The notes under the pieces: model-generated
Told to the model about the DNA's origin: nothing
Seen by the model: the letters and a program-made list of their open reading frames with translations, nothing else
Databases searched by the model: none
Program-made: the position numbers and the translations under genes
Source: Stigmatella aurantiaca
Lineage (GTDB): Bacteria; Myxococcota; Myxococcia; Myxococcales; Myxococcaceae
DNA: 55,797 nucleotides
Direction: 5' to 3'
Assembly (NCBI RefSeq): GCF_900109545.1
Contig: NZ_FOAP01000037.1
Location: 1 to 55,797, forward strand
In this document: in pieces, positions 1 through 55,797 of the stretch
How positions within the stretch are numbered: position 1 is the first letter of the stretch
Layout of the letters: every line of letters begins with the position of its first letter

Positions 1-149
1 ATCTGGTCATAGGCCAGGAACGTGGCGCCGCCGGTCTTGGCCAGCACCTTGGTGATGGCGGCCGTCAGCGACGTCTTCCCGTGGTCCACGTGTCCAATCG
101 TCCCGATGTTCACGTGGGGTTTGTTTCGCTCGAACTTCTCCTTGGCCAT
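1..149 (-). CDS. tuf: Elongation factor Tu, N-terminal part (cut by window edge)
   Basis: The first 49 codons of EF-Tu are present, opening [20 protein letters not shown] and continuing into the P-loop GHVDHGKT at residues 19-26. EF-Tu is the GTPase that delivers aminoacyl-tRNA to the ribosomal A site. The ATG at 147-149 has an AGGAG ribosome binding site a few bases upstream. It is the last gene of a str operon (rpsL-rpsG-fusA-tuf), 133 bases downstream of fusA, which is the classical order. The rest of the gene lies beyond base 1, so completeness cannot be judged. Confidence 0.97.
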
Positions 150-282
150 GACATCTCCTGGTGTTGCCGACGCGATGGCCGGCGAATCGATCCGCGTAAC
201 CTAGAAAAGGTGCTGCGTCGTGCTTCAAAGACACTGAAACGTCAACTGAAATCGCCCGCTGGGCGGCCGACAGGGCCCTTCT

Positions 283-2358
283 CTACCGATTGAGGGCCGA
301 CTTGGGCGCGGGCGCGTAGTGGCTGAACTGCATGGTGTAGGTGGCTCTTCCCTGGCTCTTGCTGCGCAGGTCGGTCGAGTACCCGAACATGGCGGCCAGG
401 GGCACCTGTGCCAGGATGCTCTGCACCCCGCCAGGCCGGGGCGCCATGCCCTGAATCTTCCCGCGGCGGCCGTTCAGGTCGCCGATGACGTCCCCCATGA
501 ACTCGTCCGGGGTGACGATCTCGCAGTTCATCACCGGCTCCAGCAGCACCGCCTGGGCCTTGTTCACCGCGTCCCGGAACGCCATGGAGCCGGCGATCTT
601 GAAGGCGATCTCGCTGGAGTCCACATCGTGGACGGAGCCATCGAAGGCCTCCACCTTCACGTCCACCATGGGGTAGCCCGCCACGGGGCCGTTCTGCATG
701 GACTCCGAGACGCCCTCCTTCACCGCCTGCACGAACTCCTTGGGCACCACCCCGCCGCTCGTCTTGTCCTCGAAGGCGAAGCCCTGGCCGGGCGCGTTGG
801 GCATCACCCGGAGCCAGATGTGGCCGTACTGGCCCTTGCCCCCGGACTGCCGGATGTACTTGCCCTCTGACTCCACCTGCGTGGTGATGGTCTCGCGGTA
901 GGCCACCTGGGGCTTGCCCACGTTCGCGTCGACCTTGAACTCGCGCAGCAACCGGTCGACGATGATCTCCAGGTGCAGCTCGCCCATGCCCGCGATCAGC
1001 GTCTGCCCGGTCTCCTCGTTCGTCCGCACCCGGAACGAGGGGTCCTCCATCGCCAGCCGCTGCAGCGCCTGGATGATCTTGTCCTGGTCCGCCGTCGACT
1101 TCGGCTCGATGGCGATGTCGATCACCGGCTCCGGGAACTCCATCCGCTCCAGAATGATGGGGTGCTTGTCGTCGCAGAGCGTGTCGCCCGTGGCGGCCAG
1201 CTTCAGGCCCACCACCGCGCAGATATCGCCCGCGTAGCACTCGGTGAGCTCGTCCTTCTTGTCCGCCCGCATCTGCACCAGGCGGCTGACGCGCTCGCGC
1301 TTGCCCTTCACCGAGTTCCAGACCGCCGTGCCCGCCTCCAGGCGCCCCGAGTAGACGCGCAGGAACGTCAACGTCTGCGAGGTGAACGACGGGTCGTTCA
1401 TGATCTTGAACGCCAGGGCGCTGAAGGGCGCCTTGTCGTCCGTCTTGCGCACGTCGTCCTCGCCCTTCGGCGTCTTGCCGTGAATCGGCGGGACGTCCAG
1501 CGGGCTGGGCAGGTAGTCCACCACCGCGTCCAGCAGCGGCTGCACGCCCTTGTGCCGGAAGGCGGAGCCGCAGAAGACCGGGAAGAGATTCAGCCCGACG
1601 CACCCCTTGCGGATGGCGCCGCGGATCTCGTCCTCGGTCAGCTCCGTGCCCTCGAGGAACTTCTCGGTCAGCGCGTCGTCCTGCTCGGCGGCCGCTTCCA
1701 GCAGCTGCGCGCGAGCGTCCTCCGCCTGGGCCTGGAACTCCTCGGGGATGTCCTGCTCCTCGTAGCGGCTGCCCTGCTCCGCGTCGACGAACACCAGGGC
1801 CTTCATCCGCACCAGGTCGATCACCCCGCGGTGCGTGTCCTCGGCGCCCAGCGGCAGCTGCATGCGCACCGGACGGGCGCCCAGCTTCTCGCGGATGGTG
1901 CCCACGGACATCTCGAAGTCCGCCCCCACCCGGTCCATCTTGTTGATGAAGCAGATGCGAGGAACCTTGTACCGGTCCGCCTGCCGCCAGACCGTCTCGG
2001 ACTGGGGCTCCACGCCGTTCACCGCGTCGAAGACGGCGATGGCCCCGTCCAGCACGCGCAGCGAGCGCTCCACCTCGATGGTGAAGTCCACGTGGCCCGG
2101 CGTGTCGATGATGTTGACGCGGTACTTCTGGTCCTTGCGCGTCCAGAAGGCGGTGATGGCCGCGGAGGTGATGGTGATGCCGCGCTCACGCTCCTGCACC
2201 ATCCAGTCCGTGGTGGTGTTGCCTTCGTGGACTTCGCCCATCTTGTGGATGGCGCCTGTGTAGAACAGGATCCGTTCGGTGGTGGTGGTCTTCCCAGCAT
2301 CGATGTGCGCCATGATGCCGATGTTGCGGTAGCGCTCGAGCGGATACTCGCGAGCCAT
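283..2358 (-). CDS. fusA: Elongation factor G
   Basis: This 691-residue translocase GTPase moves tRNA and mRNA through the ribosome and helps recycle it. Its length matches the family. The N-terminus contains the P-loop [13 protein letters not shown] (about residues 17-29), followed by the G3 motif DTPGHVDF and the G4 motif NKMD. Domains II-V follow, with GMGELHLEI in domain III and the GGVVPKEF segment in domain IV. The start ATG has an AAGGGG-type ribosome binding site. It lies between rpsG (93 bases upstream) and tuf, presumably in one transcript from the promoter before rpsL. Nothing looks unusual. The only open point is paralogy: myxobacteria can carry more than one EF-G-like gene, but this copy sits in the canonical operon. 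Confidence 0.98.
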
Positions 2359-2451
2359 TGCCAGAAACCCCTTCGAAACGGATTGTCAGAGAACTGCAAC
2401 ACCCGGATACGCCTCGCGCATCCGGGTGCATTCACCGCGAGACCCGAAGGC

Positions 2452-2922
2452 CTACCAGCGGTAGTGCGCGAAGGCCTTGTTCGCCTCCGCCATCTTGTGC
2501 GTGTCCTCGCGCTTCTTCACGGCGTTGCCCCGGTTGTTGGCGGCATCCATGATTTCCCCGGCGAGCTTCTCCTGCATGGTCTTCTCACCCCGGGCCTTGG
2601 AGTAGGAGATGATCCACCGCATGCCGAGCGCGACCCGGCGGTCCTGACGGACCTCCACGGGCACCTGGTACGTGGCGCCACCGACGCGGCGGCTCTTGAC
2701 CTCGAGCACCGGCTTGACGTTGTCCAGCGCCTTCTTAAAGGTCTTCAAGGGGTCTTCCTTCGCGCGCTCCTCGATGAGGGCGAAGGCGCCGTAGCACACG
2801 CCCTCCGCGATGGACTTCTTCCCCTTGCGCATCAGGTCGTTGACGAACTTGGTGACGAGCCGATCTTGGTACTTCGGATCCGGCAGAATCTTGCGCTTGG
2901 CGACTACTCGACGACGAGGCAT
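2452..2922 (-). CDS. rpsG: 30S ribosomal protein S7
   Basis: The 156-residue protein opens [20 protein letters not shown] and has the family's usual length. S7 nucleates assembly of the 30S head by binding 16S rRNA, and lies at the exit (E) site. A GGGAAGAAG stretch directly before the ATG provides the ribosome binding site. The gene follows rpsL after a 130-base spacer, rather long for a ribosomal operon, which contains the palindrome CCCGCATGCGGG at 2944-2955. In E. coli S7 autoregulates through the rpsL-rpsG spacer. Whether this spacer does the same is inference only. Confidence 0.98.
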
Positions 2923-3052
2923 CTTCTTCCCTTACGCCCCACCCCCGCATGCGGGAGCCCACGGGGCTTCTCGTACTGCATGATGGACAAGAGCGCTCCC
3001 CAGGGTGTGGGGTCAGCGTTCCAGTATGACTTCAGGAGGTAGTCGAACGGCT

Positions 3053-3424
3053 TCAGCTCGGGCGCTTGGCGCCGTACTTGGAGCGGCTCTGCTTGCGGTT
3101 GGCCACGCCCACGGAGTCCAGCGTTCCACGGACGATGTGGTAGCGGACACCCGGGAGGTCCTTCACGCGGCCGCCGCGGATCATCACCACCGAGTGCTCC
3201 TGGAGGTTGTGACCCACGCCCGGGATGTAGGACGTCACTTCAATCCCGTTGGTGAGGCGCACGCGCGCCACCTTCCGGAGGGCCGAGTTCGGCTTCTTCG
3301 GCGTGGTGGTGTAGACGCGGGTGCACACGCCGCGCTTCTGAGGGCACTCCTTGAGCGCGGGGCTCTTGCCCTTGATGTTCAACTTCTCGCGGCCCTTGCG
3401 GACCAGCTGGCTGATCGTCGGCAC
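3053..3424 (-). CDS. rpsL: 30S ribosomal protein S12
   Basis: The 123-residue protein opens [20 protein letters not shown] and is the first gene of the str operon. S12 sits at the decoding centre and controls accuracy. The two loops linked to streptomycin response are intact: [14 protein letters not shown] with lysines 43-44, and [12 protein letters not shown] with lysine 88 followed by Asp89, the residue often methylthiolated. No classical resistance substitution is visible at these sites, so the allele looks streptomycin-sensitive. The promoter at 3505-3532 gives it a leader of about 75 bases. Confidence 0.98.
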
Positions 3425-3504
3425 TGAGGCTTCCTTCTCGAACGGCCGCCGGTGGACACGCAGGGCGGCACATACAAACCTACAGATTTACAAAAAGGGC
3501 CGCG

Positions 3505-3532
3505 AGTATAGGAAGGGACCTTCCCCTGTCAA
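3505..3532 (-). promoter_or_regulatory. Sigma70-type promoter of the str operon with a dyad in its spacer
   Basis: Read on the minus strand, TTGACA (3532-3527) is followed after 16 bases by TATACT (3510-3505). The -35 is a perfect consensus and the -10 differs from TATAAT at one base. Transcription would start near 3498, about 75 bases before rpsL. The spacer contains the perfect inverted repeat GGAAGG-GA-CCTTCC (3511-3524 on the plus strand), which could be an operator. Confidence 0.8.
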
Positions 3533-3626
3533 GCATCGCCTGTGCCCACGACGAGAGAAACCGTCGGGTAGGAGCGGATCCATTCCTGAAACGCGTGGTC
3601 GAAACGCTCCTCTACTCCTCGTGCAG

Positions 3627-4121
3627 TTAGAAGTCGAGGACCATCACGATCGCGTCCTCACCCTCGTCCGCATAGTAGTTCGGACGCACACCGACCGGGC
3701 GGAAGCCCAGGGACTTGTAGAGCCCCAGGGCCGCCTCGTTGCTGCGGCGCACCTCCAGCGTGGCCAGCACGCAGCGCCGCGCCCTGCCCCGCGCCAGCAC
3801 CTCGTCCATCACCGCCCGGGCCACCCCGCGCCGCCGCTGCTCGGGGGCCGTCGCCACGTTGAGCACGTGGACCTCGTCCTGGACGATCCAGAAGATGGCC
3901 AGCCCCAGCAGCTTCCGGGCGCCGTCCGGCTGCGGCTCCTCCACCAGGAGAATCGTGGACCAGTCGTGGTCCAGCTCCCGCCGCAGCAGCTCCGGCGACC
4001 AGGGGTTGCGGAAGGAGGCCTTCTCCAGCTCGGTCACGGCCGGCATGTCCTCGTGGGTCATGGGCCGGATCAGGAACGGGGATGGCTTCTGCTCCGGTGC
4101 GCCCTCTTCCATGCGTCTCAT
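3627..4121 (-). CDS. rimI: Ribosomal protein S18 alanine N-acetyltransferase-like (GNAT)
   Basis: This 164-residue GCN5-type acetyltransferase has RimI-like features. The N-terminal half carries the IRPMTHEDMPAVTELEKASF start of the fold. The acetyl-CoA pyrophosphate loop is EQRRRGVARAVMDEV (about residues 92-106). The C-terminal helix NEAALGLYKSLGFRPVGVRPNYY has the conserved Y/F pair and the tail typical of RimI. The family acetylates the N-terminal Ala of S18; other targets are possible. Its start overlaps the stop of the upstream SurA-like gene by four bases (ATGA), so the two are translationally coupled. A 202-base gap separates it from rpsL. Confidence 0.85.
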   Translation of the reverse strand: MRRMEEGAPEQKPSPFLIRPMTHEDMPAVTELEKASFRNPWSPELLRRELDHDWSTILLVEEPQPDGARKLLGLAIFWIVQDEVHVLNVATAPEQRRRGVARAVMDEVLARGRARRCVLATLEVRRSNEAALGLYKSLGFRPVGVRPNYYADEGEDAIVMVLDF

Positions 4122-4855
4122 GGCCGTGCCTCCCGGGCGAAGGGCGCCACCCGCCGGACCTGGGCGGAGGCGCGCGCCTGGTTCAACTCCTCGGTGGCCA
4201 GGGCGCTGTAGCGCTCCCGGACCAGCTTTTCCCGGAGACGGGCCTTCACGGTGGCGTATCCCTCCGGGTACTCGCTCGCGTGCTGCTGATAATAGCGAAG
4301 CAACTCCGCCTCTCCTACTTGCGCCCTTGGCCGGATGCGGCTGTCCAGGATGCGCTCCGCCCGGACACTGCGCGTCAACACCTCGGTCAACTGCCGGAGG
4401 TCCGCGCCGTAATGCGCCAGGAACGCCTGGAACCCGGCCTCGGTATCAAACTGGTCCCGGAAGGCCGCCACCCGCTCGTCGACCTCGGCCTGCTCGGCCG
4501 TGAAGGCCTCGAGCCGGTCCGCGCTCAGCACCTGGAGCCGCTGGTTGATCGCCAGCTCGAGCGCTCCCTTGAGCGTTTCTTCATCGAGCGGTGCGGCCGC
4601 CGCCTGCATGGCCCCTCGCTGGATGAGCGCCACGCGAGTCTCGAACTCCAGCTCGCTGAGGCTAAGCACCTGGCCTTCGATGATGGCCACCACCCGGTCG
4701 GCGATCCGGCCCTCGGCGGGCACCGGGGCCGCCCCGGCGGGCTCCTCCCCTGGAGCCTGGGCCACCGCCAAGGCGGGCACCACCGCCAGCCATCCGGCCA
4801 GCAGCCAGGAGGCTCTTCCCGGACGGAGGCTCAGCGCTTCCAGGGCCACTCGCAT
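4118..4855 (-). CDS. Secreted SurA N-domain-like chaperone without a PPIase domain
   Basis: The start chosen is the ATG at 4853-4855, because a signal peptide begins there (MRVALEALSLRPG... WLAVVPALAVAQA). A longer in-frame reading would add 36 residues with no signal-like character. The mature part begins IADRVVAIIEGQVLSLSELE, typical of SurA/PpiD-type N-terminal chaperone domains. Helical segments follow, ending in YYQQHASEYPEGYATVKARL. The protein (245 residues) stops before any parvulin domain, so it probably works as a periplasmic or surface chaperone rather than an isomerase. It is divergent from dnaJ and overlaps rimI by four bases. Confidence 0.65.
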   Translation of the reverse strand: MRVALEALSLRPGRASWLLAGWLAVVPALAVAQAPGEEPAGAAPVPAEGRIADRVVAIIEGQVLSLSELEFETRVALIQRGAMQAAAAPLDEETLKGALELAINQRLQVLSADRLEAFTAEQAEVDERVAAFRDQFDTEAGFQAFLAHYGADLRQLTEVLTRSVRAERILDSRIRPRAQVGEAELLRYYQQHASEYPEGYATVKARLREKLVRERYSALATEELNQARASAQVRRVAPFAREARP

Positions 4856-4962
4856 CGGTGGCCACTCTATACATTCCTCCCACCGGCACGCATCGTGCTG
4901 GCACAGTCCCGTAAGCTGGTTACGTTCTTGCAGTCGCGATTTTCCAGGATAGGTCATCAGCA

Positions 4963-6132
4963 ATGGCGGACGACTACTACCAGATCCTTGAGGTTCCTCG
5001 GACGGCGTCCGCGGAGGACATCAAGAAGTCCTTCCGCAAGCTGGCCCGCACGCACCACCCCGACGTCAATCCGGGGAACAAGGCCGCGGAGGAGCGCTTC
5101 AAGCGGATCAACAACGCCTTCGAGGTGCTCTCGGATCCGCAGAAGCGCAAGCTCTACGACGAGTTCGGCGAGGATGCCGCGAAGCTCGGCTTCGACGAGA
5201 AGAAGGCCGAGGCCTTCCGGGCCTACCGTTCCGGCCGGGGCCGGGGCGGCGGTGGAATCCCCTACTCCTCGGCCGGGGGCGCAGGCGCGGGCGCGGACTT
5301 CGACCTGGGCGATCTCTTCGGGGAAATCTTCGGCCGCTCGGGCGGCGGGGGCTTCGACATCAACGAGGTCCTCCGGCGGCAAGCCGGGCCTCGCAGCCCG
5401 GGCCGCGGGGAAGACATCACCGCCCAGGTCTCCCTCAGCCTCGCCGAGGCCGTCACGGGCACCGAGCGGACCCTCGCCGTCCAGCGCCCCGGCCGCTGCC
5501 AGCGCTGCAACGGCAAGGGCGAGGCGGGTGCCACCGGCCCCTGTCCGACCTGCAAGGGCTCGGGCCGCCTGCGCCGCTCCGCGGGCATGCCCTTCTCGGG
5601 GGCCTGCCCCACGTGCAACGGCACCGGCCGCGCCGCCGAGCCTTGCCCCGACTGTGGCGGGGACGGCGTCGTCGAGGAGAACACGCGCCTGACCGTGAAG
5701 GTCCCCGCGGGCGTCCAGACCGGCTCCCGTGTCCGGCTCGCGGGCCAGGGCGCTGCGGGCACCCGCGGCGGCCCCCCGGGCGACCTGTACCTCGAGACCG
5801 AGGTGGCCGAGCACCCCCTGGTGCGCCGGGAGGGGGACGATCTGTACCTGGACCTGCCCATCACCGTCTCCGAGGCGGTGCTCGGCGCCGAGGTGAAGGT
5901 CCCCACCTTCCAGGGCGAGGTGACCGTCAAGGTCCCTGCCCTCTCCCAGTCCGGCCGCAAGATGCGGCTCAAGGGCCGGGGAGCCCCCTCGCTCAAGGGG
6001 GGGACGCCCGGAGACCTGTACCTCCTGCTCCAGGTCAAGGTCCCCGAGGAGGCCACCCCCGAGGTGAAGGCCGCCGCCGAAGCCCTTGCCCGGGCCTACC
6101 CCCGGGACGTCCGGCAGGAGCTGAAGCTCTAG
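4963..6132 (+). CDS. dnaJ: Type I DnaJ (Hsp40) co-chaperone
   Basis: The 389-residue protein has all class I modules. A J domain occupies residues 1-70 with the HPD motif in [12 protein letters not shown] Gly-rich linker ([30 protein letters not shown]) spans about 90-130. Four CxxCxGxG zinc repeats follow: [24 protein letters not shown] and CPDCGGDG. The C-terminal substrate-binding domain contains GDLYLETEV and GDLYLLLQV. DnaJ presents substrates to DnaK and stimulates its ATPase. No dnaK or grpE is adjacent, so this could be one of several DnaJ paralogues, as is usual in myxobacteria. It is divergent from the SurA-like gene across about 107 bases. Confidence 0.93.
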
Positions 6133-6242
6133 GCTCCACCCAACGGTCCCGGACGGGCCCCTCCTCTTCCCTGTTGCCTTGACGGGCGCCGCGTCCTACA
6201 CGGCGCCTTCACCTTCTCTCGCCCCTCCCGGAGCACGTTCAC

Positions 6243-6971
6243 ATGGGCATCTTCGACATCTTCGGTGGCTCCAGCCCCGAGAAAGCCCTCAAGCTCAAAC
6301 CCAAGGTGACCCAGAAGTACGGGGATCCGGCCTCGCGGCAGAAGGCCATCCAGCAGCTCGGGGAGATGAAGTACCCCGAGGCCGTCACCGTGCTCCTGGC
6401 CCGCTTCACCATCACCGTGGAGCCGCTGACCACGGACGCCGATGAGAAGGAGCACGTCTTCGAGCTCATCAAGGGCTTCGGCAAGGACGCGGTGGCCCCC
6501 TTGCAGGACTTCCTCCGCAAGAGCGATCAGGCCGCCTCCTGGGCCCTGCGCCTGCTGGGCGAGTTGCTCTCCGAGTCCGAGGTCATCGGCAGCTGCGTGG
6601 ACACGCTCACCCACCTGAGCAACCACTACACGCGCGACCCCGAGAAGAAGGTCGTCCTGCTGCACGCCGTCACCGACAAGGAGGATCCGCGCATCGCTCC
6701 CGCCGTCCTGCCCTTCCTGGAGGACATGTCGGACGACGTGAAGATCGCCGCCCTCAAGGCGCTGGCCCCCATGAAGCACGAGCCTGCCCGGGAGCCCATC
6801 CTCCGGCTGCTCACCTCGGATGACACCGCCCGCCGCGTGCAGACCGCCGCCCTGTCGGCCCTGCACACCAGTGGCTTCGGCGTCCAGGGCTACCAGGACA
6901 AGATCCAGGCCCTGCTCGTGGAGCCCTACGTGCTGGACAAACAGGGGATTGTCGTCAAACGGCAAGCCTGA
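6243..6971 (+). CDS. HEAT-repeat protein
   Basis: This 242-residue cytoplasmic protein has no signal peptide and is built from HEAT-type helical pairs. Examples are SRQKAIQQLGEMKYPEAVTV (about 35-54), SWALRLLGELLSESE (about 100-114), DDVKIAALKALAPMKHEPA (about 163-181) and TARRVQTAALSALHTSGF (about 197-214). Such repeats give a scaffold for protein binding, and the partner cannot be inferred. It follows dnaJ by 110 bases on the same strand and may be cotranscribed. A 7-bp inverted repeat (GACAGCC at 6970-6976, GGCTGTC at 6991-6997) at the stop codon could end the transcript. Confidence 0.75.
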   Translation: MGIFDIFGGSSPEKALKLKPKVTQKYGDPASRQKAIQQLGEMKYPEAVTVLLARFTITVEPLTTDADEKEHVFELIKGFGKDAVAPLQDFLRKSDQAASWALRLLGELLSESEVIGSCVDTLTHLSNHYTRDPEKKVVLLHAVTDKEDPRIAPAVLPFLEDMSDDVKIAALKALAPMKHEPAREPILRLLTSDDTARRVQTAALSALHTSGFGVQGYQDKIQALLVEPYVLDKQGIVVKRQA

Positions 6972-7144
6972 CAGCCGCCCCGGGGGGGAGGGCTGTCGGG
7001 CAGCCGACATCACCATTGTCTGTTCGGGTGCAACTGCCCGCCTGGGTCATTCCCTCCCGCGCCGTACTTGGAGCAGGATGCTCCGCGTCACCGCGTTTCC
7101 CTGGGGTGCAGGTCTCCTGCCACGAAGCCCCGAGGATCCTCACC

Positions 7145-8851
7145 GTGCGCTCCAAGAACAAGGGTCCCCGCCTCGCCGAAGTCGTCGAGCTCCGGCCTCA
7201 GGTGAAGAAGTCTCCCCCGAAGTCTCCTCCCAAGCGGCCCGCGAAGCCTTTGACTCCTGTCGATGCCGAGGAGGCGGGGCGCGCCCTGCTGGAGATGACG
7301 CGCCACCTCACCACCAGCGCCAGCACCACCGAGGTGCTCCGCATCCAGCTACAGACCCTCTTCAACCTGCTCAAGCCCAAGGTCTGCTACGTCGCCCGCC
7401 ACTTCCCCGAGCGCAACCAGCTTCACGTCGAGCACGTCCGCGGCCGCTACGATGAGCGCGTGGCCGCCGCCATCCCCAACGAAGGGGTAATTGGCCGCGC
7501 CTTCTCCCAGAACACCGTGCTGCGCGAGGACGAGACCATCGCCGTGCCCCTGGAGGGTCCCCAGGGCGTCACCGGCTGCCTGGCCATCCTCTCGCCCAAG
7601 CGCGATGTGCCAGACACCCTGCTCAAGGCCCTGGCCGGCCAGCTCACCGCCGCCTACGAGGTCGCCCGCCTCAAGGACGACGCCGCCCGCCGCAACAAGG
7701 ACCTGCAGACGGCCATCGCCGGCCTCAAGAGCCTGGAGCAGAACCGCGAGGAGCTGCTCGGCAACGTCTCGCACGATCTGAAGAACCCCCTCACCACCAT
7801 CAAGGCCTACCTGACGCTGGTGGGCCGCGAGAAGCTCGGCCCCCTCACCGATGGCCAGCGCCGCGCGGTGCAGATCTGCGAGCGGAACTCCGACCGCATG
7901 CTGCGCATGGTGAACGACTTGCTGCTCATGTCCCGGCTCCAGTCCGGGAAGATGCAGCTCACCCAGCGCGCCTTCGGCATCAAGGCCGTGGCCGAGGAAG
8001 TCATGAGGGCCCTGGCCGCCCTGGCCGAGCACACCCAGGTGCGCCTGCACCTGCCCCCCTGCCCCGAGGTGTTCGTCCGCGGCGACCGGGAGCGCATCTC
8101 CGAGGCCATCCACAACCTCGTGGAGAACGGCATCCACCAGTGCGAGGAGGGCGGCACCGTCGAGGTGCGCGTCGCCATCGACGAGCAGCTCGCCCTGCTC
8201 ACCGTGAAGGACACGGGCCCCGGGCTCGCCCCGGACGACCTGGAGCACATCTTCGATCCGTTCTACCGCGCCAGCCCCGGCACCCCCCGCCCCTCGGGCG
8301 GCCGGCTGGGCCTGCCCCTGGTGGCCAAGATCCTCGCGCTCCACGGCGGGCGCGTGGATGCCACCAGCGTGGCGGGACAGGGCTCCTCCTTCCAGATGGT
8401 CCTGCCCATGTTCGCCGGGGCCATCAGCACCCCGGATCTGGCGCAGGCCGCTCCCCGTGCCGGCGGCATCCTCCTGGTCGAGGATGACCTGGATTGCCGG
8501 GAAGTGCTCCAGCAGGTGCTCGAGCAGGAGGGCTACCGGGTGATGGCCACCTCCGGTGCCGCCGAGGCCCGCTCCATCCTCTCGCACATCCGTCCGGCCA
8601 TGGTGCTGCTGGACCTGCGGCTGAGCCAGGAGGATGGGCGCTCCGTGCTGCACTTCATCCGCAGCACCGAGTCCCTGGCGGACGTCGCCGTCTACATCAT
8701 CTCCGGCGCCAGCGACGTGGCCTCGCTCACCTCGGGCCGGGGCATGGACCGCATCGACGGCTACTTCGAGAAGCCCCTCCAGTTGCCCCGCCTGCTGGAC
8801 ACCGTGGCCAACGTGGTCCGCCCGAGCCGCCGGGGCCCTTCTGCCTCCTAG
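7145..8851 (+). CDS. Hybrid sensor histidine kinase with GAF-like domain and C-terminal receiver
   Basis: The preferred start is GTG at 7145, preceded by GAGG; a TTG-initiated reading upstream adds 43 unlikely residues. From GTG the protein has 568 residues. After a basic Pro/Lys-rich stretch comes a GAF-like sensory domain (about 40-175). A short coiled linker leads to HisKA with phospho-acceptor His210 in NVSHDLKNPLTTIKAY. The ATPase domain follows, with N box NLVENGIHQC and G box DTGPGLAPDDL. A receiver begins ILLVEDDLDCREVLQQ, with acceptor Asp490 in LLDLRLSQEDG and the conserved Lys in YFEKPLQL. No membrane segment is visible, so sensing is cytoplasmic. No separate response regulator is adjacent. 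Confidence 0.9.
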   Translation: MRSKNKGPRLAEVVELRPQVKKSPPKSPPKRPAKPLTPVDAEEAGRALLEMTRHLTTSASTTEVLRIQLQTLFNLLKPKVCYVARHFPERNQLHVEHVRGRYDERVAAAIPNEGVIGRAFSQNTVLREDETIAVPLEGPQGVTGCLAILSPKRDVPDTLLKALAGQLTAAYEVARLKDDAARRNKDLQTAIAGLKSLEQNREELLGNVSHDLKNPLTTIKAYLTLVGREKLGPLTDGQRRAVQICERNSDRMLRMVNDLLLMSRLQSGKMQLTQRAFGIKAVAEEVMRALAALAEHTQVRLHLPPCPEVFVRGDRERISEAIHNLVENGIHQCEEGGTVEVRVAIDEQLALLTVKDTGPGLAPDDLEHIFDPFYRASPGTPRPSGGRLGLPLVAKILALHGGRVDATSVAGQGSSFQMVLPMFAGAISTPDLAQAAPRAGGILLVEDDLDCREVLQQVLEQEGYRVMATSGAAEARSILSHIRPAMVLLDLRLSQEDGRSVLHFIRSTESLADVAVYIISGASDVASLTSGRGMDRIDGYFEKPLQLPRLLDTVANVVRPSRRGPSAS

Positions 8852-8924
8852 TGAAGTCCCGCGGGGGAACCCCAAGGAAAGAGGCTGGAAACCCCCGCGC
8901 CTCCGCTAGTATCCGCGCCAGCGC

Positions 8925-11516
8925 ATGACGAAGCTGGAAAACCCTGCAGGCGCGGAGGAGTCCATGGAAACTGCGCTGCCACAGGCCACTCACCGGGGAG
9001 CGGCCTTGCTGAAGGAAGAGTTCGGGCCAGTCTCCCGGATGCTGGGGGCTCGCTACTTCGACGGGGTGCGCTTTCCCCCCGAGTCCGAGAACGAGCTGCG
9101 GGCCCTCCACGGCCGCGGCTTCGTGGTCCACGTCATGCGCACCACCGCGTGGATCAACTTCCTCTACCTGGCCTGGGCCGTGGTGCGGCGCGAGCTGCCG
9201 CCCATCCGGGCCGTCGTCAACCTGCGGCCCTGGTTCACCCGCCCCTTCAACCGCACCCTCCAGCACGGCGCCTTCGCCGAGCGCTTCGCCGAGGCCCAGC
9301 AGCGCGGCGGCAGCGGGCTCATCTTCCTGAAGAAGACCGCGCTGATGAACGCCTCGGGCAAGGACATCGAGGACAACCCCTTCCCCGCCCTGGTCGCCAT
9401 GGCGCGCAAGGCCGACCGGCCCATCTTCTTGGTGCCGGAGCTGTTCGTCTGGGAGAAGCGCCCCGCCAGCCTCAAGCCCGGCATGATGGACATCGTGTTC
9501 GGAAGCCCCGAGGCCCCGGGCTTCCTGCACTCGCTGCTGGCCTTCTTCCGCAACTACCGGCGCGCCCAGTTCCGCATCGGCGAGCCCATCGATCTGCGGC
9601 GCTTCATCGACGAGAACCCCCAGGACTCCGACGAGGTGCTCGCCCGCAAGGTGCGCAGCTCCCTGCACCACCACCTGGCCCGGGAGACGCGCGCCGTCTT
9701 CGGCCCGCCCGCCAAGCCCGCCGAGCGCCTCATCGAGGAGACGCTCCGCGACCGGCAGCTGCACAAGTCTCTGGAGGCGCACGCCGCAGCCACCGGCCGC
9801 CGCCCCGAGAGCGTCTACCGGGAGGCCCAGCGCAACCTGGAGGCCATCGCCGCGCGGCCGAGCACCACCGCGCGCGCCTTCGCCGCCCCCCTGCTGGACT
9901 GGGTCTTCCAGCGCATCTACGACGGCATCGAGGTCGACGAGGCCGGGCTCGACCGCGCCCTCAAGGCCGCGGGCCGGGCACCCATCGTCCTGTGCCCCTC
10001 GCACAAGAGCCACGTGGACTACCTGGTGCTCAGTTGGGTGCTGTGGAACCGCGGCTACGCGGTGCCCCTGGTGGCCGCGGGCGCCAACCTCTCCTTCTTC
10101 CCGCTCGGCCCCTTCCTGCGCCGCTGCGGCGCGTTCTTCCTGCGCCGCTCCTTCAAGGGCGACCCGGTCTACTCGGAGACCTTCCAGGCCTATGTGCGCA
10201 AGCTGGTGCACGACGGCGTGCACCAGGAGTTCTTCCCCGAGGGCGGGCGCTCGCGCACCGGCAAACTGCTGCTGCCCAAGCTGGGCATGTTCACCTGGCT
10301 GGTGGAGGCGGTGCTGGCCGGGGCCCGGAATGATCTCTTCTTCGTCCCGGTCTCCATCGACTACGAGAAGGTGGTGGAGTCCGGCAGCTACTCGAAGGAG
10401 CTGGCCGGCGGGGAGAAGAAGCCCGAGGACTTCAAGGCGCTGTTGAGCACGCCCAAGGTGCTCACCGCCCAGTACGGCCGCATCCACCTCACCTTCGATG
10501 AGCCCCTGTCCCTGGTGGAGCTGATGAAGAGCCGCGGCTTGGATCCCCGCGAGCCCGTCACCGAGGAGCAGAAGAAGGGCCTGGTCCGCGCGCTGGGCAA
10601 CCGCGTCATGTACGGCATCAGCAAGGTCTCCACGGTGACGCCCCACGCGCTGGCCAGCGCCGCGCTGCTCGCCCACCGCCGCCGCGGGATTACGCAGCGG
10701 GAGCTGACCGACCGCATCACCCTGCTGCGCCGCCTCGCCGAGCAGGAGCGCACGCCCCTGTCCAAGACGCTGGACAACGCGCCGAGCGATCCCGAGACGA
10801 TGGGCGCCATCCGGGATGCCCTGCTCTCGTTCCGCTCCGACGAGATGATCCGCACCCAGCAGGCGCGCGGCGAGGTCATCTACCAGCCCGAGGACGAGCG
10901 CCGCGCGGAGCTCTCCTTCTACAAGAACACCCTGATGAACCTGGTGGCCCCGCGCAGCCTCGTGGCCAACGCGCTGCTCGCCGGGGGCACGTCCGACTCC
11001 TACGACAGCGTGAAAGCGCGCGCGCTGTTCCTCTCGCGCCTCTTCAAGGTGGAGTTCATCTACCAGGTGGGGCTCACCTTCGACACCATCTTCGCGGACA
11101 CTGTGGAGCGCATGGAGCGCCTGGGGCTGGTGCTCACCGGCACCACGCTCCAGCTCGCCCCCGAGCCGCACGCGCGCCCGGACGTCGAGTTCCTCGCGGA
11201 CCTGATGCGCGACTACCTGGAGTCCTACCTCCTGGCGGCCATGACGCTGAAGGATGTCGCCGAGGGCACGGCGTCCGACCGCAAGACGTTCGTGAAGCTC
11301 GCCATGGAGACGGGCCGCGCCGAGTTCCACGCGGGCCGCATCGGTGCCGCCGAGTCCCTGGCCAAGACGACGCTGGAGAACGCCGTGGCCTACCTGCTCG
11401 ATCAGAAGTTCCTCATCGAGGAGGACAAGAAGCTGAAGCTGGGGCCCGCGGCCCACGAGCCTGCCGCCCGGGCGCACCTCGTCAGCGAGATCCGCACCTA
11501 CCTGGTGCGGGCCTGA
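8925..11516 (+). CDS. plsB: Glycerol-3-phosphate 1-O-acyltransferase (PlsB type)
   Basis: The 863-residue protein has the length and motifs of PlsB, which acylates sn-glycerol-3-phosphate at position 1 to start phospholipid synthesis at the inner membrane. The acyltransferase blocks are present: the HX4D motif HKSHVDYL (His360, Asp365), then GAFFLRRSFKGDPVYSE, then FFPEGGRSRTGKLLLPKLGM, then FVPVSIDYEKVVE. An N-terminal extension of about 300 residues and a long C-terminal region match the bacterial family. An alternative ATG lies 13 codons downstream (8964). It follows the sensor kinase after 73 bases and converges on the Ig-like lipoprotein gene. Confidence 0.92.
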   Translation: MTKLENPAGAEESMETALPQATHRGAALLKEEFGPVSRMLGARYFDGVRFPPESENELRALHGRGFVVHVMRTTAWINFLYLAWAVVRRELPPIRAVVNLRPWFTRPFNRTLQHGAFAERFAEAQQRGGSGLIFLKKTALMNASGKDIEDNPFPALVAMARKADRPIFLVPELFVWEKRPASLKPGMMDIVFGSPEAPGFLHSLLAFFRNYRRAQFRIGEPIDLRRFIDENPQDSDEVLARKVRSSLHHHLARETRAVFGPPAKPAERLIEETLRDRQLHKSLEAHAAATGRRPESVYREAQRNLEAIAARPSTTARAFAAPLLDWVFQRIYDGIEVDEAGLDRALKAAGRAPIVLCPSHKSHVDYLVLSWVLWNRGYAVPLVAAGANLSFFPLGPFLRRCGAFFLRRSFKGDPVYSETFQAYVRKLVHDGVHQEFFPEGGRSRTGKLLLPKLGMFTWLVEAVLAGARNDLFFVPVSIDYEKVVESGSYSKELAGGEKKPEDFKALLSTPKVLTAQYGRIHLTFDEPLSLVELMKSRGLDPREPVTEEQKKGLVRALGNRVMYGISKVSTVTPHALASAALLAHRRRGITQRELTDRITLLRRLAEQERTPLSKTLDNAPSDPETMGAIRDALLSFRSDEMIRTQQARGEVIYQPEDERRAELSFYKNTLMNLVAPRSLVANALLAGGTSDSYDSVKARALFLSRLFKVEFIYQVGLTFDTIFADTVERMERLGLVLTGTTLQLAPEPHARPDVEFLADLMRDYLESYLLAAMTLKDVAEGTASDRKTFVKLAMETGRAEFHAGRIGAAESLAKTTLENAVAYLLDQKFLIEEDKKLKLGPAAHEPAARAHLVSEIRTYLVRA

Positions 11517-11529
11517 AGCCCGCGCTGTC

Positions 11530-11967
11530 TCAGGGGACGGCGCGGAAGGACGTGCGGAGCTCGTCGGGCAACGGGTTGCCCTCGTAGTCCGACAGGATCG
11601 TCCGCAACACCAGCGTGTAGGCCGTCCCGGCCGTGAAGCTGCCCGAGGCCGCGCTCACGGTGACGGTGTACGGCACGTCCCCGCGCTCGATGTCCTTGTC
11701 CCAGTCCGCGATGGCGGGCATCACGAGCCGCACGGGGATCTCGTCCGCCCCGGCGTACACCGCGATGCCGGGGCGCAGGGTGCGCTCGTCCATCAGCTCC
11801 GAGAAGGTGATGCGCACCGTTCCCCCGGCGGACACCTGGCCGTTGGCGGTGGGGTTGATGGACACCACCGAGGGGGGCTGGGTATCACGCACGGCCAGCA
11901 GCGGATCTCCAGGCTCCAGGCAGCCGCCCAGGCTCAGCGCGGCGCAGATCAGCAACGGGCGGCGCAT
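11530..11967 (-). CDS. Lipoprotein with a bacterial Ig-like (Big_5) domain
   Basis: The start chosen is the ATG at 11965-11967, which overlaps the stop codon of the cytochrome gene (TGATG) and begins a lipoprotein signal, MRRPLLICAALSLGGC. The mature part has a single Ig-like beta fold: PPSVVSINPTANGQVSAGGT, then VRITFSELMDERTL, then YTLVLRTILSDYEGNPL and a closing TSFRAVP. This pattern (things happening 'after differences', FSE.M) is typical of Big_5 domains in surface lipoproteins. The protein has 145 residues. The tight coupling to a multihaem cytochrome suggests it belongs to the same envelope complex; its role there is unknown. Confidence 0.7.
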   Translation of the reverse strand: MRRPLLICAALSLGGCLEPGDPLLAVRDTQPPSVVSINPTANGQVSAGGTVRITFSELMDERTLRPGIAVYAGADEIPVRLVMPAIADWDKDIERGDVPYTVTVSAASGSFTAGTAYTLVLRTILSDYEGNPLPDELRTSFRAVP

Positions 11968-13142
11968 CACCGGCATCCCTTCTGCGCGAGGCTGCTCTCC
12001 GAGTGGCACTTGAGGCACGCCCGGTCATTGGCCGAGGCCAGGCGCTTGCACGCGTCCTTGAAGCCGTTCGGGTGGGGGTTGATCTGCCGCCGCGTGGACA
12101 GCTCCGAGTGGCAGCTCATGCACGACTCCTCGCGGTGGCAGGAGATGCACTGGCGCATGTCGCGCGAGGCGGCGAGCCCGTGGTGCTGGGGCCCCGGCAC
12201 CTCGACCCACGTGTTGTAGTCCGGGTGCACCTTCACGTTGCGCGCGCGCAGGGTGGAGTCCGCGTCCATGCCCACGCCCGAGCGCTCGTGGCAGGCCACG
12301 CAGAAGGACTGGGCGCGGTGGCAGCTCTCGCAGCGCGAGGCATCCGTGCGCGCCTGCACCGGGTGCAGGGTGATGAAGTCGTTGGGGTGCACCGACAGGG
12401 GCTTCTGCAGCGAGTCGTGGCACTGCTGGCAGTAGGAGTCCGAGTGGCACTCCATGCACGTCTGCCGGGACACCGAGGCGCGGGTGCCGTGGTTGAACTC
12501 GAAGCGCGGCCCGTGGTCCATGCCCAGGGGGTCGCCCTGGATGGGGCGGAGGATGCCGGAGGTGAAGTTGAGCTGGAGCCGCCCCGAGGCCTGCTTCAGG
12601 TGGCAGGAGGTGCAGTCGTTGGTGAGCACGCGCCCGTCATGGCACTCGAAGCAGGTGGCCATCTTGGGCAGCTGCTGCCGGGTGGCCAGCCCCACCTTCG
12701 TCAGGTCCCCGTGGCACGCCGCGCAGTCCACCTTCTTGGCCACGTGCTCCTTGTGGCTGAAGTGCAGGTTGGCGTGCGGGAACTCCAGCTTCACCGGCTC
12801 CTTGCGCACGGTGGCGTCGAAGCCAGGGTGGCACACGGCGCACCCGGAAGGAGGATCCGTCTTCTCCCCCTTCTGAGCGGCCTCGATGTCGTGGCAGACC
12901 TCGCACTCCTCGTGGCCTGGGAGGTTGCGGTCCCGCGAGCTTTCACTGGACCGCACGGAGTCGTGGCAGGCCACGCAGTCGGCCCCCGCCGCCAGGTGCT
13001 GGCCGTGATCGAACCGCAGGGGGATGTTCTGCGCGGGGTAGATGGCGAGGCTCCGCTCGCGGCCCGAGGCGGCCCAGGCCACCCCGGTCGCGGCGAGGAG
13101 AAGGGCGAGGACGCCCAGGACGTTCCGGTGAAGGCGGTGCAT
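11967..13142 (-). CDS. Periplasmic c-type cytochrome with 13 CxxCH haem sites
   Basis: The 391-residue protein starts with a Sec signal peptide (VLGVLALLLAATGVAWAASG). It contains 13 CxxCH motifs in order: CVACH, CEVCH, CAVCH, CAACH, CFECH, CTSCH, CMECH, CQQCH, CESCH, CVACH, CISCH, CMSCH and CLKCH. Many extra His residues could act as second axial ligands, for example FDHGQHL, FSHKEH and FNHGTR. Such proteins form haem wires for electron transfer. The ATG directly follows the TAA of the upstream beta-barrel gene, and its stop overlaps the next lipoprotein gene, so three envelope genes are coupled. Haem attachment would need the Ccm system encoded at 41-49 kb. The partner and acceptor are unknown. 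Confidence 0.92.
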   Translation of the reverse strand: MHRLHRNVLGVLALLLAATGVAWAASGRERSLAIYPAQNIPLRFDHGQHLAAGADCVACHDSVRSSESSRDRNLPGHEECEVCHDIEAAQKGEKTDPPSGCAVCHPGFDATVRKEPVKLEFPHANLHFSHKEHVAKKVDCAACHGDLTKVGLATRQQLPKMATCFECHDGRVLTNDCTSCHLKQASGRLQLNFTSGILRPIQGDPLGMDHGPRFEFNHGTRASVSRQTCMECHSDSYCQQCHDSLQKPLSVHPNDFITLHPVQARTDASRCESCHRAQSFCVACHERSGVGMDADSTLRARNVKVHPDYNTWVEVPGPQHHGLAASRDMRQCISCHREESCMSCHSELSTRRQINPHPNGFKDACKRLASANDRACLKCHSESSLAQKGCR

Positions 13143-14579
13143 TTACAGATTCGCCTTGAGATCGAAGAGGAAGAAGACCTTGGTGTCCGAGTGCGAGAAC
13201 GCGTTGAAGTTCTGCTCGAGCACCAGCGACAGCCGCGCCGCCTGGCTCAACGCCCGGCTGGCCCACAGCTGCGCCCCGAAGAAGTTTCCCTGCAGCAGGG
13301 GGTTGAACGCGTCCTCGACGTTGGCCACCGACACCCGGCCATCCAGGTCCAGCAGGCCCCGGTCGAAGCTGTAGCCGCTGGTGAGGTCCACCCAGAGCTG
13401 GTCCCCGCCGTAGCCCCGGCGGTACGTCACGTCCAGCGCCGAGCGCAGGTTCCCGCGCCGCATCGACACGCCCGCGCTGCCGCCCGCGTTCACCGAGGAG
13501 GGCTCCCCTTCGGCCTCCAGCGCGTCCGCGAGCCGCAGGCTGTCGTTGACCTCGGTGTGGTAGAGGCTGGCCAGGCCCTGCACGTAGAAGCGAAAGGGGC
13601 CCACCGGGTAGAAGTCCACGCGCACCCGGCCCTCGTCGCGCGGCGCGAAGGCGAAGTAGTACCAGATGGAGTCCGCGGAGAAGACCGGGGTGAAGCGCAG
13701 CGCCTCCACGCTCACGGCGAACAGCGTCTTGTCCAGGCGCACCTGGGCGCGCACCTGCGCGGGCTGCATCTGCAGCATGTCGAAGTCCAGCCCCGCGAGC
13801 GCCGACAGGCCCAGCCCCCGGCCGTAGCGGAACTCCACCCCGGCGCGCTCCAGGTCCGTCTTCCCTTCCACCAGCGACTTGCGGTAGCCCACCGAGCCGC
13901 TGAAGCCCTTCAGGTCCTCCAGCAGGAGCTTCGCCCCGTACGTGGGCGCCAGCGCATCCAGGCTGTCATTGGCGCCCGCGACGCCCTGCTCCAGCCGGCG
14001 CGAATCGCTCTCCCGCGTTCCGTCCGGCTGGTACACGGAGGAGCCCAGGAAGCCCGCGCCCCGGACCCACAGCCCGCCGTAGACCTCGGCGCCCAGCCCC
14101 AGCCGGGACATGTACCGCAGCCGCAGCCCGTCGAAGGCCATGATGTCCATGGAGTCGACGTAGAGCTGGCGCCCCAGGCGCCCCTCGAAGCCACCCCGCG
14201 CATAGCGCGCGTAGGCGTGGAGCAGGTCCGCGTCCTCGGTCCGCAGCCCATCGATCTTCTCGGCCTCGCCCCGGGGCAGCCCCAGGTCGGCGTAGACGCG
14301 CAGGTTGGACTCGAACCCCAGGTCCTGTCCGGTGACGAGTTCGAAGGCGTTGAAACCCAGGTACTGGACGATGCGCCGGCGCGGCAACAGCACCACGTCA
14401 TCCGGCGTGGTGCCACGCCAGGCGCGAATCTGGTACGCCTGCGCTTCGGTTCTTGCCTCGATCTGATACGCAGACGCGGATGCGGTTTCAGCCAGCATCA
14501 ACACCAGCATCAGACTGACGGCCTGGGCTTGGGCCACGGCCCTTCGCATGGGCCACTGCGGTCGAGCTCGGAAGAACAT
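13143..14579 (-). CDS. Predicted outer-membrane beta-barrel protein coupled to the 13-haem cytochrome
   Basis: The ATG at 14577-14579 is used here; a second ATG at 14549 (MRRAVAQAQAVSL...) gives a more compact signal peptide ending near AETASASA. The roughly 440-residue mature protein lacks hydrophobic helices. It is made of alternating segments such as GLRLRYMSRLGLGAEVYGGL, RFYVQGLASLYHTEV and LWASRALSQAARLSLVLEQN, as expected for a barrel. The last residues are FFLFDLKANL, a beta-strand-like end, although without a terminal aromatic. The gene abuts the multihaem cytochrome without spacing. This recalls porin-cytochrome pairs (MtrAB, OmbB/OmaB), although I recognise no family signature. It is divergent from the CPBP gene across about 50 bases. 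Confidence 0.6.
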   Translation of the reverse strand: MFFRARPQWPMRRAVAQAQAVSLMLVLMLAETASASAYQIEARTEAQAYQIRAWRGTTPDDVVLLPRRRIVQYLGFNAFELVTGQDLGFESNLRVYADLGLPRGEAEKIDGLRTEDADLLHAYARYARGGFEGRLGRQLYVDSMDIMAFDGLRLRYMSRLGLGAEVYGGLWVRGAGFLGSSVYQPDGTRESDSRRLEQGVAGANDSLDALAPTYGAKLLLEDLKGFSGSVGYRKSLVEGKTDLERAGVEFRYGRGLGLSALAGLDFDMLQMQPAQVRAQVRLDKTLFAVSVEALRFTPVFSADSIWYYFAFAPRDEGRVRVDFYPVGPFRFYVQGLASLYHTEVNDSLRLADALEAEGEPSSVNAGGSAGVSMRRGNLRSALDVTYRRGYGGDQLWVDLTSGYSFDRGLLDLDGRVSVANVEDAFNPLLQGNFFGAQLWASRALSQAARLSLVLEQNFNAFSHSDTKVFFLFDLKANL

Positions 14580-14630
14580 CAAGATGGCGGCATTATAGAG
14601 ATCCGGCGTTTGGACTGTTCATAAGTTTTC

Positions 14631-15776
14631 ATGAGTTTTTCTCCCGCACCCGAGGTGTTTCCGGTGGACGAGTCTCCCCCTCCGGCGTCCATGAGCCCGC
14701 TGGGGGTGGCCCTGGTGGGCCTGGGGCTCGTGCTCTGCCTGTTCCTCACCGCCGGCGCGGGCAGCCAGCTGCTCAACGCGGCCTTTGGCCTGTGGTTCTC
14801 GGAGCTCTTCGTCTTCCTGGGCGCCGCCTGGGTGCTCCTGCGCGCCACCCGTCACGAGCCTGTGTCGTACACGGGCTTACGGCCCTTGGCGTGGGCCCCC
14901 GCGGCCTTCGGCTTCGCGCTGGGTGTGGCCAACTTCTTCGCCCTCGTGGCCCCCATCCAGTTCGCCGCCCAGTCCCTGGCGCCCGAGTGGCTGCGGCAGA
15001 TGTTCGACGGCAGCCGGATCTTCGAGGGCCAATTCCCGGTGGAGCTGGCCGTCCTGCTGGTGGGGGTCTCCGTCGCGGCCCCCGTCTGCGAGGAGTTCTT
15101 CTTCCGGGGGCTGATCCAGAAGGGCCTGCTCGCGTCGTCCCTGTCGCGGGCCGGGGCCGTGGGCGTGACGGCGGTGGTGTTCAGCGCGTTCCACCTGGAT
15201 CCGGTGGGCTTCATGGCCCGGGTCGAGCTGGGCGTGCTGTTCGGGCTGCTGCGGCTCTACACCGGCTCGCTGTGGCCCGGGATTCTCGCGCACTCGGCCA
15301 ACAACGTCGTCTCCTCCGTCCTGTTTCTCCTCGCCCGGGAGTTCGATGAGGGGGGCATGGACGAGCGCCCGCCGGTCCAGGGCGTCCTGCTGATCATGCT
15401 GCTGGGATGGGGGGCGCTGGCGGGGCTGATCGCGCTCGCGCGCAAGCACCCCGCCCTGTGGGGGGCCCGGCAGGAGCCACTCCAGGCGCCCAGCCCGGAC
15501 CGGCCGCTGGTCCGGTGGGCCCTGCCCTGGGTCCTGGGCGCGACGCTGTCCCTGGGCGGCCTGGCGCTCGTGGACATGACCGGCATCCGGCTGAACATGA
15601 TCGACATGAAGCAGCCCCTGCCGAGGCTGAAGGACGATGCGCCCGATGCGCTCCATGCCGAGCGCGCCAGCCTGCTGCAGCTCCGGGCCGAGGTTCGAAG
15701 CGGGCGCGCCCCGCTCCAGGCCTACGCGGAGGAGCGTGCCCAGCAAGCCCTCCGGCACCGCGAGCAGGAGCCCTGA
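14631..15776 (+). CDS. CPBP-family intramembrane metalloprotease
   Basis: The 381-residue polytopic membrane protein carries the CPBP/Rce1 signature. EEFFFRGLIQKG (about residues 155-166) supplies the glutamate pair, FSAFHLDPVGF the second metal-ligand motif, and ILAHSANNVVSS the third. About eight hydrophobic segments are visible, with the catalytic motifs in the central ones. Bacterial members process or bind membrane substrates, often in bacteriocin self-protection or signalling. A hydrophilic C-terminal tail (about 325-381) rich in Arg and Glu follows the last segments. The gene stands alone on the plus strand, divergent from the barrel gene and convergent with the OB-like gene. Confidence 0.85.
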   Translation: MSFSPAPEVFPVDESPPPASMSPLGVALVGLGLVLCLFLTAGAGSQLLNAAFGLWFSELFVFLGAAWVLLRATRHEPVSYTGLRPLAWAPAAFGFALGVANFFALVAPIQFAAQSLAPEWLRQMFDGSRIFEGQFPVELAVLLVGVSVAAPVCEEFFFRGLIQKGLLASSLSRAGAVGVTAVVFSAFHLDPVGFMARVELGVLFGLLRLYTGSLWPGILAHSANNVVSSVLFLLAREFDEGGMDERPPVQGVLLIMLLGWGALAGLIALARKHPALWGARQEPLQAPSPDRPLVRWALPWVLGATLSLGGLALVDMTGIRLNMIDMKQPLPRLKDDAPDALHAERASLLQLRAEVRSGRAPLQAYAEERAQQALRHREQEP

Positions 15777-15791
15777 AGCCCCTGCCCCGGA

Positions 15792-16007
15792 CTACTTGAA
15801 GCGGTAGGTGGAGACGTTGAAGACCGGGCCCGACATGCCGATGGTCATCACGTCGTGATCGACCTGGCCTTCCACCTCGACGAGCTGGCCGTCCTTCTTG
15901 ATCTTCCGGTCGCCTCCGGCGAGCTGGTAGGTGCGGCCGTCATCGGCCTCCAGCACCCACACGCCCCCTTCGAGGTCGCGGTAGACGACACGCCCGGTCA
16001 GCTTCAT
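15792..16007 (-). CDS. Small OB-fold-like protein
   Basis: This 71-residue protein reads MKLTGRVVYRDLEGGVWVLE, then DDGRTYQLAGGDRKIKKDGQ, then VEVEGQVDHDVMTIGMSGPV, ending FNVSTYRFK. The strand order and the VEVEGQVD segment look like a small OB fold. No catalytic residue or signal peptide is visible. Its ATG overlaps the stop codon of the upstream subtilase gene (ATGA at 16004-16007), so the two are translated together. Its role is unknown; binding to the protease or a shared ligand is possible. The gene is real by context and codon use, although short. Confidence 0.7.
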   Translation of the reverse strand: MKLTGRVVYRDLEGGVWVLEADDGRTYQLAGGDRKIKKDGQLVEVEGQVDHDVMTIGMSGPVFNVSTYRFK

Positions 16008-17797
16008 ACCGACTCCTTCTTGAGCATCGCGCGGGCGATGAAGACACAAATGACGGTATTCACCACCAGCCAGGGCACCGCCAGGAAGGTGAAGGGCATG
16101 TACGCGAGCCCCGGCGCCTTGGCCCACGCCGCATAGGCCAGGAAGCCCGCGAAGCCGAGCGACAGGCCGCCCAGGGCGGGCCTCAGTCCCCGGAACTTGA
16201 TGGCGAAGAAGGACAGCACCAGGGGGATGAGCGCGCTGTAGAAGACCGGGTTGGCCAGCTTGCCCCGGCCGAAGATGATGCGCTGCCAGTCCGGAATGGG
16301 CAGCGACACCGCGTTCACCACGTCCCCCGCCACCCCCGAGGCACCGCCGAACCAGGAGCGGACGAAGAACACGCCCACCGTGGCCAGGGCCAGCGTCACC
16401 AGGAAGCTCGGCGTGGCGAGGATGTTGAAGTAGCCCGGCCGCTCCCGGCTCCGCAGGGTCAGCAGCACGAGCGCCAGCAGCGCCAGCGCCCACCACGCCG
16501 CGGGCCAGGGAATGAGGGCGCCCCCGCCCAGGGCATCCAGGGACTTCTGCGCGTTGAGGAGCCCATGCCCGTACTGGTCCGTGCGCTCCTGGCCGTTGAC
16601 CCGGACCGCCCCCGCGTAGAGCGCCTGCTCCACGTCGTCCGGCCCCTGGGCCCCCGCCGCGTAGAGCAGCGCCGCCACCGCCGCCACGTGCGGGGTGGCC
16701 ATGCTGGTGCCCTGGAACGAAGCGTAGATGGACTGCGACGGGTCGCGCGGATCAATCGTGTTCTGCAGAATGCCGCCCTGGTCGCCCTGGCGCTTGTCGC
16801 CACCCGGCGCCGCGATATCCAGCTCCTTGCCATAGGAGGAGTACGGTGCCAGCGCCCCATTGGGGCCCACCGCCGAGACCGCCACCACGCCCGCATAGGC
16901 CGCGGGGAACTCGACGCGGGGACGGGCGGCGTTGCCCGCGGCGGCTACCACGGTGACGCCCTTCTTGCGCGCATACTCCACCGCCGAGGCCATGGCCTGC
17001 GAGTGCCCACCGCCACCCAGCGACATGTTGATGACCTTGGCGCCCTTGTCCGCCGCGAAGCGGATGGCATCCGTGATGTCCGCCGACGTGCCGCTGCCAA
17101 AGTGGTTGAGCACCTTCACCGGCATCAGCGTGGCCTCGAAGGCCACCCCCGCCACGCCCTGGCCGTTGTTCGTCGCCTGGGCGATGGTGCCCGCCACGTG
17201 CGTGCCATGTCCATGGTCGTCGTTGGCGTGCGCGTCGTCGTTCACGAAGTCATAGCCCGGAACGAACTTCACGCCCTTCAGGTCGGGCACCTGCTTGAAG
17301 TCCTCGTAGTCCTCGTAGGCGATGCCCGTGTCGATGACGGCCACCACCACCCCTTTGCCCCGGTTGGAATCCCAGGCCTTGGGCATGCCGATCATCTGCA
17401 GGTTCCACTGCTTGCCGTAGTCCGGATCGTTCGGCGCGTAGCTGCTCCGGTACGACATCAGCGGCTCGGCGGCCTCCACGGCCGGGTGCTGGCGGATGCG
17501 CGCCAGCGCCCCCTCCACGTCATCCACGCTGACCGCGACCGTGAGCCCATCGTCCAGGCTCTCCACGGAGTTGAACTCCAGGTCCACGCCCCAGTCGGCC
17601 TCCCAGGCGTCGAACTGCTCCTTCTTGGTGCCATCCTTGAAGTCCACCACGATGGCGCCGGGCACCACGCTCTCCCCCTCGGCCAATTCCGGGGACACGG
17701 CCGTGGACGGCTCGCGCTGCCCGGGCTGGGCGGTACAGGCCATGGCCGCACCCAGCATCACCCCCACTACCGCTCTCGCCAGGGTCCATCGCACCAT
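16004..17797 (-). CDS. Subtilisin-family (S8) serine protease, lipoprotein-like, with C-terminal membrane segments
   Basis: The start at 17797 is chosen because AGGAG lies seven bases before this ATG and the signal peptide begins there (MVRWTLARAVVGVMLGAAMAC). The Cys in GAAMAC at about residue 21 is a likely lipid attachment site. The catalytic triad is complete: Asp in VVVAVIDTGIAY, His in DDHGHGTHVAGT, and Ser in FQGTSMATPHVAA. The oxyanion Asn is in VVAAAGNAARP. A propeptide-like region precedes the protease core. After the core, about five hydrophobic segments (from WPAAWWALALLALVLL onward) form an unusual membrane domain of about 170 residues. The protease may cleave envelope proteins. 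It is coupled to the OB-like gene. Confidence 0.87.
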   Translation of the reverse strand: MVRWTLARAVVGVMLGAAMACTAQPGQREPSTAVSPELAEGESVVPGAIVVDFKDGTKKEQFDAWEADWGVDLEFNSVESLDDGLTVAVSVDDVEGALARIRQHPAVEAAEPLMSYRSSYAPNDPDYGKQWNLQMIGMPKAWDSNRGKGVVVAVIDTGIAYEDYEDFKQVPDLKGVKFVPGYDFVNDDAHANDDHGHGTHVAGTIAQATNNGQGVAGVAFEATLMPVKVLNHFGSGTSADITDAIRFAADKGAKVINMSLGGGGHSQAMASAVEYARKKGVTVVAAAGNAARPRVEFPAAYAGVVAVSAVGPNGALAPYSSYGKELDIAAPGGDKRQGDQGGILQNTIDPRDPSQSIYASFQGTSMATPHVAAVAALLYAAGAQGPDDVEQALYAGAVRVNGQERTDQYGHGLLNAQKSLDALGGGALIPWPAAWWALALLALVLLTLRSRERPGYFNILATPSFLVTLALATVGVFFVRSWFGGASGVAGDVVNAVSLPIPDWQRIIFGRGKLANPVFYSALIPLVLSFFAIKFRGLRPALGGLSLGFAGFLAYAAWAKAPGLAYMPFTFLAVPWLVVNTVICVFIARAMLKKESV

Positions 17798-17958
17798 TGG
17801 GGTACTCCTCATGAGCACAGGGCACACCTTCGCCATCTCCTACGAACGCGTGGCGAAACGATTGGGCCTAAAGCGCAGTCTGACCGCTCTGCGGGCTGGT
17901 AGGCAAACGCCCCTGCCCTCTTAAAGTTCAGTAAAACCGGGAGGTTGTACGGCATCGG

Positions 17959-18594
17959 TCACTCGCCGGATAGGCGCTTCAGCCATCCGGAGACGGCCTT
18001 TCCCACCTGGGGCAGGTTCCGCTGAAAGTTGGCCCCCGCGTCGTCGATGACCTCGATTTCTCCCCGCGAGGACTTCCCCACCGCCGCCGTCAGCGAGGCC
18101 CGGGGCAGGCGCTTGTCCTCGTCTCCCAGCACCACGAGCAGGGAGCGGTCCAACTTGGCCAGCGCCGCGGGCGGCACATCCACGGGGGCGACCAGGCAGA
18201 CGCCCCCGATGGCCGGATGGCGCGAAAGCAGCTCCAGCGCCACTTGCGCGCCTCCATGGAGCGAGGCCACCGCGAGGTGTGCGCTCTGAGCGTTCTCCAA
18301 CAGCACGCGCATGGCCGCCTCGGCGTCCTGTACGAGTGCCTCTCCGGTGCCCACCGAGCCCTGGCTTCCGCCCACTCCCCGGTAGTTGAACCGCAGCGTC
18401 GGGAAGCCCGCCGTCGCAGCGGCCCACGCCAGCTCCGCAGCGATGACGTGGTCCATGCCCCCACCCTCTTCGGGCCGGGGAGGCAGGATGAGCAGCGGGG
18501 GCCGCTTTGCTCCCCGGTGCGCGGTCCCCTCCATCACCTCTTTGCCCACCGGGATGAGCGTGGACCGCTCAAGAAACTGACCTTTCTGGACCAT
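17959..18594 (-). CDS. Alpha/beta hydrolase
   Basis: The start at 18594 (MVQKGQFLERSTLIPVGKEV) has an AAGG ribosome binding site and no upstream homology. The 211-residue protein shows the order of a short alpha/beta hydrolase: PPLLILPPRPEEGGGMDH near the oxyanion strand, TLRFNYRGVGGSQGSVGTGE, and HLAVASLHGGAQVALELL at the nucleophile elbow. At the elbow the expected GxSxG reads ASLHGG. The acid candidate lies in LLVVLGDEDKRLP, and GANFQRN stands where a GAxHF-type His would be. The catalytic His and the elbow are therefore degenerate, so activity is uncertain. It lies upstream of the subtilase on the same strand. Confidence 0.7.
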   Translation of the reverse strand: MVQKGQFLERSTLIPVGKEVMEGTAHRGAKRPPLLILPPRPEEGGGMDHVIAAELAWAAATAGFPTLRFNYRGVGGSQGSVGTGEALVQDAEAAMRVLLENAQSAHLAVASLHGGAQVALELLSRHPAIGGVCLVAPVDVPPAALAKLDRSLLVVLGDEDKRLPRASLTAAVGKSSRGEIEVIDDAGANFQRNLPQVGKAVSGWLKRLSGE

Positions 18595-18883
18595 GTCCCG
18601 ACACCTTAAGAGGGCCCCACCCGCCCGGCATGCTGAGTCCTTCAAGACCCACTGAACAAAGATTCAGAAAAACCGCGCTTTCTGATCCGGAAATGATCCT
18701 GGGTGATCCTCCGCAGGAGGGCAGTCCCCTCGGGGAGGAGGGGCCCCAGCCCCGCGGAAAGGGGGGGCTTTTGATCCACGCCGTGGCGGGAAAAAGGGCC
18801 TTGGGGGTGGGCGGCTGGCTTCCCCCGGAGGTCTGCTAATGTAGACGGCGAAACCTTTTCGTGTCCCCGGAGACCGAGACCCC

Positions 18884-19306
18884 ATGACCCGAGACGAAGC
18901 GGTCCGCCTCGCCCAGGCGTTGCTCGCCGAGACCGGCCAACCCCAGAGCGTTGGCCTCAACCCCCAGGGCTTCGGCGGAGTCGCCATCGAGAACGCGCAG
19001 CTCTACTTCGAGTGGCACGACAAGGAGCAGGCCCTGGAGTGCAGCGCGCTCATCCACAAGTTCCGGGACACCCCCAAGCCCGGCATCCTCGAGGGCTTCC
19101 AGCAGGAGGAGAAGTCCGGCACGGACACCGGCGGCGGCACCGTGGACTACGAGCCCGAGAACAAGTCGCTCTTCCTCAGCCGCACCTTCACCCAGGCGCC
19201 CCCCAACACCATCTTCGTCGCGGAGATGAAGCGCCTGATGCGCGCCAGCCTCGTGTGGCACGGCGAGGTGCTGGACCGCGTGGCCTCCCGCGTCTTCAAG
19301 CGCTGA
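18884..19306 (+). CDS. Small protein resembling type III secretion (CesT-like) chaperones, copy 1
   Basis: This 140-residue acidic protein has no signal peptide. The layout is an N-terminal helix (DEAVRLAQALLAETG), a run of strands (GFGGVAIENAQLYFEWHD, then ALECSALIHKFR), a strand GTVDYEPENKSLFLSRTF, and a C-terminal helix FVAEMKRLMRASLVWHGEVL. Length, charge and order resemble CesT/YbjN-like chaperones; this is pattern reading, not a database match. It is clearly paralogous to the gene at 20389-20916, sharing QGFGG, AQLYFEWH, ALECSAL, GGGTVDYEPEN, LFLSRT and EVLDRVASRVF. Both flank a lipase-like protein, suggesting they bind it. GGAGA precedes the ATG. Confidence 0.6.
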   Translation: MTRDEAVRLAQALLAETGQPQSVGLNPQGFGGVAIENAQLYFEWHDKEQALECSALIHKFRDTPKPGILEGFQQEEKSGTDTGGGTVDYEPENKSLFLSRTFTQAPPNTIFVAEMKRLMRASLVWHGEVLDRVASRVFKR

Positions 19307-19423
19307 GCCCCGCCCTCCCCTCCTGACGCACCCCGTCGCACACCGGGAAAGCAACTTTCCTCGCTGGGCGGCGACAATCCCTCCTGAAGCAGTCCCCTTT
19401 CTTTTGATTTCTTTGGAGTCCCC

Positions 19424-20380
19424 ATGAATCCCATCGAGCGTGGCCGGAACCTCATCAACCAGGTGCGCACCGGCGCCGAGCGGACGATTGATCGTGCGCA
19501 AGAGACCGTTGGCAACGTCGTCGACCAAGCCCGCGGCGTCGCCGCCGAGGGTGGCCGCCGCGTCAACCAGTTCGTGGATGGCTTCGAGAACGCCGCCGTC
19601 AAGGGCACTCAGGCCGTTCAGGGCTTCTTCGGCGGTGGCAACCAGCCGGACCGCGTGCATGACGGGAAGTTCCTCGGCGCCGGCGGCCAGACGTTCTCCC
19701 CGGACACCCCGCTGAGCGATGTGCCCGCCGTCACCCCGCGCAACAACCCGAACGCCACGGACACCGTCCTCTACGTCAACGGCATCAACACGACGAAGGA
19801 TGCCCAGGCCAACAGCCTGCAGGCCATCGCGGACACCACCGGCGCGCGCGTCATCGGCATCCACAACGCCACCGAGGGCATGGGCGCGGACCTGGCCCAG
19901 TGCGTGAAGGACAAGCTGGACAAGGGCACCAACCCCGCCGTGGATACCCTGGCGGACACGCTCTACAACGAGATCAAGGCGGGCCGGAACGTGCACCTGA
20001 TGGCGCACAGCCAGGGTGGCCTCATCTCCAGCCGCGCGCTGGGCGACGTCTACAACCGGCTGCGCGTTGAAGATGGGATGTCCCAGGCGGACGCCCAGCA
20101 GGCCATGAGCCGCATCAACGTGGAGACGTTCGGCGCCGCGGCCACCCGCTACCCGGACGGCCCGAACTACGTGCACTACGTCAACCGCGGTGACCCGGTG
20201 CCGGGTCTCTTCGGTCTCGGCCCGGTTCCGGACTCCTGGAACCCGGTGGCCGACGGCGGCAAGGGCTCGGTGGTGCGTCACTTCAACGAGTTCCACCTGA
20301 ACCCCATCGGCGCCCACAACTTCGAGTCCGTGTACCTCAATCAGCGCGTGCCGTTCGACCAGGCCCGCGGGGGGAACTAG
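19424..20380 (+). CDS. Lipase-like alpha/beta hydrolase with amphipathic N-terminus (candidate secreted effector)
   Basis: The 318-residue protein has no Sec signal. Residues 1-70 are charged amphipathic helices (RGRNLINQVRTGAERTIDRA and VNQFVDGFENAAVKGTQAVQ). From about 112 a hydrolase fold begins: TDTVLYVNGINTTKDAQANS. The nucleophile elbow is HLMAHSQGGLISS with Ser196 in AHSQG. Asp257 in NRGDPVPGL and His298 in IGAHNFESVYL complete a plausible Ser-Asp-His triad. The fold suggests a lipase or esterase; the substrate is unknown. It sits between two paralogous chaperone-like genes, the next beginning eight bases after its stop. A flexible N-terminus plus dedicated chaperones is how type III effectors are built; export here is inference. 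Confidence 0.65.
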   Translation: MNPIERGRNLINQVRTGAERTIDRAQETVGNVVDQARGVAAEGGRRVNQFVDGFENAAVKGTQAVQGFFGGGNQPDRVHDGKFLGAGGQTFSPDTPLSDVPAVTPRNNPNATDTVLYVNGINTTKDAQANSLQAIADTTGARVIGIHNATEGMGADLAQCVKDKLDKGTNPAVDTLADTLYNEIKAGRNVHLMAHSQGGLISSRALGDVYNRLRVEDGMSQADAQQAMSRINVETFGAAATRYPDGPNYVHYVNRGDPVPGLFGLGPVPDSWNPVADGGKGSVVRHFNEFHLNPIGAHNFESVYLNQRVPFDQARGGN

Positions 20381-20388
20381 GACTGGCG

Positions 20389-20916
20389 ATGGCGACCGCC
20401 CCTCGCAGTGGCCTGGCGGGCCTCCTGAAGTCCTGGGTGGCCGGCCTCGGGCCCGCGGCTCCCGCGGGAATTCCCCTGACGCGGGAGCTGGCGCAGCAGC
20501 TGGTGCAGACGTTCATCCACTCCGAGGGGTCCCCCATCAGCCCGGGCATCAACGCCCAGGGCTTCGGGGGGCTCGCCGCCGGAGGGGCCCAGCTCTACTT
20601 CGAGTGGCACGAGGACACGAAGGCGCTGGAGTGCAGCGCCCTCGTGTACCGCTTCCGGCAGCCTCCCAAGCCCGGCGTCATCGCGGGCTTCGAGGCCGAG
20701 GCCCAGGAGGGCACGGACGCGGGCGGGGGCACGGTGGACTACGAGCCCGAGAACCGGGGCTTATTCCTCTCGCGCACCTACACGGAAGTCCCCGGCGAGC
20801 GCACCTTCGCCAAGGAGATGCGCCGGTTGATGAAGGCCAGCCTCCGGTGGAACCGCGAGGTGCTGGACCGCGTGGCCTCCCGGGTGTTCCACCCCGAGGA
20901 GCTGGAGAAGCGCTGA
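20389..20916 (+). CDS. Small protein resembling type III secretion (CesT-like) chaperones, copy 2
   Basis: The 175-residue protein is a paralogue of the gene at 18884-19306. It shares QGFGG, AQLYFEWHED, ALECSALVYRFR, GTDAGGGTVDYEPENRG, LFLSRTYTEVP, KEMRRLMKASLRW and EVLDRVASRVF. It adds an N-terminal extension of about 30 residues (MATAPRSGLAGLLKSWVAGL...), hydrophobic enough to be amphipathic but not a clear signal, and a short tail HPEELEKR. The ATG follows the stop of the lipase-like gene by eight bases, so the two are almost certainly one operon. Two divergent copies around one partner suggest a heterodimer or one chaperone per protein region. The gene converges on rlmI. Confidence 0.6.
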   Translation: MATAPRSGLAGLLKSWVAGLGPAAPAGIPLTRELAQQLVQTFIHSEGSPISPGINAQGFGGLAAGGAQLYFEWHEDTKALECSALVYRFRQPPKPGVIAGFEAEAQEGTDAGGGTVDYEPENRGLFLSRTYTEVPGERTFAKEMRRLMKASLRWNREVLDRVASRVFHPEELEKR

Positions 20917-20927
20917 GCGGCGCGGGC

Positions 20928-22124
20928 CTACACCGCGCCCAGCACGTAGAACTTCAGGTACTTGCCTTCCGGGAACTGCAGGCGGACCGGGTGGTCGGGC
21001 GGCTGGTAGCGCTCCTCCACCAGGGCCAGGTCCACGCCCGCCTTGAAGGCCGCCTCCCGCACCGCCCCCATGAAGTCATTCGGGCTCACGCGCGCCGAGC
21101 AGGAGGCCGTGGCCAGCAAGCCGCCCGGCTTCAGCAGGGCCAGCGCCTGCCGGTTGAGCGAGGCGTACCCGTCGAGGGCCGCCTGCACCGCCTTCTGGCT
21201 CTTCGCGAACGCCGGCGGGTCCAGGATGATCAGATCGAAGGTGCGCCCCTCGTCCTTGAAGGACTGGATGATCTTGAAGACGTCCGCGGCGAGGAAGTCA
21301 TGGCGCTCGGCGGGCAGCCCGTTGCGGGTGAAGTTCTCCCGCGCCAGGGCGATGGCATCCGGGTCCAGGTCCACCGAGAAGACGCTCTTGGCCCCGCCCA
21401 GCGCCGCGTTCACCGAGAAGCCACCGCTGAAGCAGAAGCAGTTGAGCACGTCCCGGTCCTTCGCCAAGCGGCGGATGAGGAAGCGATTCTCCCGCTGATC
21501 CAGGAAGAAGCCCGTCTTCTGTCCGCGCCAGGCATCCACCAGGAAGGTGGCGCCCCGCTCGCGGATGGGGATGAGTTCCGGGGCCTGCGCGCCGTAGAGC
21601 ATCCGCCCCGTGCCCCGGCCGTCCTCGTCCTCCACGTCGTCCCGGGCGACCTCATCCCGGCCGATGATGCCCTTGAGCTCCGGCAGCGCCGCCTTGAGGG
21701 CCTCCACCAGCAGGTGGCGGTAGGGCGTCAGCCCCGCCGAGTACAGCTTGAGCACCGCGTAGCCCGCGTACAGGTCCACCACCACTCCCGGCAGCCCATC
21801 TCCCTCGCCGTGCAGCAGACGGAAGCTGTCCGTGTCCGTCAAGTCGATGAGCGAGCGCCGCTCCGCGAGCGCCTGGCGCACCCGCCGCGCCATGAAGCCC
21901 GCGTCGATGGTCTCCCGGGAGTCCCGCGTGAGCACGCGCACCGCGATGGCCGAGTGCGGATCAAAGTAGCCCCGCGCGACGAACTTCCCGCCCTCGGTCA
22001 GGTCCACCACGCTGCCCGCGGGAATCTTCGGCACCTGCTCCAGCGCCTTGCGGAACACCCACGGATGGCCGGCGCGCAGGTGGCGCCCGAGGCCCCGGGC
22101 CAGTTCGAGTCTCACGACGTTCAC
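20928..22124 (-). CDS. rlmI: Class I SAM-dependent rRNA methyltransferase, RlmI type
   Basis: The 398-residue protein has the two modules of RlmI/RlmK enzymes. An N-terminal PUA RNA-binding domain spans about 1-80 (ARGLGRHLRAGHPWVFRKAL, then ARGYFDPHSAIAVRVL). A Rossmann methyltransferase follows, with motif I NCFCFSGGFSVNAALGGAKS, an acidic strand VFSVDLDPDAIALA, and the catalytic signature LIILDPPAFAKSQKAV. A further Cys lies in ATASCSARVSP. The family methylates C5 of a 23S rRNA cytosine; the exact target base is not readable here. The gene begins six bases after the HAD phosphatase gene, so the two are cotranscribed. Confidence 0.88.
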   Translation of the reverse strand: MNVVRLELARGLGRHLRAGHPWVFRKALEQVPKIPAGSVVDLTEGGKFVARGYFDPHSAIAVRVLTRDSRETIDAGFMARRVRQALAERRSLIDLTDTDSFRLLHGEGDGLPGVVVDLYAGYAVLKLYSAGLTPYRHLLVEALKAALPELKGIIGRDEVARDDVEDEDGRGTGRMLYGAQAPELIPIRERGATFLVDAWRGQKTGFFLDQRENRFLIRRLAKDRDVLNCFCFSGGFSVNAALGGAKSVFSVDLDPDAIALARENFTRNGLPAERHDFLAADVFKIIQSFKDEGRTFDLIILDPPAFAKSQKAVQAALDGYASLNRQALALLKPGGLLATASCSARVSPNDFMGAVREAAFKAGVDLALVEERYQPPDHPVRLQFPEGKYLKFYVLGAV

Positions 22125-22130
22125 GGTGTG

Positions 22131-22940
22131 TCACTCCTGAAGGCGGTCCCGCTGGACGAGGATGGCACGGGCCAGTTCCTCGAACCCGCGTCCCTCGGCG
22201 GCCCGGGTGATGAAGGCCGGTGGCGCCTCGATGCGGTCTAGCACGCTCCGGACATTGGCCACACCCACGCTGAGGGCAAAGGCCTGGAACATCGGAGCAT
22301 CGTTGAAAGAATCCCCGGCATAGACGAAGCGGCCGCCGTCCGGCCGCAGGGCCTGGCCCCAGGCCTCCCGGGCGAAGCGGCGCGTCGCGATGAGCTTGTC
22401 GAACCGCCCCAGCCAGCAGTTCACGTGCACCGAGGAGCGCACCGCCGTCACCCCGCGCTCGCGCAACAGCGCCTCGATGCGGCCCGCGGCGGCGTCCCCC
22501 AGCCGGGCCTCCTCGTTGTAGTCGATGGCCAGGTCCACCTCGGTGTACGCGCTGTCCGAGGAGAGCTGGGCGCCAGGCACCCGCTTGAGCACCCGGAGCA
22601 CCTCCGAGCGCAGGCGGCGGCGGTTCGCGGCCCGCTCCAAGGGAGCCTCCAGGTACACCTTGCGCAGGCGTCCCCCCTTCCGGAAGAAGAAGAGTCCGCC
22701 GTTCTCCACGATGACCCCATCCACGGGCAGCGTGCGGGCCCAGGCCTCGCCCCACCCCGCCGGGCGCCCGCTCACCAGCACCACCTTCAGGCCCGCCTCG
22801 GACAGGCGCTCCAGCGCGCGCACCGTCTGCGCCCGCAGCCGGTGGCCCGTGGTGAGGGTGCCATCCACATCCGTGAACACCCCCTCCACCTGGGAGAGCC
22901 CTGCCTCCCGGAGGGGCCGCGGCCGGGAAGGCGCCGTCAC
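22131..22940 (-). CDS. HAD-superfamily sugar-phosphatase-like hydrolase
   Basis: The start chosen is GTG at 22938-22940, which overlaps the TGA of the upstream gene (GTGA). It yields 269 residues, while the longer in-frame reading is only the shadow of that upstream gene. Motif I is GVFTDVDGTLTTGHRL with nucleophile Asp24 and acid/base Asp26. Motif II is VVLVSGRPAGWGE. Motif IV is FVYAGDSFNDAPMFQAF, close to the GDxxND pattern of type IIB HADs. The middle cap region (about 85-185) is typical of Cof or mannosyl-phosphoglycerate phosphatases. Substrate unknown. It is the middle gene of a coupled trio with the unknown protein and rlmI. Confidence 0.82.
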   Translation of the reverse strand: MTAPSRPRPLREAGLSQVEGVFTDVDGTLTTGHRLRAQTVRALERLSEAGLKVVLVSGRPAGWGEAWARTLPVDGVIVENGGLFFFRKGGRLRKVYLEAPLERAANRRRLRSEVLRVLKRVPGAQLSSDSAYTEVDLAIDYNEEARLGDAAAGRIEALLRERGVTAVRSSVHVNCWLGRFDKLIATRRFAREAWGQALRPDGGRFVYAGDSFNDAPMFQAFALSVGVANVRSVLDRIEAPPAFITRAAEGRGFEELARAILVQRDRLQE

Positions 22941-24094
22941 ATCCCCCCCAGGTTCGCCAGCAACCGCTGCAGGGTCTCCAGCGTGGTGCGCAGCTCCGGG
23001 CCTGACAGGGTGTTCAGCGGCACCTTGCGCGTCTTGCGCAGGAACACGTCCAGCCCCGGGTCGCGCCCATACAGGGACTGCGCCACCATCACCGCCTCGG
23101 CCAGGAAGCGCGCGGCCCCGGCGGGATCCGTCCCCATCAACCCCTGCGCCCGCTCCAGCCGCACGCCACACACCGCCCACACCTCGCGGTCATTGATGAT
23201 GAGCACCTTGCGCTGGTTCACCGCCGACAGCGAGCGCACCAGGGCATCCAGCGCCTCCAGGGGCTCCAGCAGCTCGGCCTTTGTCAGCGTGGAGGCGGCG
23301 GCGAGCCGGCCCACCTGGCCCCGCAGCTCGATGATGTGCCGCTTGTCCTGGGCCCGCAGCCCCCGGTAGGCCGCCGTCCGGCCGAACGCGTCCAGCTCGT
23401 TCTGCAGCTGCTGGGCATTCCACTGCATGTCCTCGGCATCGGCCTCGCGCACCTTGTCCAGCCGCGCGGCGATGATGCGCGTCAGGTCCGCCACGATGGC
23501 CCGCACCGTCATGGCCGCCTTCACGTCCCCCTCGTACCCGGGCACCACCTCCTTGCGGGCCACGTCCACCAGCTGGCTCATGGAGTTGTAGACGAGGTCC
23601 CCAATCTGCTCCCGGAAGGTGGTGCGGAACTTCTGGATCTCCGCCAGCAGCACCCACCGGTCGGACACCACGGAGGGGTTGCGCATGGCCTCGCCCAGCT
23701 GGGTGACTTCCTGCGCCACCTGGCCCATGGCCTGCCGCAGCGAGGCCGCGGCGTTGCGCGTCTTGTGCTGATCCGCCGTGGGCGCCACCGGCGGCGGCGT
23801 CCCTGCCTGCGGCCCGGGGAACTGCTGGCGGATGACCGCGAGCAGCGCGTTCACGTCCACCACCGTGTCCCGGATGACGGGCGCCATCGCCTCCCACAGC
23901 GACAGGTCCGCCCCCGAGTCATCGGTGGAGTCCGTCTCGTACTTCACCACATCCATGTCGCTCAGCCGCGCGATGGCCTGCGTGGCGGCGGCGTACACTT
24001 TTCTCAGCCGGTCCGCGAAGATCTGATCCGGCAGCGCCTGGAGGATCTGCTCGAGCCTGGGAGAGAGGGGGGCCAGGGAGGGTTCTTCGGACAC
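22937..24094 (-). CDS. Uncharacterised helical protein (385 residues)
   Basis: I do not recognise this gene. GTG at 24092-24094 is the likely start (VSEEPSLAPLSPRLEQIL), giving 385 residues. Longer readings would run back over the divergent corA start. The protein is soluble, without signal or membrane segments, and almost all helical. It has a Pro/Gly-rich break at FPGPQAGTPPPVAPTADQ (about 95-112) and long helices such as QLQNELDAFGRTAAYRGLRA. It ends in a compact helical module (TRKVPLNTLSGPELRTTLET, then LQRLLANLGGM). It is translationally coupled to the HAD gene by a GTGA overlap. Its function cannot be inferred; a scaffold or regulator of its operon partners is possible. Confidence 0.6.
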   Translation of the reverse strand: MSEEPSLAPLSPRLEQILQALPDQIFADRLRKVYAAATQAIARLSDMDVVKYETDSTDDSGADLSLWEAMAPVIRDTVVDVNALLAVIRQQFPGPQAGTPPPVAPTADQHKTRNAAASLRQAMGQVAQEVTQLGEAMRNPSVVSDRWVLLAEIQKFRTTFREQIGDLVYNSMSQLVDVARKEVVPGYEGDVKAAMTVRAIVADLTRIIAARLDKVREADAEDMQWNAQQLQNELDAFGRTAAYRGLRAQDKRHIIELRGQVGRLAAASTLTKAELLEPLEALDALVRSLSAVNQRKVLIINDREVWAVCGVRLERAQGLMGTDPAGAARFLAEAVMVAQSLYGRDPGLDVFLRKTRKVPLNTLSGPELRTTLETLQRLLANLGGM

Positions 24095-24202
24095 GGGCGG
24101 GCACTCTAGACGGTTCCCGTGCCGCCGGGGTCTCGACTTCTCACCCTGTTTGGTTCTAGCAATCGCACGCGAGCCGATATTTCCAGTCCGGAGAGCCGTG
24201 TC

Positions 24203-25147
24203 ATGAAGGTCCAGGTCTGCCTCCTCCACGAGGGACGGGTGCTCACAGGGGGCGAAGAGCTCCTGGAGCAGCCCGGCACCAAGTGGATCGACGTCCTCAC
24301 CCCCGGGGAGGAGGGCATGCGCCGGCTCGCCGAGCGCTTCCGCCTCCACAAGCTGGCCGTCGAGGACTGCCTCCACCTGGACCAGCGCCCCAAGCTCGAG
24401 GCCTACCCCGAGCACCACTTCGTCGTCCTGCAGGGCTTCACCACCGGCAAGGACATCTGCGACCTGACCCTACACGAGCACCACTTCTTCCTCGGGCCCG
24501 GCTGGCTCATCAGCGTTCACGAGTTCCCGTTCGATGCCCACGACGAGGTGCGCCGCCGCGTGGAGGCCGACCCCCCGGCGACGCTCGGGCGCGGGGTGGA
24601 CTTCATCCTCTACATGCTGGCGGACACGCTGGTGGACCGGCAGTTCCCCATCCTGGATGCCTTCAGCGAAGAGCTGGAAGACCTGGAGACGGCCATCTTC
24701 GAGCAGCCGGACCGGGCGCAGCTCCAGCGCATCTTCGAGCTCAAGCGCATGCTGGTGCATTTCCGCCGGGTGCTCTCGCCGCAGCGGGACGTGGTGGGGA
24801 TGCTGTCGCGCGGCGGCATCTCCCACATTCAAGAGCGCACCACGCTGTACTTCCGGGACGTGTACGATCACCTCATCCGGGTGTACGAGCAGATCGACTC
24901 CGGGCGCGACATCCTGGGCAACGCCATGGACGGCTACCTGTCCATGGTGGCCAACAAGACGAACGACATCACCAAGCAGCTCACCATCTTCGCCACCCTC
25001 TTCCTGCCCCTGTCCTTCATCGTCGGCTTCTTCGGCCAGAACTTCGATGCGCTCTCGGGGCGCGGCTACTACTACACGATGTGGGGCTTGCTCGTGGCGT
25101 TCCCGCTCGCGCTCGTCGGCTGGTTCAAACACAAGAAGTGGCTCTGA
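24203..25147 (+). CDS. corA: CorA-family divalent cation channel, GQN variant
   Basis: The ATG at 24203 (MKVQVCLLHEGRVLTGGEEL) gives 314 residues, the family length. A cytoplasmic alpha/beta N-domain is followed by the long stalk helix (about 150-250: LEDLETAIFEQPDRAQLQRI and following) and two C-terminal membrane helices. Helix 1 (LTIFATLFLPLSFIVGFFGQ) ends at the selectivity motif, which reads GQN (FFGQNFDAL) instead of the usual GMN. Helix 2 is TMWGLLVAFPLALVGWF, then the basic end KHKKWL. CorA channels carry Mg2+ or Co2+; related ZntB-type proteins move Zn2+. The variant motif leaves the ion open. An alpha/beta hydrolase gene follows within 20 bases. Confidence 0.87.
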   Translation: MKVQVCLLHEGRVLTGGEELLEQPGTKWIDVLTPGEEGMRRLAERFRLHKLAVEDCLHLDQRPKLEAYPEHHFVVLQGFTTGKDICDLTLHEHHFFLGPGWLISVHEFPFDAHDEVRRRVEADPPATLGRGVDFILYMLADTLVDRQFPILDAFSEELEDLETAIFEQPDRAQLQRIFELKRMLVHFRRVLSPQRDVVGMLSRGGISHIQERTTLYFRDVYDHLIRVYEQIDSGRDILGNAMDGYLSMVANKTNDITKQLTIFATLFLPLSFIVGFFGQNFDALSGRGYYYTMWGLLVAFPLALVGWFKHKKWL

Positions 25148-25164
25148 GCCCCCTGGAGGCCCCC

Positions 25165-25953
25165 GTGCTGACCGTGACCGTGGATGGAGTTCCCCTGCGC
25201 TACCGCGACGTGGGCCAGGGGCTGCCCGTGCTTCTGCTGCATGCCTTTCCCCTGCATGGCGCGGCGTTCGACGCGCAGGTGGCGGCGCTGTCGGGGCGCT
25301 ACCGCTTCATCGTCCCGGACCAGCGGGGCTTCGGGCAGAGCGGCCTGGGCGCGGGGCCCTCGGAGATGTCCCTCCTGGCGCGTGATGCCCTGGCGCTGCT
25401 GGACGCGCTGAAGATCGACACGGCGGTGGTGGGCGGGGTCTCCATGGGCGGGTACGTGGCCATGGCGCTCCTGCGCGAGGACGCGGGGCGGGTGCGCGGG
25501 CTGGTGCTCGCGGACACCCAGGCCTCCGCGGATGACGAGGCGGGCCGGGCGCGCCGCGAGGCCTCCGCCGTGGAGGCGCTGGACACGGGCATCGAGCCGC
25601 TCGTGCAGACCCTGCTGCCGCGCCTGGTGGCCGCTGGGCCGGATTCGTCCGTGGGCCAGCAGGTGGCCCCGCTGATGCGGGCAGCCTCCCCCGCTGCCGT
25701 GGCGGCCGCCCAGCGGGGCATGGCCTTGCGGCACGACAGCAAGGATGTCCTCGCGCGCTACGCGGGCCCCGCGCTCGTGGTGGTGGGCGAACAGGACGCG
25801 GTGACACCGCTCGACAGGGCGACGCAGCTCGCGGGCCTCATCCCGGGCGCACAATTGGAAGTCATTCCGGGCGCGGGCCACCTGGCCAACCAGGAGCAAC
25901 CCGAGCGGTTCAACGCGGTGCTCGACCGCTTCCTGGGTGCGCTCTCCCGTTAA
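25165..25953 (+). CDS. Alpha/beta hydrolase
   Basis: The start is the GTG at 25165, because GGAGG lies five bases before it and the hydrolase fold begins at once (VLTVTVDGVPLRYRDVGQGL). The 262-residue protein is a classical single-domain alpha/beta hydrolase. The oxyanion region is LLLHAFPLHGAAFD, the nucleophile elbow VGGVSMGGYVAMALL, the acid strand VVVGEQDAVTPLDRA, and the catalytic His is in IPGAGHLANQEQPERF. This is the layout of 3-oxoadipate enol-lactonase- or haloperoxidase-like enzymes, but the substrate cannot be predicted. It lies 17 bases after corA and 23 before a cupin gene, so the three may form one transcript. Confidence 0.87.
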   Translation: MLTVTVDGVPLRYRDVGQGLPVLLLHAFPLHGAAFDAQVAALSGRYRFIVPDQRGFGQSGLGAGPSEMSLLARDALALLDALKIDTAVVGGVSMGGYVAMALLREDAGRVRGLVLADTQASADDEAGRARREASAVEALDTGIEPLVQTLLPRLVAAGPDSSVGQQVAPLMRAASPAAVAAAQRGMALRHDSKDVLARYAGPALVVVGEQDAVTPLDRATQLAGLIPGAQLEVIPGAGHLANQEQPERFNAVLDRFLGALSR

Positions 25954-25976
25954 ACAAGCCGAAGGAAGGCCCTCCG

Positions 25977-26393
25977 ATGACCCCGCCCAAACCGACGCGC
26001 AAGCCCATCGTTCTGCCCCCCGGTGGAGGGCGTCAGTATCCGATGGGAAGAATCAGCGCCATGTTCAAGGCCGACTGCGACGAGACGGCGCAGGCCTACT
26101 CCATCTCCGAATGGTGGCTCGAGCCGAACACCCAGGGCCCCGGTGCGCACGCGCACCCGGAGGATGATGTGTTCTTCGTCCTCGAAGGCACGATGAGCAT
26201 CCTGGTCGGGGAGAAGTGGCTCGATGCGCCCCCCGGCTCCTTCGTGCTCGTGCCTGGCGGGGTGACCCACGACTTCGAGAACCGGAGCCAGCAGCGCGCA
26301 GGGATGCTCAACTTCACCCCGGGCGTCTTCGAGCCCGAGATGGAGGGCATCGCCCAGTGGTTCAAGGAACATCCCCCGGGGGATGTGCGCTGA
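25977..26393 (+). CDS. Single-domain cupin protein
   Basis: The 138-residue protein has one cupin barrel. Cupin motif 1 is in GPGAHAHPEDDVFFVLEGTM (two His then Glu, about residues 57-72). Motif 2 is PGSFVLVPGGVTHDFENRS with the His ligand near 98. These residues would hold one metal ion. Small cupins of this type act as dioxygenases, isomerases or ligand sensors; none can be assigned here. The gene lies 23 bases downstream of the alpha/beta hydrolase, and the next gene is convergent. Confidence 0.82.
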   Translation: MTPPKPTRKPIVLPPGGGRQYPMGRISAMFKADCDETAQAYSISEWWLEPNTQGPGAHAHPEDDVFFVLEGTMSILVGEKWLDAPPGSFVLVPGGVTHDFENRSQQRAGMLNFTPGVFEPEMEGIAQWFKEHPPGDVR

Positions 26394-26421
26394 GGGAGCG
26401 TCTTACACGCTCGTGGACAGA

Positions 26422-27009
26422 TTAAGTCTGGGTGGCCGCGGCCGGCCGGGCCTTGACCAGCAGCGAGTGCAGGCTCCGCACCCCATCCGCGCGCGTCACC
26501 TTCACCAGGTAGAGCCCGGGGCTCCAATCCTTCTCCACCGTGAAGGAGAACGTCTCCTGCGCCGGACACGGACGCACGGCCACGTCCTGCACCCGGGAAC
26601 AGGGAGCGGCCGTGGCCGCCTTCCGCAAGCCGCCATCCCACACCTTGAGGGCCCCCGCGCCGCCGTAGAAGCCCTGGCGGAACACCTCCACGCGCAGGTC
26701 CGCGGCGCCCGGCGTCGAGACCTTCACCGTCACGGGCTCGCCCCACTGCGCGGAGCTCAAGGAGACGTGGACATCGAGCTCCTCGGGCTTCGCGGGCTTG
26801 CCGCGGCGCCAGGAGGCGTCTCCCCGGCGGGCCTGCCTGGCCTCGGAGGCCTTGGCGCGAACGAACCGCACCGCCGGTCCTTCAAACCCGGCCTGCCTCC
26901 AGGCCACGGACGCGGCCACCGGAGGCTCGAAATGCTCGGAAGGCATGTCCTGAACCGAACACGCCGACAACACCCACACCAACACCCCCCACGGGGTCCA
27001 CCCCACCAT
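26422..27009 (-). CDS. Lipoprotein with a domain resembling the N-terminal part of dimethylformamidase-like proteins
   Basis: The 195-residue protein starts with a lipoprotein signal (WGVLVWVLSAC, Cys at about 17). The mature part contains VHVSLSSAQWGEPVTVKVST and RVEVFRQGFYGGAGALKVWD. The Y/FYGGxGA motif after an Ig-like strand pair is what I remember at the N-terminus of N,N-dimethylformamidase large-subunit-like proteins. The catalytic part of those enzymes is absent. A closing strand pair, FTVEKDWSPGLYLVKVTRAD, looks like an Ig-like ending. It is probably an envelope-anchored binding protein. A purine-rich GGAAGGGGGG precedes the ATG. It converges on the cupin gene. Confidence 0.55.
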   Translation of the reverse strand: MVGWTPWGVLVWVLSACSVQDMPSEHFEPPVAASVAWRQAGFEGPAVRFVRAKASEARQARRGDASWRRGKPAKPEELDVHVSLSSAQWGEPVTVKVSTPGAADLRVEVFRQGFYGGAGALKVWDGGLRKAATAAPCSRVQDVAVRPCPAQETFSFTVEKDWSPGLYLVKVTRADGVRSLHSLLVKARPAAATQT

Positions 27010-27058
27010 ACCCGCCCCCCTTCCCCACTCCCAAACGGAAGGTAGGCATGGAGGGTAA

Positions 27059-27080
27059 GCCCGCCAACCGGAGGGCGGGC
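27059..27080 (-). terminator. Hairpin between two lipoprotein genes
   Basis: GCCCGCC (27059-27065) can pair with GGCGGGC (27074-27080) around an eight-base loop, about 26 bases past the stop of the Cys-rich lipoprotein gene on the minus strand. No U-tract follows, so it may be a weak terminator or an RNA-stabilising stem. Confidence 0.35.
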
Positions 27081-27105
27081 CCGCTGCCCGGGCTCCGCGG
27101 GGGGC

Positions 27106-27486
27106 CTACTGCTCGCAGATGATCTGTTCGCCGGAGGCGCTGCAGCTCCGGCAGGTCTCCGCCTCCACGAGCACCCCCAGCCGGCACTCCAGCACCGCCA
27201 GGCCGTCAATCCGGCACAGGCCCCGGCCCTCGGCGCTGGAGCCGCAGTTGTCCCCGGCGAGGTTGGAGGAGGTGTCGCAGCGGATGGTGTCGCCCGACTC
27301 CTGGCAGCCCTGCGAGCCCCGGCAGGGAATGGCACGCCACTGGCCCTGACGGCACTCCAGGGCCTCGGCCTTGGAGGCGCACACGTAGCCGCCGCCCTCG
27401 CAAGACTCCCCATCGGCGGGATCACCCCCACACCCGGCGAGAAGGAGACAGCCCACCAGCGAAAGGAGCGCGCGGAATCGGTTCAT
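27106..27486 (-). CDS. Cysteine-rich lipoprotein
   Basis: The ATG at 27484-27486 begins a clear lipoprotein signal (MNRFRALLSLVGCLLLAGC). The mature protein of about 107 residues holds about a dozen cysteines, spaced as in GGDPADGESCEGGGYVC, ALECRQGQWRAIPCRGSQGC, and ETCRSCSASGEQIICEQ. Several disulfides are likely. Two similar halves (YVCASKAEALECRQGQWRAI and LCRIDGLAVLECRLGVLVEA) suggest an internal duplication of a small disulfide module. No enzyme motif is visible. Such short Cys-rich lipoproteins are frequent in myxobacteria; the role is unknown. Confidence 0.65.
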   Translation of the reverse strand: MNRFRALLSLVGCLLLAGCGGDPADGESCEGGGYVCASKAEALECRQGQWRAIPCRGSQGCQESGDTIRCDTSSNLAGDNCGSSAEGRGLCRIDGLAVLECRLGVLVEAETCRSCSASGEQIICEQ

Positions 27487-27521
27487 GCGAAGGCCGACTA
27501 TCACGGGCGGCGCGAGGCCGG

Positions 27522-28529
27522 TCAACCGCCGAGCGTCTCCCGGAAGAACCGCCGGAAGTTTCCCCCCAGGATGCGCTCCACCCGGGCCTCCGGGTGGCGC
27601 CGCAGCAGCACCTCGGTGAGGCGGGGCAGGTCCGTCACGTCCCGCATGCCCTTGGGCAGCGCCACCATCCCGTCATAGTCGGAGCCAATCGCCACCCCCT
27701 CCTCCCCCATGACGCTCAGCGCATGCTCGATGTGCCGGGCCACATCCTCCAGGGTGTCCCCGCCCAGGTACACGGGCGCGAGGATGATGCCCACCACCCC
27801 GCCCCGCTCCGCGATGCACCGCAAGGACGCATCCGAGAGGTTGCGCCACCCGCCGCCCGCGCCCCGCACCCCCGTGTGCGAGGAGAAGAACCGCACCGAG
27901 GGCGACAGGGTGAACAGTTCCTCCAGGGTGCGCTCGGAGGCATGCGCCACATCCACGCTCATGCCCACGCGCGTCATCTCCTCCACCACCTCGCGCCCCA
28001 GCGGGGTAAGCCCCCGGTTGCCCATCATGGGAAACGAGGAGCCGCCCAGCGCGTTGTTGGACAGGTGGGTCAGCCCCATGAAGCGCACCCCACGCGCGTG
28101 CAGCTCCGCGATGCGCGCCACCTGCCCCTCCAGCGCATGGCCCCCCTCCACCCCGAGGATGGCCGACAGGCGCCCCTGCGCGAGGTTCTCCTCCAGGGCC
28201 GCCCCGGTGCGGGTCACCGCCACGCGCCCCTCGGAGCGGCCGCAGAACGCCTCCAACTGCTCAATCTGCCAGAGGGCCCGGTGCCACTCGCTGGAGCGGG
28301 CCTGCCGGGGCCAGCCCCTCCAGGCGGCGAACACGGGAAAGCCGCCCACGAACGGGAAGCCCCGCGTGACGAGGGTGAAGCACTGCAATTTCACCCCGGC
28401 CTCGTGAAGCCGGGGGAAGTCCACGTGCCCTTCCTTGGACCGGACACACAGATCGCGGTTCCACATGAGCGAATCCGCATGACCGTCCGCGATGCACCAG
28501 CGCCGATGGAGTTCGTTCACGTCGCTCAT
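27522..28529 (-). CDS. Membrane dipeptidase (peptidase family M19)
   Basis: The chosen start is the ATG at 28527-28529 (MSDVNELHRRWCIADGHADS), which places the first metal motif at the normal distance from the N-terminus. A start further upstream would overlap the kinase gene. The 335-residue protein shows the M19 pattern: first metal pair DGHADSL, bridging Glu in ILGVEGGHALEG, LTHLSNNALGGSSFPMMGNR, metal His in DVAHASERTLEELF, FFSSHTGVRG, and VAIGSDYDGMVALP. The family cleaves dipeptides, including D-amino-acid dipeptides, using two zinc ions. No signal peptide is seen, so it is probably cytoplasmic. It lies just downstream of a Ser/Thr kinase on the same strand. Confidence 0.85.
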   Translation of the reverse strand: MSDVNELHRRWCIADGHADSLMWNRDLCVRSKEGHVDFPRLHEAGVKLQCFTLVTRGFPFVGGFPVFAAWRGWPRQARSSEWHRALWQIEQLEAFCGRSEGRVAVTRTGAALEENLAQGRLSAILGVEGGHALEGQVARIAELHARGVRFMGLTHLSNNALGGSSFPMMGNRGLTPLGREVVEEMTRVGMSVDVAHASERTLEELFTLSPSVRFFSSHTGVRGAGGGWRNLSDASLRCIAERGGVVGIILAPVYLGGDTLEDVARHIEHALSVMGEEGVAIGSDYDGMVALPKGMRDVTDLPRLTEVLLRRHPEARVERILGGNFRRFFRETLGG

Positions 28530-28578
28530 GCGGTGCAGTTTCAGGCCTCGGCCTCCGGGGGACAAGGCATCCGCCGGC

Positions 28579-29676
28579 TCAATCGGGGAGCTGGGCGCCG
28601 CCATGGCGCTCCAGGGCCTCGGCGTGAACCTCGGCGGCCTCCTGCTCCGCGTCCCGGGGGCCATAGCAGCGCCCGGTTCCCCCCAGGAAGTGCCAGAGCT
28701 CGTTGCGCAGCTCCAGGGCCGTCTGGAACCGCTCGGCCGGGTTGCGCCGCAGCAGGCGCTGGATGATGGCGCGCATGGGGGGGGAGACGTCCCGGGTGGC
28801 ACGCTCCACGTGCTCCGGGCGGAAGCGCTCCATGCGCATGGCCATCTGCGGCGGGTTGACCCAGCTCTGCTCCTCGCTGTGCAGCGCGGCCTGCAGCGGC
28901 GTGGGAGGCCCCGCCCCCCGCATGGCCAGCTCCACCTCCTCTAGGTCCAACAGGTGCTTGCCCGTCACCAGCTCCAGGAGCACCACGCCGAGGGAAAACA
29001 GGTCCGAGCGGGCATCCAGCGGGTGGAGCAGGAGGTACTCCGGCGCCGAGTAGGCGATGTCCCCCTTGAGCAAGGGCCCCACGGTGGCGATGCGCCCCTC
29101 CATCCGCGAGAAGGCCACCGCGAAGTCGGTGAGCTTCACGCGGCCCCGGCTGCTCACCCGGATGTTCCGGGGGCCAATATCCCGGTGGATGACGCCCAGG
29201 GGGCCCTGGCGGTTGCGCAGCGTGTGGGCATGGTGCAGGGCATCGGCCACCTCCCCCACGACGTAGGCCGCGAACGGCTCGGACAGGGGCCGGCCCCGCA
29301 TGGCGGCACAGCTCAGCAGCGTCTCCAGCGAGCTGCCCTCCACGTGCTCCATGACGACATGGGGCAGCCCGTCGATGATGCGCACGAGGTAAACCTGGGC
29401 GATACACGGGTGGTGAAGCTGGATGATGAGCTGGAACTCCTCCAAGAGCCTCGCGCGGTCAACGGCGCTCCGGGTCCCCTGGAGCCGCTTGATGAGCACC
29501 GCGCTGCCCAGGGTGTCAGCGTAGCGGCGCCGCGCCAGCAAGACCTCCGCGTTGTTGCTGTCACCCAGGTACTGGATGAGCTCGTACGAGGTGGCGCCAG
29601 CGGAGAAGAGGATGACGGGGTTTGACGGGGACTGCTCGGGGGGTCGGGACATCTCGCGCACTCCTTGGATAGACAC
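28579..29676 (-). CDS. Atypical Ser/Thr protein kinase (DFA, no glycine loop)
   Basis: The 365-residue cytoplasmic protein has a kinase fold: VAIK-like Lys63 in SAVLIKRL, a C-helix Glu in LLEEFQLI, the catalytic loop GVIHRDIGPRNIRV with Asp166 and Asn171, the APE-like YSAPEYLL, and DLFSLGVVLLELVTG. Two departures stand out. The nucleotide loop reads QYLGDSNNAEVLL, without GxGxxG, and the metal motif reads TDFAVA (Asp184-Phe-Ala) instead of DFG. Such kinases may be weak or pseudokinases. An alternative start is the ATG at 29652. A charged tail follows the domain and there is no membrane segment. The M19 dipeptidase gene lies 50 bases downstream. Confidence 0.85.
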   Translation of the reverse strand: MSIQGVREMSRPPEQSPSNPVILFSAGATSYELIQYLGDSNNAEVLLARRRYADTLGSAVLIKRLQGTRSAVDRARLLEEFQLIIQLHHPCIAQVYLVRIIDGLPHVVMEHVEGSSLETLLSCAAMRGRPLSEPFAAYVVGEVADALHHAHTLRNRQGPLGVIHRDIGPRNIRVSSRGRVKLTDFAVAFSRMEGRIATVGPLLKGDIAYSAPEYLLLHPLDARSDLFSLGVVLLELVTGKHLLDLEEVELAMRGAGPPTPLQAALHSEEQSWVNPPQMAMRMERFRPEHVERATRDVSPPMRAIIQRLLRRNPAERFQTALELRNELWHFLGGTGRCYGPRDAEQEAAEVHAEALERHGGAQLPD

Positions 29677-29843
29677 ACGAAAAGCCGCGCGTGGGACGGC
29701 GGGGAGAGCATGCCAACCTTACAGGTATGGCGCCCCGCATCCTACCAGAAATCGCATGCCGCCTTGGAGAGGCGTTATACCTGGCTGGGGAAACGGGGGT
29801 GAACCTCATGGGTTTCACCCTACCAGCGGGGGCAGACATCACG

Positions 29844-29874
29844 AAAAACGGCCCCCGCCGAAGCGGGAGCCGTT
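29844..29874 (-). terminator. Intrinsic terminator of the coiled-coil lipoprotein gene
   Basis: Read on the minus strand, a 12-bp stem (AACGGCTCCCGC with GCGGGGGCCGTT, one G-U pair) encloses a TTCG tetraloop and runs directly into TTTTT. It sits about 30 bases after the stop of the gene at 29905-30438. This is the clearest intrinsic terminator in the window. Confidence 0.9.
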
Positions 29875-29904
29875 GGGAACTGCGCAGTCGCGTTGCCCGG
29901 GGGA

Positions 29905-30438
29905 CTACTTGTCCATCACGGGCGAGAGGATGACGACGTCACGGGCCACCATGTCGTCCCCGTCCTTCACGAAGGAGGCGCGCACCTCGGTCCCCTCGTT
30001 GAAGTCATCCAGCTCCACCGCGCGGTTGTTCTCCGTCACGCGGGTCTTGTCGTCCGTCTTGAGCTTCAGCTCGGCGTTGGCGTTGCCCGGGACGATGAGG
30101 ACCAGCGAGTTGCCCAGGGTGGACTGAACCCGGCCCTGGACGGTGGAGCCCGCCGCCAGGCTGCCGGACTCCGCGGCCAGCGCGCTGTCGGCCTCGGCGA
30201 CGTCCTGGCGCTGCTCGGCGACGTCCTGCTGGGCCTCCGCCACCTCTTCCTGCTCCTCACGCTGGATGTCCGCCCGGTCCTCGGCCGCCTCTTGGCGGAT
30301 CTCCGCCATGTCCTTCTGGGCTTCCTGCTGGGCCTGGGCGAGATCCTGGCGCTCGTCCTGCGCCTCGTTGCGCTTGCTGCATCCCGCCGTCAGAGCCAAC
30401 CCCGTGACCGTGGCCACCGCAATCATGAGCTTCCGCAT
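29905..30438 (-). CDS. Lipoprotein with coiled coil and a C-terminal beta domain
   Basis: The 177-residue protein has a lipoprotein signal (MRKLMIAVATVTGLALTAGC). A strongly charged coiled coil spans about 24-88, rich in Gln, Glu, Asp and Ala (for example EAQKDMAEIRQEAAEDRADI), with repeats of the type DVAEQRQDVAEADSAL. A small beta-rich domain follows (VQGRVQSTLGNSLVLIVPGN, then VELDDFNEGTEVRASFVKDG), similar to an OB-like or SH3-like fold. The protein probably stands out from a membrane or binds peptidoglycan or partners by its coil. It is a stand-alone unit with its own intrinsic terminator. Confidence 0.7.
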   Translation of the reverse strand: MRKLMIAVATVTGLALTAGCSKRNEAQDERQDLAQAQQEAQKDMAEIRQEAAEDRADIQREEQEEVAEAQQDVAEQRQDVAEADSALAAESGSLAAGSTVQGRVQSTLGNSLVLIVPGNANAELKLKTDDKTRVTENNRAVELDDFNEGTEVRASFVKDGDDMVARDVVILSPVMDK

Positions 30439-30611
30439 GAAATGCTCCCCTTTTGTGCCGAGCCGGGGAGCGAGGGCCCCCCAGCGGTTGTGGGCAGAAA
30501 GTGGGGGCCTGAATCGGACTTGAGGAGCACTTGCCAGAAGGGGCGAGGCGTCTCAGGGGAAGCAGCCAGGCGGCCGGGGGCTGGAGGGGCCGCCTGGACC
30601 TTGGCGCGGGC

Positions 30612-31151
30612 TCAGGGGCCGCCGGTCCCCCCATCGGAGGCGCCTTCACACTCGGGCGCGCCTGCGAGGACCCAGAGGGCCACAAGTTCCCGCTCGGCGT
30701 CGGTGGGCGCGGGGAGCCCTGGCGGGGGCATGTTCCGGTCATCGTAGGTACGAACCTTGATGAGCTCGGCCATGGCCTTAGCGCCCTTGGGCGTCCCGCC
30801 ATCCAGCTCGTAGTGGTCCAGCCGGAAACCCGGCTTGCCACTGCCGCTGGTCGTCTCGCCGTGGCACGCCGAGATGCAGTTGGCCAGCATGATGGGCTTG
30901 ATGTCTTTGCACCAGGTGGGCACGGGCCCGTCCCCGCCATCCGGCGGCTCGGTGCCGCCATCGGCGACGTCGGGCAGTCCCAGTGACTCGCACGTCCGCC
31001 CGGCCCCGGCACGGACCGCGACGCACACGTAGGGGTCGGGGCAATCCTGGGCGGCCGCGCAGGTCTTCCCCGCGAAGTCGGTCACCGAGATGGAGCAGCC
31101 GGCGAGGAACATCGCGGCGCTGACGCACAGACTCGTAACGGCTCTTGTCAT
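30612..31151 (-). CDS. Lipoprotein with a mono-haem CX3CH cytochrome-like domain, copy 1
   Basis: The ATG at 31149-31151 opens a lipoprotein signal (MTRAVTSLCVSAAMFLAGC). An N-terminal disulfide module (TCAAAQDCPDPYVCVAVRAG) and a Pro/Gly/Asp linker precede the C-terminal domain. There KPIMLANCISACHGETTSG gives Cys-Ile-Ser-Ala-Cys-His, a CX3CH motif with one residue more than the standard CxxCH. RTYDDRNMPPPGLPAPTDAE supplies the Met of an MPP axial-ligand loop, and ELVALWVLAGAPEC the final helix. This is the pattern of a small class I cytochrome c. It is a paralogue of the next gene upstream, whose stop codon lies seven bases before its start. Haem attachment is inferred. Confidence 0.68.
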   Translation of the reverse strand: MTRAVTSLCVSAAMFLAGCSISVTDFAGKTCAAAQDCPDPYVCVAVRAGAGRTCESLGLPDVADGGTEPPDGGDGPVPTWCKDIKPIMLANCISACHGETTSGSGKPGFRLDHYELDGGTPKGAKAMAELIKVRTYDDRNMPPPGLPAPTDAERELVALWVLAGAPECEGASDGGTGGP

Positions 31152-31158
31152 GATGGCT

Positions 31159-31701
31159 TCAGTTACCCCCTCCATCCGGGGCACAGGGCAGTGCGCCGCC
31201 CGTCACCCACTGCGCCACCCGCGCGCGCTCGGCGTCGGTGGGCTGCGGGCTGAAGCTGCCAGGCGGCATGGTGCGCAGATCAAACGTCCGGGACTTGATG
31301 CGGTCGGCCATCGCCTTGGCACCCTTCACCCCGCCGTCCTCGGGCTCGTAGTAATCCAGGCGGAAGCCCTTCTGGCCGCTGCTGCTGTTGTCCGCGCCAT
31401 GGCAGGACGACACACAGGAGGCATTCAGGATGGGCTGCACATCGCAGTACGTGGGCACCACCCCGCCGTCGCCAGGGCCTCCATCCGCGGGCCCACCGTC
31501 ACCGGGCCCCGCGTCCACGGAGGGTGGATAGATGAGCTCGCACGTGCGCTGCGCGCCCAGCTCCATGCAGGCATACGCCTGGGGGCAGTCCGTGTTGGAC
31601 GTGCACGCCCGGTTCACGGCCTCATCCTGGGAGATGATGCACCCCGCCACCGACAGCACGGTGGCGAGCGCCAGAAAACCACCTCTCGACCTTGCGTCCA
31701 C
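31159..31701 (-). CDS. Lipoprotein with a mono-haem CX3CH cytochrome-like domain, copy 2
   Basis: The 180-residue protein has the lipoprotein signal GGFLALATVLSVAGC and an N-terminal Cys module (RACTSNTDCPQAYACMELGA). A Gly/Asp/Pro linker (SVDAGPGDGGPADGGPGDGG) leads to the cytochrome-like domain. PILNASCVSSCHGADNSSSG carries Cys-Val-Ser-Ser-Cys-His, again CX3CH. RTFDLRTMPPGSFSPQPTDA carries the MPP Met, and RARVAQWVTGGALPC the closing helix. Order, spacing and the shared KGAKAMA.RIK.RT segment make it a tandem duplicate of the gene at 30612-31151. The two are cotranscribed. Placement on a lipid anchor suggests electron transfer at an envelope membrane. Confidence 0.68.
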   Translation of the reverse strand: MDARSRGGFLALATVLSVAGCIISQDEAVNRACTSNTDCPQAYACMELGAQRTCELIYPPSVDAGPGDGGPADGGPGDGGVVPTYCDVQPILNASCVSSCHGADNSSSGQKGFRLDYYEPEDGGVKGAKAMADRIKSRTFDLRTMPPGSFSPQPTDAERARVAQWVTGGALPCAPDGGGN

Positions 31702-31709
31702 GGGCGCTC

Positions 31710-32129
31710 TCAGAAGTGGTAGGTGAGGCTCGCCGCATCCGCGGCGGGCTCGGGGAGGAACTCCAGCAGCAGCCCGTACGCCAGGGTGAGCCCGGCGACC
31801 CCGTACATCACGTTGGCGGTCGCGGAGGCAGCGCGCGCCCGGTGCAGCGCCGAGCTGGCCTCGCGGGCCGACTCCAGGCTGTCGGCCCGCCGCGCCTCGC
31901 CACGCGCGAAGAAGCCCACGCCGATTCCGCCCAGCAGCAGCGCGCCGCCCGCGGCGAAGGCATAGCGGTGGCCCCGGAGGAAGGGCTCGGGGGAGCGCCG
32001 GGGGGCATCCACGGTGGGGACCTGAACCCCCGGCGCGGAAGAGGAAGAAGAGGGCTCGGCCGCCGCAGCGGGCAGGGCCAGCATCGACGCCAGGGCCGAG
32101 GCGGCGAGCGGGCGAAGGGCAATGAACAT
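31710..32129 (-). CDS. Small exported or membrane protein of unknown function
   Basis: I do not recognise this 139-residue protein. It begins with a signal peptide or signal anchor (FIALRPLAASALASMLALPA AAA) followed by a Ser/Pro-rich linker. A hydrophobic segment, RYAFAAGGALLLGGIGVGFF, spans about 54-73. A charged helix (RADSLESAREASSALHRARA) follows, then a second hydrophobic segment NVMYGVAGLTLAYGLLLEFL. Two membrane helices with a periplasmic N-terminus are likely. It lies upstream of the two cytochrome-like lipoproteins on the same strand, with an eight-base gap, so the three are probably one operon. It could be a membrane partner of the lipoproteins. Confidence 0.6.
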   Translation of the reverse strand: MFIALRPLAASALASMLALPAAAAEPSSSSSAPGVQVPTVDAPRRSPEPFLRGHRYAFAAGGALLLGGIGVGFFARGEARRADSLESAREASSALHRARAASATANVMYGVAGLTLAYGLLLEFLPEPAADAASLTYHF

Positions 32130-32211
32130 AAGCGGACTATAGCGGGATCCGCCCTGACTTCATTAGATCCGTGTGCGTTGACAGCCAGGGGCCACGTATG
32201 CTGCGCCTCCC

Positions 32212-33237
32212 GTGAAGCCCTTCCCTGGAATCCAGGAGCCGCGTCCGCTGGCCCTCGGCGAGATGATCGACCGCTCGGCCACGTTCTGGCGCGCCCACCT
32301 CAAGCCCTTGTTCCTGCTGAGCTTCGGCTTCGAGCTGGTCAACTACATCCTCACCAAGACCGTGGTGCTCTCCCTGGAGCGCAGCACCGCCCTGCTCCAG
32401 GACAACGCCGCCCTCCAGAGCGATCCCTTCGCCGTGCTCGGGGAGGCCGGTGTCGTGCTGGCCACCTCCTCGGCGCTCTGGCTGGTGCTCATCTGGAACT
32501 ACTGGCTGGCCACCCTGGCCGTCACCCGCTACGTGGTGCCCCACCAGCTCGGGGAGAACGCCCGTCCCTCCGACGGCCTGCGGCGGGGCTGGGCCCAGGT
32601 GCTCCCCCTCACGGGCGCCTACTTCCTGTCCCAGCTCTGGGCCCTGGGCGCGGTGCTCCTCATGGTGCTCCCGGGCGCGGTCCTGCTCGGGGTGGGGTTC
32701 CTGGTGGCGCGGGACGGCGCGGGGGCCTCCAGCCTCGTGGGCATCGTGCTGCTCTCGGGCGGGGCCCTTCTGGCCCTCCTCGGCTTCCTGGCCGCGCTCC
32801 TCTGGTACTTCCTGCGCTTCTCGCTGCTGGCCCCGGTGTTCGCCATGGAGGAGCTGGGCGCCGTGGCCGCCTTCCGGCGCTCCGGGCGGCTCATCTCCGG
32901 GCGCGTCCAGGCAGGGTTCCTGGGCCTCGTGAAGGTCCGGGCGATGATCCTCCTCACCGTCATGTCCGGCATCCTCATCGCCATCAGCTTCGTCTCCGGG
33001 CTGCCCGCCTGGATCGTCCGCCTCTCCTACGCCAACCCGTTCGATCCCGCCTCCGTGGCGGCCAACCCCATTCCCCAGACGCTCCTCGTCCCCGTGGAGC
33101 TGTTCCAGGTGGTGGGCCAGTCGCTCTTCACGCCGCTCGCGCTTGTCTTCTCCGCCATGTTCTACCTGGACATGCGGATGCGCCGCGAAGGGCTGGACCT
33201 CGAGCGCCGCCTCGACGCGCCCCGCCCCACCGCCTGA
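32212..33237 (+). CDS. Polytopic membrane protein (first gene of DUF4129/DUF4350 operon)
   Basis: The gene starts with GTG at 32212. The 341-residue protein has about six hydrophobic segments, including LFLLSFGFELVNYILTK, SALWLVLIWNYWLATLAV, VLLMVLPGAVLLGVGFLVA and ILLTVMSGILIAISFV. The N-terminal PRPLALGEMIDRSATFWRAH is the pattern of integral membrane proteins related to the glycerophosphodiesterase membrane domain. No catalytic motif is visible. It lies 19 bases upstream of the DUF4129-type gene, and three genes in a row share tight spacing, so one transcript is likely. Function unknown. Confidence 0.7.
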   Translation: MKPFPGIQEPRPLALGEMIDRSATFWRAHLKPLFLLSFGFELVNYILTKTVVLSLERSTALLQDNAALQSDPFAVLGEAGVVLATSSALWLVLIWNYWLATLAVTRYVVPHQLGENARPSDGLRRGWAQVLPLTGAYFLSQLWALGAVLLMVLPGAVLLGVGFLVARDGAGASSLVGIVLLSGGALLALLGFLAALLWYFLRFSLLAPVFAMEELGAVAAFRRSGRLISGRVQAGFLGLVKVRAMILLTVMSGILIAISFVSGLPAWIVRLSYANPFDPASVAANPIPQTLLVPVELFQVVGQSLFTPLALVFSAMFYLDMRMRREGLDLERRLDAPRPTA

Positions 33238-33256
33238 TGCCCTCCGTGAGCGCCCC

Positions 33257-34135
33257 GTGCTGACCTTCGCCCTGCCCCTGCTCCTGGCCTCGCTGCCCTG
33301 CACGGACCTGCGGGACGGCGCGCAGCGGCTCGAAGCGCTCGCCGCGGCTCCTCCGGAGGAGGCCACCGCCCTCATGGGGGAGCTCGCGGCGCGCGCGGGA
33401 GGCCTCCCCTTGAGCCTCCCCGAGGACATGCCCCCCGCGGCCCGGGCCCACACGGTGGCCGTCCGGCTGAAGGAAGCCTGTGCGCTCCAGGACGCCGCGG
33501 CCCTCCAGGCGCCCGCCCCCGAGGGCAGCCGGGACCGGCTCCAGGCCATCCTGGATCGCCCCGAGTTCGCCCAGGCCCGCCGCCGCAACTCGGACCTCGT
33601 CCAGCGCCTGCTCCGGGAGCTGGAGGCCTGGATGGACGGCTTCTTCCAGTCCCGGGGCGCCCAGAGCTTCGCCGTGGCCACCCGGGCGGTGATGTTGGGG
33701 CTGGCGCTGGCCGTCATCCTCTGGGGCCTGCTGCGGCTGCGGCGCTGGCGGCGCCCCCCCTCCCAGGCCCCCGTGGCGGCCGCCGGGGCCGCCTCCCCGC
33801 TCGAACTCGACTCCCCGCGCGAGCACCTCCAGCGGGCCCGGGCGGCGCTCGTCCCGGATCCGCGCGAGGCCATCCGCCAGGGGCTGCTCGCCCTGCTCTC
33901 CACGCTGGAGGAGCGGCGGCTGGCGCGCCCGGACCGGGTGAAGACGAACCGGGAGCTCGCCGCCGAGCTGCCCACCCGCGGCGCCCCCGCCCCCCTCGTG
34001 CAGGAGGTGGAGCGGCTGACCCACTGGTACGACCAGACGTTCTACTCGCTGTCCCCCGTGCCCGCCGAGGAGGCCGCCCGCTTCGTGGAAGACGTGGAAC
34101 GGCTGCACCGCTCGCCGCCGGGAGCCCCGGCATGA
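33257..34135 (+). CDS. DUF4129-type membrane protein
   Basis: The chosen start is GTG at 33257 (VLTFALPLLLASLPCTDLRD), which begins a signal-like hydrophobic segment; an earlier reading would overlap the preceding gene. The 292-residue protein has an exported N-terminal region (about 20-135), one membrane helix (AVMLGLALAVILWGLLRL) and a cytoplasmic C-terminal domain. The last part (RPDRVKTNRELAAELPTRG, then DQTFYSLSPVPAEEAARFVE) matches what I recall as the DUF4129 tail, with TNxE and a Y/FY near the end. DUF4129 genes often cluster with DUF4350, MoxR-type ATPase and DUF58 genes; here only the DUF4350 gene is adjacent. It overlaps that gene by ATGA. Confidence 0.75.
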   Translation: MLTFALPLLLASLPCTDLRDGAQRLEALAAAPPEEATALMGELAARAGGLPLSLPEDMPPAARAHTVAVRLKEACALQDAAALQAPAPEGSRDRLQAILDRPEFAQARRRNSDLVQRLLRELEAWMDGFFQSRGAQSFAVATRAVMLGLALAVILWGLLRLRRWRRPPSQAPVAAAGAASPLELDSPREHLQRARAALVPDPREAIRQGLLALLSTLEERRLARPDRVKTNRELAAELPTRGAPAPLVQEVERLTHWYDQTFYSLSPVPAEEAARFVEDVERLHRSPPGAPA

Positions 34136-35319
34136 GGAACCTGCGCACGGCCCTGTTCTTCGGCCTGCTCATCACGCTCGCGGCGGCGCTGGGGCTCGTC
34201 GTGCGGCAGGCGCCCCCCGAGTCCACGGTGCCCTCCGTGGACAACCCGGGTCCGCTCGGGCTGCGCGCCCTGTACCTCTACCTGAAGGAGGGCGGCGCCC
34301 CGGTGGAGGCCCATCGGGACTCCCTGGAGTCGCTGCCCCCGGACACCCGGACCCTCGTCCTCCCCGCCCCCCAGGCCCGGGCCGTGAGCACCGGCGAGGT
34401 GGCGGCCCTGGAGCGCTTCGTGCGCGGCGGGGGAACGCTCGTCGTCCTCGTCTCGCACGAGAAGGATCAGGGCCAGCCCGCGCTGTCCCTGTGGCTGGAG
34501 CTGGGCCAGGGCCCCCTGCTGCCCACCCGGGAGCGGGGCCTGCCCGCGGACACGCAGGATCTGGGGGGCACCACCCTGGACGTGTGGCTCCCGGCGGGCG
34601 CGGTGTACGGGTTGAAAAACCTCCGGGTCTCCCGGGACCGGGGCGTCACGGTGGGCAAGCCCGAGGCCGTGCCGCTCGCGGGCCTGGAGAACGCCGTGGG
34701 GCTGTGGCGGCTGGGCCTGGGCCAGGGCGAGGTGTACGTGGCGGCGGGGGCGGACCTCGCGGAGAACCGGCGCCTGGAGCTGCTGGACAACCTGCGCTTC
34801 TGGGAGGCGCTGGCCGCCCGGGGGCCGCTGCGCTTCGACGAGTTCCACCACGCCGCGGCGCCGCCCCCTCCCCTGTCCCGGGGCATCTGGGTGTTCGCGC
34901 TCCAGTGCCTGGCGGTGGGCCTGCTGTACGCGGTGTCGCGGGGCACGCGCTTCGGGGCCCCCAGGCCCCTGCAGCCCGTGCGGCACCGCTCGTCGGTGGA
35001 GTACGCCCGCTCCATGGGGTGGCTCGCACGGCGCTCCCGCGTGGAGCGCGAGCTGCTGCCCGAGCTGGCCCACGGCCTGCGCCAGCTCATGCACGAGCGG
35101 CTGGGCATCGCCCTCACGCTCTCCGAGGAGGAAGCCGCGCGCCTGCTGGAACAGCGCTGTGGGCTCCCGGCCCCGCACTACCTGGAAGCCCGCGCGCAGC
35201 TCGCCCGCGCGCTGGATCAACCGGCCGTGACGCCGCGGGACTATGCCCGCATCGCGGCCCGGTACGCGCGGCTGGAGGATGTCATCACCGGCCGCGCTAC
35301 AGGCCCCGGCCCGCCTTGA
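34132..35319 (+). CDS. DUF4350-type membrane protein
   Basis: The 395-residue protein begins with one membrane segment (ALFFGLLITLAAALGLVV). An exported alpha/beta domain follows, with SVDNPGPLGLRALYLYLKEG, RTLVLPAPQARAVSTGEVAA and FVRGGGTLVVLVSHEKD. This is the glutamine-amidotransferase-like layout of DUF4350. A second membrane helix (GIWVFALQCLAVGLLYAVSR) lies near 250, followed by a cytoplasmic helical tail (RHRSSVEYARSMGWLARRSR onward). ATGA overlap couples it to the DUF4129 gene. Its last 23 bases overlap the end of the convergent glycosyltransferase gene. The molecular role is unknown. Confidence 0.75.
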   Translation: MRNLRTALFFGLLITLAAALGLVVRQAPPESTVPSVDNPGPLGLRALYLYLKEGGAPVEAHRDSLESLPPDTRTLVLPAPQARAVSTGEVAALERFVRGGGTLVVLVSHEKDQGQPALSLWLELGQGPLLPTRERGLPADTQDLGGTTLDVWLPAGAVYGLKNLRVSRDRGVTVGKPEAVPLAGLENAVGLWRLGLGQGEVYVAAGADLAENRRLELLDNLRFWEALAARGPLRFDEFHHAAAPPPPLSRGIWVFALQCLAVGLLYAVSRGTRFGAPRPLQPVRHRSSVEYARSMGWLARRSRVERELLPELAHGLRQLMHERLGIALTLSEEEAARLLEQRCGLPAPHYLEARAQLARALDQPAVTPRDYARIAARYARLEDVITGRATGPGPP

Positions 35320-36499
35320 TCATCGCCTCGCCCACGAAGGCGCGGATCTCCTCCACGCGCGCATCCCAGCTCTCGTGGAAGATGCGCTCGGCGCGGGTGC
35401 GGTCCGGCCCCGGACCCTCGGCGAGGCACTCATCCACCTTGCGCACGAAGTCCTCGGTGGACGTGGCGATCTTGCACAGCCCCACCTTGCGCACCTCGGG
35501 GATGTCGGTGGAGACCACCGGCAGGCCCGCGGCCAGGTACTCGCGCACCTTCAGCGGGTTGGCGTTGAGCGTCAGCTCGTTGACGGTGAAGGGCATGAGC
35601 GCCACATCGAAGGCGCGGCTGTAGCCCGGCAGGCTCGAATACGGCTTGCGGCCCAGGAAGTGGATGTTGGGCACTTCCTTCATCTTGGAGACGTCGCAGT
35701 CGGGCGCCACCTTGCCGATGACGACGACGGAACCCTCGGGGTGCGCCTTGGCGGTGGCGATCATCGCCTCCTGGTCCACCCAGTCCGCCATCAGCCCGAA
35801 GAAGCCGATGATGGGCTTGGGCAGGTGGGCGATGTCCTCCGGGATGGGCGTGGACGCATCGCACGCCTTCACGAAGTGCTGGAAGTCCACGCCGTGCCGC
35901 ACCAGCACGGTGTTGGGGTTCACCTTGGCCTTGTTCTCGCGCAGGCGCTCGGCGGAGGTGATGACGAGGTTCGCGCGGCGCAAGAGCCGCTCCTCCAGCT
36001 CCGCGATGTGGCGGCCGTTGGTGTCGCTGAACGCGGAGAACTCATCCACGCAGTGGTAGACGACGAACTCCTCGCCGAGCGTGCCCGACACGGGCGCGGA
36101 GGCCGGCAGGAAGGACCACGAGATGGGCCGGTGGAAGCGCAGCTTGCGCATCGCGTTCTTCACCTGGAGCCGCAAGAGCTCCCGGTTCGCCCCGCGCACC
36201 ACCTCGGAGCCGTAGAACGGGATGGCCAGGGGCGCCAGGACGAAGAGGTTCGGCTCCACCTCGCGGATGCCCTCGGTGAAGGACGAGAGCTTCTTCCAGA
36301 TGCGCTGGAGGTCGTGCGCGTTGGCCTTGGGCGCGCGGTTGCCGATGCTGTTGACCCAGAGCACCCGGTTCTCCCGGGAGAGGATCCGCATGATGTGGAC
36401 CTTGGACAGCGGATCGCCGTCCCAGTCGTTCGAGAAGACGACCAGATCCCGTCCCCGCAGGGCCCGGCGAGCCAGATCCATGTCTTCAGTGCGCCGCAT
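35297..36499 (-). CDS. Glycosyltransferase, last gene of the spore-coat-type polysaccharide operon
   Basis: AGGAG lies eight bases before the ATG at 36497-36499 (MRRTEDMDLARRALRGRDLV), which fixes the start; 400 residues result. The fold is GT-B-like: an N-domain with DLVVFSNDWDGDPLSKVHIM, a middle HRPISWSFLPASAPVSG, and a C-domain with PKPIIGFFGLMADWVDQEAM, HFLGRKPYSSLPGYSRAFDV and ALMPFTVNELTLNANPLKVR-EYLAAGLPVV, typical of GT4-like sugar-nucleotide sites. It probably adds one sugar to a lipid-linked repeat unit at the inner membrane. By gene order it corresponds to the gene I recall as exoP (MXAN_3263) of M. xanthus; that identity is from memory. Confidence 0.85.
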   Translation of the reverse strand: MRRTEDMDLARRALRGRDLVVFSNDWDGDPLSKVHIMRILSRENRVLWVNSIGNRAPKANAHDLQRIWKKLSSFTEGIREVEPNLFVLAPLAIPFYGSEVVRGANRELLRLQVKNAMRKLRFHRPISWSFLPASAPVSGTLGEEFVVYHCVDEFSAFSDTNGRHIAELEERLLRRANLVITSAERLRENKAKVNPNTVLVRHGVDFQHFVKACDASTPIPEDIAHLPKPIIGFFGLMADWVDQEAMIATAKAHPEGSVVVIGKVAPDCDVSKMKEVPNIHFLGRKPYSSLPGYSRAFDVALMPFTVNELTLNANPLKVREYLAAGLPVVSTDIPEVRKVGLCKIATSTEDFVRKVDECLAEGPGPDRTRAERIFHESWDARVEEIRAFVGEAMIKAGRGL

Positions 36500-36539
36500 G
36501 TTCCATCTCCTGTTTCCGAAATTGCGAAGGTTGAAAAGG

Positions 36540-37601
36540 TCAGTACGTGGCCGCCATGGGCCGTTCATCCGCGGGCTGCGAGGCCGCCAGCGCCGCATAC
36601 AGCTCGAGCAACACGGGCCCCGCGTCGGGTGAGCTCACCTGCGCGGGCCCCTCCACGAGCGCCTGCAGCACCCGCTGGGCCAGCTCCGGCGCCTGCCCGG
36701 CCCGGAACAGATAGGTCCCCTCCGGCCGCGCGCACACGTCGCTCGCCACGCAGGGCACCCCCAGCGTCAGCGCCTCGCGCACGGAGATGGAGTCCCCGTC
36801 GTGCGTGGTGGGCCGGATGAACGCATCCCCCCGCGACATCAGGCCGAGCGCCTCGTCATGCTCCAGCTCGCCCAGGTCCTCCAGCAGCGAGGCCACCCGC
36901 GCCTCGCGCGCATCCCGGATGAACTCCGGCGCCTGGGTGCCTGGCCCGAAGACGGCGAGCCCCACGTCCGGACGCTCATTGGCGATCAGCCGCAGCGCGC
37001 GGAACATCAACATCCGCCCGTAGACGGGCGAGGGATGGTGGGCCATGACCAGCAGCGGCTTGCGCCGCGCGCGGGCCTGCTCCACGGCGGCCGTCACGGG
37101 CCCCGGCTTCACCTGCGAGGCGCAGAAGGCCGGCAGCACGAGGATCTTCTCCTCCGCCACCCCGCAGTCCACCAGCGCCTCCTTGATGGCGGGGGACACC
37201 GCCACCACCCGCGCGTAGCCCGAGAGGGCCGCACGGGCCAGCAGCCGCCGGGAACGCGCGCCCGCGAGAAAGCCGGGCAGCAGCCCCGAGTGCAGGGTGA
37301 TGACCCGCGGCGAGCGGGGCCCAGGCACCCCGGCCGCGGCGGCCAGGAGCCAGGACTTCGGGTTGTTGCCGCTGGTGTGGACGTGCACCGTCCACCCAGC
37401 GCTCAAGAATCCCGCGAGCCGGAGGCCAAACCCCGCGAGGGACTGGACGGGAAGCACGTCCGGAGCCGGCCGGCCACCCTTCCCGATATCCAGAACCTTC
37501 GCCTCGAGGCCTCGGCCGCGAAGAAATTGATGAAGTTGTTGAACGTGAACCGCCACCCCACCGTGCGGCGGTGGGTAATCCCCAATCAGGAGCACTCGCA
37601 T
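36540..37601 (-). CDS. GT4-type glycosyltransferase of the polysaccharide operon
   Basis: The 353-residue protein opens MRVLLIGDYPPPHGGVAVHV, a classical GT4 start with the GG loop. The N-domain also has VITLHSGLLPGFLAGARSRR and ARVVAVSPAIKEALVDCGVA. The C-domain contains KPLLVMAHHPSPVYGRMLMF, RVASLLEDLGELEHDEALGL, and SRGDAFIRPTTHDGDSISVR-EALTLGVPCVASD. The Glu in SVREALTLG is the usual nucleotide-sugar ligand. No membrane segment is present. It begins 15 bases after the acyltransferase gene and ends 40 bases before the next glycosyltransferase. The corresponding M. xanthus gene would be exoO (MXAN_3262), from memory. Confidence 0.87.
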   Translation of the reverse strand: MRVLLIGDYPPPHGGVAVHVQQLHQFLRGRGLEAKVLDIGKGGRPAPDVLPVQSLAGFGLRLAGFLSAGWTVHVHTSGNNPKSWLLAAAAGVPGPRSPRVITLHSGLLPGFLAGARSRRLLARAALSGYARVVAVSPAIKEALVDCGVAEEKILVLPAFCASQVKPGPVTAAVEQARARRKPLLVMAHHPSPVYGRMLMFRALRLIANERPDVGLAVFGPGTQAPEFIRDAREARVASLLEDLGELEHDEALGLMSRGDAFIRPTTHDGDSISVREALTLGVPCVASDVCARPEGTYLFRAGQAPELAQRVLQALVEGPAQVSSPDAGPVLLELYAALAASQPADERPMAATY

Positions 37602-37616
37602 GACGCCCGGCCTTCC

Positions 37617-38129
37617 CTACTGAAGCGAGTCCTTGGCCGTGTTCGCGCGTTCCTTGATCCGGGGCAGGAGCCCCATCTCGCGCTGATACGTGGTGAGCGG
37701 ATCCGGATCCTGGCGGATGACGCGGGCCGGCACCCCGGCGACCACCGTGGCCGCGGGCACGTCCTTGAGCACCACGGCGTTGGCGCCGATGACGGCGAAG
37801 TCCCCGATGTGGATGTTGCCGAGAATCTTCGCCCCGGCCCCGATGCGCACGTAGTCGCCAATCACCGGCGCGCCCTCGAGCCCCGAGCGGCCCCCCAGGG
37901 TGACTTGCTGGGAGATGAGGCAGTGGCGGCCCATCTTCGTGGCCTTGTGGATGACGACGCCGATGCCGCCGTACCCCACCTGCGTCCCCTCGCCGATCTC
38001 CGCCTCGAACGGGATGTGCGAGCTGTGCAGATAGTAGATGGCCTTGCGCAGCAGGTTCGGCAGCAGCGGAACCTTCTGAAGGTGCAGCTTGCGCGCCATC
38101 CGGTACAACGTCATCGCATCCACGCCCAT
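37617..38129 (-). CDS. Left-handed beta-helix acyltransferase (serine acetyltransferase-like)
   Basis: The 170-residue protein has a short helical N-terminus, then hexapeptide repeats. These run from FEAEIGEGTQVGYGGIGVVI through HKATKMGRHCLISQQVTLGG, the segment VIGDYVRIGAGAKILGNIHI and GDFAVIGANAVVLKDVPAAT, to VVAGVPARVIRQD. The His in VVIHKATKMG is placed like the catalytic His of CysE-type enzymes. The context argues for O- or N-acetylation of a sugar in the polysaccharide rather than serine acetylation. GGGAGGGA precedes the ATG. I recall the equivalent M. xanthus gene as exoN (MXAN_3261). Confidence 0.87.
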   Translation of the reverse strand: MGVDAMTLYRMARKLHLQKVPLLPNLLRKAIYYLHSSHIPFEAEIGEGTQVGYGGIGVVIHKATKMGRHCLISQQVTLGGRSGLEGAPVIGDYVRIGAGAKILGNIHIGDFAVIGANAVVLKDVPAATVVAGVPARVIRQDPDPLTTYQREMGLLPRIKERANTAKDSLQ

Positions 38130-38178
38130 GACTCCCTCCCCATCCCTTGCGGTGGGGCCAACCTAGGTACCCAGGCAT

Positions 38179-38197
38179 GGGGAGGGAAGTCCTCCCC
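38179..38197 (-). repeat. Hairpin in the spacer between the flippase and acyltransferase genes
   Basis: GGGGAGG (38179-38185) and CCTCCCC (38191-38197) pair perfectly around a five-base loop in the 85-base spacer. Next to it, 38162-38175 (CCTAGGTACCCAGG) is a near-palindrome with one mismatch. No U-tract follows. It may set the ratio of downstream to upstream mRNA in this operon. Confidence 0.4.
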
Positions 38198-38214
38198 TGC
38201 CGCCTACTGGAGCG

Positions 38215-39735
38215 TCACCCCGCCCCGCGGGGCCGGAGACTGGCCAGGACGCGAAGCGGGCGGATCCCCGTCGCGTGCAGCACCGCCATGTATCCAATGA
38301 CGAACAGCACCCCGGCGATGGCCAGCGGCAGCGCGCGCCAGAGGAAGCCCTCGGGCAGCCCGCCCCACGAGTCCAGCAGCCCGAAGCGCAGCGCGAAGAC
38401 GCCCGCCCCCGCCGCCACGGCCGAAAGCCCCGCCTTGCCCAGCTCGCCCCAGGGGATGACATCCCGGATGCTCAGCGTGCGCTCCGGCGTGGACAGCGCG
38501 GCGGGCACCCGCACCAGCAAGGTCGCCTTGCCCACCACCTCCGCCAGCGCCCACGAGACGACGCCGCCCATCATCCCGAAGTAGCGCACCCCCACCCACA
38601 GGAGGGGCACCGTCACCAGCGCCTTCACCAGGTAGGACAGGAAGATGGCGCGCGTGTGGCCCCGGGCCCGGAGCACCCCATCCATGGGCAGGATGGAGAG
38701 CGCCACGCCCAGCACGCTCACCCGGAAGACGGGGACGGCGGGCAGGAACTTCGCGCCGAACAGCGCCGAGATGAACTCCGGGGCCGCGGCGAAGAGGAAC
38801 GCGGCGAACGGCAGGAAGACGAAGGCCAGCTTGCCCGACGCCTCGCGGAAGGCCCCCACGGCCTCGTCCAACCGGCCCTGCTTCTCCAGCTCCCCGAGCC
38901 GCACCATCAGCACCTCGCTCGTGGGCGTATAAAGGAGGTCCACCACCGGCAGCTGGAAGCAGCCCACCCGGTAGAGCGCGTAGAGGGCGGGCGCCACCGC
39001 GCTCGCCACCACATAGAAGTGCGCGTTCTGCTGGGGAATGGACAGCGCCATGGCGGCGCCAAAGGGGGCCGCGTAGGCGAGCTGCTCGCGCATCAGCTTG
39101 CCGCTGACGAGCGGGCCCGTGGCGCCCCGGAGCGCCACCACCCAGGTGGCCAGGTAGCGCAGGCCGGCGAACACCGACACCGCCACCATCATCCCCCACA
39201 GGGAGGTGCCCAGCAGGCACGGCACCACCATGGCCGCCGCGCGCAGCGTGTCCGAGGCCAGGTACACCACGGCCGACTGCCGGGTGCGCCCCTGGCTGGT
39301 GAGCGACACCTCCAGCGGGAACGAGCCCAGCAGGAGCCCCGTGTACACGGCGAGCGGCAGCCGGTAGTCCATCAGCCGGGGGTTGGAGAACAGCCCCGAT
39401 ACGGGCTCCAGGAGCAGGTAGACGAGCCCCGCGGCCACCACGCCCGCAAGGGACATGAAGAGCATGGTCTGCCCGAGGTAGGGCCGCCGGTGCTCCGCGC
39501 GAGGCAGGAAGTAGTAGAGGCTCTGCACCACGCCGAACGGCAGGACGTAGTAGAGCGTCGTCGAGATCAGGAACAGCTGGTAATAGGTGCCGTACTCCTC
39601 GAGGCTGAGAACCCGCGCGAGCACGAGCGGGATGGACAGCGTCAGCCCGGCGGTGAACAGCCGGGCCAACACCAGGGGACCCGCCTTGCCCAGGAACGAA
39701 CTGGACGAGGCGGGCGCCGCCGGGGAAGCGCTCAC
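38215..39735 (-). CDS. Wzx-type polysaccharide flippase
   Basis: The 506-residue protein has about 12-14 hydrophobic helices and the pattern of MOP-superfamily O-unit flippases. The N-terminal SSSFLGKAGPLVLARLFTAG and GLTLSIPLVLARVLSLEEYG is the classical Wzx start (LxxxEYG). Later pieces include YYLFLISTTLYYVLPFGVVQ-like segments, APFGAAMALSIPQQNAHFYV and VYFFPRAEHRR-like loops. Wzx carries undecaprenyl-linked repeat units across the inner membrane for Wzy-dependent assembly. The start overlaps the stop of the deacetylase gene by four bases. By position it would correspond to the M. xanthus spore-coat flippase WzxC/ExoM (MXAN_3260), from memory. No wzy polymerase is in the window. Confidence 0.88.
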   Translation of the reverse strand: MSASPAAPASSSSFLGKAGPLVLARLFTAGLTLSIPLVLARVLSLEEYGTYYQLFLISTTLYYVLPFGVVQSLYYFLPRAEHRRPYLGQTMLFMSLAGVVAAGLVYLLLEPVSGLFSNPRLMDYRLPLAVYTGLLLGSFPLEVSLTSQGRTRQSAVVYLASDTLRAAAMVVPCLLGTSLWGMMVAVSVFAGLRYLATWVVALRGATGPLVSGKLMREQLAYAAPFGAAMALSIPQQNAHFYVVASAVAPALYALYRVGCFQLPVVDLLYTPTSEVLMVRLGELEKQGRLDEAVGAFREASGKLAFVFLPFAAFLFAAAPEFISALFGAKFLPAVPVFRVSVLGVALSILPMDGVLRARGHTRAIFLSYLVKALVTVPLLWVGVRYFGMMGGVVSWALAEVVGKATLLVRVPAALSTPERTLSIRDVIPWGELGKAGLSAVAAGAGVFALRFGLLDSWGGLPEGFLWRALPLAIAGVLFVIGYMAVLHATGIRPLRVLASLRPRGAG

Positions 39736-40916
39736 GTCGCCTCCTGAGTGGACAGCTCCAACATGGCCTTGAGGTGGTTACCGCCGCCCACCACCGGCGC
39801 CGATAAGTGCGTGCGCCGCCCCGGCACGGGGTGGCTCATGCCCAGAAGCCCGAAGCAGTCGTCGAACTGGCAGCCGGTGAGCGCCGAGGAGTAATCCCCG
39901 AGCGCCCCGATGCTGAAGTTCTCCCACAGCACCTTGCGCTTGAGGGTGAACGGATCGCCCCCAATCCGGTTGAGGAAGTCCTCCGTGGTGACGCCCGAGC
40001 GGAACCCGTGCTGCTTGAGCACGCTGATGATCTCATCCGAGTACCAGCCGTTGCAGTACGCGAAGTCCTTTACCTGGATGGGCACCTCGCGCTCGATGGC
40101 GAGCTTGGACTCGAGGATCTCCCGCTCCACCACCTCGCGCGGCTCCAGCGTGAGCACCGTGTGGCCCAGGGTGTGGGCGCCGAACTCGAAGCCATCCTGA
40201 GCCATGCGCCGCACCTCGTCCCAGTCCATGATGTCACCCTGCTCGGGCAGGAGGTCCGTGCTGTCCGCCAGCTCCTTCTCCAGGGCCCCGATGACCTCCA
40301 CGAGCTCGCCCGCCGAGTGCTCGCCGATGAAGTCGTCGAGCGCCGCGGACACCGTCTTCCGGCCGGAGACGATGGGCACCATCAGATCCAGCGCGGGCCC
40401 GGTCAGCGAGCTGAAGTAGGGCTTGATGCGCCGCTGCTTCGCCCGGTTCACCAGGTGGAAGAGCCGGTCGTGGTTGAAGCGCCGGTTCGTCCCGATGAAG
40501 TCCGTGGGCAGATAGACGATGGCGGGCACCCCCATCTGCTTGAGGACCGGATAGGCGTACCGGTACACATCCCGGTACCCGTCATCGAAGGTGACGACGC
40601 ACAAGTCCTGCTTGGCCACCGCCGCCCCCGTCATCACATCCACGGCCTCCCCCATGGTGGCGAACGCGTAGCCCGCCGCCGAGGCCTCCTCCAAATGCCT
40701 CCGGAATGTCTCTTGAGAGATGAGCAGCCCCGGAATGGACCGCTGCAGCTCACCTGTGAAATCCCCCACCACGCGGTGATAACTGACGATCAGGATGCGC
40801 CGCCCCCCGGACTGGCCCCGGCGATAGGTCGCCATCGCCTTGCGAAGTCCGCTGTAGTGCAACACCCCGGCCGCCGCCGCCTTCACCGCTCTTCGAACCA
40901 GCTTACCCGCGCCCAT
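39732..40916 (-). CDS. Polysaccharide deacetylase (NodB-like), first gene of the operon
   Basis: The 394-residue protein has a carbohydrate esterase 4 domain. LIVSYHRVVGDF opens it, CVVTFDDGYRDVYRYAYPVL carries the catalytic base and metal Asp (Asp111-Asp112), and FEFGAHTLGHTVLTLEPREV carries the two metal His. DFAYCNGWYSDEIISVLKQH corresponds to motif 3-4. No signal peptide is visible, so it may act on cytoplasmic, lipid-linked sugars. It would remove N-acetyl groups from the polysaccharide precursor. Its start lies 44 bases below the expected start point of the sigma54-like promoter at 40970-40986. I recall the M. xanthus equivalent as exoL (MXAN_3259). Confidence 0.88.
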   Translation of the reverse strand: MGAGKLVRRAVKAAAAGVLHYSGLRKAMATYRRGQSGGRRILIVSYHRVVGDFTGELQRSIPGLLISQETFRRHLEEASAAGYAFATMGEAVDVMTGAAVAKQDLCVVTFDDGYRDVYRYAYPVLKQMGVPAIVYLPTDFIGTNRRFNHDRLFHLVNRAKQRRIKPYFSSLTGPALDLMVPIVSGRKTVSAALDDFIGEHSAGELVEVIGALEKELADSTDLLPEQGDIMDWDEVRRMAQDGFEFGAHTLGHTVLTLEPREVVEREILESKLAIEREVPIQVKDFAYCNGWYSDEIISVLKQHGFRSGVTTEDFLNRIGGDPFTLKRKVLWENFSIGALGDYSSALTGCQFDDCFGLLGMSHPVPGRRTHLSAPVVGGGNHLKAMLELSTQEAT

Positions 40917-41349
40917 GACCTCCCCCGTCCATCTGCTCTACGCGCAGTCGATTACTTGAGCGCGGTCCATTGCATGGGAGATGCCAACGCCAGGGAGGGC
41001 ATGTGGCACAGAATCCCCCTGAATCCAGGGGCAATGTCCCGCCCCCCAGGGAACACCTGGGCCCAGAGGTTGAAAAACATTCCTATTCCCTCGCAAATGA
41101 TCCGTGTGGCACAGGAAAAGAGCCGCTGTGAGTGCCGACTTCATGGTCCTCTCCTCCCAGGTGCGCCTGCTTGCTGACCATCCTGGGCACGATAGACGCC
41201 TGCGAAAAGCCGCACACTTGCCCTCCGGTCGCGCCGCAAAGTCCTGAAACCCCGTTTTCCAGGGGTTCTCCCCCGGGTCTTCCTGGAAAGTCCCAGGGCC
41301 GGGTTTCACTGGAGAAGGGGGCGGTTTCCAGTTACGAACACTGCCCCCG
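40917..41349. other. 433-base divergent intergenic region between the polysaccharide and ccm operons
   Basis: This is the longest gene-free stretch in the window and holds control signals for two divergent operons. The sigma54-like promoter for the deacetylase operon is at 40970-40986 on the minus strand. The composition is less G/C-rich than the flanks. A 68-codon reading frame on the minus strand (40938-41144) has a good GGAGG site, but its third positions are not G/C-biased, so I do not call it a gene. I see no convincing promoter for ccmA. Confidence 0.6.
40970..40986 (-). promoter_or_regulatory. Sigma54 (-24/-12) promoter candidate for the polysaccharide operon
   Basis: On the minus strand the sequence reads TGGCAT-CTCCC-ATGCAA, against the consensus TGGCAC-N5-TTGCA/T. 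The GG of -24 and the GC of -12 are separated by exactly ten bases. The start point would lie near 40960 and the deacetylase ATG near 40916. I recall that the M. xanthus spore-coat genes are controlled by enhancer-binding proteins, which would fit a sigma54 promoter. Confidence 0.6.
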
Positions 41350-42015
41350 ATGGACGCTTCCCCTGCCGCGACGCCCCCCGCGCTCGCCCTTCACGACGTG
41401 AGCAAACGCTATGGGCGCCACTGGGCCCTGGCGCGCCTCACCTATGCGCTGCCCTCCCGGCGCTCCTTGCTGCTCACCGGCCACAACGGCTCGGGGAAGA
41501 CGACCTTGCTGCGGCTGGTGGCCACCGCCCTGTCACCCACCGCGGGGCGCGTGGAGGTGCTCGGCCGGGACGCAGTGGCCCAGCGGGATGCCGTCCGCCA
41601 GGAGGTGGCCCTGCTGTCCCACACCAGCTTCCTCTATGAGGACCTCACCGCACGCCAGAACCTGGTGGTGCTGGCGCGGCTCCTGGGCCTGGCCTCGCCG
41701 GGGGATGCGGCCGAGGCGCTGCTCACGCGCGTGGGGCTGACGCGGCGCACGCAGAGCCCGGTGCGCCACTTCAGCGCGGGCATGCGCAAGCGCCTGGCCA
41801 TCGCCCGGCTCCTGATGAAGACCCCGGCGCTGGCGCTGCTGGACGAGCCCTTCGGCGAGCTGGACCCGGCGGGCATCCAGGCCATGGAGGGGCTCATCGG
41901 CGAGCTGAAGGCCTCGGGCACCACGGTGGTGCTCGCCACCCACCTCATCGACCAGGGGATGGCCCTGTGCGAGGAACGCCTGCACCTGCAGGAAGGCCGG
42001 GCGGTGCCCGCGTGA
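41350..42015 (+). CDS. ccmA: Haem exporter ABC ATPase CcmA
   Basis: The 221-residue ATPase opens the cytochrome c maturation operon. Walker A is TGHNGSGKTTLLRL (about residues 43-56), the Q loop lies near LLSHTSFLYEDLT, the ABC signature is HFSAGMRKRLAIARLL, Walker B is PALALLDEPFGELDPAG, and the switch His is in VVLATHLIDQG. CcmA works with CcmB and CcmC to release holo-CcmE, using ATP. The ccmB GTG overlaps its TGA (GTGA). Length is normal for the family. Confidence 0.93.
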   Translation: MDASPAATPPALALHDVSKRYGRHWALARLTYALPSRRSLLLTGHNGSGKTTLLRLVATALSPTAGRVEVLGRDAVAQRDAVRQEVALLSHTSFLYEDLTARQNLVVLARLLGLASPGDAAEALLTRVGLTRRTQSPVRHFSAGMRKRLAIARLLMKTPALALLDEPFGELDPAGIQAMEGLIGELKASGTTVVLATHLIDQGMALCEERLHLQEGRAVPA

Positions 42016-42707
42016 AGCGCCCCGCCCCCATTGGCCTCCTGAGGGCCACGGGTGTCCTCCTGGGCAAGGATTTGCTCATCGAGTGGCGCACCCGGGCCCG
42101 GCTCAATGCCCTGATTTTCTTCGCCCTGGCCACCCTGCTGCTCTTCTCCTTCGCGCTGGGGCCGGACACGAAGCTCCTGGAGCGCAACGCGGGCGGCTAC
42201 CTGTGGCTGGCCATCCTGTTTGCCAGCACGCTGGCGCTGGGCGAGTCCTTCCGGATCGAGCAGGAGAACGCCTGCCTGGACGGGCTGCGGCTCGCGCCGG
42301 CGGATGCCCGGGCCATCTTCCTGTCCAAGGCGGTGGGCAACACGCTGCTCCTGGTGGTGCTCGGCGGGGTGCTCATCCCCGCCATGGTGGCGCTCTACGG
42401 GGTGAAGGTGGTGCTGGGGGCAGGCCCCCTGCTGGGCACGCTGGTGCTCGGGTGCATGGCGCTTGCCGCCCCAGGGACCGTGTATGCGGCCATCTCCAGC
42501 AACGCCCGGGCACGGGACGTGTTGCTGCCTCTGCTATTGTTCCCGCTCATCGTCCCGGCCCTGCTGGCCTCGGCCAAGGCGATGATGCTGGTGCTCCAGG
42601 GAGATCCCATGAATCAGTTGAACTCATGGTTCGGCCTGCTCACCGGCTTCAATCTGATCTATTGGGGACTGGGGTTCGCCCTTTTTCCGCGGGTCATCGA
42701 GGACTGA
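42012..42707 (+). CDS. ccmB: Haem exporter membrane subunit CcmB
   Basis: The GTG at 42012 overlaps the ccmA stop and starts the protein VKRPAPIGLLRATGVLLGKD, 231 residues, the usual CcmB size. Six hydrophobic segments are visible, for example LIFFALATLLLFSFALG, LWLAILFASTLALGESF, GNTLLLVVLGGVLIPAMVAL, and LLPLLLFPLIVPALLASAKA. The conserved FRIEQENACLDGLRLAPADA loop in the cytoplasm follows helix 2. CcmB is the channel part of the CcmAB complex. ccmC begins three bases later. Confidence 0.92.
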   Translation: MKRPAPIGLLRATGVLLGKDLLIEWRTRARLNALIFFALATLLLFSFALGPDTKLLERNAGGYLWLAILFASTLALGESFRIEQENACLDGLRLAPADARAIFLSKAVGNTLLLVVLGGVLIPAMVALYGVKVVLGAGPLLGTLVLGCMALAAPGTVYAAISSNARARDVLLPLLLFPLIVPALLASAKAMMLVLQGDPMNQLNSWFGLLTGFNLIYWGLGFALFPRVIED

Positions 42708-42710
42708 CGC

Positions 42711-43418
42711 ATGGGGAAGTTCTTCCGAATCGCACTGCCGCCCATCGCCCTGGGCCTGCTCATCTGGGGCCACTACGTCGGCCTGGCCGTGGCGCCGCCC
42801 GACCGGGAGATGGGGGACGTGCAGCGCATCATGTACGCGCACGTGCCCGCGGTGTGGATCGCCATGGTGGCGCTGACGCTCAACTTCCTCTGCTCGGTGA
42901 CATACCTGTTCAAGCCGAGCTGGAAGACGGACGCGCTGGCGGAGGCCTCCGCGGAGGTGGGGCTCTTGTTCGGCGCGGTGGGCGTGCTCCTGGGCGCCAT
43001 CTGGGGCCGGCCCACCTGGGGCGTGTACTGGACGTGGGACCCGCGGCTGACGACAGCGGCCATCCTGCTGGTAGCCTACATGGGCTACCTGGCGCTGCGC
43101 CGCTTCGTGGAGGACGCGGAGAAGCGCGCGGTGTGGAGCGCCGTGGTGGGCATCATCGCCGCGGTGGACCTGCCCATCATCTGGTTCTCGGTGAAGTGGT
43201 GGAGAAGCCTGCACCAGGTGCAGTCGACCCCCCGCACGGTGGACCCGGCCATGATCTTCCCGCTGCGCATCAGCGCCTTCGCGTTCCTGGCCTTCATGAT
43301 CGTCTTCATCATCTACCGCTACCGCATCGCGATGCACGAGCGGCAGGCCGAGGTGGCGCTGCCGGACGCACTGCCCACGGATGACCCGGCCTCGCGCCGC
43401 TCGGCGGGGGTGGCGTGA
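42711..43418 (+). CDS. ccmC: Haem delivery protein CcmC
   Basis: The 235-residue protein has six membrane helices and the tryptophan-rich haem-handling signature WGVYWTWDPRLTTAAILLVA (about residues 103-122). Conserved His residues flank it: YAHVPAVWIA before, and WWRSLHQVQSTPRT after. CcmC hands haem to CcmE on the periplasmic side. The C-terminus has a short soluble tail. Its stop overlaps the start of the ccmD-like gene. Confidence 0.93.
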   Translation: MGKFFRIALPPIALGLLIWGHYVGLAVAPPDREMGDVQRIMYAHVPAVWIAMVALTLNFLCSVTYLFKPSWKTDALAEASAEVGLLFGAVGVLLGAIWGRPTWGVYWTWDPRLTTAAILLVAYMGYLALRRFVEDAEKRAVWSAVVGIIAAVDLPIIWFSVKWWRSLHQVQSTPRTVDPAMIFPLRISAFAFLAFMIVFIIYRYRIAMHERQAEVALPDALPTDDPASRRSAGVA

Positions 43419-43603
43419 TGCTCTCCGTCTCGACGCTGATGGTGCTGGCGCAGGCGGCCGCGGGCCAGGTGGGCAGCGGCCGGATTCAGGGCGGCTGGGG
43501 CTACGTGTGGGTAAGCTACGGCATCACCTGGGGCGCACTGGCCCTGTATTCACTGTCCCTGTGGCTGCGGCGTCCCAACGCCTCGCCGGGTTCGAAGGAG
43601 TGA
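43418..43603 (+). CDS. ccmD: Small CcmD-like membrane protein
   Basis: The 61-residue protein reads MLSVSTLMVLAQAAAGQVGS, then a conserved-looking WGYVWVSYGITWGALALYSL, then SLWLRRPNASPGSKE. A single membrane helix with the aromatic WxYVWxSYGxT lead and basic end is typical of CcmD, which joins CcmC and helps release holo-CcmE. Identity rests on size, topology and position between ccmC and ccmE. The N-terminus is longer than usual. Its ATG overlaps the ccmC stop (TGATG). Confidence 0.75.
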   Translation: MLSVSTLMVLAQAAAGQVGSGRIQGGWGYVWVSYGITWGALALYSLSLWLRRPNASPGSKE

Positions 43604-43610
43604 CTGAGTC

Positions 43611-44099
43611 ATGACCCCCCTTGTGCGTAACCGGCTCATCGCCGTGGCGGCGCTGCTCGTGGCAGGCGCTGGCCTTGCCTTCGTGGCCTTCGGCAACATC
43701 GGCGAGAACCTCGTCTATTACTGGAGCCCCTCGGAGATGATCGGCCAGGGCGAGCGCGCCTACGGCCCCACCATCCGCCTGGGCGGCGTGGTGAAGCCCG
43801 GCAGCATCGAGTGGAACGAGGCGCACACCACGCTCCAGTTCCGCGTGGCGAGCGACCACACGCCTGAGTCCCAGAGCGTGCTGGTGCGCTCCACCGAGGT
43901 GCCGCCGCAGATGTTCCGCGCGGGCATCGGCGTGGTGGTGGAGGGCACGTATGACGCCTCGCAGGTGTTCACCTCCAACCGGCTAATGGTGAACCACTCC
44001 AACGAGTACCGTCCGCCCAAGGAGGGGGAAGAGCCCCGCAAGTGGCAGGAGACGGTCGAGGGCGCCACCACCGCGTCGGCGGCCACGGGGGCGCGGTGA
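43611..44099 (+). CDS. ccmE: Periplasmic haem chaperone CcmE
   Basis: The 162-residue protein has an N-terminal anchor (LIAVAALLVAGAGLAFVAFG) and an OB-fold domain. The haem-attachment motif is present as HSNEY (His129, Tyr133), matching the HxxxY of CcmE, not the CxxxY variant of some delta-group bacteria. The protein binds haem covalently at that His and passes it to CcmF. The C-terminal tail after RPPKEGEE is flexible and Ala/Thr-rich. ccmF starts with GTG overlapping its stop. Confidence 0.92.
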   Translation: MTPLVRNRLIAVAALLVAGAGLAFVAFGNIGENLVYYWSPSEMIGQGERAYGPTIRLGGVVKPGSIEWNEAHTTLQFRVASDHTPESQSVLVRSTEVPPQMFRAGIGVVVEGTYDASQVFTSNRLMVNHSNEYRPPKEGEEPRKWQETVEGATTASAATGAR

Positions 44100-46126
44100 C
44101 TGGAACGCTGGGATATGGGCTGGTGCTCGGGGCGCTGGTGTGCGCGGCGTTCGGGGCGTTGGTGGGCCTGACGAGTGGCCTGCGCCGCAGCGAGGCGGGC
44201 TTCCCCTGGGTGATGCGCGCCGTGGTGGGCTTCTTCGCCTGCATGACGGGCGCGAACCTGGCGATGGTGTACGCGCTCGTCACCGATGACTTCAGCATCC
44301 GGTACGTGGCGCAGGTGGGCAGCCGCGCCACGCCGCTGCTCTTCAAGATCGTCTCGCTGTGGAGCGCGCTCGAGGGCTCCATCCTCTTCTGGGGCTTCAT
44401 CATGGCCTCCTTCCTGCTGGCGTTCGCGCTGGTGCACCGCAAGGAGCACCAGCGCTACATGTCGCTGGCGCTGGGCACCATGCTGGCGGTGGGCGTCTTC
44501 TTCGCCTTCCTCATCGCGGGCCCCGCGAACCCCTGGGGCGCCGTGTCCCCGGTGCCCGCGGACGGCCCCGGGCCGAACCCCCTGCTCCAGAACCACATCC
44601 TCATGGTCATCCACCCGCCCATGCTCTACCTGGGCTACGTGGGCATGACGGTGCCCTTCGGCGTGGCGGTGGCGGCGCTGCTGCGCGGGGAGATTGGCGA
44701 TGCGTGGATGGCCCCGCTGCGGCGCTGGACGCTGCTGGCGTGGCTGTTCCTGTCCATCGGCATCATCCTGGGCTCGTGGTGGGCGTACGCGGTGCTGGGC
44801 TGGGGCGGCTACTGGGCGTGGGATCCGGTGGAGAACGCCTCGTTCCTGCCGTGGCTGACGGCGACAGCCTTCATCCACTCCACCATGGTGCAAGAGCGCA
44901 AGCAGATGCTGCGGCTGTGGACCATGAGCCTGGCGCTGGCCAGCTTCATCCTCACCATCCTGGGCACGTTCATGACGCGCTCGGGCATCTTCAACTCGGT
45001 GCACTCGTTCACCCAGTCGGACATCGGCCCCACCTTCCTGGTGTTCATCGCCGTGCTGCTGGTCATCTCCATCGCCCTCCTGGCCACGCGCGGACACCTG
45101 CTGGTGGCCCAGGGGCGCATCACCTCCTGGATGTCCCGGGAGACGAGCATCCTGGTGAACAACCTGGTCTTCGTGGCCATCACCTTCACGGTGCTCCTGG
45201 GCACCGTGTACCCGCTCATCTCGGAGGCGGTGCGCGGGGTGCGGGTGAGCGTGGGCGAGCCGTACTTCAACAAGATGGCGGTGCCGGGCGGCATCGCGGT
45301 GCTCTTCCTCATGGGCGTGGGGCCGATGCTGCCCTGGGGCACCCCGGACAAGGCAGCGGTGCGGCGGCAGTTCCTCATCCCCGCGGGGGTGGGCCTGGCC
45401 GTGACGGCGCTCTGCTACGGAATGGGGCTGCGCGGGGTGTACCCGCTGCTCACCTTTGGCCTGGCGGGCTTCGTCACCCTCATCACCCTGCGGGAGCTGA
45501 TGGCGCCGGTGCGCGTGCGCATGACCGAGCGCAAGGAGGGCCTCGTCACCGCCGTGGTGCAGAGCGCCTCCAAGGCGCGCCGGCGCTTCGGCGGGTACGT
45601 GGTGCACCTGGGCATCGTGGTCATCATCGTCGCGGTGGCGGCCTCGTCCGCGTACGTGACGCACACCTCTGGCACGCTGCGCATGGGCCAGACGATGACG
45701 CTGAGCGGCTACCAGCTGAAGTTCCTGGGCATGACGAGCGGCGAGGAGCCGCACCGGGCCTTCACCGCGGCGCGCGTGGAGGTGACGACGCCGGGCGGCC
45801 AGGTGGAGGAGTTCCTGCCGCGCATGAACTACTACGAGCGCAGCACGGACCCGGTGGGCACCCCCGCGGTGCGCGAGTCCCCGAAGGAGGACCTGTACGT
45901 GTCGCTCATGGCCTACTCGCAAGAGGCGGGCACGGCGAGCCTCAACGTGTGGGTCTTCCCGCTGGTGGGGTGGATCTGGTGGAGCATCCCCATCCTGGTG
46001 CTGGGCTCGCTCATCGCGATGTGGCCCTCGCGGCGGCGCGTGGCGGTGTCCACGGCGAGCACGCCCGCCGCCGCGGGCGCGGCGCCCCCGGTGGCGGACG
46101 GTGACATGAACCGGGGCGCGGCATGA
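44096..46126 (+). CDS. ccmF: Cytochrome c haem lyase subunit CcmF
   Basis: GTG at 44096 overlaps the ccmE stop (GTGA) and gives 676 residues, close to the family length. About 15 membrane helices are visible. The tryptophan-rich WWD motif is WGGYWAWDPVENASFLPWL (about residues 240-258). His-containing conserved loops include ILMVIHPPMLYLGYVGMTVP and TATAFIHSTMVQERKQMLRL. A large periplasmic domain precedes the last helix. CcmF joins haem from CcmE to the thiols of apocytochrome. ccmG overlaps the stop by ATGA. Confidence 0.95.
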   Translation: MTGTLGYGLVLGALVCAAFGALVGLTSGLRRSEAGFPWVMRAVVGFFACMTGANLAMVYALVTDDFSIRYVAQVGSRATPLLFKIVSLWSALEGSILFWGFIMASFLLAFALVHRKEHQRYMSLALGTMLAVGVFFAFLIAGPANPWGAVSPVPADGPGPNPLLQNHILMVIHPPMLYLGYVGMTVPFGVAVAALLRGEIGDAWMAPLRRWTLLAWLFLSIGIILGSWWAYAVLGWGGYWAWDPVENASFLPWLTATAFIHSTMVQERKQMLRLWTMSLALASFILTILGTFMTRSGIFNSVHSFTQSDIGPTFLVFIAVLLVISIALLATRGHLLVAQGRITSWMSRETSILVNNLVFVAITFTVLLGTVYPLISEAVRGVRVSVGEPYFNKMAVPGGIAVLFLMGVGPMLPWGTPDKAAVRRQFLIPAGVGLAVTALCYGMGLRGVYPLLTFGLAGFVTLITLRELMAPVRVRMTERKEGLVTAVVQSASKARRRFGGYVVHLGIVVIIVAVAASSAYVTHTSGTLRMGQTMTLSGYQLKFLGMTSGEEPHRAFTAARVEVTTPGGQVEEFLPRMNYYERSTDPVGTPAVRESPKEDLYVSLMAYSQEAGTASLNVWVFPLVGWIWWSIPILVLGSLIAMWPSRRRVAVSTASTPAAAGAAPPVADGDMNRGAA

Positions 46127-46674
46127 AAGGGAAGGCCTGGGGACTCACGCTCTCGGCGGTCTTCCTCTGCGGGGCGCTGCTCTACGTGCTGCTCCAGGGC
46201 TTCGGGAGGGATCCGCGCGAGGTGCCCTTCATGCTCTCGGGCAAGCCCGCCACGGGCTTCACCCTGCGCGCGCTGGACACCGGGGAGCCCGTGAGCCTGG
46301 AGCAGCTCAAGGGCAAGCCGGTGGTCATCAACTTCTGGGCCTCCTGGTGCGGGCCGTGCCGGTACGAGCACCCGGTCATCGAGTGGGGCCACCGCGAGTA
46401 CGGCCAGCAGGTGCAGTTCCTGGGCGTCGTCTTCGAGGACACCGAGGACAACGCGCGGCGGTTCCTCCGGCAGCTGGGCAGCAGCTTTCCCCAGCTGGTG
46501 GACCCGCGCTCGCGCGTGGCGGTGGACTACGGCGTGGCGGGGGTGCCCGAGACGTACTTCATCGACGCCCAGGGCATCATCCAGGGCAAGCACGTCGGGC
46601 CGATCGATCCCCAGTCGCTCACCACCCGGATCCGCGCGCTGAGCAGCGGGCCCTCGGCGGCGGCGAACCCCTGA
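46123..46674 (+). CDS. ccmG: Membrane-anchored thioredoxin-like CcmG/DsbE
   Basis: The 183-residue protein has an N-terminal membrane anchor ([20 protein letters not shown]) and a thioredoxin fold. The active site is [17 protein letters not shown] (CGPC, about residues 70-76). A cis-Pro occurs in [12 protein letters not shown]. The conserved acidic residue of the CcmG groove is in [17 protein letters not shown]. It reduces the haem-binding cysteines of apocytochromes. Start overlaps ccmF by ATGA. A 22-base gap separates it from the zinc-ribbon gene. Confidence 0.92.
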
Positions 46675-46696
46675 CCTGAAGCCGGGAGCCCCCGTC

Positions 46697-47842
46697 ATGC
46701 ACCGCTGTCCGGAGTGCGGCGAAGTCGCGGCGGAGCCGAAGCTGCGCTACTGCGAGCAGTGCGGCGCCCGGATGCCCGAGTACAAGACCCCCACGGCGGC
46801 CTCCCCGGTGGTGGCCGAGGACGAGCGCACGTCCGTGGAGTCCCTCGGGCCGCCCTACACCGGGCCCCTCTGGCTCAAGCACGTGCCGGGGCACTCGCCC
46901 AGCGTGCTGGGGGTGTTCCTGCTGCTGGCGGCCCTGGGGCTGTCCATCCTCCCGGCCCTGGCGGGCCTGGGCCCGTTCTGGTCCTTCGTGATGCTGGCGG
47001 GCGGCGTGCTGGTGGTGGCCCGGGAGCTGCGCGCCACGGGCGAGGCGCACCCGCTCACCTCCTGGATTCCCGGCAAGCTCCACCCGCCGTTCGTCCCGGC
47101 GGCCTACACGGCGCTGGCGGTGGCGTTCGTGCTGCCGCTGCTGGAGCTGAGCCCCCTGCCGCTCCTGTGGATGGGCGGCACGGCGCTGCTGGCCTGGGAC
47201 CAGTGGGGCAAGGTGTTCGCGGGGCCGGAGGGCTACGCCCAGCACTTCGAGCCCCGGGCGCTGACGCGAGGCCCCCGGCTGCTGGCGCTGGTGGGGGTGG
47301 GCGTGTGCATGCTGGCGCTCTTCTTCACCTGGCTGCCCGCGCCCCGGATGCCCGTCTCCTACGTGGGCCCCTCCTCCTATGGGCCCCTGCGCGCGCAGAA
47401 CGCGCCCCAGCCCGCCACGGACGTGCTGTACGGGGGGATGCCCAGCGCCCTGAGCGGCCATGAGCTGCCGGTGGCCTCCACGGTGGTGGTGGGGCTGCTG
47501 GGACTGCTGGTGTTGCTGATGCTGCGGCCCGAGGTGGAGCGGCCGGAGTGGCTGCGGTTCGTGCCCGCCGGGGTGACGGTGATTGCCCTGACGTGGGCGC
47601 TGGTGAACCTGCGCATGGAAGTGGGGCCCATCGCGTTCCTGGTGGGGGTGGTGCCCCTGGGCGTCGTGGCGGTCTTCCTGGCCCTGGGGCGCGACGAGTT
47701 CATGACGCCCGAGCCCGAGGAGCGCTATGACGCGGGCGAGGAGGCAAGCGAGGGCGACGGCGTCTATGGGTCCCCGGAGCAGGACTGGCCCTCGGACAGC
47801 AGCAACGACGTCACGGCGCGGGACGAGGACATGCCCGGCTGA
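46697..47842 (+). CDS. Zinc-ribbon polytopic membrane protein inside the ccm operon
   Basis: This 381-residue protein is not part of the canonical Ccm set. It opens with a zinc ribbon (MHRCPECGEVAAEPKLRYCE-QCGARMPEYK: Cys4, Cys7, Cys19, Cys22). About seven to eight membrane helices follow, for example SVLGVFLLLAALGLSILPAL, VPAAYTALAVAFVLPLLEL, LLALVGVGVCMLALFFTWLP and VVVGLLGLLVLLMLRPEVE. The tail after residue 340 is acidic. The position between ccmG and ccmH, with a 22-base gap before and 123 after, suggests cotranscription. Zinc-ribbon membrane proteins are common in myxobacteria; a link to haem handling is only contextual. Confidence 0.75.
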   Translation: MHRCPECGEVAAEPKLRYCEQCGARMPEYKTPTAASPVVAEDERTSVESLGPPYTGPLWLKHVPGHSPSVLGVFLLLAALGLSILPALAGLGPFWSFVMLAGGVLVVARELRATGEAHPLTSWIPGKLHPPFVPAAYTALAVAFVLPLLELSPLPLLWMGGTALLAWDQWGKVFAGPEGYAQHFEPRALTRGPRLLALVGVGVCMLALFFTWLPAPRMPVSYVGPSSYGPLRAQNAPQPATDVLYGGMPSALSGHELPVASTVVVGLLGLLVLLMLRPEVERPEWLRFVPAGVTVIALTWALVNLRMEVGPIAFLVGVVPLGVVAVFLALGRDEFMTPEPEERYDAGEEASEGDGVYGSPEQDWPSDSSNDVTARDEDMPG

Positions 47843-47965
47843 GGGCGGCGGGGCCCCGGCCCCTCCCCTCCTGGCAAGCCGGCCGGGAAGAGGCCTCCCC
47901 CGGGGAAGGTTTCGCTGTGCAACACTGCGCCTTGGCGCTAGGTAGACCGCGCCCGGGTACCCCCC

Positions 47966-48469
47966 ATGAATGTCACCCTCCTCTCGCTGACCCTCATCGC
48001 CGGACTTGCGACCGGCCAATTCGCTCCCCAGCAAGCCGGAAGCGCCCCCCTGGAGGCGCCCCTGGAAGCCCGCGTGCAGAAGCTCGGCAAGGAGCTGCGC
48101 TGCCCCATGTGCCAGGGGCTGTCCATCGCGGACAGCTCGTCCTCGGCGGCGCGGGCCCAGCTCGACAAGGTGCGGGAGCTCGTCTCCGAGGGCCGCTCGG
48201 ACCAGGAGGTCCGCGACTTCTTCGTGGCGCGCTACGGGGAGTGGGCCCTGCTGGAGCCCAAGGCGGAGGGCTTCAACTGGCTGGTGTGGCTGGGCCCGCT
48301 GCTGCTCGTTCTGGGCGGCATCTTCGTGATTCTGAGACAGGTCGGAGGGTCTGCCGCGGCCGCGAATGCCAGCGCCGCCCCTTCCCCTGCCCCCGAGCCT
48401 CCGGCGACGACGGCCGCCGAGGCGGAGGATCCCTACCTGCAGGCCGTCCGCCGGGAGATGGAGCGATGA
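47966..48469 (+). CDS. ccmH: CcmH (CycL-type) apocytochrome thiol reductase
   Basis: The 167-residue protein has a signal peptide (MNVTLLSLTLIAGLATGQFA). Its redox site is LGKELRCPMCQGLSIADSSS (Cys46, Cys49), the RCxxC motif of CcmH. DQEVRDFFVARYGEWALLEP is the conserved continuation. One membrane helix (FNWLVWLGPLLLVLGGIFVI) and a short Ala/Pro-rich tail follow. CcmH works with CcmG to keep apocytochrome thiols reduced and joins CcmF. The ccmI start overlaps its stop by ATGA. Confidence 0.9.
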   Translation: MNVTLLSLTLIAGLATGQFAPQQAGSAPLEAPLEARVQKLGKELRCPMCQGLSIADSSSSAARAQLDKVRELVSEGRSDQEVRDFFVARYGEWALLEPKAEGFNWLVWLGPLLLVLGGIFVILRQVGGSAAAANASAAPSPAPEPPATTAAEAEDPYLQAVRREMER

Positions 48470-49443
48470 CACCACAGACGACCAACTGGTGGCCGGGCAT
48501 TATCGCCCTGGGCCTGTCGCTCCTGTGCGGAATCACCTACCTGCTGATCCAGCGGAGCAAGGCCGGGAAGGCCGCGCCCGAGCCCCTGAAGGACGGCAAG
48601 CAGGACGATCTCGACCGGCGCGCGCAGTCGCTCATCGAGCAGCTCAAGGAGCTGGTGGCGGAGAAGCACAACCTGGCGCCCGAGCAGTTCGCCGCGGAGA
48701 AGGGCCGGCTGGAGCGCGAGGCGGCGGCGGCCCTGCGGGCCCGGGACGAGTACCGCCAGAGCAAGGCGAGCCCCTCGGGCACGCCCGGTGCGGCGGAGAC
48801 GGCCCCCGCCCCGGCGGCGGCGCCCACCGGCTTCGCGGGACGGAACCCTCAGCTCGTGGGGGCCCTGTGGGGCGCGGCCATCGTCGTCTTCTTCGGAGGC
48901 CTGGGCTACCTGCTGGTGTCGGAGCAGCGCCCGCGCGACGACGGCATGGAGGCCACGGGACGGCTTCCGCCCAATGAAGCCGGAGCCCCGCAGCAGCCTC
49001 CGGCAGGCATGACGCAGGAGGACCAGGCGCTCGCCGAGGCGCAGGAGCGCCTGCGCACGAACCCGAACGACCTGGAGTCCTCGTCGCTGGTGGCGCACGA
49101 GTTCATCCGGCGCCAGCGGTCCGAGGAGGCCGAGCGCCTCACGAACCAGGCGCTCGCCATCGATCCGTTCCACGTCGAGTCCCGGGTGCACCGGGGCGTG
49201 CTGCGGGCCATCCGGGGAGACACGGAGGGCGCCGAGGTGGAGCTGCTGACGCTCGCGGACACCTACCCGGGCGCGCAGGAGGCCCTGCTGTTCCTGGGCT
49301 TCATCTCGATGCAGACGGGCAGCAAGACGAAGGCGCTGGACTACTTCGAGCGCTTCTCCGTCGAGGTGCCCCGGAACATGCAACCGCCGCAGTTGGAAGC
49401 CGCCATCGCGCAGCTCCGCCAGGAAGTCGGCCCGAGGCCCTGA
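48466..49443 (+). CDS. ccmI: CcmI-like TPR protein of cytochrome c maturation
   Basis: The 325-residue protein has two membrane helices (WWPGIIALGLSLLCGITYLL near the N-terminus and LVGALWGAAIVVFFGGLGYL near 125-145) with a charged coiled region between (LIEQLKELVAEKHNLAPEQF). The periplasmic C-terminal part contains TPR-like helices: ALAEAQERLRTNPNDLESSS, AERLTNQALAIDPFHVESRV, and ALLFLGFISMQTGSKTKALD. This is the CcmI/CycH layout; the TPR region would hold apocytochrome C-termini. Start coupled to ccmH by ATGA. It is the last gene of the operon. Confidence 0.85.
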   Translation: MTPQTTNWWPGIIALGLSLLCGITYLLIQRSKAGKAAPEPLKDGKQDDLDRRAQSLIEQLKELVAEKHNLAPEQFAAEKGRLEREAAAALRARDEYRQSKASPSGTPGAAETAPAPAAAPTGFAGRNPQLVGALWGAAIVVFFGGLGYLLVSEQRPRDDGMEATGRLPPNEAGAPQQPPAGMTQEDQALAEAQERLRTNPNDLESSSLVAHEFIRRQRSEEAERLTNQALAIDPFHVESRVHRGVLRAIRGDTEGAEVELLTLADTYPGAQEALLFLGFISMQTGSKTKALDYFERFSVEVPRNMQPPQLEAAIAQLRQEVGPRP

Positions 49444-49455
49444 GCCACCGGCTCG

Positions 49456-50371
49456 ATGCATCCGAGGAGCCTTGTCACCCACGCCGTCCTTCTCCTCGGG
49501 ATGGCGCTGGTGGGGTGTGCCACAGGTCACACCTCGGGCAAACACGCCCCGGCTGATGCCTTCCTCGCCCTTCAGCACGCCTCGGGCCTGGAGGAGGACG
49601 ATTGGCATCCCCCAGACGAGGCGCTGGAGCCCGAAGACTCCCGGGCGCTCTGGAACGCGCTGACACGCTCCAAGCCCACGCTCGCCCGCTTCGCGCCTCG
49701 CCGCACCCTCCACACCTTCCTGCATCCGCTGCTGCCCGCGCGCGAGGCCGTCCCCTACGCGGAGTGCCTGCGGCGTCTGCGCCCCTTCCAGTCCCTCGAT
49801 TGGCTCTCTGGGCCCCAGGCTCCCGGTGCTCTCCCTGTCCGCCCAGGGCTCACTCACCCTCGCTCAGGCCGCCCTCCCTGCTGGCACTCGCGTGACTGCG
49901 CTCGGCTCGGGCGCGAGCTCGGTCTACGTGCTCATGGCTCCGGCCAAGCCACCCCGCACGCGAAGCACCGCCACCCCAACCCGGGAGCCAGGCCAGTGGC
50001 GGCGCCGCAAGTTCTCAGGCTCTACACAGGCCCGGCGCTACCAAGAGCAGATCTCCGGCCGCTCCGCCGATGAGGTGTATTACATCGGTGAGGTAGAGTT
50101 CGATGGCTTCCAGAACGGTGTCTTGCTGAAAGCCAAGGCTGAAAACTATCGCCAGTTCTTCGACAAGGACGGACAGCCCTATTACTGGTTTGAGGCTTCT
50201 GGGAGTTTCAAGCAGCTGATCGAACAAGCATACCGGCAATCGCAAACAGCCAAGGGGCTGGTGGTGCAATGGCACGTTGCTGAACAAGGTGTAGCCACCC
50301 TGCTACGCCAGCGGTTCAAGGGCGAGAGACTTTTCAACATCGAAGTGGTGTACACCCCACCCAAACATTGA
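49456..50371 (+). pseudogene. Broken lipoprotein toxin (Tox-REase-5 type, SitA-like)
   Basis: Two reading frames together make one lipoprotein toxin. The first (from 49456) has a lipoprotein signal, LLLGMALVGC, then VPYAECLRRLRPFQSLDW, and drifts into nonsense near 49812. The second (visible from about 49802) gives GPRLPVLSLSAQGSLTLAQA and TRVTALGSGASSVYVLM, then the toxin domain. The span is 916 bases, one more than a multiple of three, so one extra base in GGGCCCC (49808-49815) would restore a 304-residue frame. From memory, relatives are far longer, with a middle region absent here, so an internal deletion with an out-of-frame join is the likelier history. An Imm52-type gene follows. Confidence 0.72.
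49826..50371 (+). CDS. Toxin C-terminal frame with intact Tox-REase-5 domain
   Basis: A GTG at 49826 could in principle start a 181-residue protein holding the whole C-terminal toxin. The nuclease-like domain runs ARRYQEQISGRSADEVYYIG, EVEFDGFQNGVLLKAKAENY, RQFFDKDGQPYYWFEASGSF, then LIEQAYRQSQTAKGLVVQWH and FNIEVVYTPPKH. The ordered E...FDGF...LLKAKxxxY and QAxRQ residues match what I remember of Tox-REase-5, a restriction-endonuclease-fold toxin. No good ribosome binding site precedes the GTG, so free expression is doubtful. The segment is probably the C-terminal part of the broken gene above. Confidence 0.6.
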   Translation: MLSLSAQGSLTLAQAALPAGTRVTALGSGASSVYVLMAPAKPPRTRSTATPTREPGQWRRRKFSGSTQARRYQEQISGRSADEVYYIGEVEFDGFQNGVLLKAKAENYRQFFDKDGQPYYWFEASGSFKQLIEQAYRQSQTAKGLVVQWHVAEQGVATLLRQRFKGERLFNIEVVYTPPKH

Positions 50372-50383
50372 GAGTAAAGCCAC

Positions 50384-51130
50384 ATGTTGGAGAAGTATCA
50401 CGTAGGCGCCTATTGGAAGAAACGGCCGGAAACGGCCTCTGAATGCGCGCGCCGCTTGGAACTTTTCTTTCACATGCTGACAAGGTGCGACGTCTCTCTT
50501 CATCAATGGTACACGGAAGGGCGTGTCACCCGCGATTCACCTGGCACATCCCTCCCGTGGAACGACCGTGAGTTTTTGGAGAAGAGGTTGCTCCAAGGCA
50601 GAAATCGAACGGACCTCGGCAAAAAGGTCATACCTGAACTCGGATTCCGGCTGCATACATGGAATCAACGTCCGGATGGACGTTCCACCCGCCTCAACTT
50701 GGTCTGCGGTTGCTACTCGGAGCAAGTCAGCAACGTGTGCCTACTCTACCCTCCCATCGAGGGAGAGACTGTGGAACGGATGTTGGCCTTTCCCACGTTG
50801 CACCATGTGCTGGAGAGCATGATCACAGCCTGGGAGCCTCAATGGGGATTGGTGACAACACAAGACACGCGCGACGCCCTCAATCCTGACCCAAGCGAGG
50901 TGGACATAGGATGGATAACCTATCTTGCACGCGAACAGGGCACCGTTCCTCCATTGCCTGCTCCCGTCAGCATCCAGCCCGTAGGTTCCCTTGGAATGCT
51001 CATCATCCTCACCCCTGAGCGCTTCTCGGCCTCCAATCCCGAGCACATCGCACTAGGCCGCCGCGTTCGCGAATTGCTAGCGCGTGCAGGATTGCTTGAC
51101 CGGAGAGACCAGGAAATCTTGCCGCCTTGA
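50384..51130 (+). CDS. Imm52-type immunity protein
   Basis: The 248-residue protein starts MLEKYHVGAYWKKRPETASE, which fits the GAYWxxRxE.xxxCA opening of Imm52 immunity proteins, then LELFFHMLTRCDVSLHQWYT. WITYLAREQGTVPPLPAPVS is a later block I also associate with the family, and ILTPERFSASNPEHIALGRR a C-terminal one. No signal peptide: it would protect the cytoplasm from a nuclease. Its ATG is 13 bases after the toxin frame. Codon use is richer in A/T than in the ccm genes, suggesting transfer. It is complete while its toxin is damaged. Confidence 0.78.
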   Translation: MLEKYHVGAYWKKRPETASECARRLELFFHMLTRCDVSLHQWYTEGRVTRDSPGTSLPWNDREFLEKRLLQGRNRTDLGKKVIPELGFRLHTWNQRPDGRSTRLNLVCGCYSEQVSNVCLLYPPIEGETVERMLAFPTLHHVLESMITAWEPQWGLVTTQDTRDALNPDPSEVDIGWITYLAREQGTVPPLPAPVSIQPVGSLGMLIILTPERFSASNPEHIALGRRVRELLARAGLLDRRDQEILPP

Positions 51131-51138
51131 GTGGCTCC

Positions 51139-52500
51139 CTACCGCTGCTCCGAGGTGTTAGGCCTTGGAGGCGTAAACACAGGCAAATAACAGGAACCTT
51201 TCCATTCGTAATAACCTTCTTCGCAAGGCGGGGAAGCTTGAAGAACTTCTAACCAGCAACTTCCCTGGATGTTGGTTTGGAAGCGGCCACACGGTGGACG
51301 GCGTTGGCCGGGCAAGGGCTTTTTGGGCGTCTCAAGCGCCAGTCCGTCCGGCCCGTTTTCTCGCAACACGCTGGACATCGGGGGCTCCTCCACCGCTGCG
51401 TCGGCCACACCGGTGGTTCCACCATCTTCCCCTTGGGAGGGAGGCGCGACCAACTCCGCTAGGTTCAAGTTCCCGGCGAGTAGGATGATGAGCCAGGCCG
51501 CCAAGGACATCAGCACCATGGGCGCAAGATACCCGCCGCGACGTTCGGCGACGGGCCGCTTGACGCCCTCGGAGCCTACACGTGACTCGCTCGGACTCAG
51601 CGGCGCATCGGCTTCTGGCCCGGCGGCCGAGGCTGCGGCCTCCAAGGTTGCGGCCAGCTCACCAGCGATACCTCGGTCATGGGAGTTCTCGGAAAGCATG
51701 CGGAGGATGAGCGATTCCAACACGGGCGCCAGCGGCTTGAGCTGACCTGGAGGCTTCATCACCTCCAGGGTGTCCCGCGCATCATCACCCACCAGCGATG
51801 GGTCCGTCGCCGGGGGTGGGTAAATTCCCGTGCACAGGCGGTAGGCCGTCACCCCCAACGCGTACACGTCATCAGCGGGTGTGGCGCGGTAATGGGTGTG
51901 AGCCTCGCGGCGGTGCTCCCATTGGAAGCGCAGGGCCTGGGGGCTGCGGTAGGGCTTCGTTCCCGGAGCCAGCAGCCCCTCCGTGAGCGGCGGCGCCCCG
52001 GCCCAGGTGCCACACCCGAAGTCCATGAGGAAGGCCTTCCCCTCGGGGCTCACCAGAATGTTGTCGCCTTTCACGTCCCGGTGGAGTCCCTGGCGGGCGT
52101 GGGTGGCCTCCAGCGCTCGTGCCACCTGTGCCAGCAGCCGCAGGACTTGGCGGGACGTGAAGGGATGCTCCTTGCCCCAGTCATACAGCCGGAGGCCCTC
52201 CACCCACTGCATCACCACATAGGGGTGCGTGTCGCCGTGAAGGCCTCCTTTCCAGGTTCCCTGTCCCAAGAGGCGCGGAACGTGGGGATGCCGGATCCGG
52301 GTGAGCAGCTCCGCCTCGCGCTCGAACCGCAGGTCATTCGGGTAGCGCGCCAGCTTGAGGGCCACGAGTTGGGGAAGGATCCGCCGCGCCCGGCGCACCC
52401 GGTAGACCGCGCCATACGTGCCGTACCCCGCGCGGCCTTCCACCTGCCAGGGGCCCAACCGGGTCCCGTCCGGGAGCGCCTCGGGGCACAGCTCGTCCAC
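51139..52500 (-). CDS. Transmembrane Ser/Thr protein kinase with a Cys-containing outer domain
   Basis: GTG at 52498-52500 is the start, with GGAGG eight bases before it; 453 residues. The kinase domain is complete: glycine loop GRAGYGTYGAVY (22-33), Lys49 in LVALKLAR, catalytic loop LHRDVKGDNILV (Asp142), DFG at 160-162, and DDVYALGVTAYRLCTG. A membrane helix follows near 325-345 (YLAPMVLMSLAAWLIILLAG). The outer part of about 100 residues ends in CGRFQTNIQGSCWLEVLQAS and PPCEEGYYEWKGSCYLPV, four cysteines likely paired. This is the layout of many myxobacterial kinases. It converges on the immunity gene eight bases away. Substrates unknown. Confidence 0.9.
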   Translation of the reverse strand: MDELCPEALPDGTRLGPWQVEGRAGYGTYGAVYRVRRARRILPQLVALKLARYPNDLRFEREAELLTRIRHPHVPRLLGQGTWKGGLHGDTHPYVVMQWVEGLRLYDWGKEHPFTSRQVLRLLAQVARALEATHARQGLHRDVKGDNILVSPEGKAFLMDFGCGTWAGAPPLTEGLLAPGTKPYRSPQALRFQWEHRREAHTHYRATPADDVYALGVTAYRLCTGIYPPPATDPSLVGDDARDTLEVMKPPGQLKPLAPVLESLILRMLSENSHDRGIAGELAATLEAAASAAGPEADAPLSPSESRVGSEGVKRPVAERRGGYLAPMVLMSLAAWLIILLAGNLNLAELVAPPSQGEDGGTTGVADAAVEEPPMSSVLRENGPDGLALETPKKPLPGQRRPPCGRFQTNIQGSCWLEVLQASPPCEEGYYEWKGSCYLPVFTPPRPNTSEQR

Positions 52501-52700
52501 GGTAGACCTCCAGGAAAGGCGGCCAAGTGGGCCTTCCTACATCCTACCCAAAGGGTTGCCTCGCGTCTGCACCTCTCTTCAGGTTTGACGGCTCCTCAGC
52601 CTGCGGGCGAAGCTCATCCATCGCGATGCCACAGGCCTCCCGCCGCCCTACAATGCCGTCCCGGACTGAGGGCCCTCTCATGCATGAAGGGACAAGTGAT

Positions 52701-53291
52701 ATGAGACTTGAATGGTTTCCTGCGTCGGAGTCGTGCCATGAGTTTTTCCGTGATGCGCTACTGAATGGAGGCGATTTCTCAGAGGCATTCGCCAAGGTTT
52801 GGGGGAAATCAAAAGCCACTTTGTCCATGTTGCTCCCTGCTGACGGGAAGGGTCAGAATTTCTCTTGCTCCACGGGAGGGGTATGGAGCAGAGCCATTGA
52901 TAAGGATCCTCTTCAATATCTTTTAGATGAATTGGTGAATGCCAGGACTGCCACTGGAAACCGGATATGTCTGATTGAGGATTTTCTCGCTTCGCCAGGC
53001 GACCCACTCTTGGCCAGATATCCTTTTGCTCGCATTCGGAGAGGCCAGGTGTTTCACGCGTTTGCTCTGTCCGAGGTGGGGACAAGTGATGCCAGTCGCG
53101 CTGTTCAGAGCGTGCCGGGTTTACCACCTGGATTTGGCTGGGTCTTGGATCTAGGGGAAAAGCCAATTGAGCACTTGCAGCACGCAAGTGCTGAGGGGCT
53201 GGCAAGCCTGATGGCTCAATGTGTGCTGGCGTTTGTGCCTGCTTTTGATGACGAGACATACTTGATGGCATCAAGTTTTGAGAGACCATGA
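52701..53291 (+). CDS. Orphan hypothetical protein in a lower-GC stretch
   Basis: I do not recognise this 196-residue protein. The ATG at 52701 (MRLEWFPASESCHEFFRDAL) follows GAAGGGA at a workable distance; an ATG at 52680 would add seven residues. It is soluble, with no signal. Segments include FSEAFAKVWGKSKATLSMLL, SCSTGGVWSRAIDKDPLQYL, and LGEKPIEHLQHASAEGLASL. Third codon positions are visibly richer in A and T than in neighbouring genes, pointing to recent transfer. Size, solubility and context next to a toxin-immunity pair would suit an orphan immunity-type protein, but nothing in the sequence proves it. Confidence 0.55.
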   Translation: MRLEWFPASESCHEFFRDALLNGGDFSEAFAKVWGKSKATLSMLLPADGKGQNFSCSTGGVWSRAIDKDPLQYLLDELVNARTATGNRICLIEDFLASPGDPLLARYPFARIRRGQVFHAFALSEVGTSDASRAVQSVPGLPPGFGWVLDLGEKPIEHLQHASAEGLASLMAQCVLAFVPAFDDETYLMASSFERP

Positions 53292-53378
53292 TGACGCAGT
53301 GGGAATCTCATGCTGCCTAATACTACCTGAACAGCCTCCCACCGGAACAGGTTCATAGGCGTCATTGGAGAAGCATCG

Positions 53379-53990
53379 ATGCAGTTCGACACTTGGCTTA
53401 TTTTTTCTGTCGCCTCCATAGGATTGTCGCTGTCGCCGGGCCCCAACAGCCTTCTCGTCCTCACGCACGGCGCACTGCACGGAAGCCGCAAGACTTTGTT
53501 CACCATCTTGGGTGGAACCTTGGGTTTTATTGCCATCATTGCCCTCTGCATGTTCGGGATTGGGGCACTGATCAAGTCCTCGATTCTCTGGCTCACGGTG
53601 CTGAGATGGGTGGGTGGCGCCTACCTCGTCTGGCTCGGCATCCAGGTCTGGCGCTCTCCCCCGATTGACGTCGCGGCCAGTACCGGGCCCACCGAGGCCA
53701 ACAACGGGTCGCTCTTTCGGCAAGGCTTTCTCGCGGCAGCGACAAACCCCAAGGGCCTGCTTTTCTTCAGTGCTTTTCTCACACAGTTCATCGACCCGCA
53801 CCGCAGCCTGGTGACCCAGTTCGCGGTAGTGGCTGCAACGTTCGCGGTGACAGAATCCCTCGTCGAGTACACACTCGCGAGCGCGGCGAACCGGGTCCGT
53901 CCTTGGCTCGGGCGCGTCGGGCGGCGCTTCAATCGAGCCTGCGGCGGCGTCTTCGTTGCCATCGGTGCTGTACTCCCGCTTCAGGCTTGA
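53379..53990 (+). CDS. LysE/RhtB-family amino acid exporter
   Basis: The 203-residue protein is all membrane helices, in the six-helix layout of the family. The N-terminal VASIGLSLSPGPNSLLVLTH contains the LysE signature (SPGPN), followed by GSRKTLFTILGGTLGFIAII and LTVLRWVGGAYLVWLGIQVW. GFLAAATNPKGLLFFSAFLT is the second conserved block (NPK). Members export amino acids or similar small molecules; the substrate is unknown. GGAGAAG lies before the ATG. It stands alone between the orphan gene and the DUF1349-like gene. Confidence 0.88.
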   Translation: MQFDTWLIFSVASIGLSLSPGPNSLLVLTHGALHGSRKTLFTILGGTLGFIAIIALCMFGIGALIKSSILWLTVLRWVGGAYLVWLGIQVWRSPPIDVAASTGPTEANNGSLFRQGFLAAATNPKGLLFFSAFLTQFIDPHRSLVTQFAVVAATFAVTESLVEYTLASAANRVRPWLGRVGRRFNRACGGVFVAIGAVLPLQA

Positions 53991-54079
53991 CCCGAGCACA
54001 TCGCCCGGGCCGCCGCGTCCGTGTATAGGAGGGACCCACACCGCGAGTGAGATGGCGGTATCTGACCTGGAGGCAGGGA

Positions 54080-54775
54080 ATGGGCTCAAAGAGACTCGAA
54101 CGAAGGATGATTCTCGGCGCAGGCGTGGGTGCGTTGCTGGTGCCGGCGCTCGCAAAGAAGGCCGTGGCCGCGCCGCCGGCCCTCAAGGGAGCGGGAACGA
54201 CAATGGACGATGGCATCTGGCTGAACGAGCCGAAGGTCTGGAAGCGAACCGATGGCGTCCTGGAGGTGACGACGGACAAGTCGACCGACTTCTGGCGGGA
54301 GACCCACTATGGCTTCACGCGCGACTCCGGCCATTTCCTGGGTGTCCGCACGGGCGCCAGCTTCACGGCGCAGCTTCGCGTCGAGGCAGCCTATGAGCAG
54401 TTGTATGACCAGGCCGGCATCATGGTGCGCGTCGACAACCGGCGCTGGGTCAAGGCAGGCATCGAGATGTCCGATGGCCGGGCGATGCTCAGCAGCGTGC
54501 TGACCAATGGCAAGTCGGATTGGGCGACGGGGCCCTATGAACACGACTCCCGCTCGTTCTGGATGCGCGCAACGGTGGCCAAGGGGGTGCTGCGGTTGCA
54601 GGTGTCGGCCGATGGCAAGACGTGGCCGTTGGTCCGGCTCGCACCGTTCCCGGTGGCCACGGCCTATCAGGTGGGCCCGATGTGCTGCACGCCAGAGCGG
54701 GCCGGGCTGAACGTCCGGTTCTCGGAGTTCCGCCTCACGCCTCCGCTCGGCAAGGATCTGCACGACCTGACGTAA
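54080..54775 (+). CDS. Exported DUF1349-like (concanavalin-type fold) protein
   Basis: GGAGG six bases before the ATG at 54080 fixes the start; 231 residues. An N-terminal signal follows a basic stretch (KRLERRMILGAGVGALLVPA, ending near KKAVAAPP); the Arg pair could be Tat-like but the motif is weak. The mature part contains WLNEPKVWKRTDGVLEVTTD, EQLYDQAGIMVRVDNRRWVK, AGIEMSDGRAMLSSVLTNGK and YQVGPMCCTPERAGLNVRFS, the usual DUF1349 order (beta-sandwich, likely carbohydrate- or ligand-binding). It ends LGKDLHDLT. No neighbour clarifies its role. Confidence 0.78.
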   Translation: MGSKRLERRMILGAGVGALLVPALAKKAVAAPPALKGAGTTMDDGIWLNEPKVWKRTDGVLEVTTDKSTDFWRETHYGFTRDSGHFLGVRTGASFTAQLRVEAAYEQLYDQAGIMVRVDNRRWVKAGIEMSDGRAMLSSVLTNGKSDWATGPYEHDSRSFWMRATVAKGVLRLQVSADGKTWPLVRLAPFPVATAYQVGPMCCTPERAGLNVRFSEFRLTPPLGKDLHDLT

Positions 54776-55151
54776 CGCCTCCGTCAGCCTCTGTTTGCAG
54801 AGAGTTGACCTGGGCCTATGCCGCTCCGCGAAACCCGGCAACGGCCATCCGGTTCGATGACGGAGGCTCCATCGTGGGCGCCTACCTCATCCTCTTCAAC
54901 ACCACCTCCGGTCGCGATAGGGACGGACGGCCCGCATCGGGCCGTCCCCCGCACAGCTACCAGCGAGCGCGCCAATTCGCGCCGATGCCTCCTCCTGCCT
55001 CGGTCACCCCCGCTTGAGGGAAATGGAGGCGAATACCCGGATGAACTGCCTGCCAACCTCGATTGTTCAAGGACATGCAGACACCCGAGCCGGCGAGCAT
55101 CCGCATGGCAGCAGCAATCGCTCGCTCTTGGGCGGAATACTCAGGAGGAAT
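54776..55151. other. 376-base stretch without a gene
   Basis: No reading frame here looks coding on either strand. It contains one strong hairpin (54925-54947) and composition near that of the flanks. It separates the DUF1349-like gene from the convergent Cys-rich gene, so it probably holds 3' ends of both. Confidence 0.5.
54925..54947. repeat. Perfect 10-bp hairpin
   Basis: GGACGGCCCG (54925-54934) and CGGGCCGTCC (54938-54947) pair fully around a three-base loop. No U-tract follows on either strand. It may act as a bidirectional terminator or RNA stem at the end of two converging genes. Confidence 0.6.
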
Positions 55152-55592
55152 CTAGGGCATCGGGCACGCGCTCGCGCGGCGCGTTTCGAAGGACAGCATT
55201 ACGCCGACCTTGCACGCCTGACATCCTTCCCTCGCCGGGCAATAGCCGATCATGGGCTCACAGCCATCGATTGCCATCTTCCTATCGTACTCAAACTCTG
55301 CGAGGCAGTCCTTCCGTTCCTGCGACGGCTCGGCGGGAGGAGTCACGGGCTGGGTCGGAGAGGTGGGAGTAGGCGGCCGGGGCTCAGCCTGCTCAAGAGC
55401 CGCCCGGCTCTGACGCCTGAACTCCAGGGATTCGTCGGTGTGGCCGCCAGCATATGCCGGGCGGGTGAGGCCCACGGCGCCCAGAAGAAGCGTGGTCGCG
55501 ATGAGTGCCATGCTGTAGCGGCGCCCATTGAATGACCTCGTGCTGTGGAGAGTAGGTGGTGTATCGATGCAGGTGACGGACATCCAAGCCAT
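55152..55592 (-). CDS. Small secreted Cys-rich protein
   Basis: AAGGAG lies six bases before the ATG at 55590-55592, so this start is preferred (146 residues), although it gives an N-region of 27 residues before the signal core MALIATTLLLGAVGLTRPAYA. Cleavage is likely after AYA. The mature part has a Pro-rich linker (EPRPPTPTSPTQPVTPPAEP) and a C-terminal domain with six cysteines (KDCLAEFEYDRKMAIDGCEP, then YCPAREGCQACKVGVML, and SACPMP). Disulfides are likely. I know no family for it. Codon use is normal for the window. Confidence 0.5.
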   Translation of the reverse strand: MAWMSVTCIDTPPTLHSTRSFNGRRYSMALIATTLLLGAVGLTRPAYAGGHTDESLEFRRQSRAALEQAEPRPPTPTSPTQPVTPPAEPSQERKDCLAEFEYDRKMAIDGCEPMIGYCPAREGCQACKVGVMLSFETRRASACPMP

Positions 55593-55797
55593 TACTGTCT
55601 CCTTATTTGTGAATAGCTTCTGGATGGTGTTTCACCGTCCGTTTTGTGACAGGCCCAAGGAGGACGACGCACAAGAAGGAGAGGGGCGCTGTTAAAGGGG
55701 ACGAGCTAACACTACTGCGTTACGGGTAAGAATGAGGAGGGAGCGAGCAGCCGAAGGCTGAGCGAGTTGGCCGTTATTGCGTTGTCCGTCCGGCGTC
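55593..55797. other. Window end, no gene recognised
   Basis: I see no reading frame worth calling in these 205 bases. A short stem, CAGCC-GAA-GGCTG (55748-55760), lies between two copies of GAGCGAG, a pattern that occurs in intergenic or repeat-like DNA. A gene may begin beyond the end. Confidence 0.4.

What the first reader, a model, noticed from the sequence alone, without database searches (positions are those of the whole stretch)
11530..14579. Possible porin-cytochrome electron conduit: outer-membrane barrel, 13-haem cytochrome and Ig-like lipoprotein
Seen: three envelope genes without spacing or with overlapping codons; the middle one has 13 CxxCH motifs. Known: MtrAB and OmbB/OmaB-type pairs join a barrel to a multihaem cytochrome and carry electrons through the outer membrane. 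Inference: this operon may be a comparable conduit in an organism not considered a metal reducer.
Basis: partly seen in the sequence, partly recalled or inferred. Interest (0 to 1): 0.66.

Follow-up and report, generated by a model that had tools for sequence, protein, structure and literature searches.

The report
Barrel plus 13-haem cytochrome electron conduit
A fruiting, predatory soil bacterium carries a conserved three-gene unit that looks like a wire for passing electrons through its outer membrane, related to one predicted in the metal-breathing genus Anaeromyxobacter, and relatives hold broken, fossil and empty versions of it.

Summary
On the minus strand lie an outer-membrane barrel (22 predicted strands), a cytochrome with 13 CxxCH motifs and a short Ig-like (Big_5) lipoprotein, with stop/start codons touching or overlapping. 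The cytochrome has exactly 13 further invariant histidines (16 of 16 sequences), so its haems are probably all bis-His. In 195 Myxococcota genomes the cytochrome subfamily was found in 51; 50 of these also have a barrel match (one broken), 48 directly adjacent. Both proteins are homologous, with clean controls, to a barrel/12-haem pair in Anaeromyxobacter-like genomes, which fits the two-gene "Pcc" clusters published for that genus (Shi 2014). Both trees split into the same two subfamilies at 100/100. It is not Mtr-type.

Most likely it is a trans-outer-membrane electron conduit: a sister subfamily of the Anaeromyxobacter Pcc with one more haem, no lipid anchor on the cytochrome and a separate non-haem lipoprotein. 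Complex formation, electron flow, direction and partners are untested; the cytochrome model failed. Unexpected: in a related genus (probably Myxococcus) the operon's locus is intact in 12 of 27 genomes, broken in 1, a fossil in 7 and empty or nearly so in 7.

The parts
13143..14582 (-). outer-membrane beta-barrel gene (479 aa from a conserved TTG start; N-terminal signal peptide read by eye); 22 predicted strands
   Evidence: start; AF2; barrel folds in PDB; hydropathy of the two strand faces
11967..13142 (-). 13-haem c-type cytochrome gene (391 aa), signal peptide without a lipobox Cys (read by eye); 13 CxxCH and 13 invariant further His
   Evidence: (PF14522 E 2.4e-16, PF22113 E 2e-13)
12003..12977 (-). 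stretch of the 13 CxxCH motifs; first bases 12977, 12905, 12842, 12725, 12653, 12614, 12458, 12431, 12332, 12302, 12149, 12122, 12017
11530..11967 (-). Ig-like (Big_5) lipoprotein gene, 145 aa, lipobox-like LGGC, no CxxCH; start overlaps the cytochrome stop
14592..14597 (-). TATAAT, -10-like, 9 bases between it and the TTG start of the barrel gene
   Evidence: present in the window and L005-L011, 8 of 8; read by eye, no transcript data
8925..11516 (+). plsB-like acyltransferase gene, convergent neighbour: landmark of the locus, not part of the system
14631..15776 (+). CPBP/Rce1-like intramembrane protease gene, divergent neighbour: landmark of the locus, not part of the system

Best explanation
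A trans-outer-membrane electron conduit. The 22-strand barrel holds the 13-haem cytochrome in its lumen; the chain of bis-His haems carries electrons between periplasm and cell surface without a surface cytochrome encoded beside it; the Ig-like lipoprotein is a non-haem accessory (cap, anchor or assembly factor). Shown here: gene order and coupling, barrel prediction, 13 haem motifs with 13 invariant further His, co-occurrence of barrel and cytochrome, homology of both to an Anaeromyxobacter-type barrel/12-haem pair. Inferred: insertion of cytochrome in barrel, haem ligation, side and role of the lipoprotein. Unknown: direction, periplasmic and inner-membrane partners, and the outside substrate (redox-active metabolites, Fe(III) or humics are natural candidates).
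For: Cytochrome subfamily (E at most 1e-60, cut chosen at the gap in the list) in 51 of 195 Myxococcota genomes; barrel match in 50 of those 51, including the broken barrel of G144; on one contig under 2 kb apart in 48 of 50. Thirteen non-motif His invariant in 16 of 16 sequences, equal to the haem number; in the 12 Anaeromyxobacter-type sequences 12 non-motif His for the 12 shared motifs, counted by eye from the invariant list. 22 strands, within the 18-22 reported for Pcc barrels. hhalign barrel vs Anaeromyxobacter-type barrel E 7.8e-14 (A2) and 1.6e-21 over 401 columns (A4); cytochrome vs cytochrome E 8.3e-51; reversed and column-shuffled controls at most 4.8% probability. Same two-clade split, 100/100, in both trees. 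Published reasoning that a 12-14-haem cytochrome plus barrel could span the membrane without a surface cytochrome (PMC4245776), and a published cluster in which a rhodanese-like lipoprotein stands in place of the surface cytochrome (extHIJKL; PMC6148476, passages).
Against: No physical test of complex or electron flow. The AF2 model of the cytochrome failed (pLDDT 41.9), so a rod shape is not shown; no complex was modelled. In 3 of 51 genomes the cytochrome lies apart from a barrel: G011 and G024 have the two on different contigs with other genes upstream of the cytochrome, and in G008 no barrel was found. With 25 more divergent sequences H77, H320 and H357 are no longer invariant. No NapC/NirT and no OmcA/MtrC-family match in the genome. 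Relatives lost the operon and persist, so it is dispensable. In the paper read, function of the Anaeromyxobacter pair is itself a prediction.
Confidence: 0.77

Rival explanations
1. The cytochrome stays in the periplasm as an electron store or reductase subunit, and the barrel is an ordinary channel that lets its substrate in; no electrons cross the outer membrane.
For: Foldseek and VIA place the barrel near substrate channels and receptors (Occ porins, TonB-dependent receptors), though this is the general barrel fold; the cytochrome has an ordinary-looking signal peptide without lipobox (by eye); the cytochrome gene lies apart from the barrel in G011 and G024.
Against: Near-strict co-occurrence (50 of 51), same two clades in both trees, homology to a Pcc-type pair; 13 invariant His for 13 haems leave no obvious open catalytic site.
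Confidence: 0.13
2. The barrel is an export pore that puts the cytochrome (and the lipoprotein) on the cell surface, where it acts as a free redox protein.
For: First VIA row is an usher pore (3ohn_B, Z 15.4), tied with unrelated barrels; an Ig-like lipoprotein lies beside it.
Against: Ushers have plug and periplasmic domains for which this 479-aa protein has no room (recalled); the ties show only a shared barrel fold; the homologues are porin-cytochrome pairs.
Confidence: 0.05
3. It is a conduit, but for iron or redox-metabolite chemistry at the surface (e.g. reductive release of iron, or recycling of secreted redox-active compounds) rather than for respiration. A sub-case of the best explanation.
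For: The clade is known as aerobic predators (recalled); no MtrB-, NapC- or OmcA/MtrC-family match was found; the operon is dispensable in relatives.
Against: No iron-uptake or biosynthesis gene sits in the operon; neighbours are plsB and a CPBP protease; no expression data were available.
Confidence: 0.35

Closest known systems
Anaeromyxobacter two-gene Pcc (Group IV of Shi et al. 2014, PMC4245776)
   Same: Barrel gene followed directly by a 12-haem cytochrome gene with no surface cytochrome gene; in the loci read the chosen start codons overlap the barrel stop; both proteins homologous to the window's.
   Different: Separate subfamily in both trees (100/100); window cytochrome has 13 haems (some A7 members too: L035, L036, L043, L045) and 391 aa; it has no lipobox Cys, whereas 12 of 12 rows of A7 have a Cys at the end of the signal peptide (by eye); the window adds an Ig-like lipoprotein gene.
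OmbB-OmaB-OmcB and the ext conduits of Geobacter sulfurreducens
   Same: Barrel (18-22 strands) plus periplasmic multihaem cytochrome in one cluster; extHIJKL has a non-haem lipoprotein in place of a surface cytochrome (PMC6148476, passages).
   Different: 8-haem OmaB plus 12-haem surface OmcB; rhodanese-type, not Ig-type, lipoprotein in ext; direct sequence comparison not made here.
MtrAB / MtoAB / PioAB
   Same: Architecture: multihaem cytochrome with a barrel.
   Different: No PF11854 match in the barrel or the 30 relatives scanned; 22 strands rather than the 28 predicted in PMC4245776 (26 in the solved structure, recalled); 13 rather than 10 haems.

Membership tests
[quoted passage not shown]
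   22 strands in the AF2 model (moderate confidence); range from PMC4245776
Pcc (porin-cytochrome) clusters, Shi 2014 sense | periplasmic c-cytochrome with 5-14 CX2CH, gene beside the barrel gene | tested here: met
   13 CxxCH, adjacent; periplasmic location only from a signal peptide read by eye
Pcc (porin-cytochrome) clusters, Shi 2014 sense | homology to a published Pcc pair | tested here: inconclusive
   homology to the Anaeromyxobacter-type pair is clear, but that this is the published cluster rests on genome size, haem number and length; OmbB/OmaB of Geobacter not compared
Pcc (porin-cytochrome) clusters, Shi 2014 sense | outer-membrane multihaem cytochrome gene in the cluster (in most; absent in Anaeromyxobacter and Kuenenia, so not required) | tested here: not met
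   third gene has no CxxCH
Pcc (porin-cytochrome) clusters, Shi 2014 sense | electron transfer through the outer membrane | not testable with these tools
   needs proteoliposomes or whole-cell assays
Mtr/Mto/Pio | barrel of the MtrB_PioB family (PF11854) | tested here: not met
   no hit for the window barrel at E 1 nor for any of 31 A4 members at E 0.1, where one member alone matched Alginate_exp at 0.0085; 0 of 39 genomes (where no control genome passed the cut-off, so that search's sensitivity is unproven)
Mtr/Mto/Pio | decahaem MtrA/DmsE-type cytochrome | tested here: not met
   13 haems; TIGR03508 10.3 bits against a cut-off of 192.2
Mtr/Mto/Pio | barrel of 26-28 strands | tested here: not met
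   22 strands, model confidence moderate
Mtr/Mto/Pio | structural match of the barrel to solved MtrB | tested here: inconclusive
   MtrB not among the 50 rows shown; absence from the list excludes nothing

The most novel reading that the evidence does not exclude
Across Myxococcota there is an old barrel/13-haem conduit, kept by aerobic fruiting predators not known to respire metals, with a non-haem Ig-like lipoprotein as its outer part; it serves surface redox chemistry of their social, predatory life (secreted redox compounds, iron, or electron exchange with prey or sister cells), and is being lost in one branch of a related genus (probably Myxococcus).
Probability: 0.3. Interest if true: 0.75.

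Novelty: new variant of a known kind. Interest (0 to 1): 0.52.

Why it matters
Trans-outer-membrane electron conduits are mostly studied in metal- and electrode-respiring bacteria. A constrained, single-copy conduit in fruiting predators of the Stigmatella/Hyalangium clade, and in other Myxococcota, would mean such wires have uses beyond metal respiration. Because intact, broken, fossil and empty versions of one locus exist in close relatives, the function can be tested by comparing natural plus and minus strains. The 13-haem design without a surface cytochrome beside it also tests the 2014 idea that a longer haem wire alone can span the outer membrane.

Tried and rejected
Mtr-type membership: rejected. 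Soluble pentahaem subunit of alternative complex III as the identity of the cytochrome: PDB sequence matches 6lod and 8k9e cover only residues 13-170 (that these two are such subunits is recalled); a separate 5-haem gene of that kind lies at G000:C8.

AlphaFold of the cytochrome gave pLDDT 41.9 and was not used further. Foldseek and VIA on the barrel return general barrels only (VIA rows shown, Z 13.6-15.4); MtrB is not in the rows shown, which excludes nothing. A quinol-oxidising partner was sought only as NapC/NirT: none in the genome (the control rang in E. coli); CbcL and ImcH types were not searched. PF14522 hits in the genome (9 places, two of them in this cytochrome) were looked at only by haem count. 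Lumen-facing strand residues are a little more conserved than lipid-facing ones (entropy 1.46 vs 1.76, p 0.001), and the two faces differ by more than 1.5 hydropathy units in 16 of 22 strands; the faces were assigned by hydropathy afterwards and no control barrel family was run, so this is weak support. Papers: searches in the open PMC library; their listings show no paper about this operon in Stigmatella, Hyalangium or Myxococcus (Stigmatella plus multiheme, listed none; the other genera were not searched by name beyond 'Myxococc' and 'Myxococcota'); most listed papers were not opened, and subscription papers and preprints are not covered. Opened: PMC4245776 (sections 6 and 8 and passages), PMC6148476 and PMC11495043 (passages). 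Limits of counts: the genome searches scored only 8 or 10 first-look candidates per genome, so absences are not proof. Dropped rows: alignment A1 had rows on the wrong strand and was replaced by A3. The seven remnant genomes were set aside before the Fisher count. ORF picking favoured wrong-frame ORFs at this G+C and was superseded by profile searches. One search used 33 pairs, not every pair found; L035 was left out of A6 because its barrel is cut by the contig end. Of 16 g43 genomes three loci were read. No alignment of the lipoprotein family was made (one search failed).
Full report
Observation. The minus strand of 11530-14582 holds three touching genes: barrel (14582-13143), cytochrome (13142-11967, 391 aa, 13 CxxCH) and Ig-like lipoprotein (11967-11530). 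Barrel stop TAA and cytochrome ATG abut; cytochrome TGA and lipoprotein ATG overlap. The window is contig C37 of a 9.37 Mb genome. A genome of the same genus (G006) has a contig of the same length (741,390) as the Hyalangium versicolor record that matched the cytochrome at 79%, so the organism belongs to the Stigmatella/Hyalangium clade (Stigmatella recalled from the size of G005).

Proteins. The cytochrome matches PF14522 (E 2.4e-16) and, in part, PF22113 (MtrC/MtrF domains II/IV, E 2e-13); the lipoprotein matches PF13205 Big_5 (E 2e-10); the barrel matches no Pfam or NCBIfam family at E 1 and no PDB sequence at E 10. AlphaFold2 on 31 aligned barrels gives 22 strands (mean pLDDT 73.8, pTM 0.66). 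PDB fold matches are general large barrels: ushers, TonB-dependent receptors, Occ porins. The cytochrome model failed.

Haem ligands. In 16 aligned cytochromes (42-98% identity to the window) all 13 CxxCH are kept, and exactly 13 further His are invariant: positions 46, 49, 77, 130, 133, 210, 218, 252, 260, 306, 320, 321, 357. With 25 sequences down to 31% identity, H77, H320 and H357 are no longer invariant (one row, L088, is cut short). The simplest reading is 13 bis-His haems, that is electron transfer and not catalysis (inference).

Distribution. A profile of the barrel finds 57 of 195 Myxococcota genomes; a profile of the cytochrome finds 96 of 195 at E 1e-30, of which 51 form a close subfamily (weakest 5e-66; next match 1.7e-51). 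Fifty genomes have both, G144 with a broken barrel; 48 of the 50 have them on one contig under 2 kb apart, two (G011, G024) on different contigs; one (G008) has the cytochrome only; seven have short barrel remnants only. With those seven set aside the table is 50/0/1/144 (Fisher p 5e-46; genomes are related, so p is not a test of independent events, and only 8-10 candidates per genome were scored). Seventeen of the 50 lie outside the window's family; of these, ten loci were read (L033, L087-L095) and each has a cytochrome with 12-14 CxxCH directly after the barrel. The Ig-like lipoprotein was not found after the cytochrome in L087-L095 (one BLAST match lies upstream of the barrel in L093; a fast-evolving lipoprotein could be missed). 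Within the family it was seen in L003, L031, L032, L034, L079, L080 and L084-L086, not in L029. It looks like an addition at family level.

Relation to known conduits. The weaker cytochrome hits include complete genomes of Anaeromyxobacter size (names recalled from genome length; G044 has 5,029,329 bases). Of 15 such loci read, 12 show a barrel-profile match upstream of the cytochrome on the same strand (two of them weak, L041 E 0.004 and L044 E 0.25) and three do not (L038, L046, and L042, whose contig begins just before the cytochrome). With the start codons I chose, cytochrome start and barrel stop overlap in the 12. Alignments of 11 such barrels and 12 such cytochromes match the window families: barrel E 7.8e-14 (280 columns) or 1.6e-21 (401 columns) depending on the query set; cytochrome E 8.3e-51 over 313 columns; one reversed and five column-shuffled controls per comparison gave at most 4.8% probability. 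Shi et al. 2014 (PMC4245776; sections 6 and 8 read, other passages seen) describe two-gene pcc clusters in Anaeromyxobacter and Kuenenia with 12 and 14 haems respectively, 338-344 aa, and no surface cytochrome, and Pcc barrels of 18-22 strands; L096 encodes a 12-haem cytochrome of 344-345 aa. Trees of 33 matched barrels and cytochromes both separate the 11 Anaeromyxobacter-type rows from the 22 window-type rows with 100/100 support; finer branching agrees in part. The window type is therefore a sister subfamily. It differs by the separate lipoprotein, by lack of a lipobox Cys in the cytochrome, and usually by a 13th haem (four of the 12 A7 members also have 13 motifs). A rhodanese-like lipoprotein in place of the surface cytochrome has been described for the Geobacter extHIJKL cluster, and the outer lipoprotein is the part most often replaced there (PMC6148476, passages).

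Erosion in a related genus. The operon sits between plsB and a CPBP protease gene. Of 27 genomes of genus g23 (probably Myxococcus; G145 has 10,350,586 bases, a size I recall for M. stipitatus), 12 have a full-length barrel hit and the cytochrome; one (G144) has a barrel in two frames with about 110 profile positions unmatched beside an intact 13-haem cytochrome and a lipoprotein match; seven have short barrel remnants and no cytochrome hit; seven have no barrel hit. In those last seven the plsB-CPBP gap is 57-765 bases; G141 keeps a 14-residue barrel match (E 4e-5), two show only weak lipoprotein matches (E 0.004 and 0.009), four nothing. Among the remnants, G153 keeps pieces of all three genes in an 828-base gap, and G143 keeps most of the lipoprotein. 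At the same locus three g43 loci (probably Corallococcus), two g17 and two g8 genomes have plsB beside CPBP without the operon; since four other g8 genomes have it, loss is the simplest reading there. Assembly error was not excluded for G144.

Constraint. dN/dS is 0.12-0.15 for barrel and cytochrome and 0.22-0.35 for the lipoprotein against G004/G005, higher but below 1 against more distant relatives; the lipoprotein has the highest dN in six of seven comparisons.

Mechanism and limits. Best reading: a barrel-held haem wire through the outer membrane. Shown are anatomy, co-occurrence, constraint and homology; the path of electrons, the partners and the purpose are inferred or unknown. No MtrB-type barrel (39 genomes, this one included), NapC/NirT or OmcA/MtrC family member (this genome) was found; for PF11854 and TIGR03507 no control genome passed the cut-off, so those absences are softer.

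Verdict.

Noticed in passing
L076-L083, L107-L113 (genus g23), between plsB and CPBP: Graded decay of the operon: broken, fossil and erased states at one locus in close relatives.
   Followed up: yes
window 14592-14597, minus strand: TATAAT with 9 bases between it and the conserved TTG start in 8 of 8 sequences, which would give a nearly leaderless transcript starting at TTG.
   Followed up: partly
L029, L031, L034 (G024, G011, G008): Cytochrome (with Ig-like lipoprotein in L031 and L034) sits away from the barrel; a proline-rich ORF lies just upstream of it in L031 and L034, and a similar one about 2.5 kb upstream in L029. In G011 and G024 the barrel stays by CPBP.
   Followed up: partly
L040 10185-11783; L041 2332-4137; L046 1-1401: ORFs with 20-23 CxxCH near Anaeromyxobacter-type cytochromes, possibly parts of larger conduits.
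   Followed up: no
L045 1485-8493: Three consecutive multihaem frames (13, 11 and 10 CxxCH) with a barrel match: a candidate conduit with further cytochromes.
   Followed up: no
window cytochrome residues C365 and C390: Two non-haem Cys near the C terminus, C365 invariant in 16 of 16, a possible disulfide.
   Followed up: no
window 16004-17836, minus strand: Subtilase with a C-terminal DUF5942 region, kept at this locus in relatives with and without the conduit operon.
   Followed up: no
L120 and L121 (G000:C1, C17): Two similar ORFs of about 610 aa, each with 4 CxxCH, in the window's genome; function not examined.
   Followed up: no
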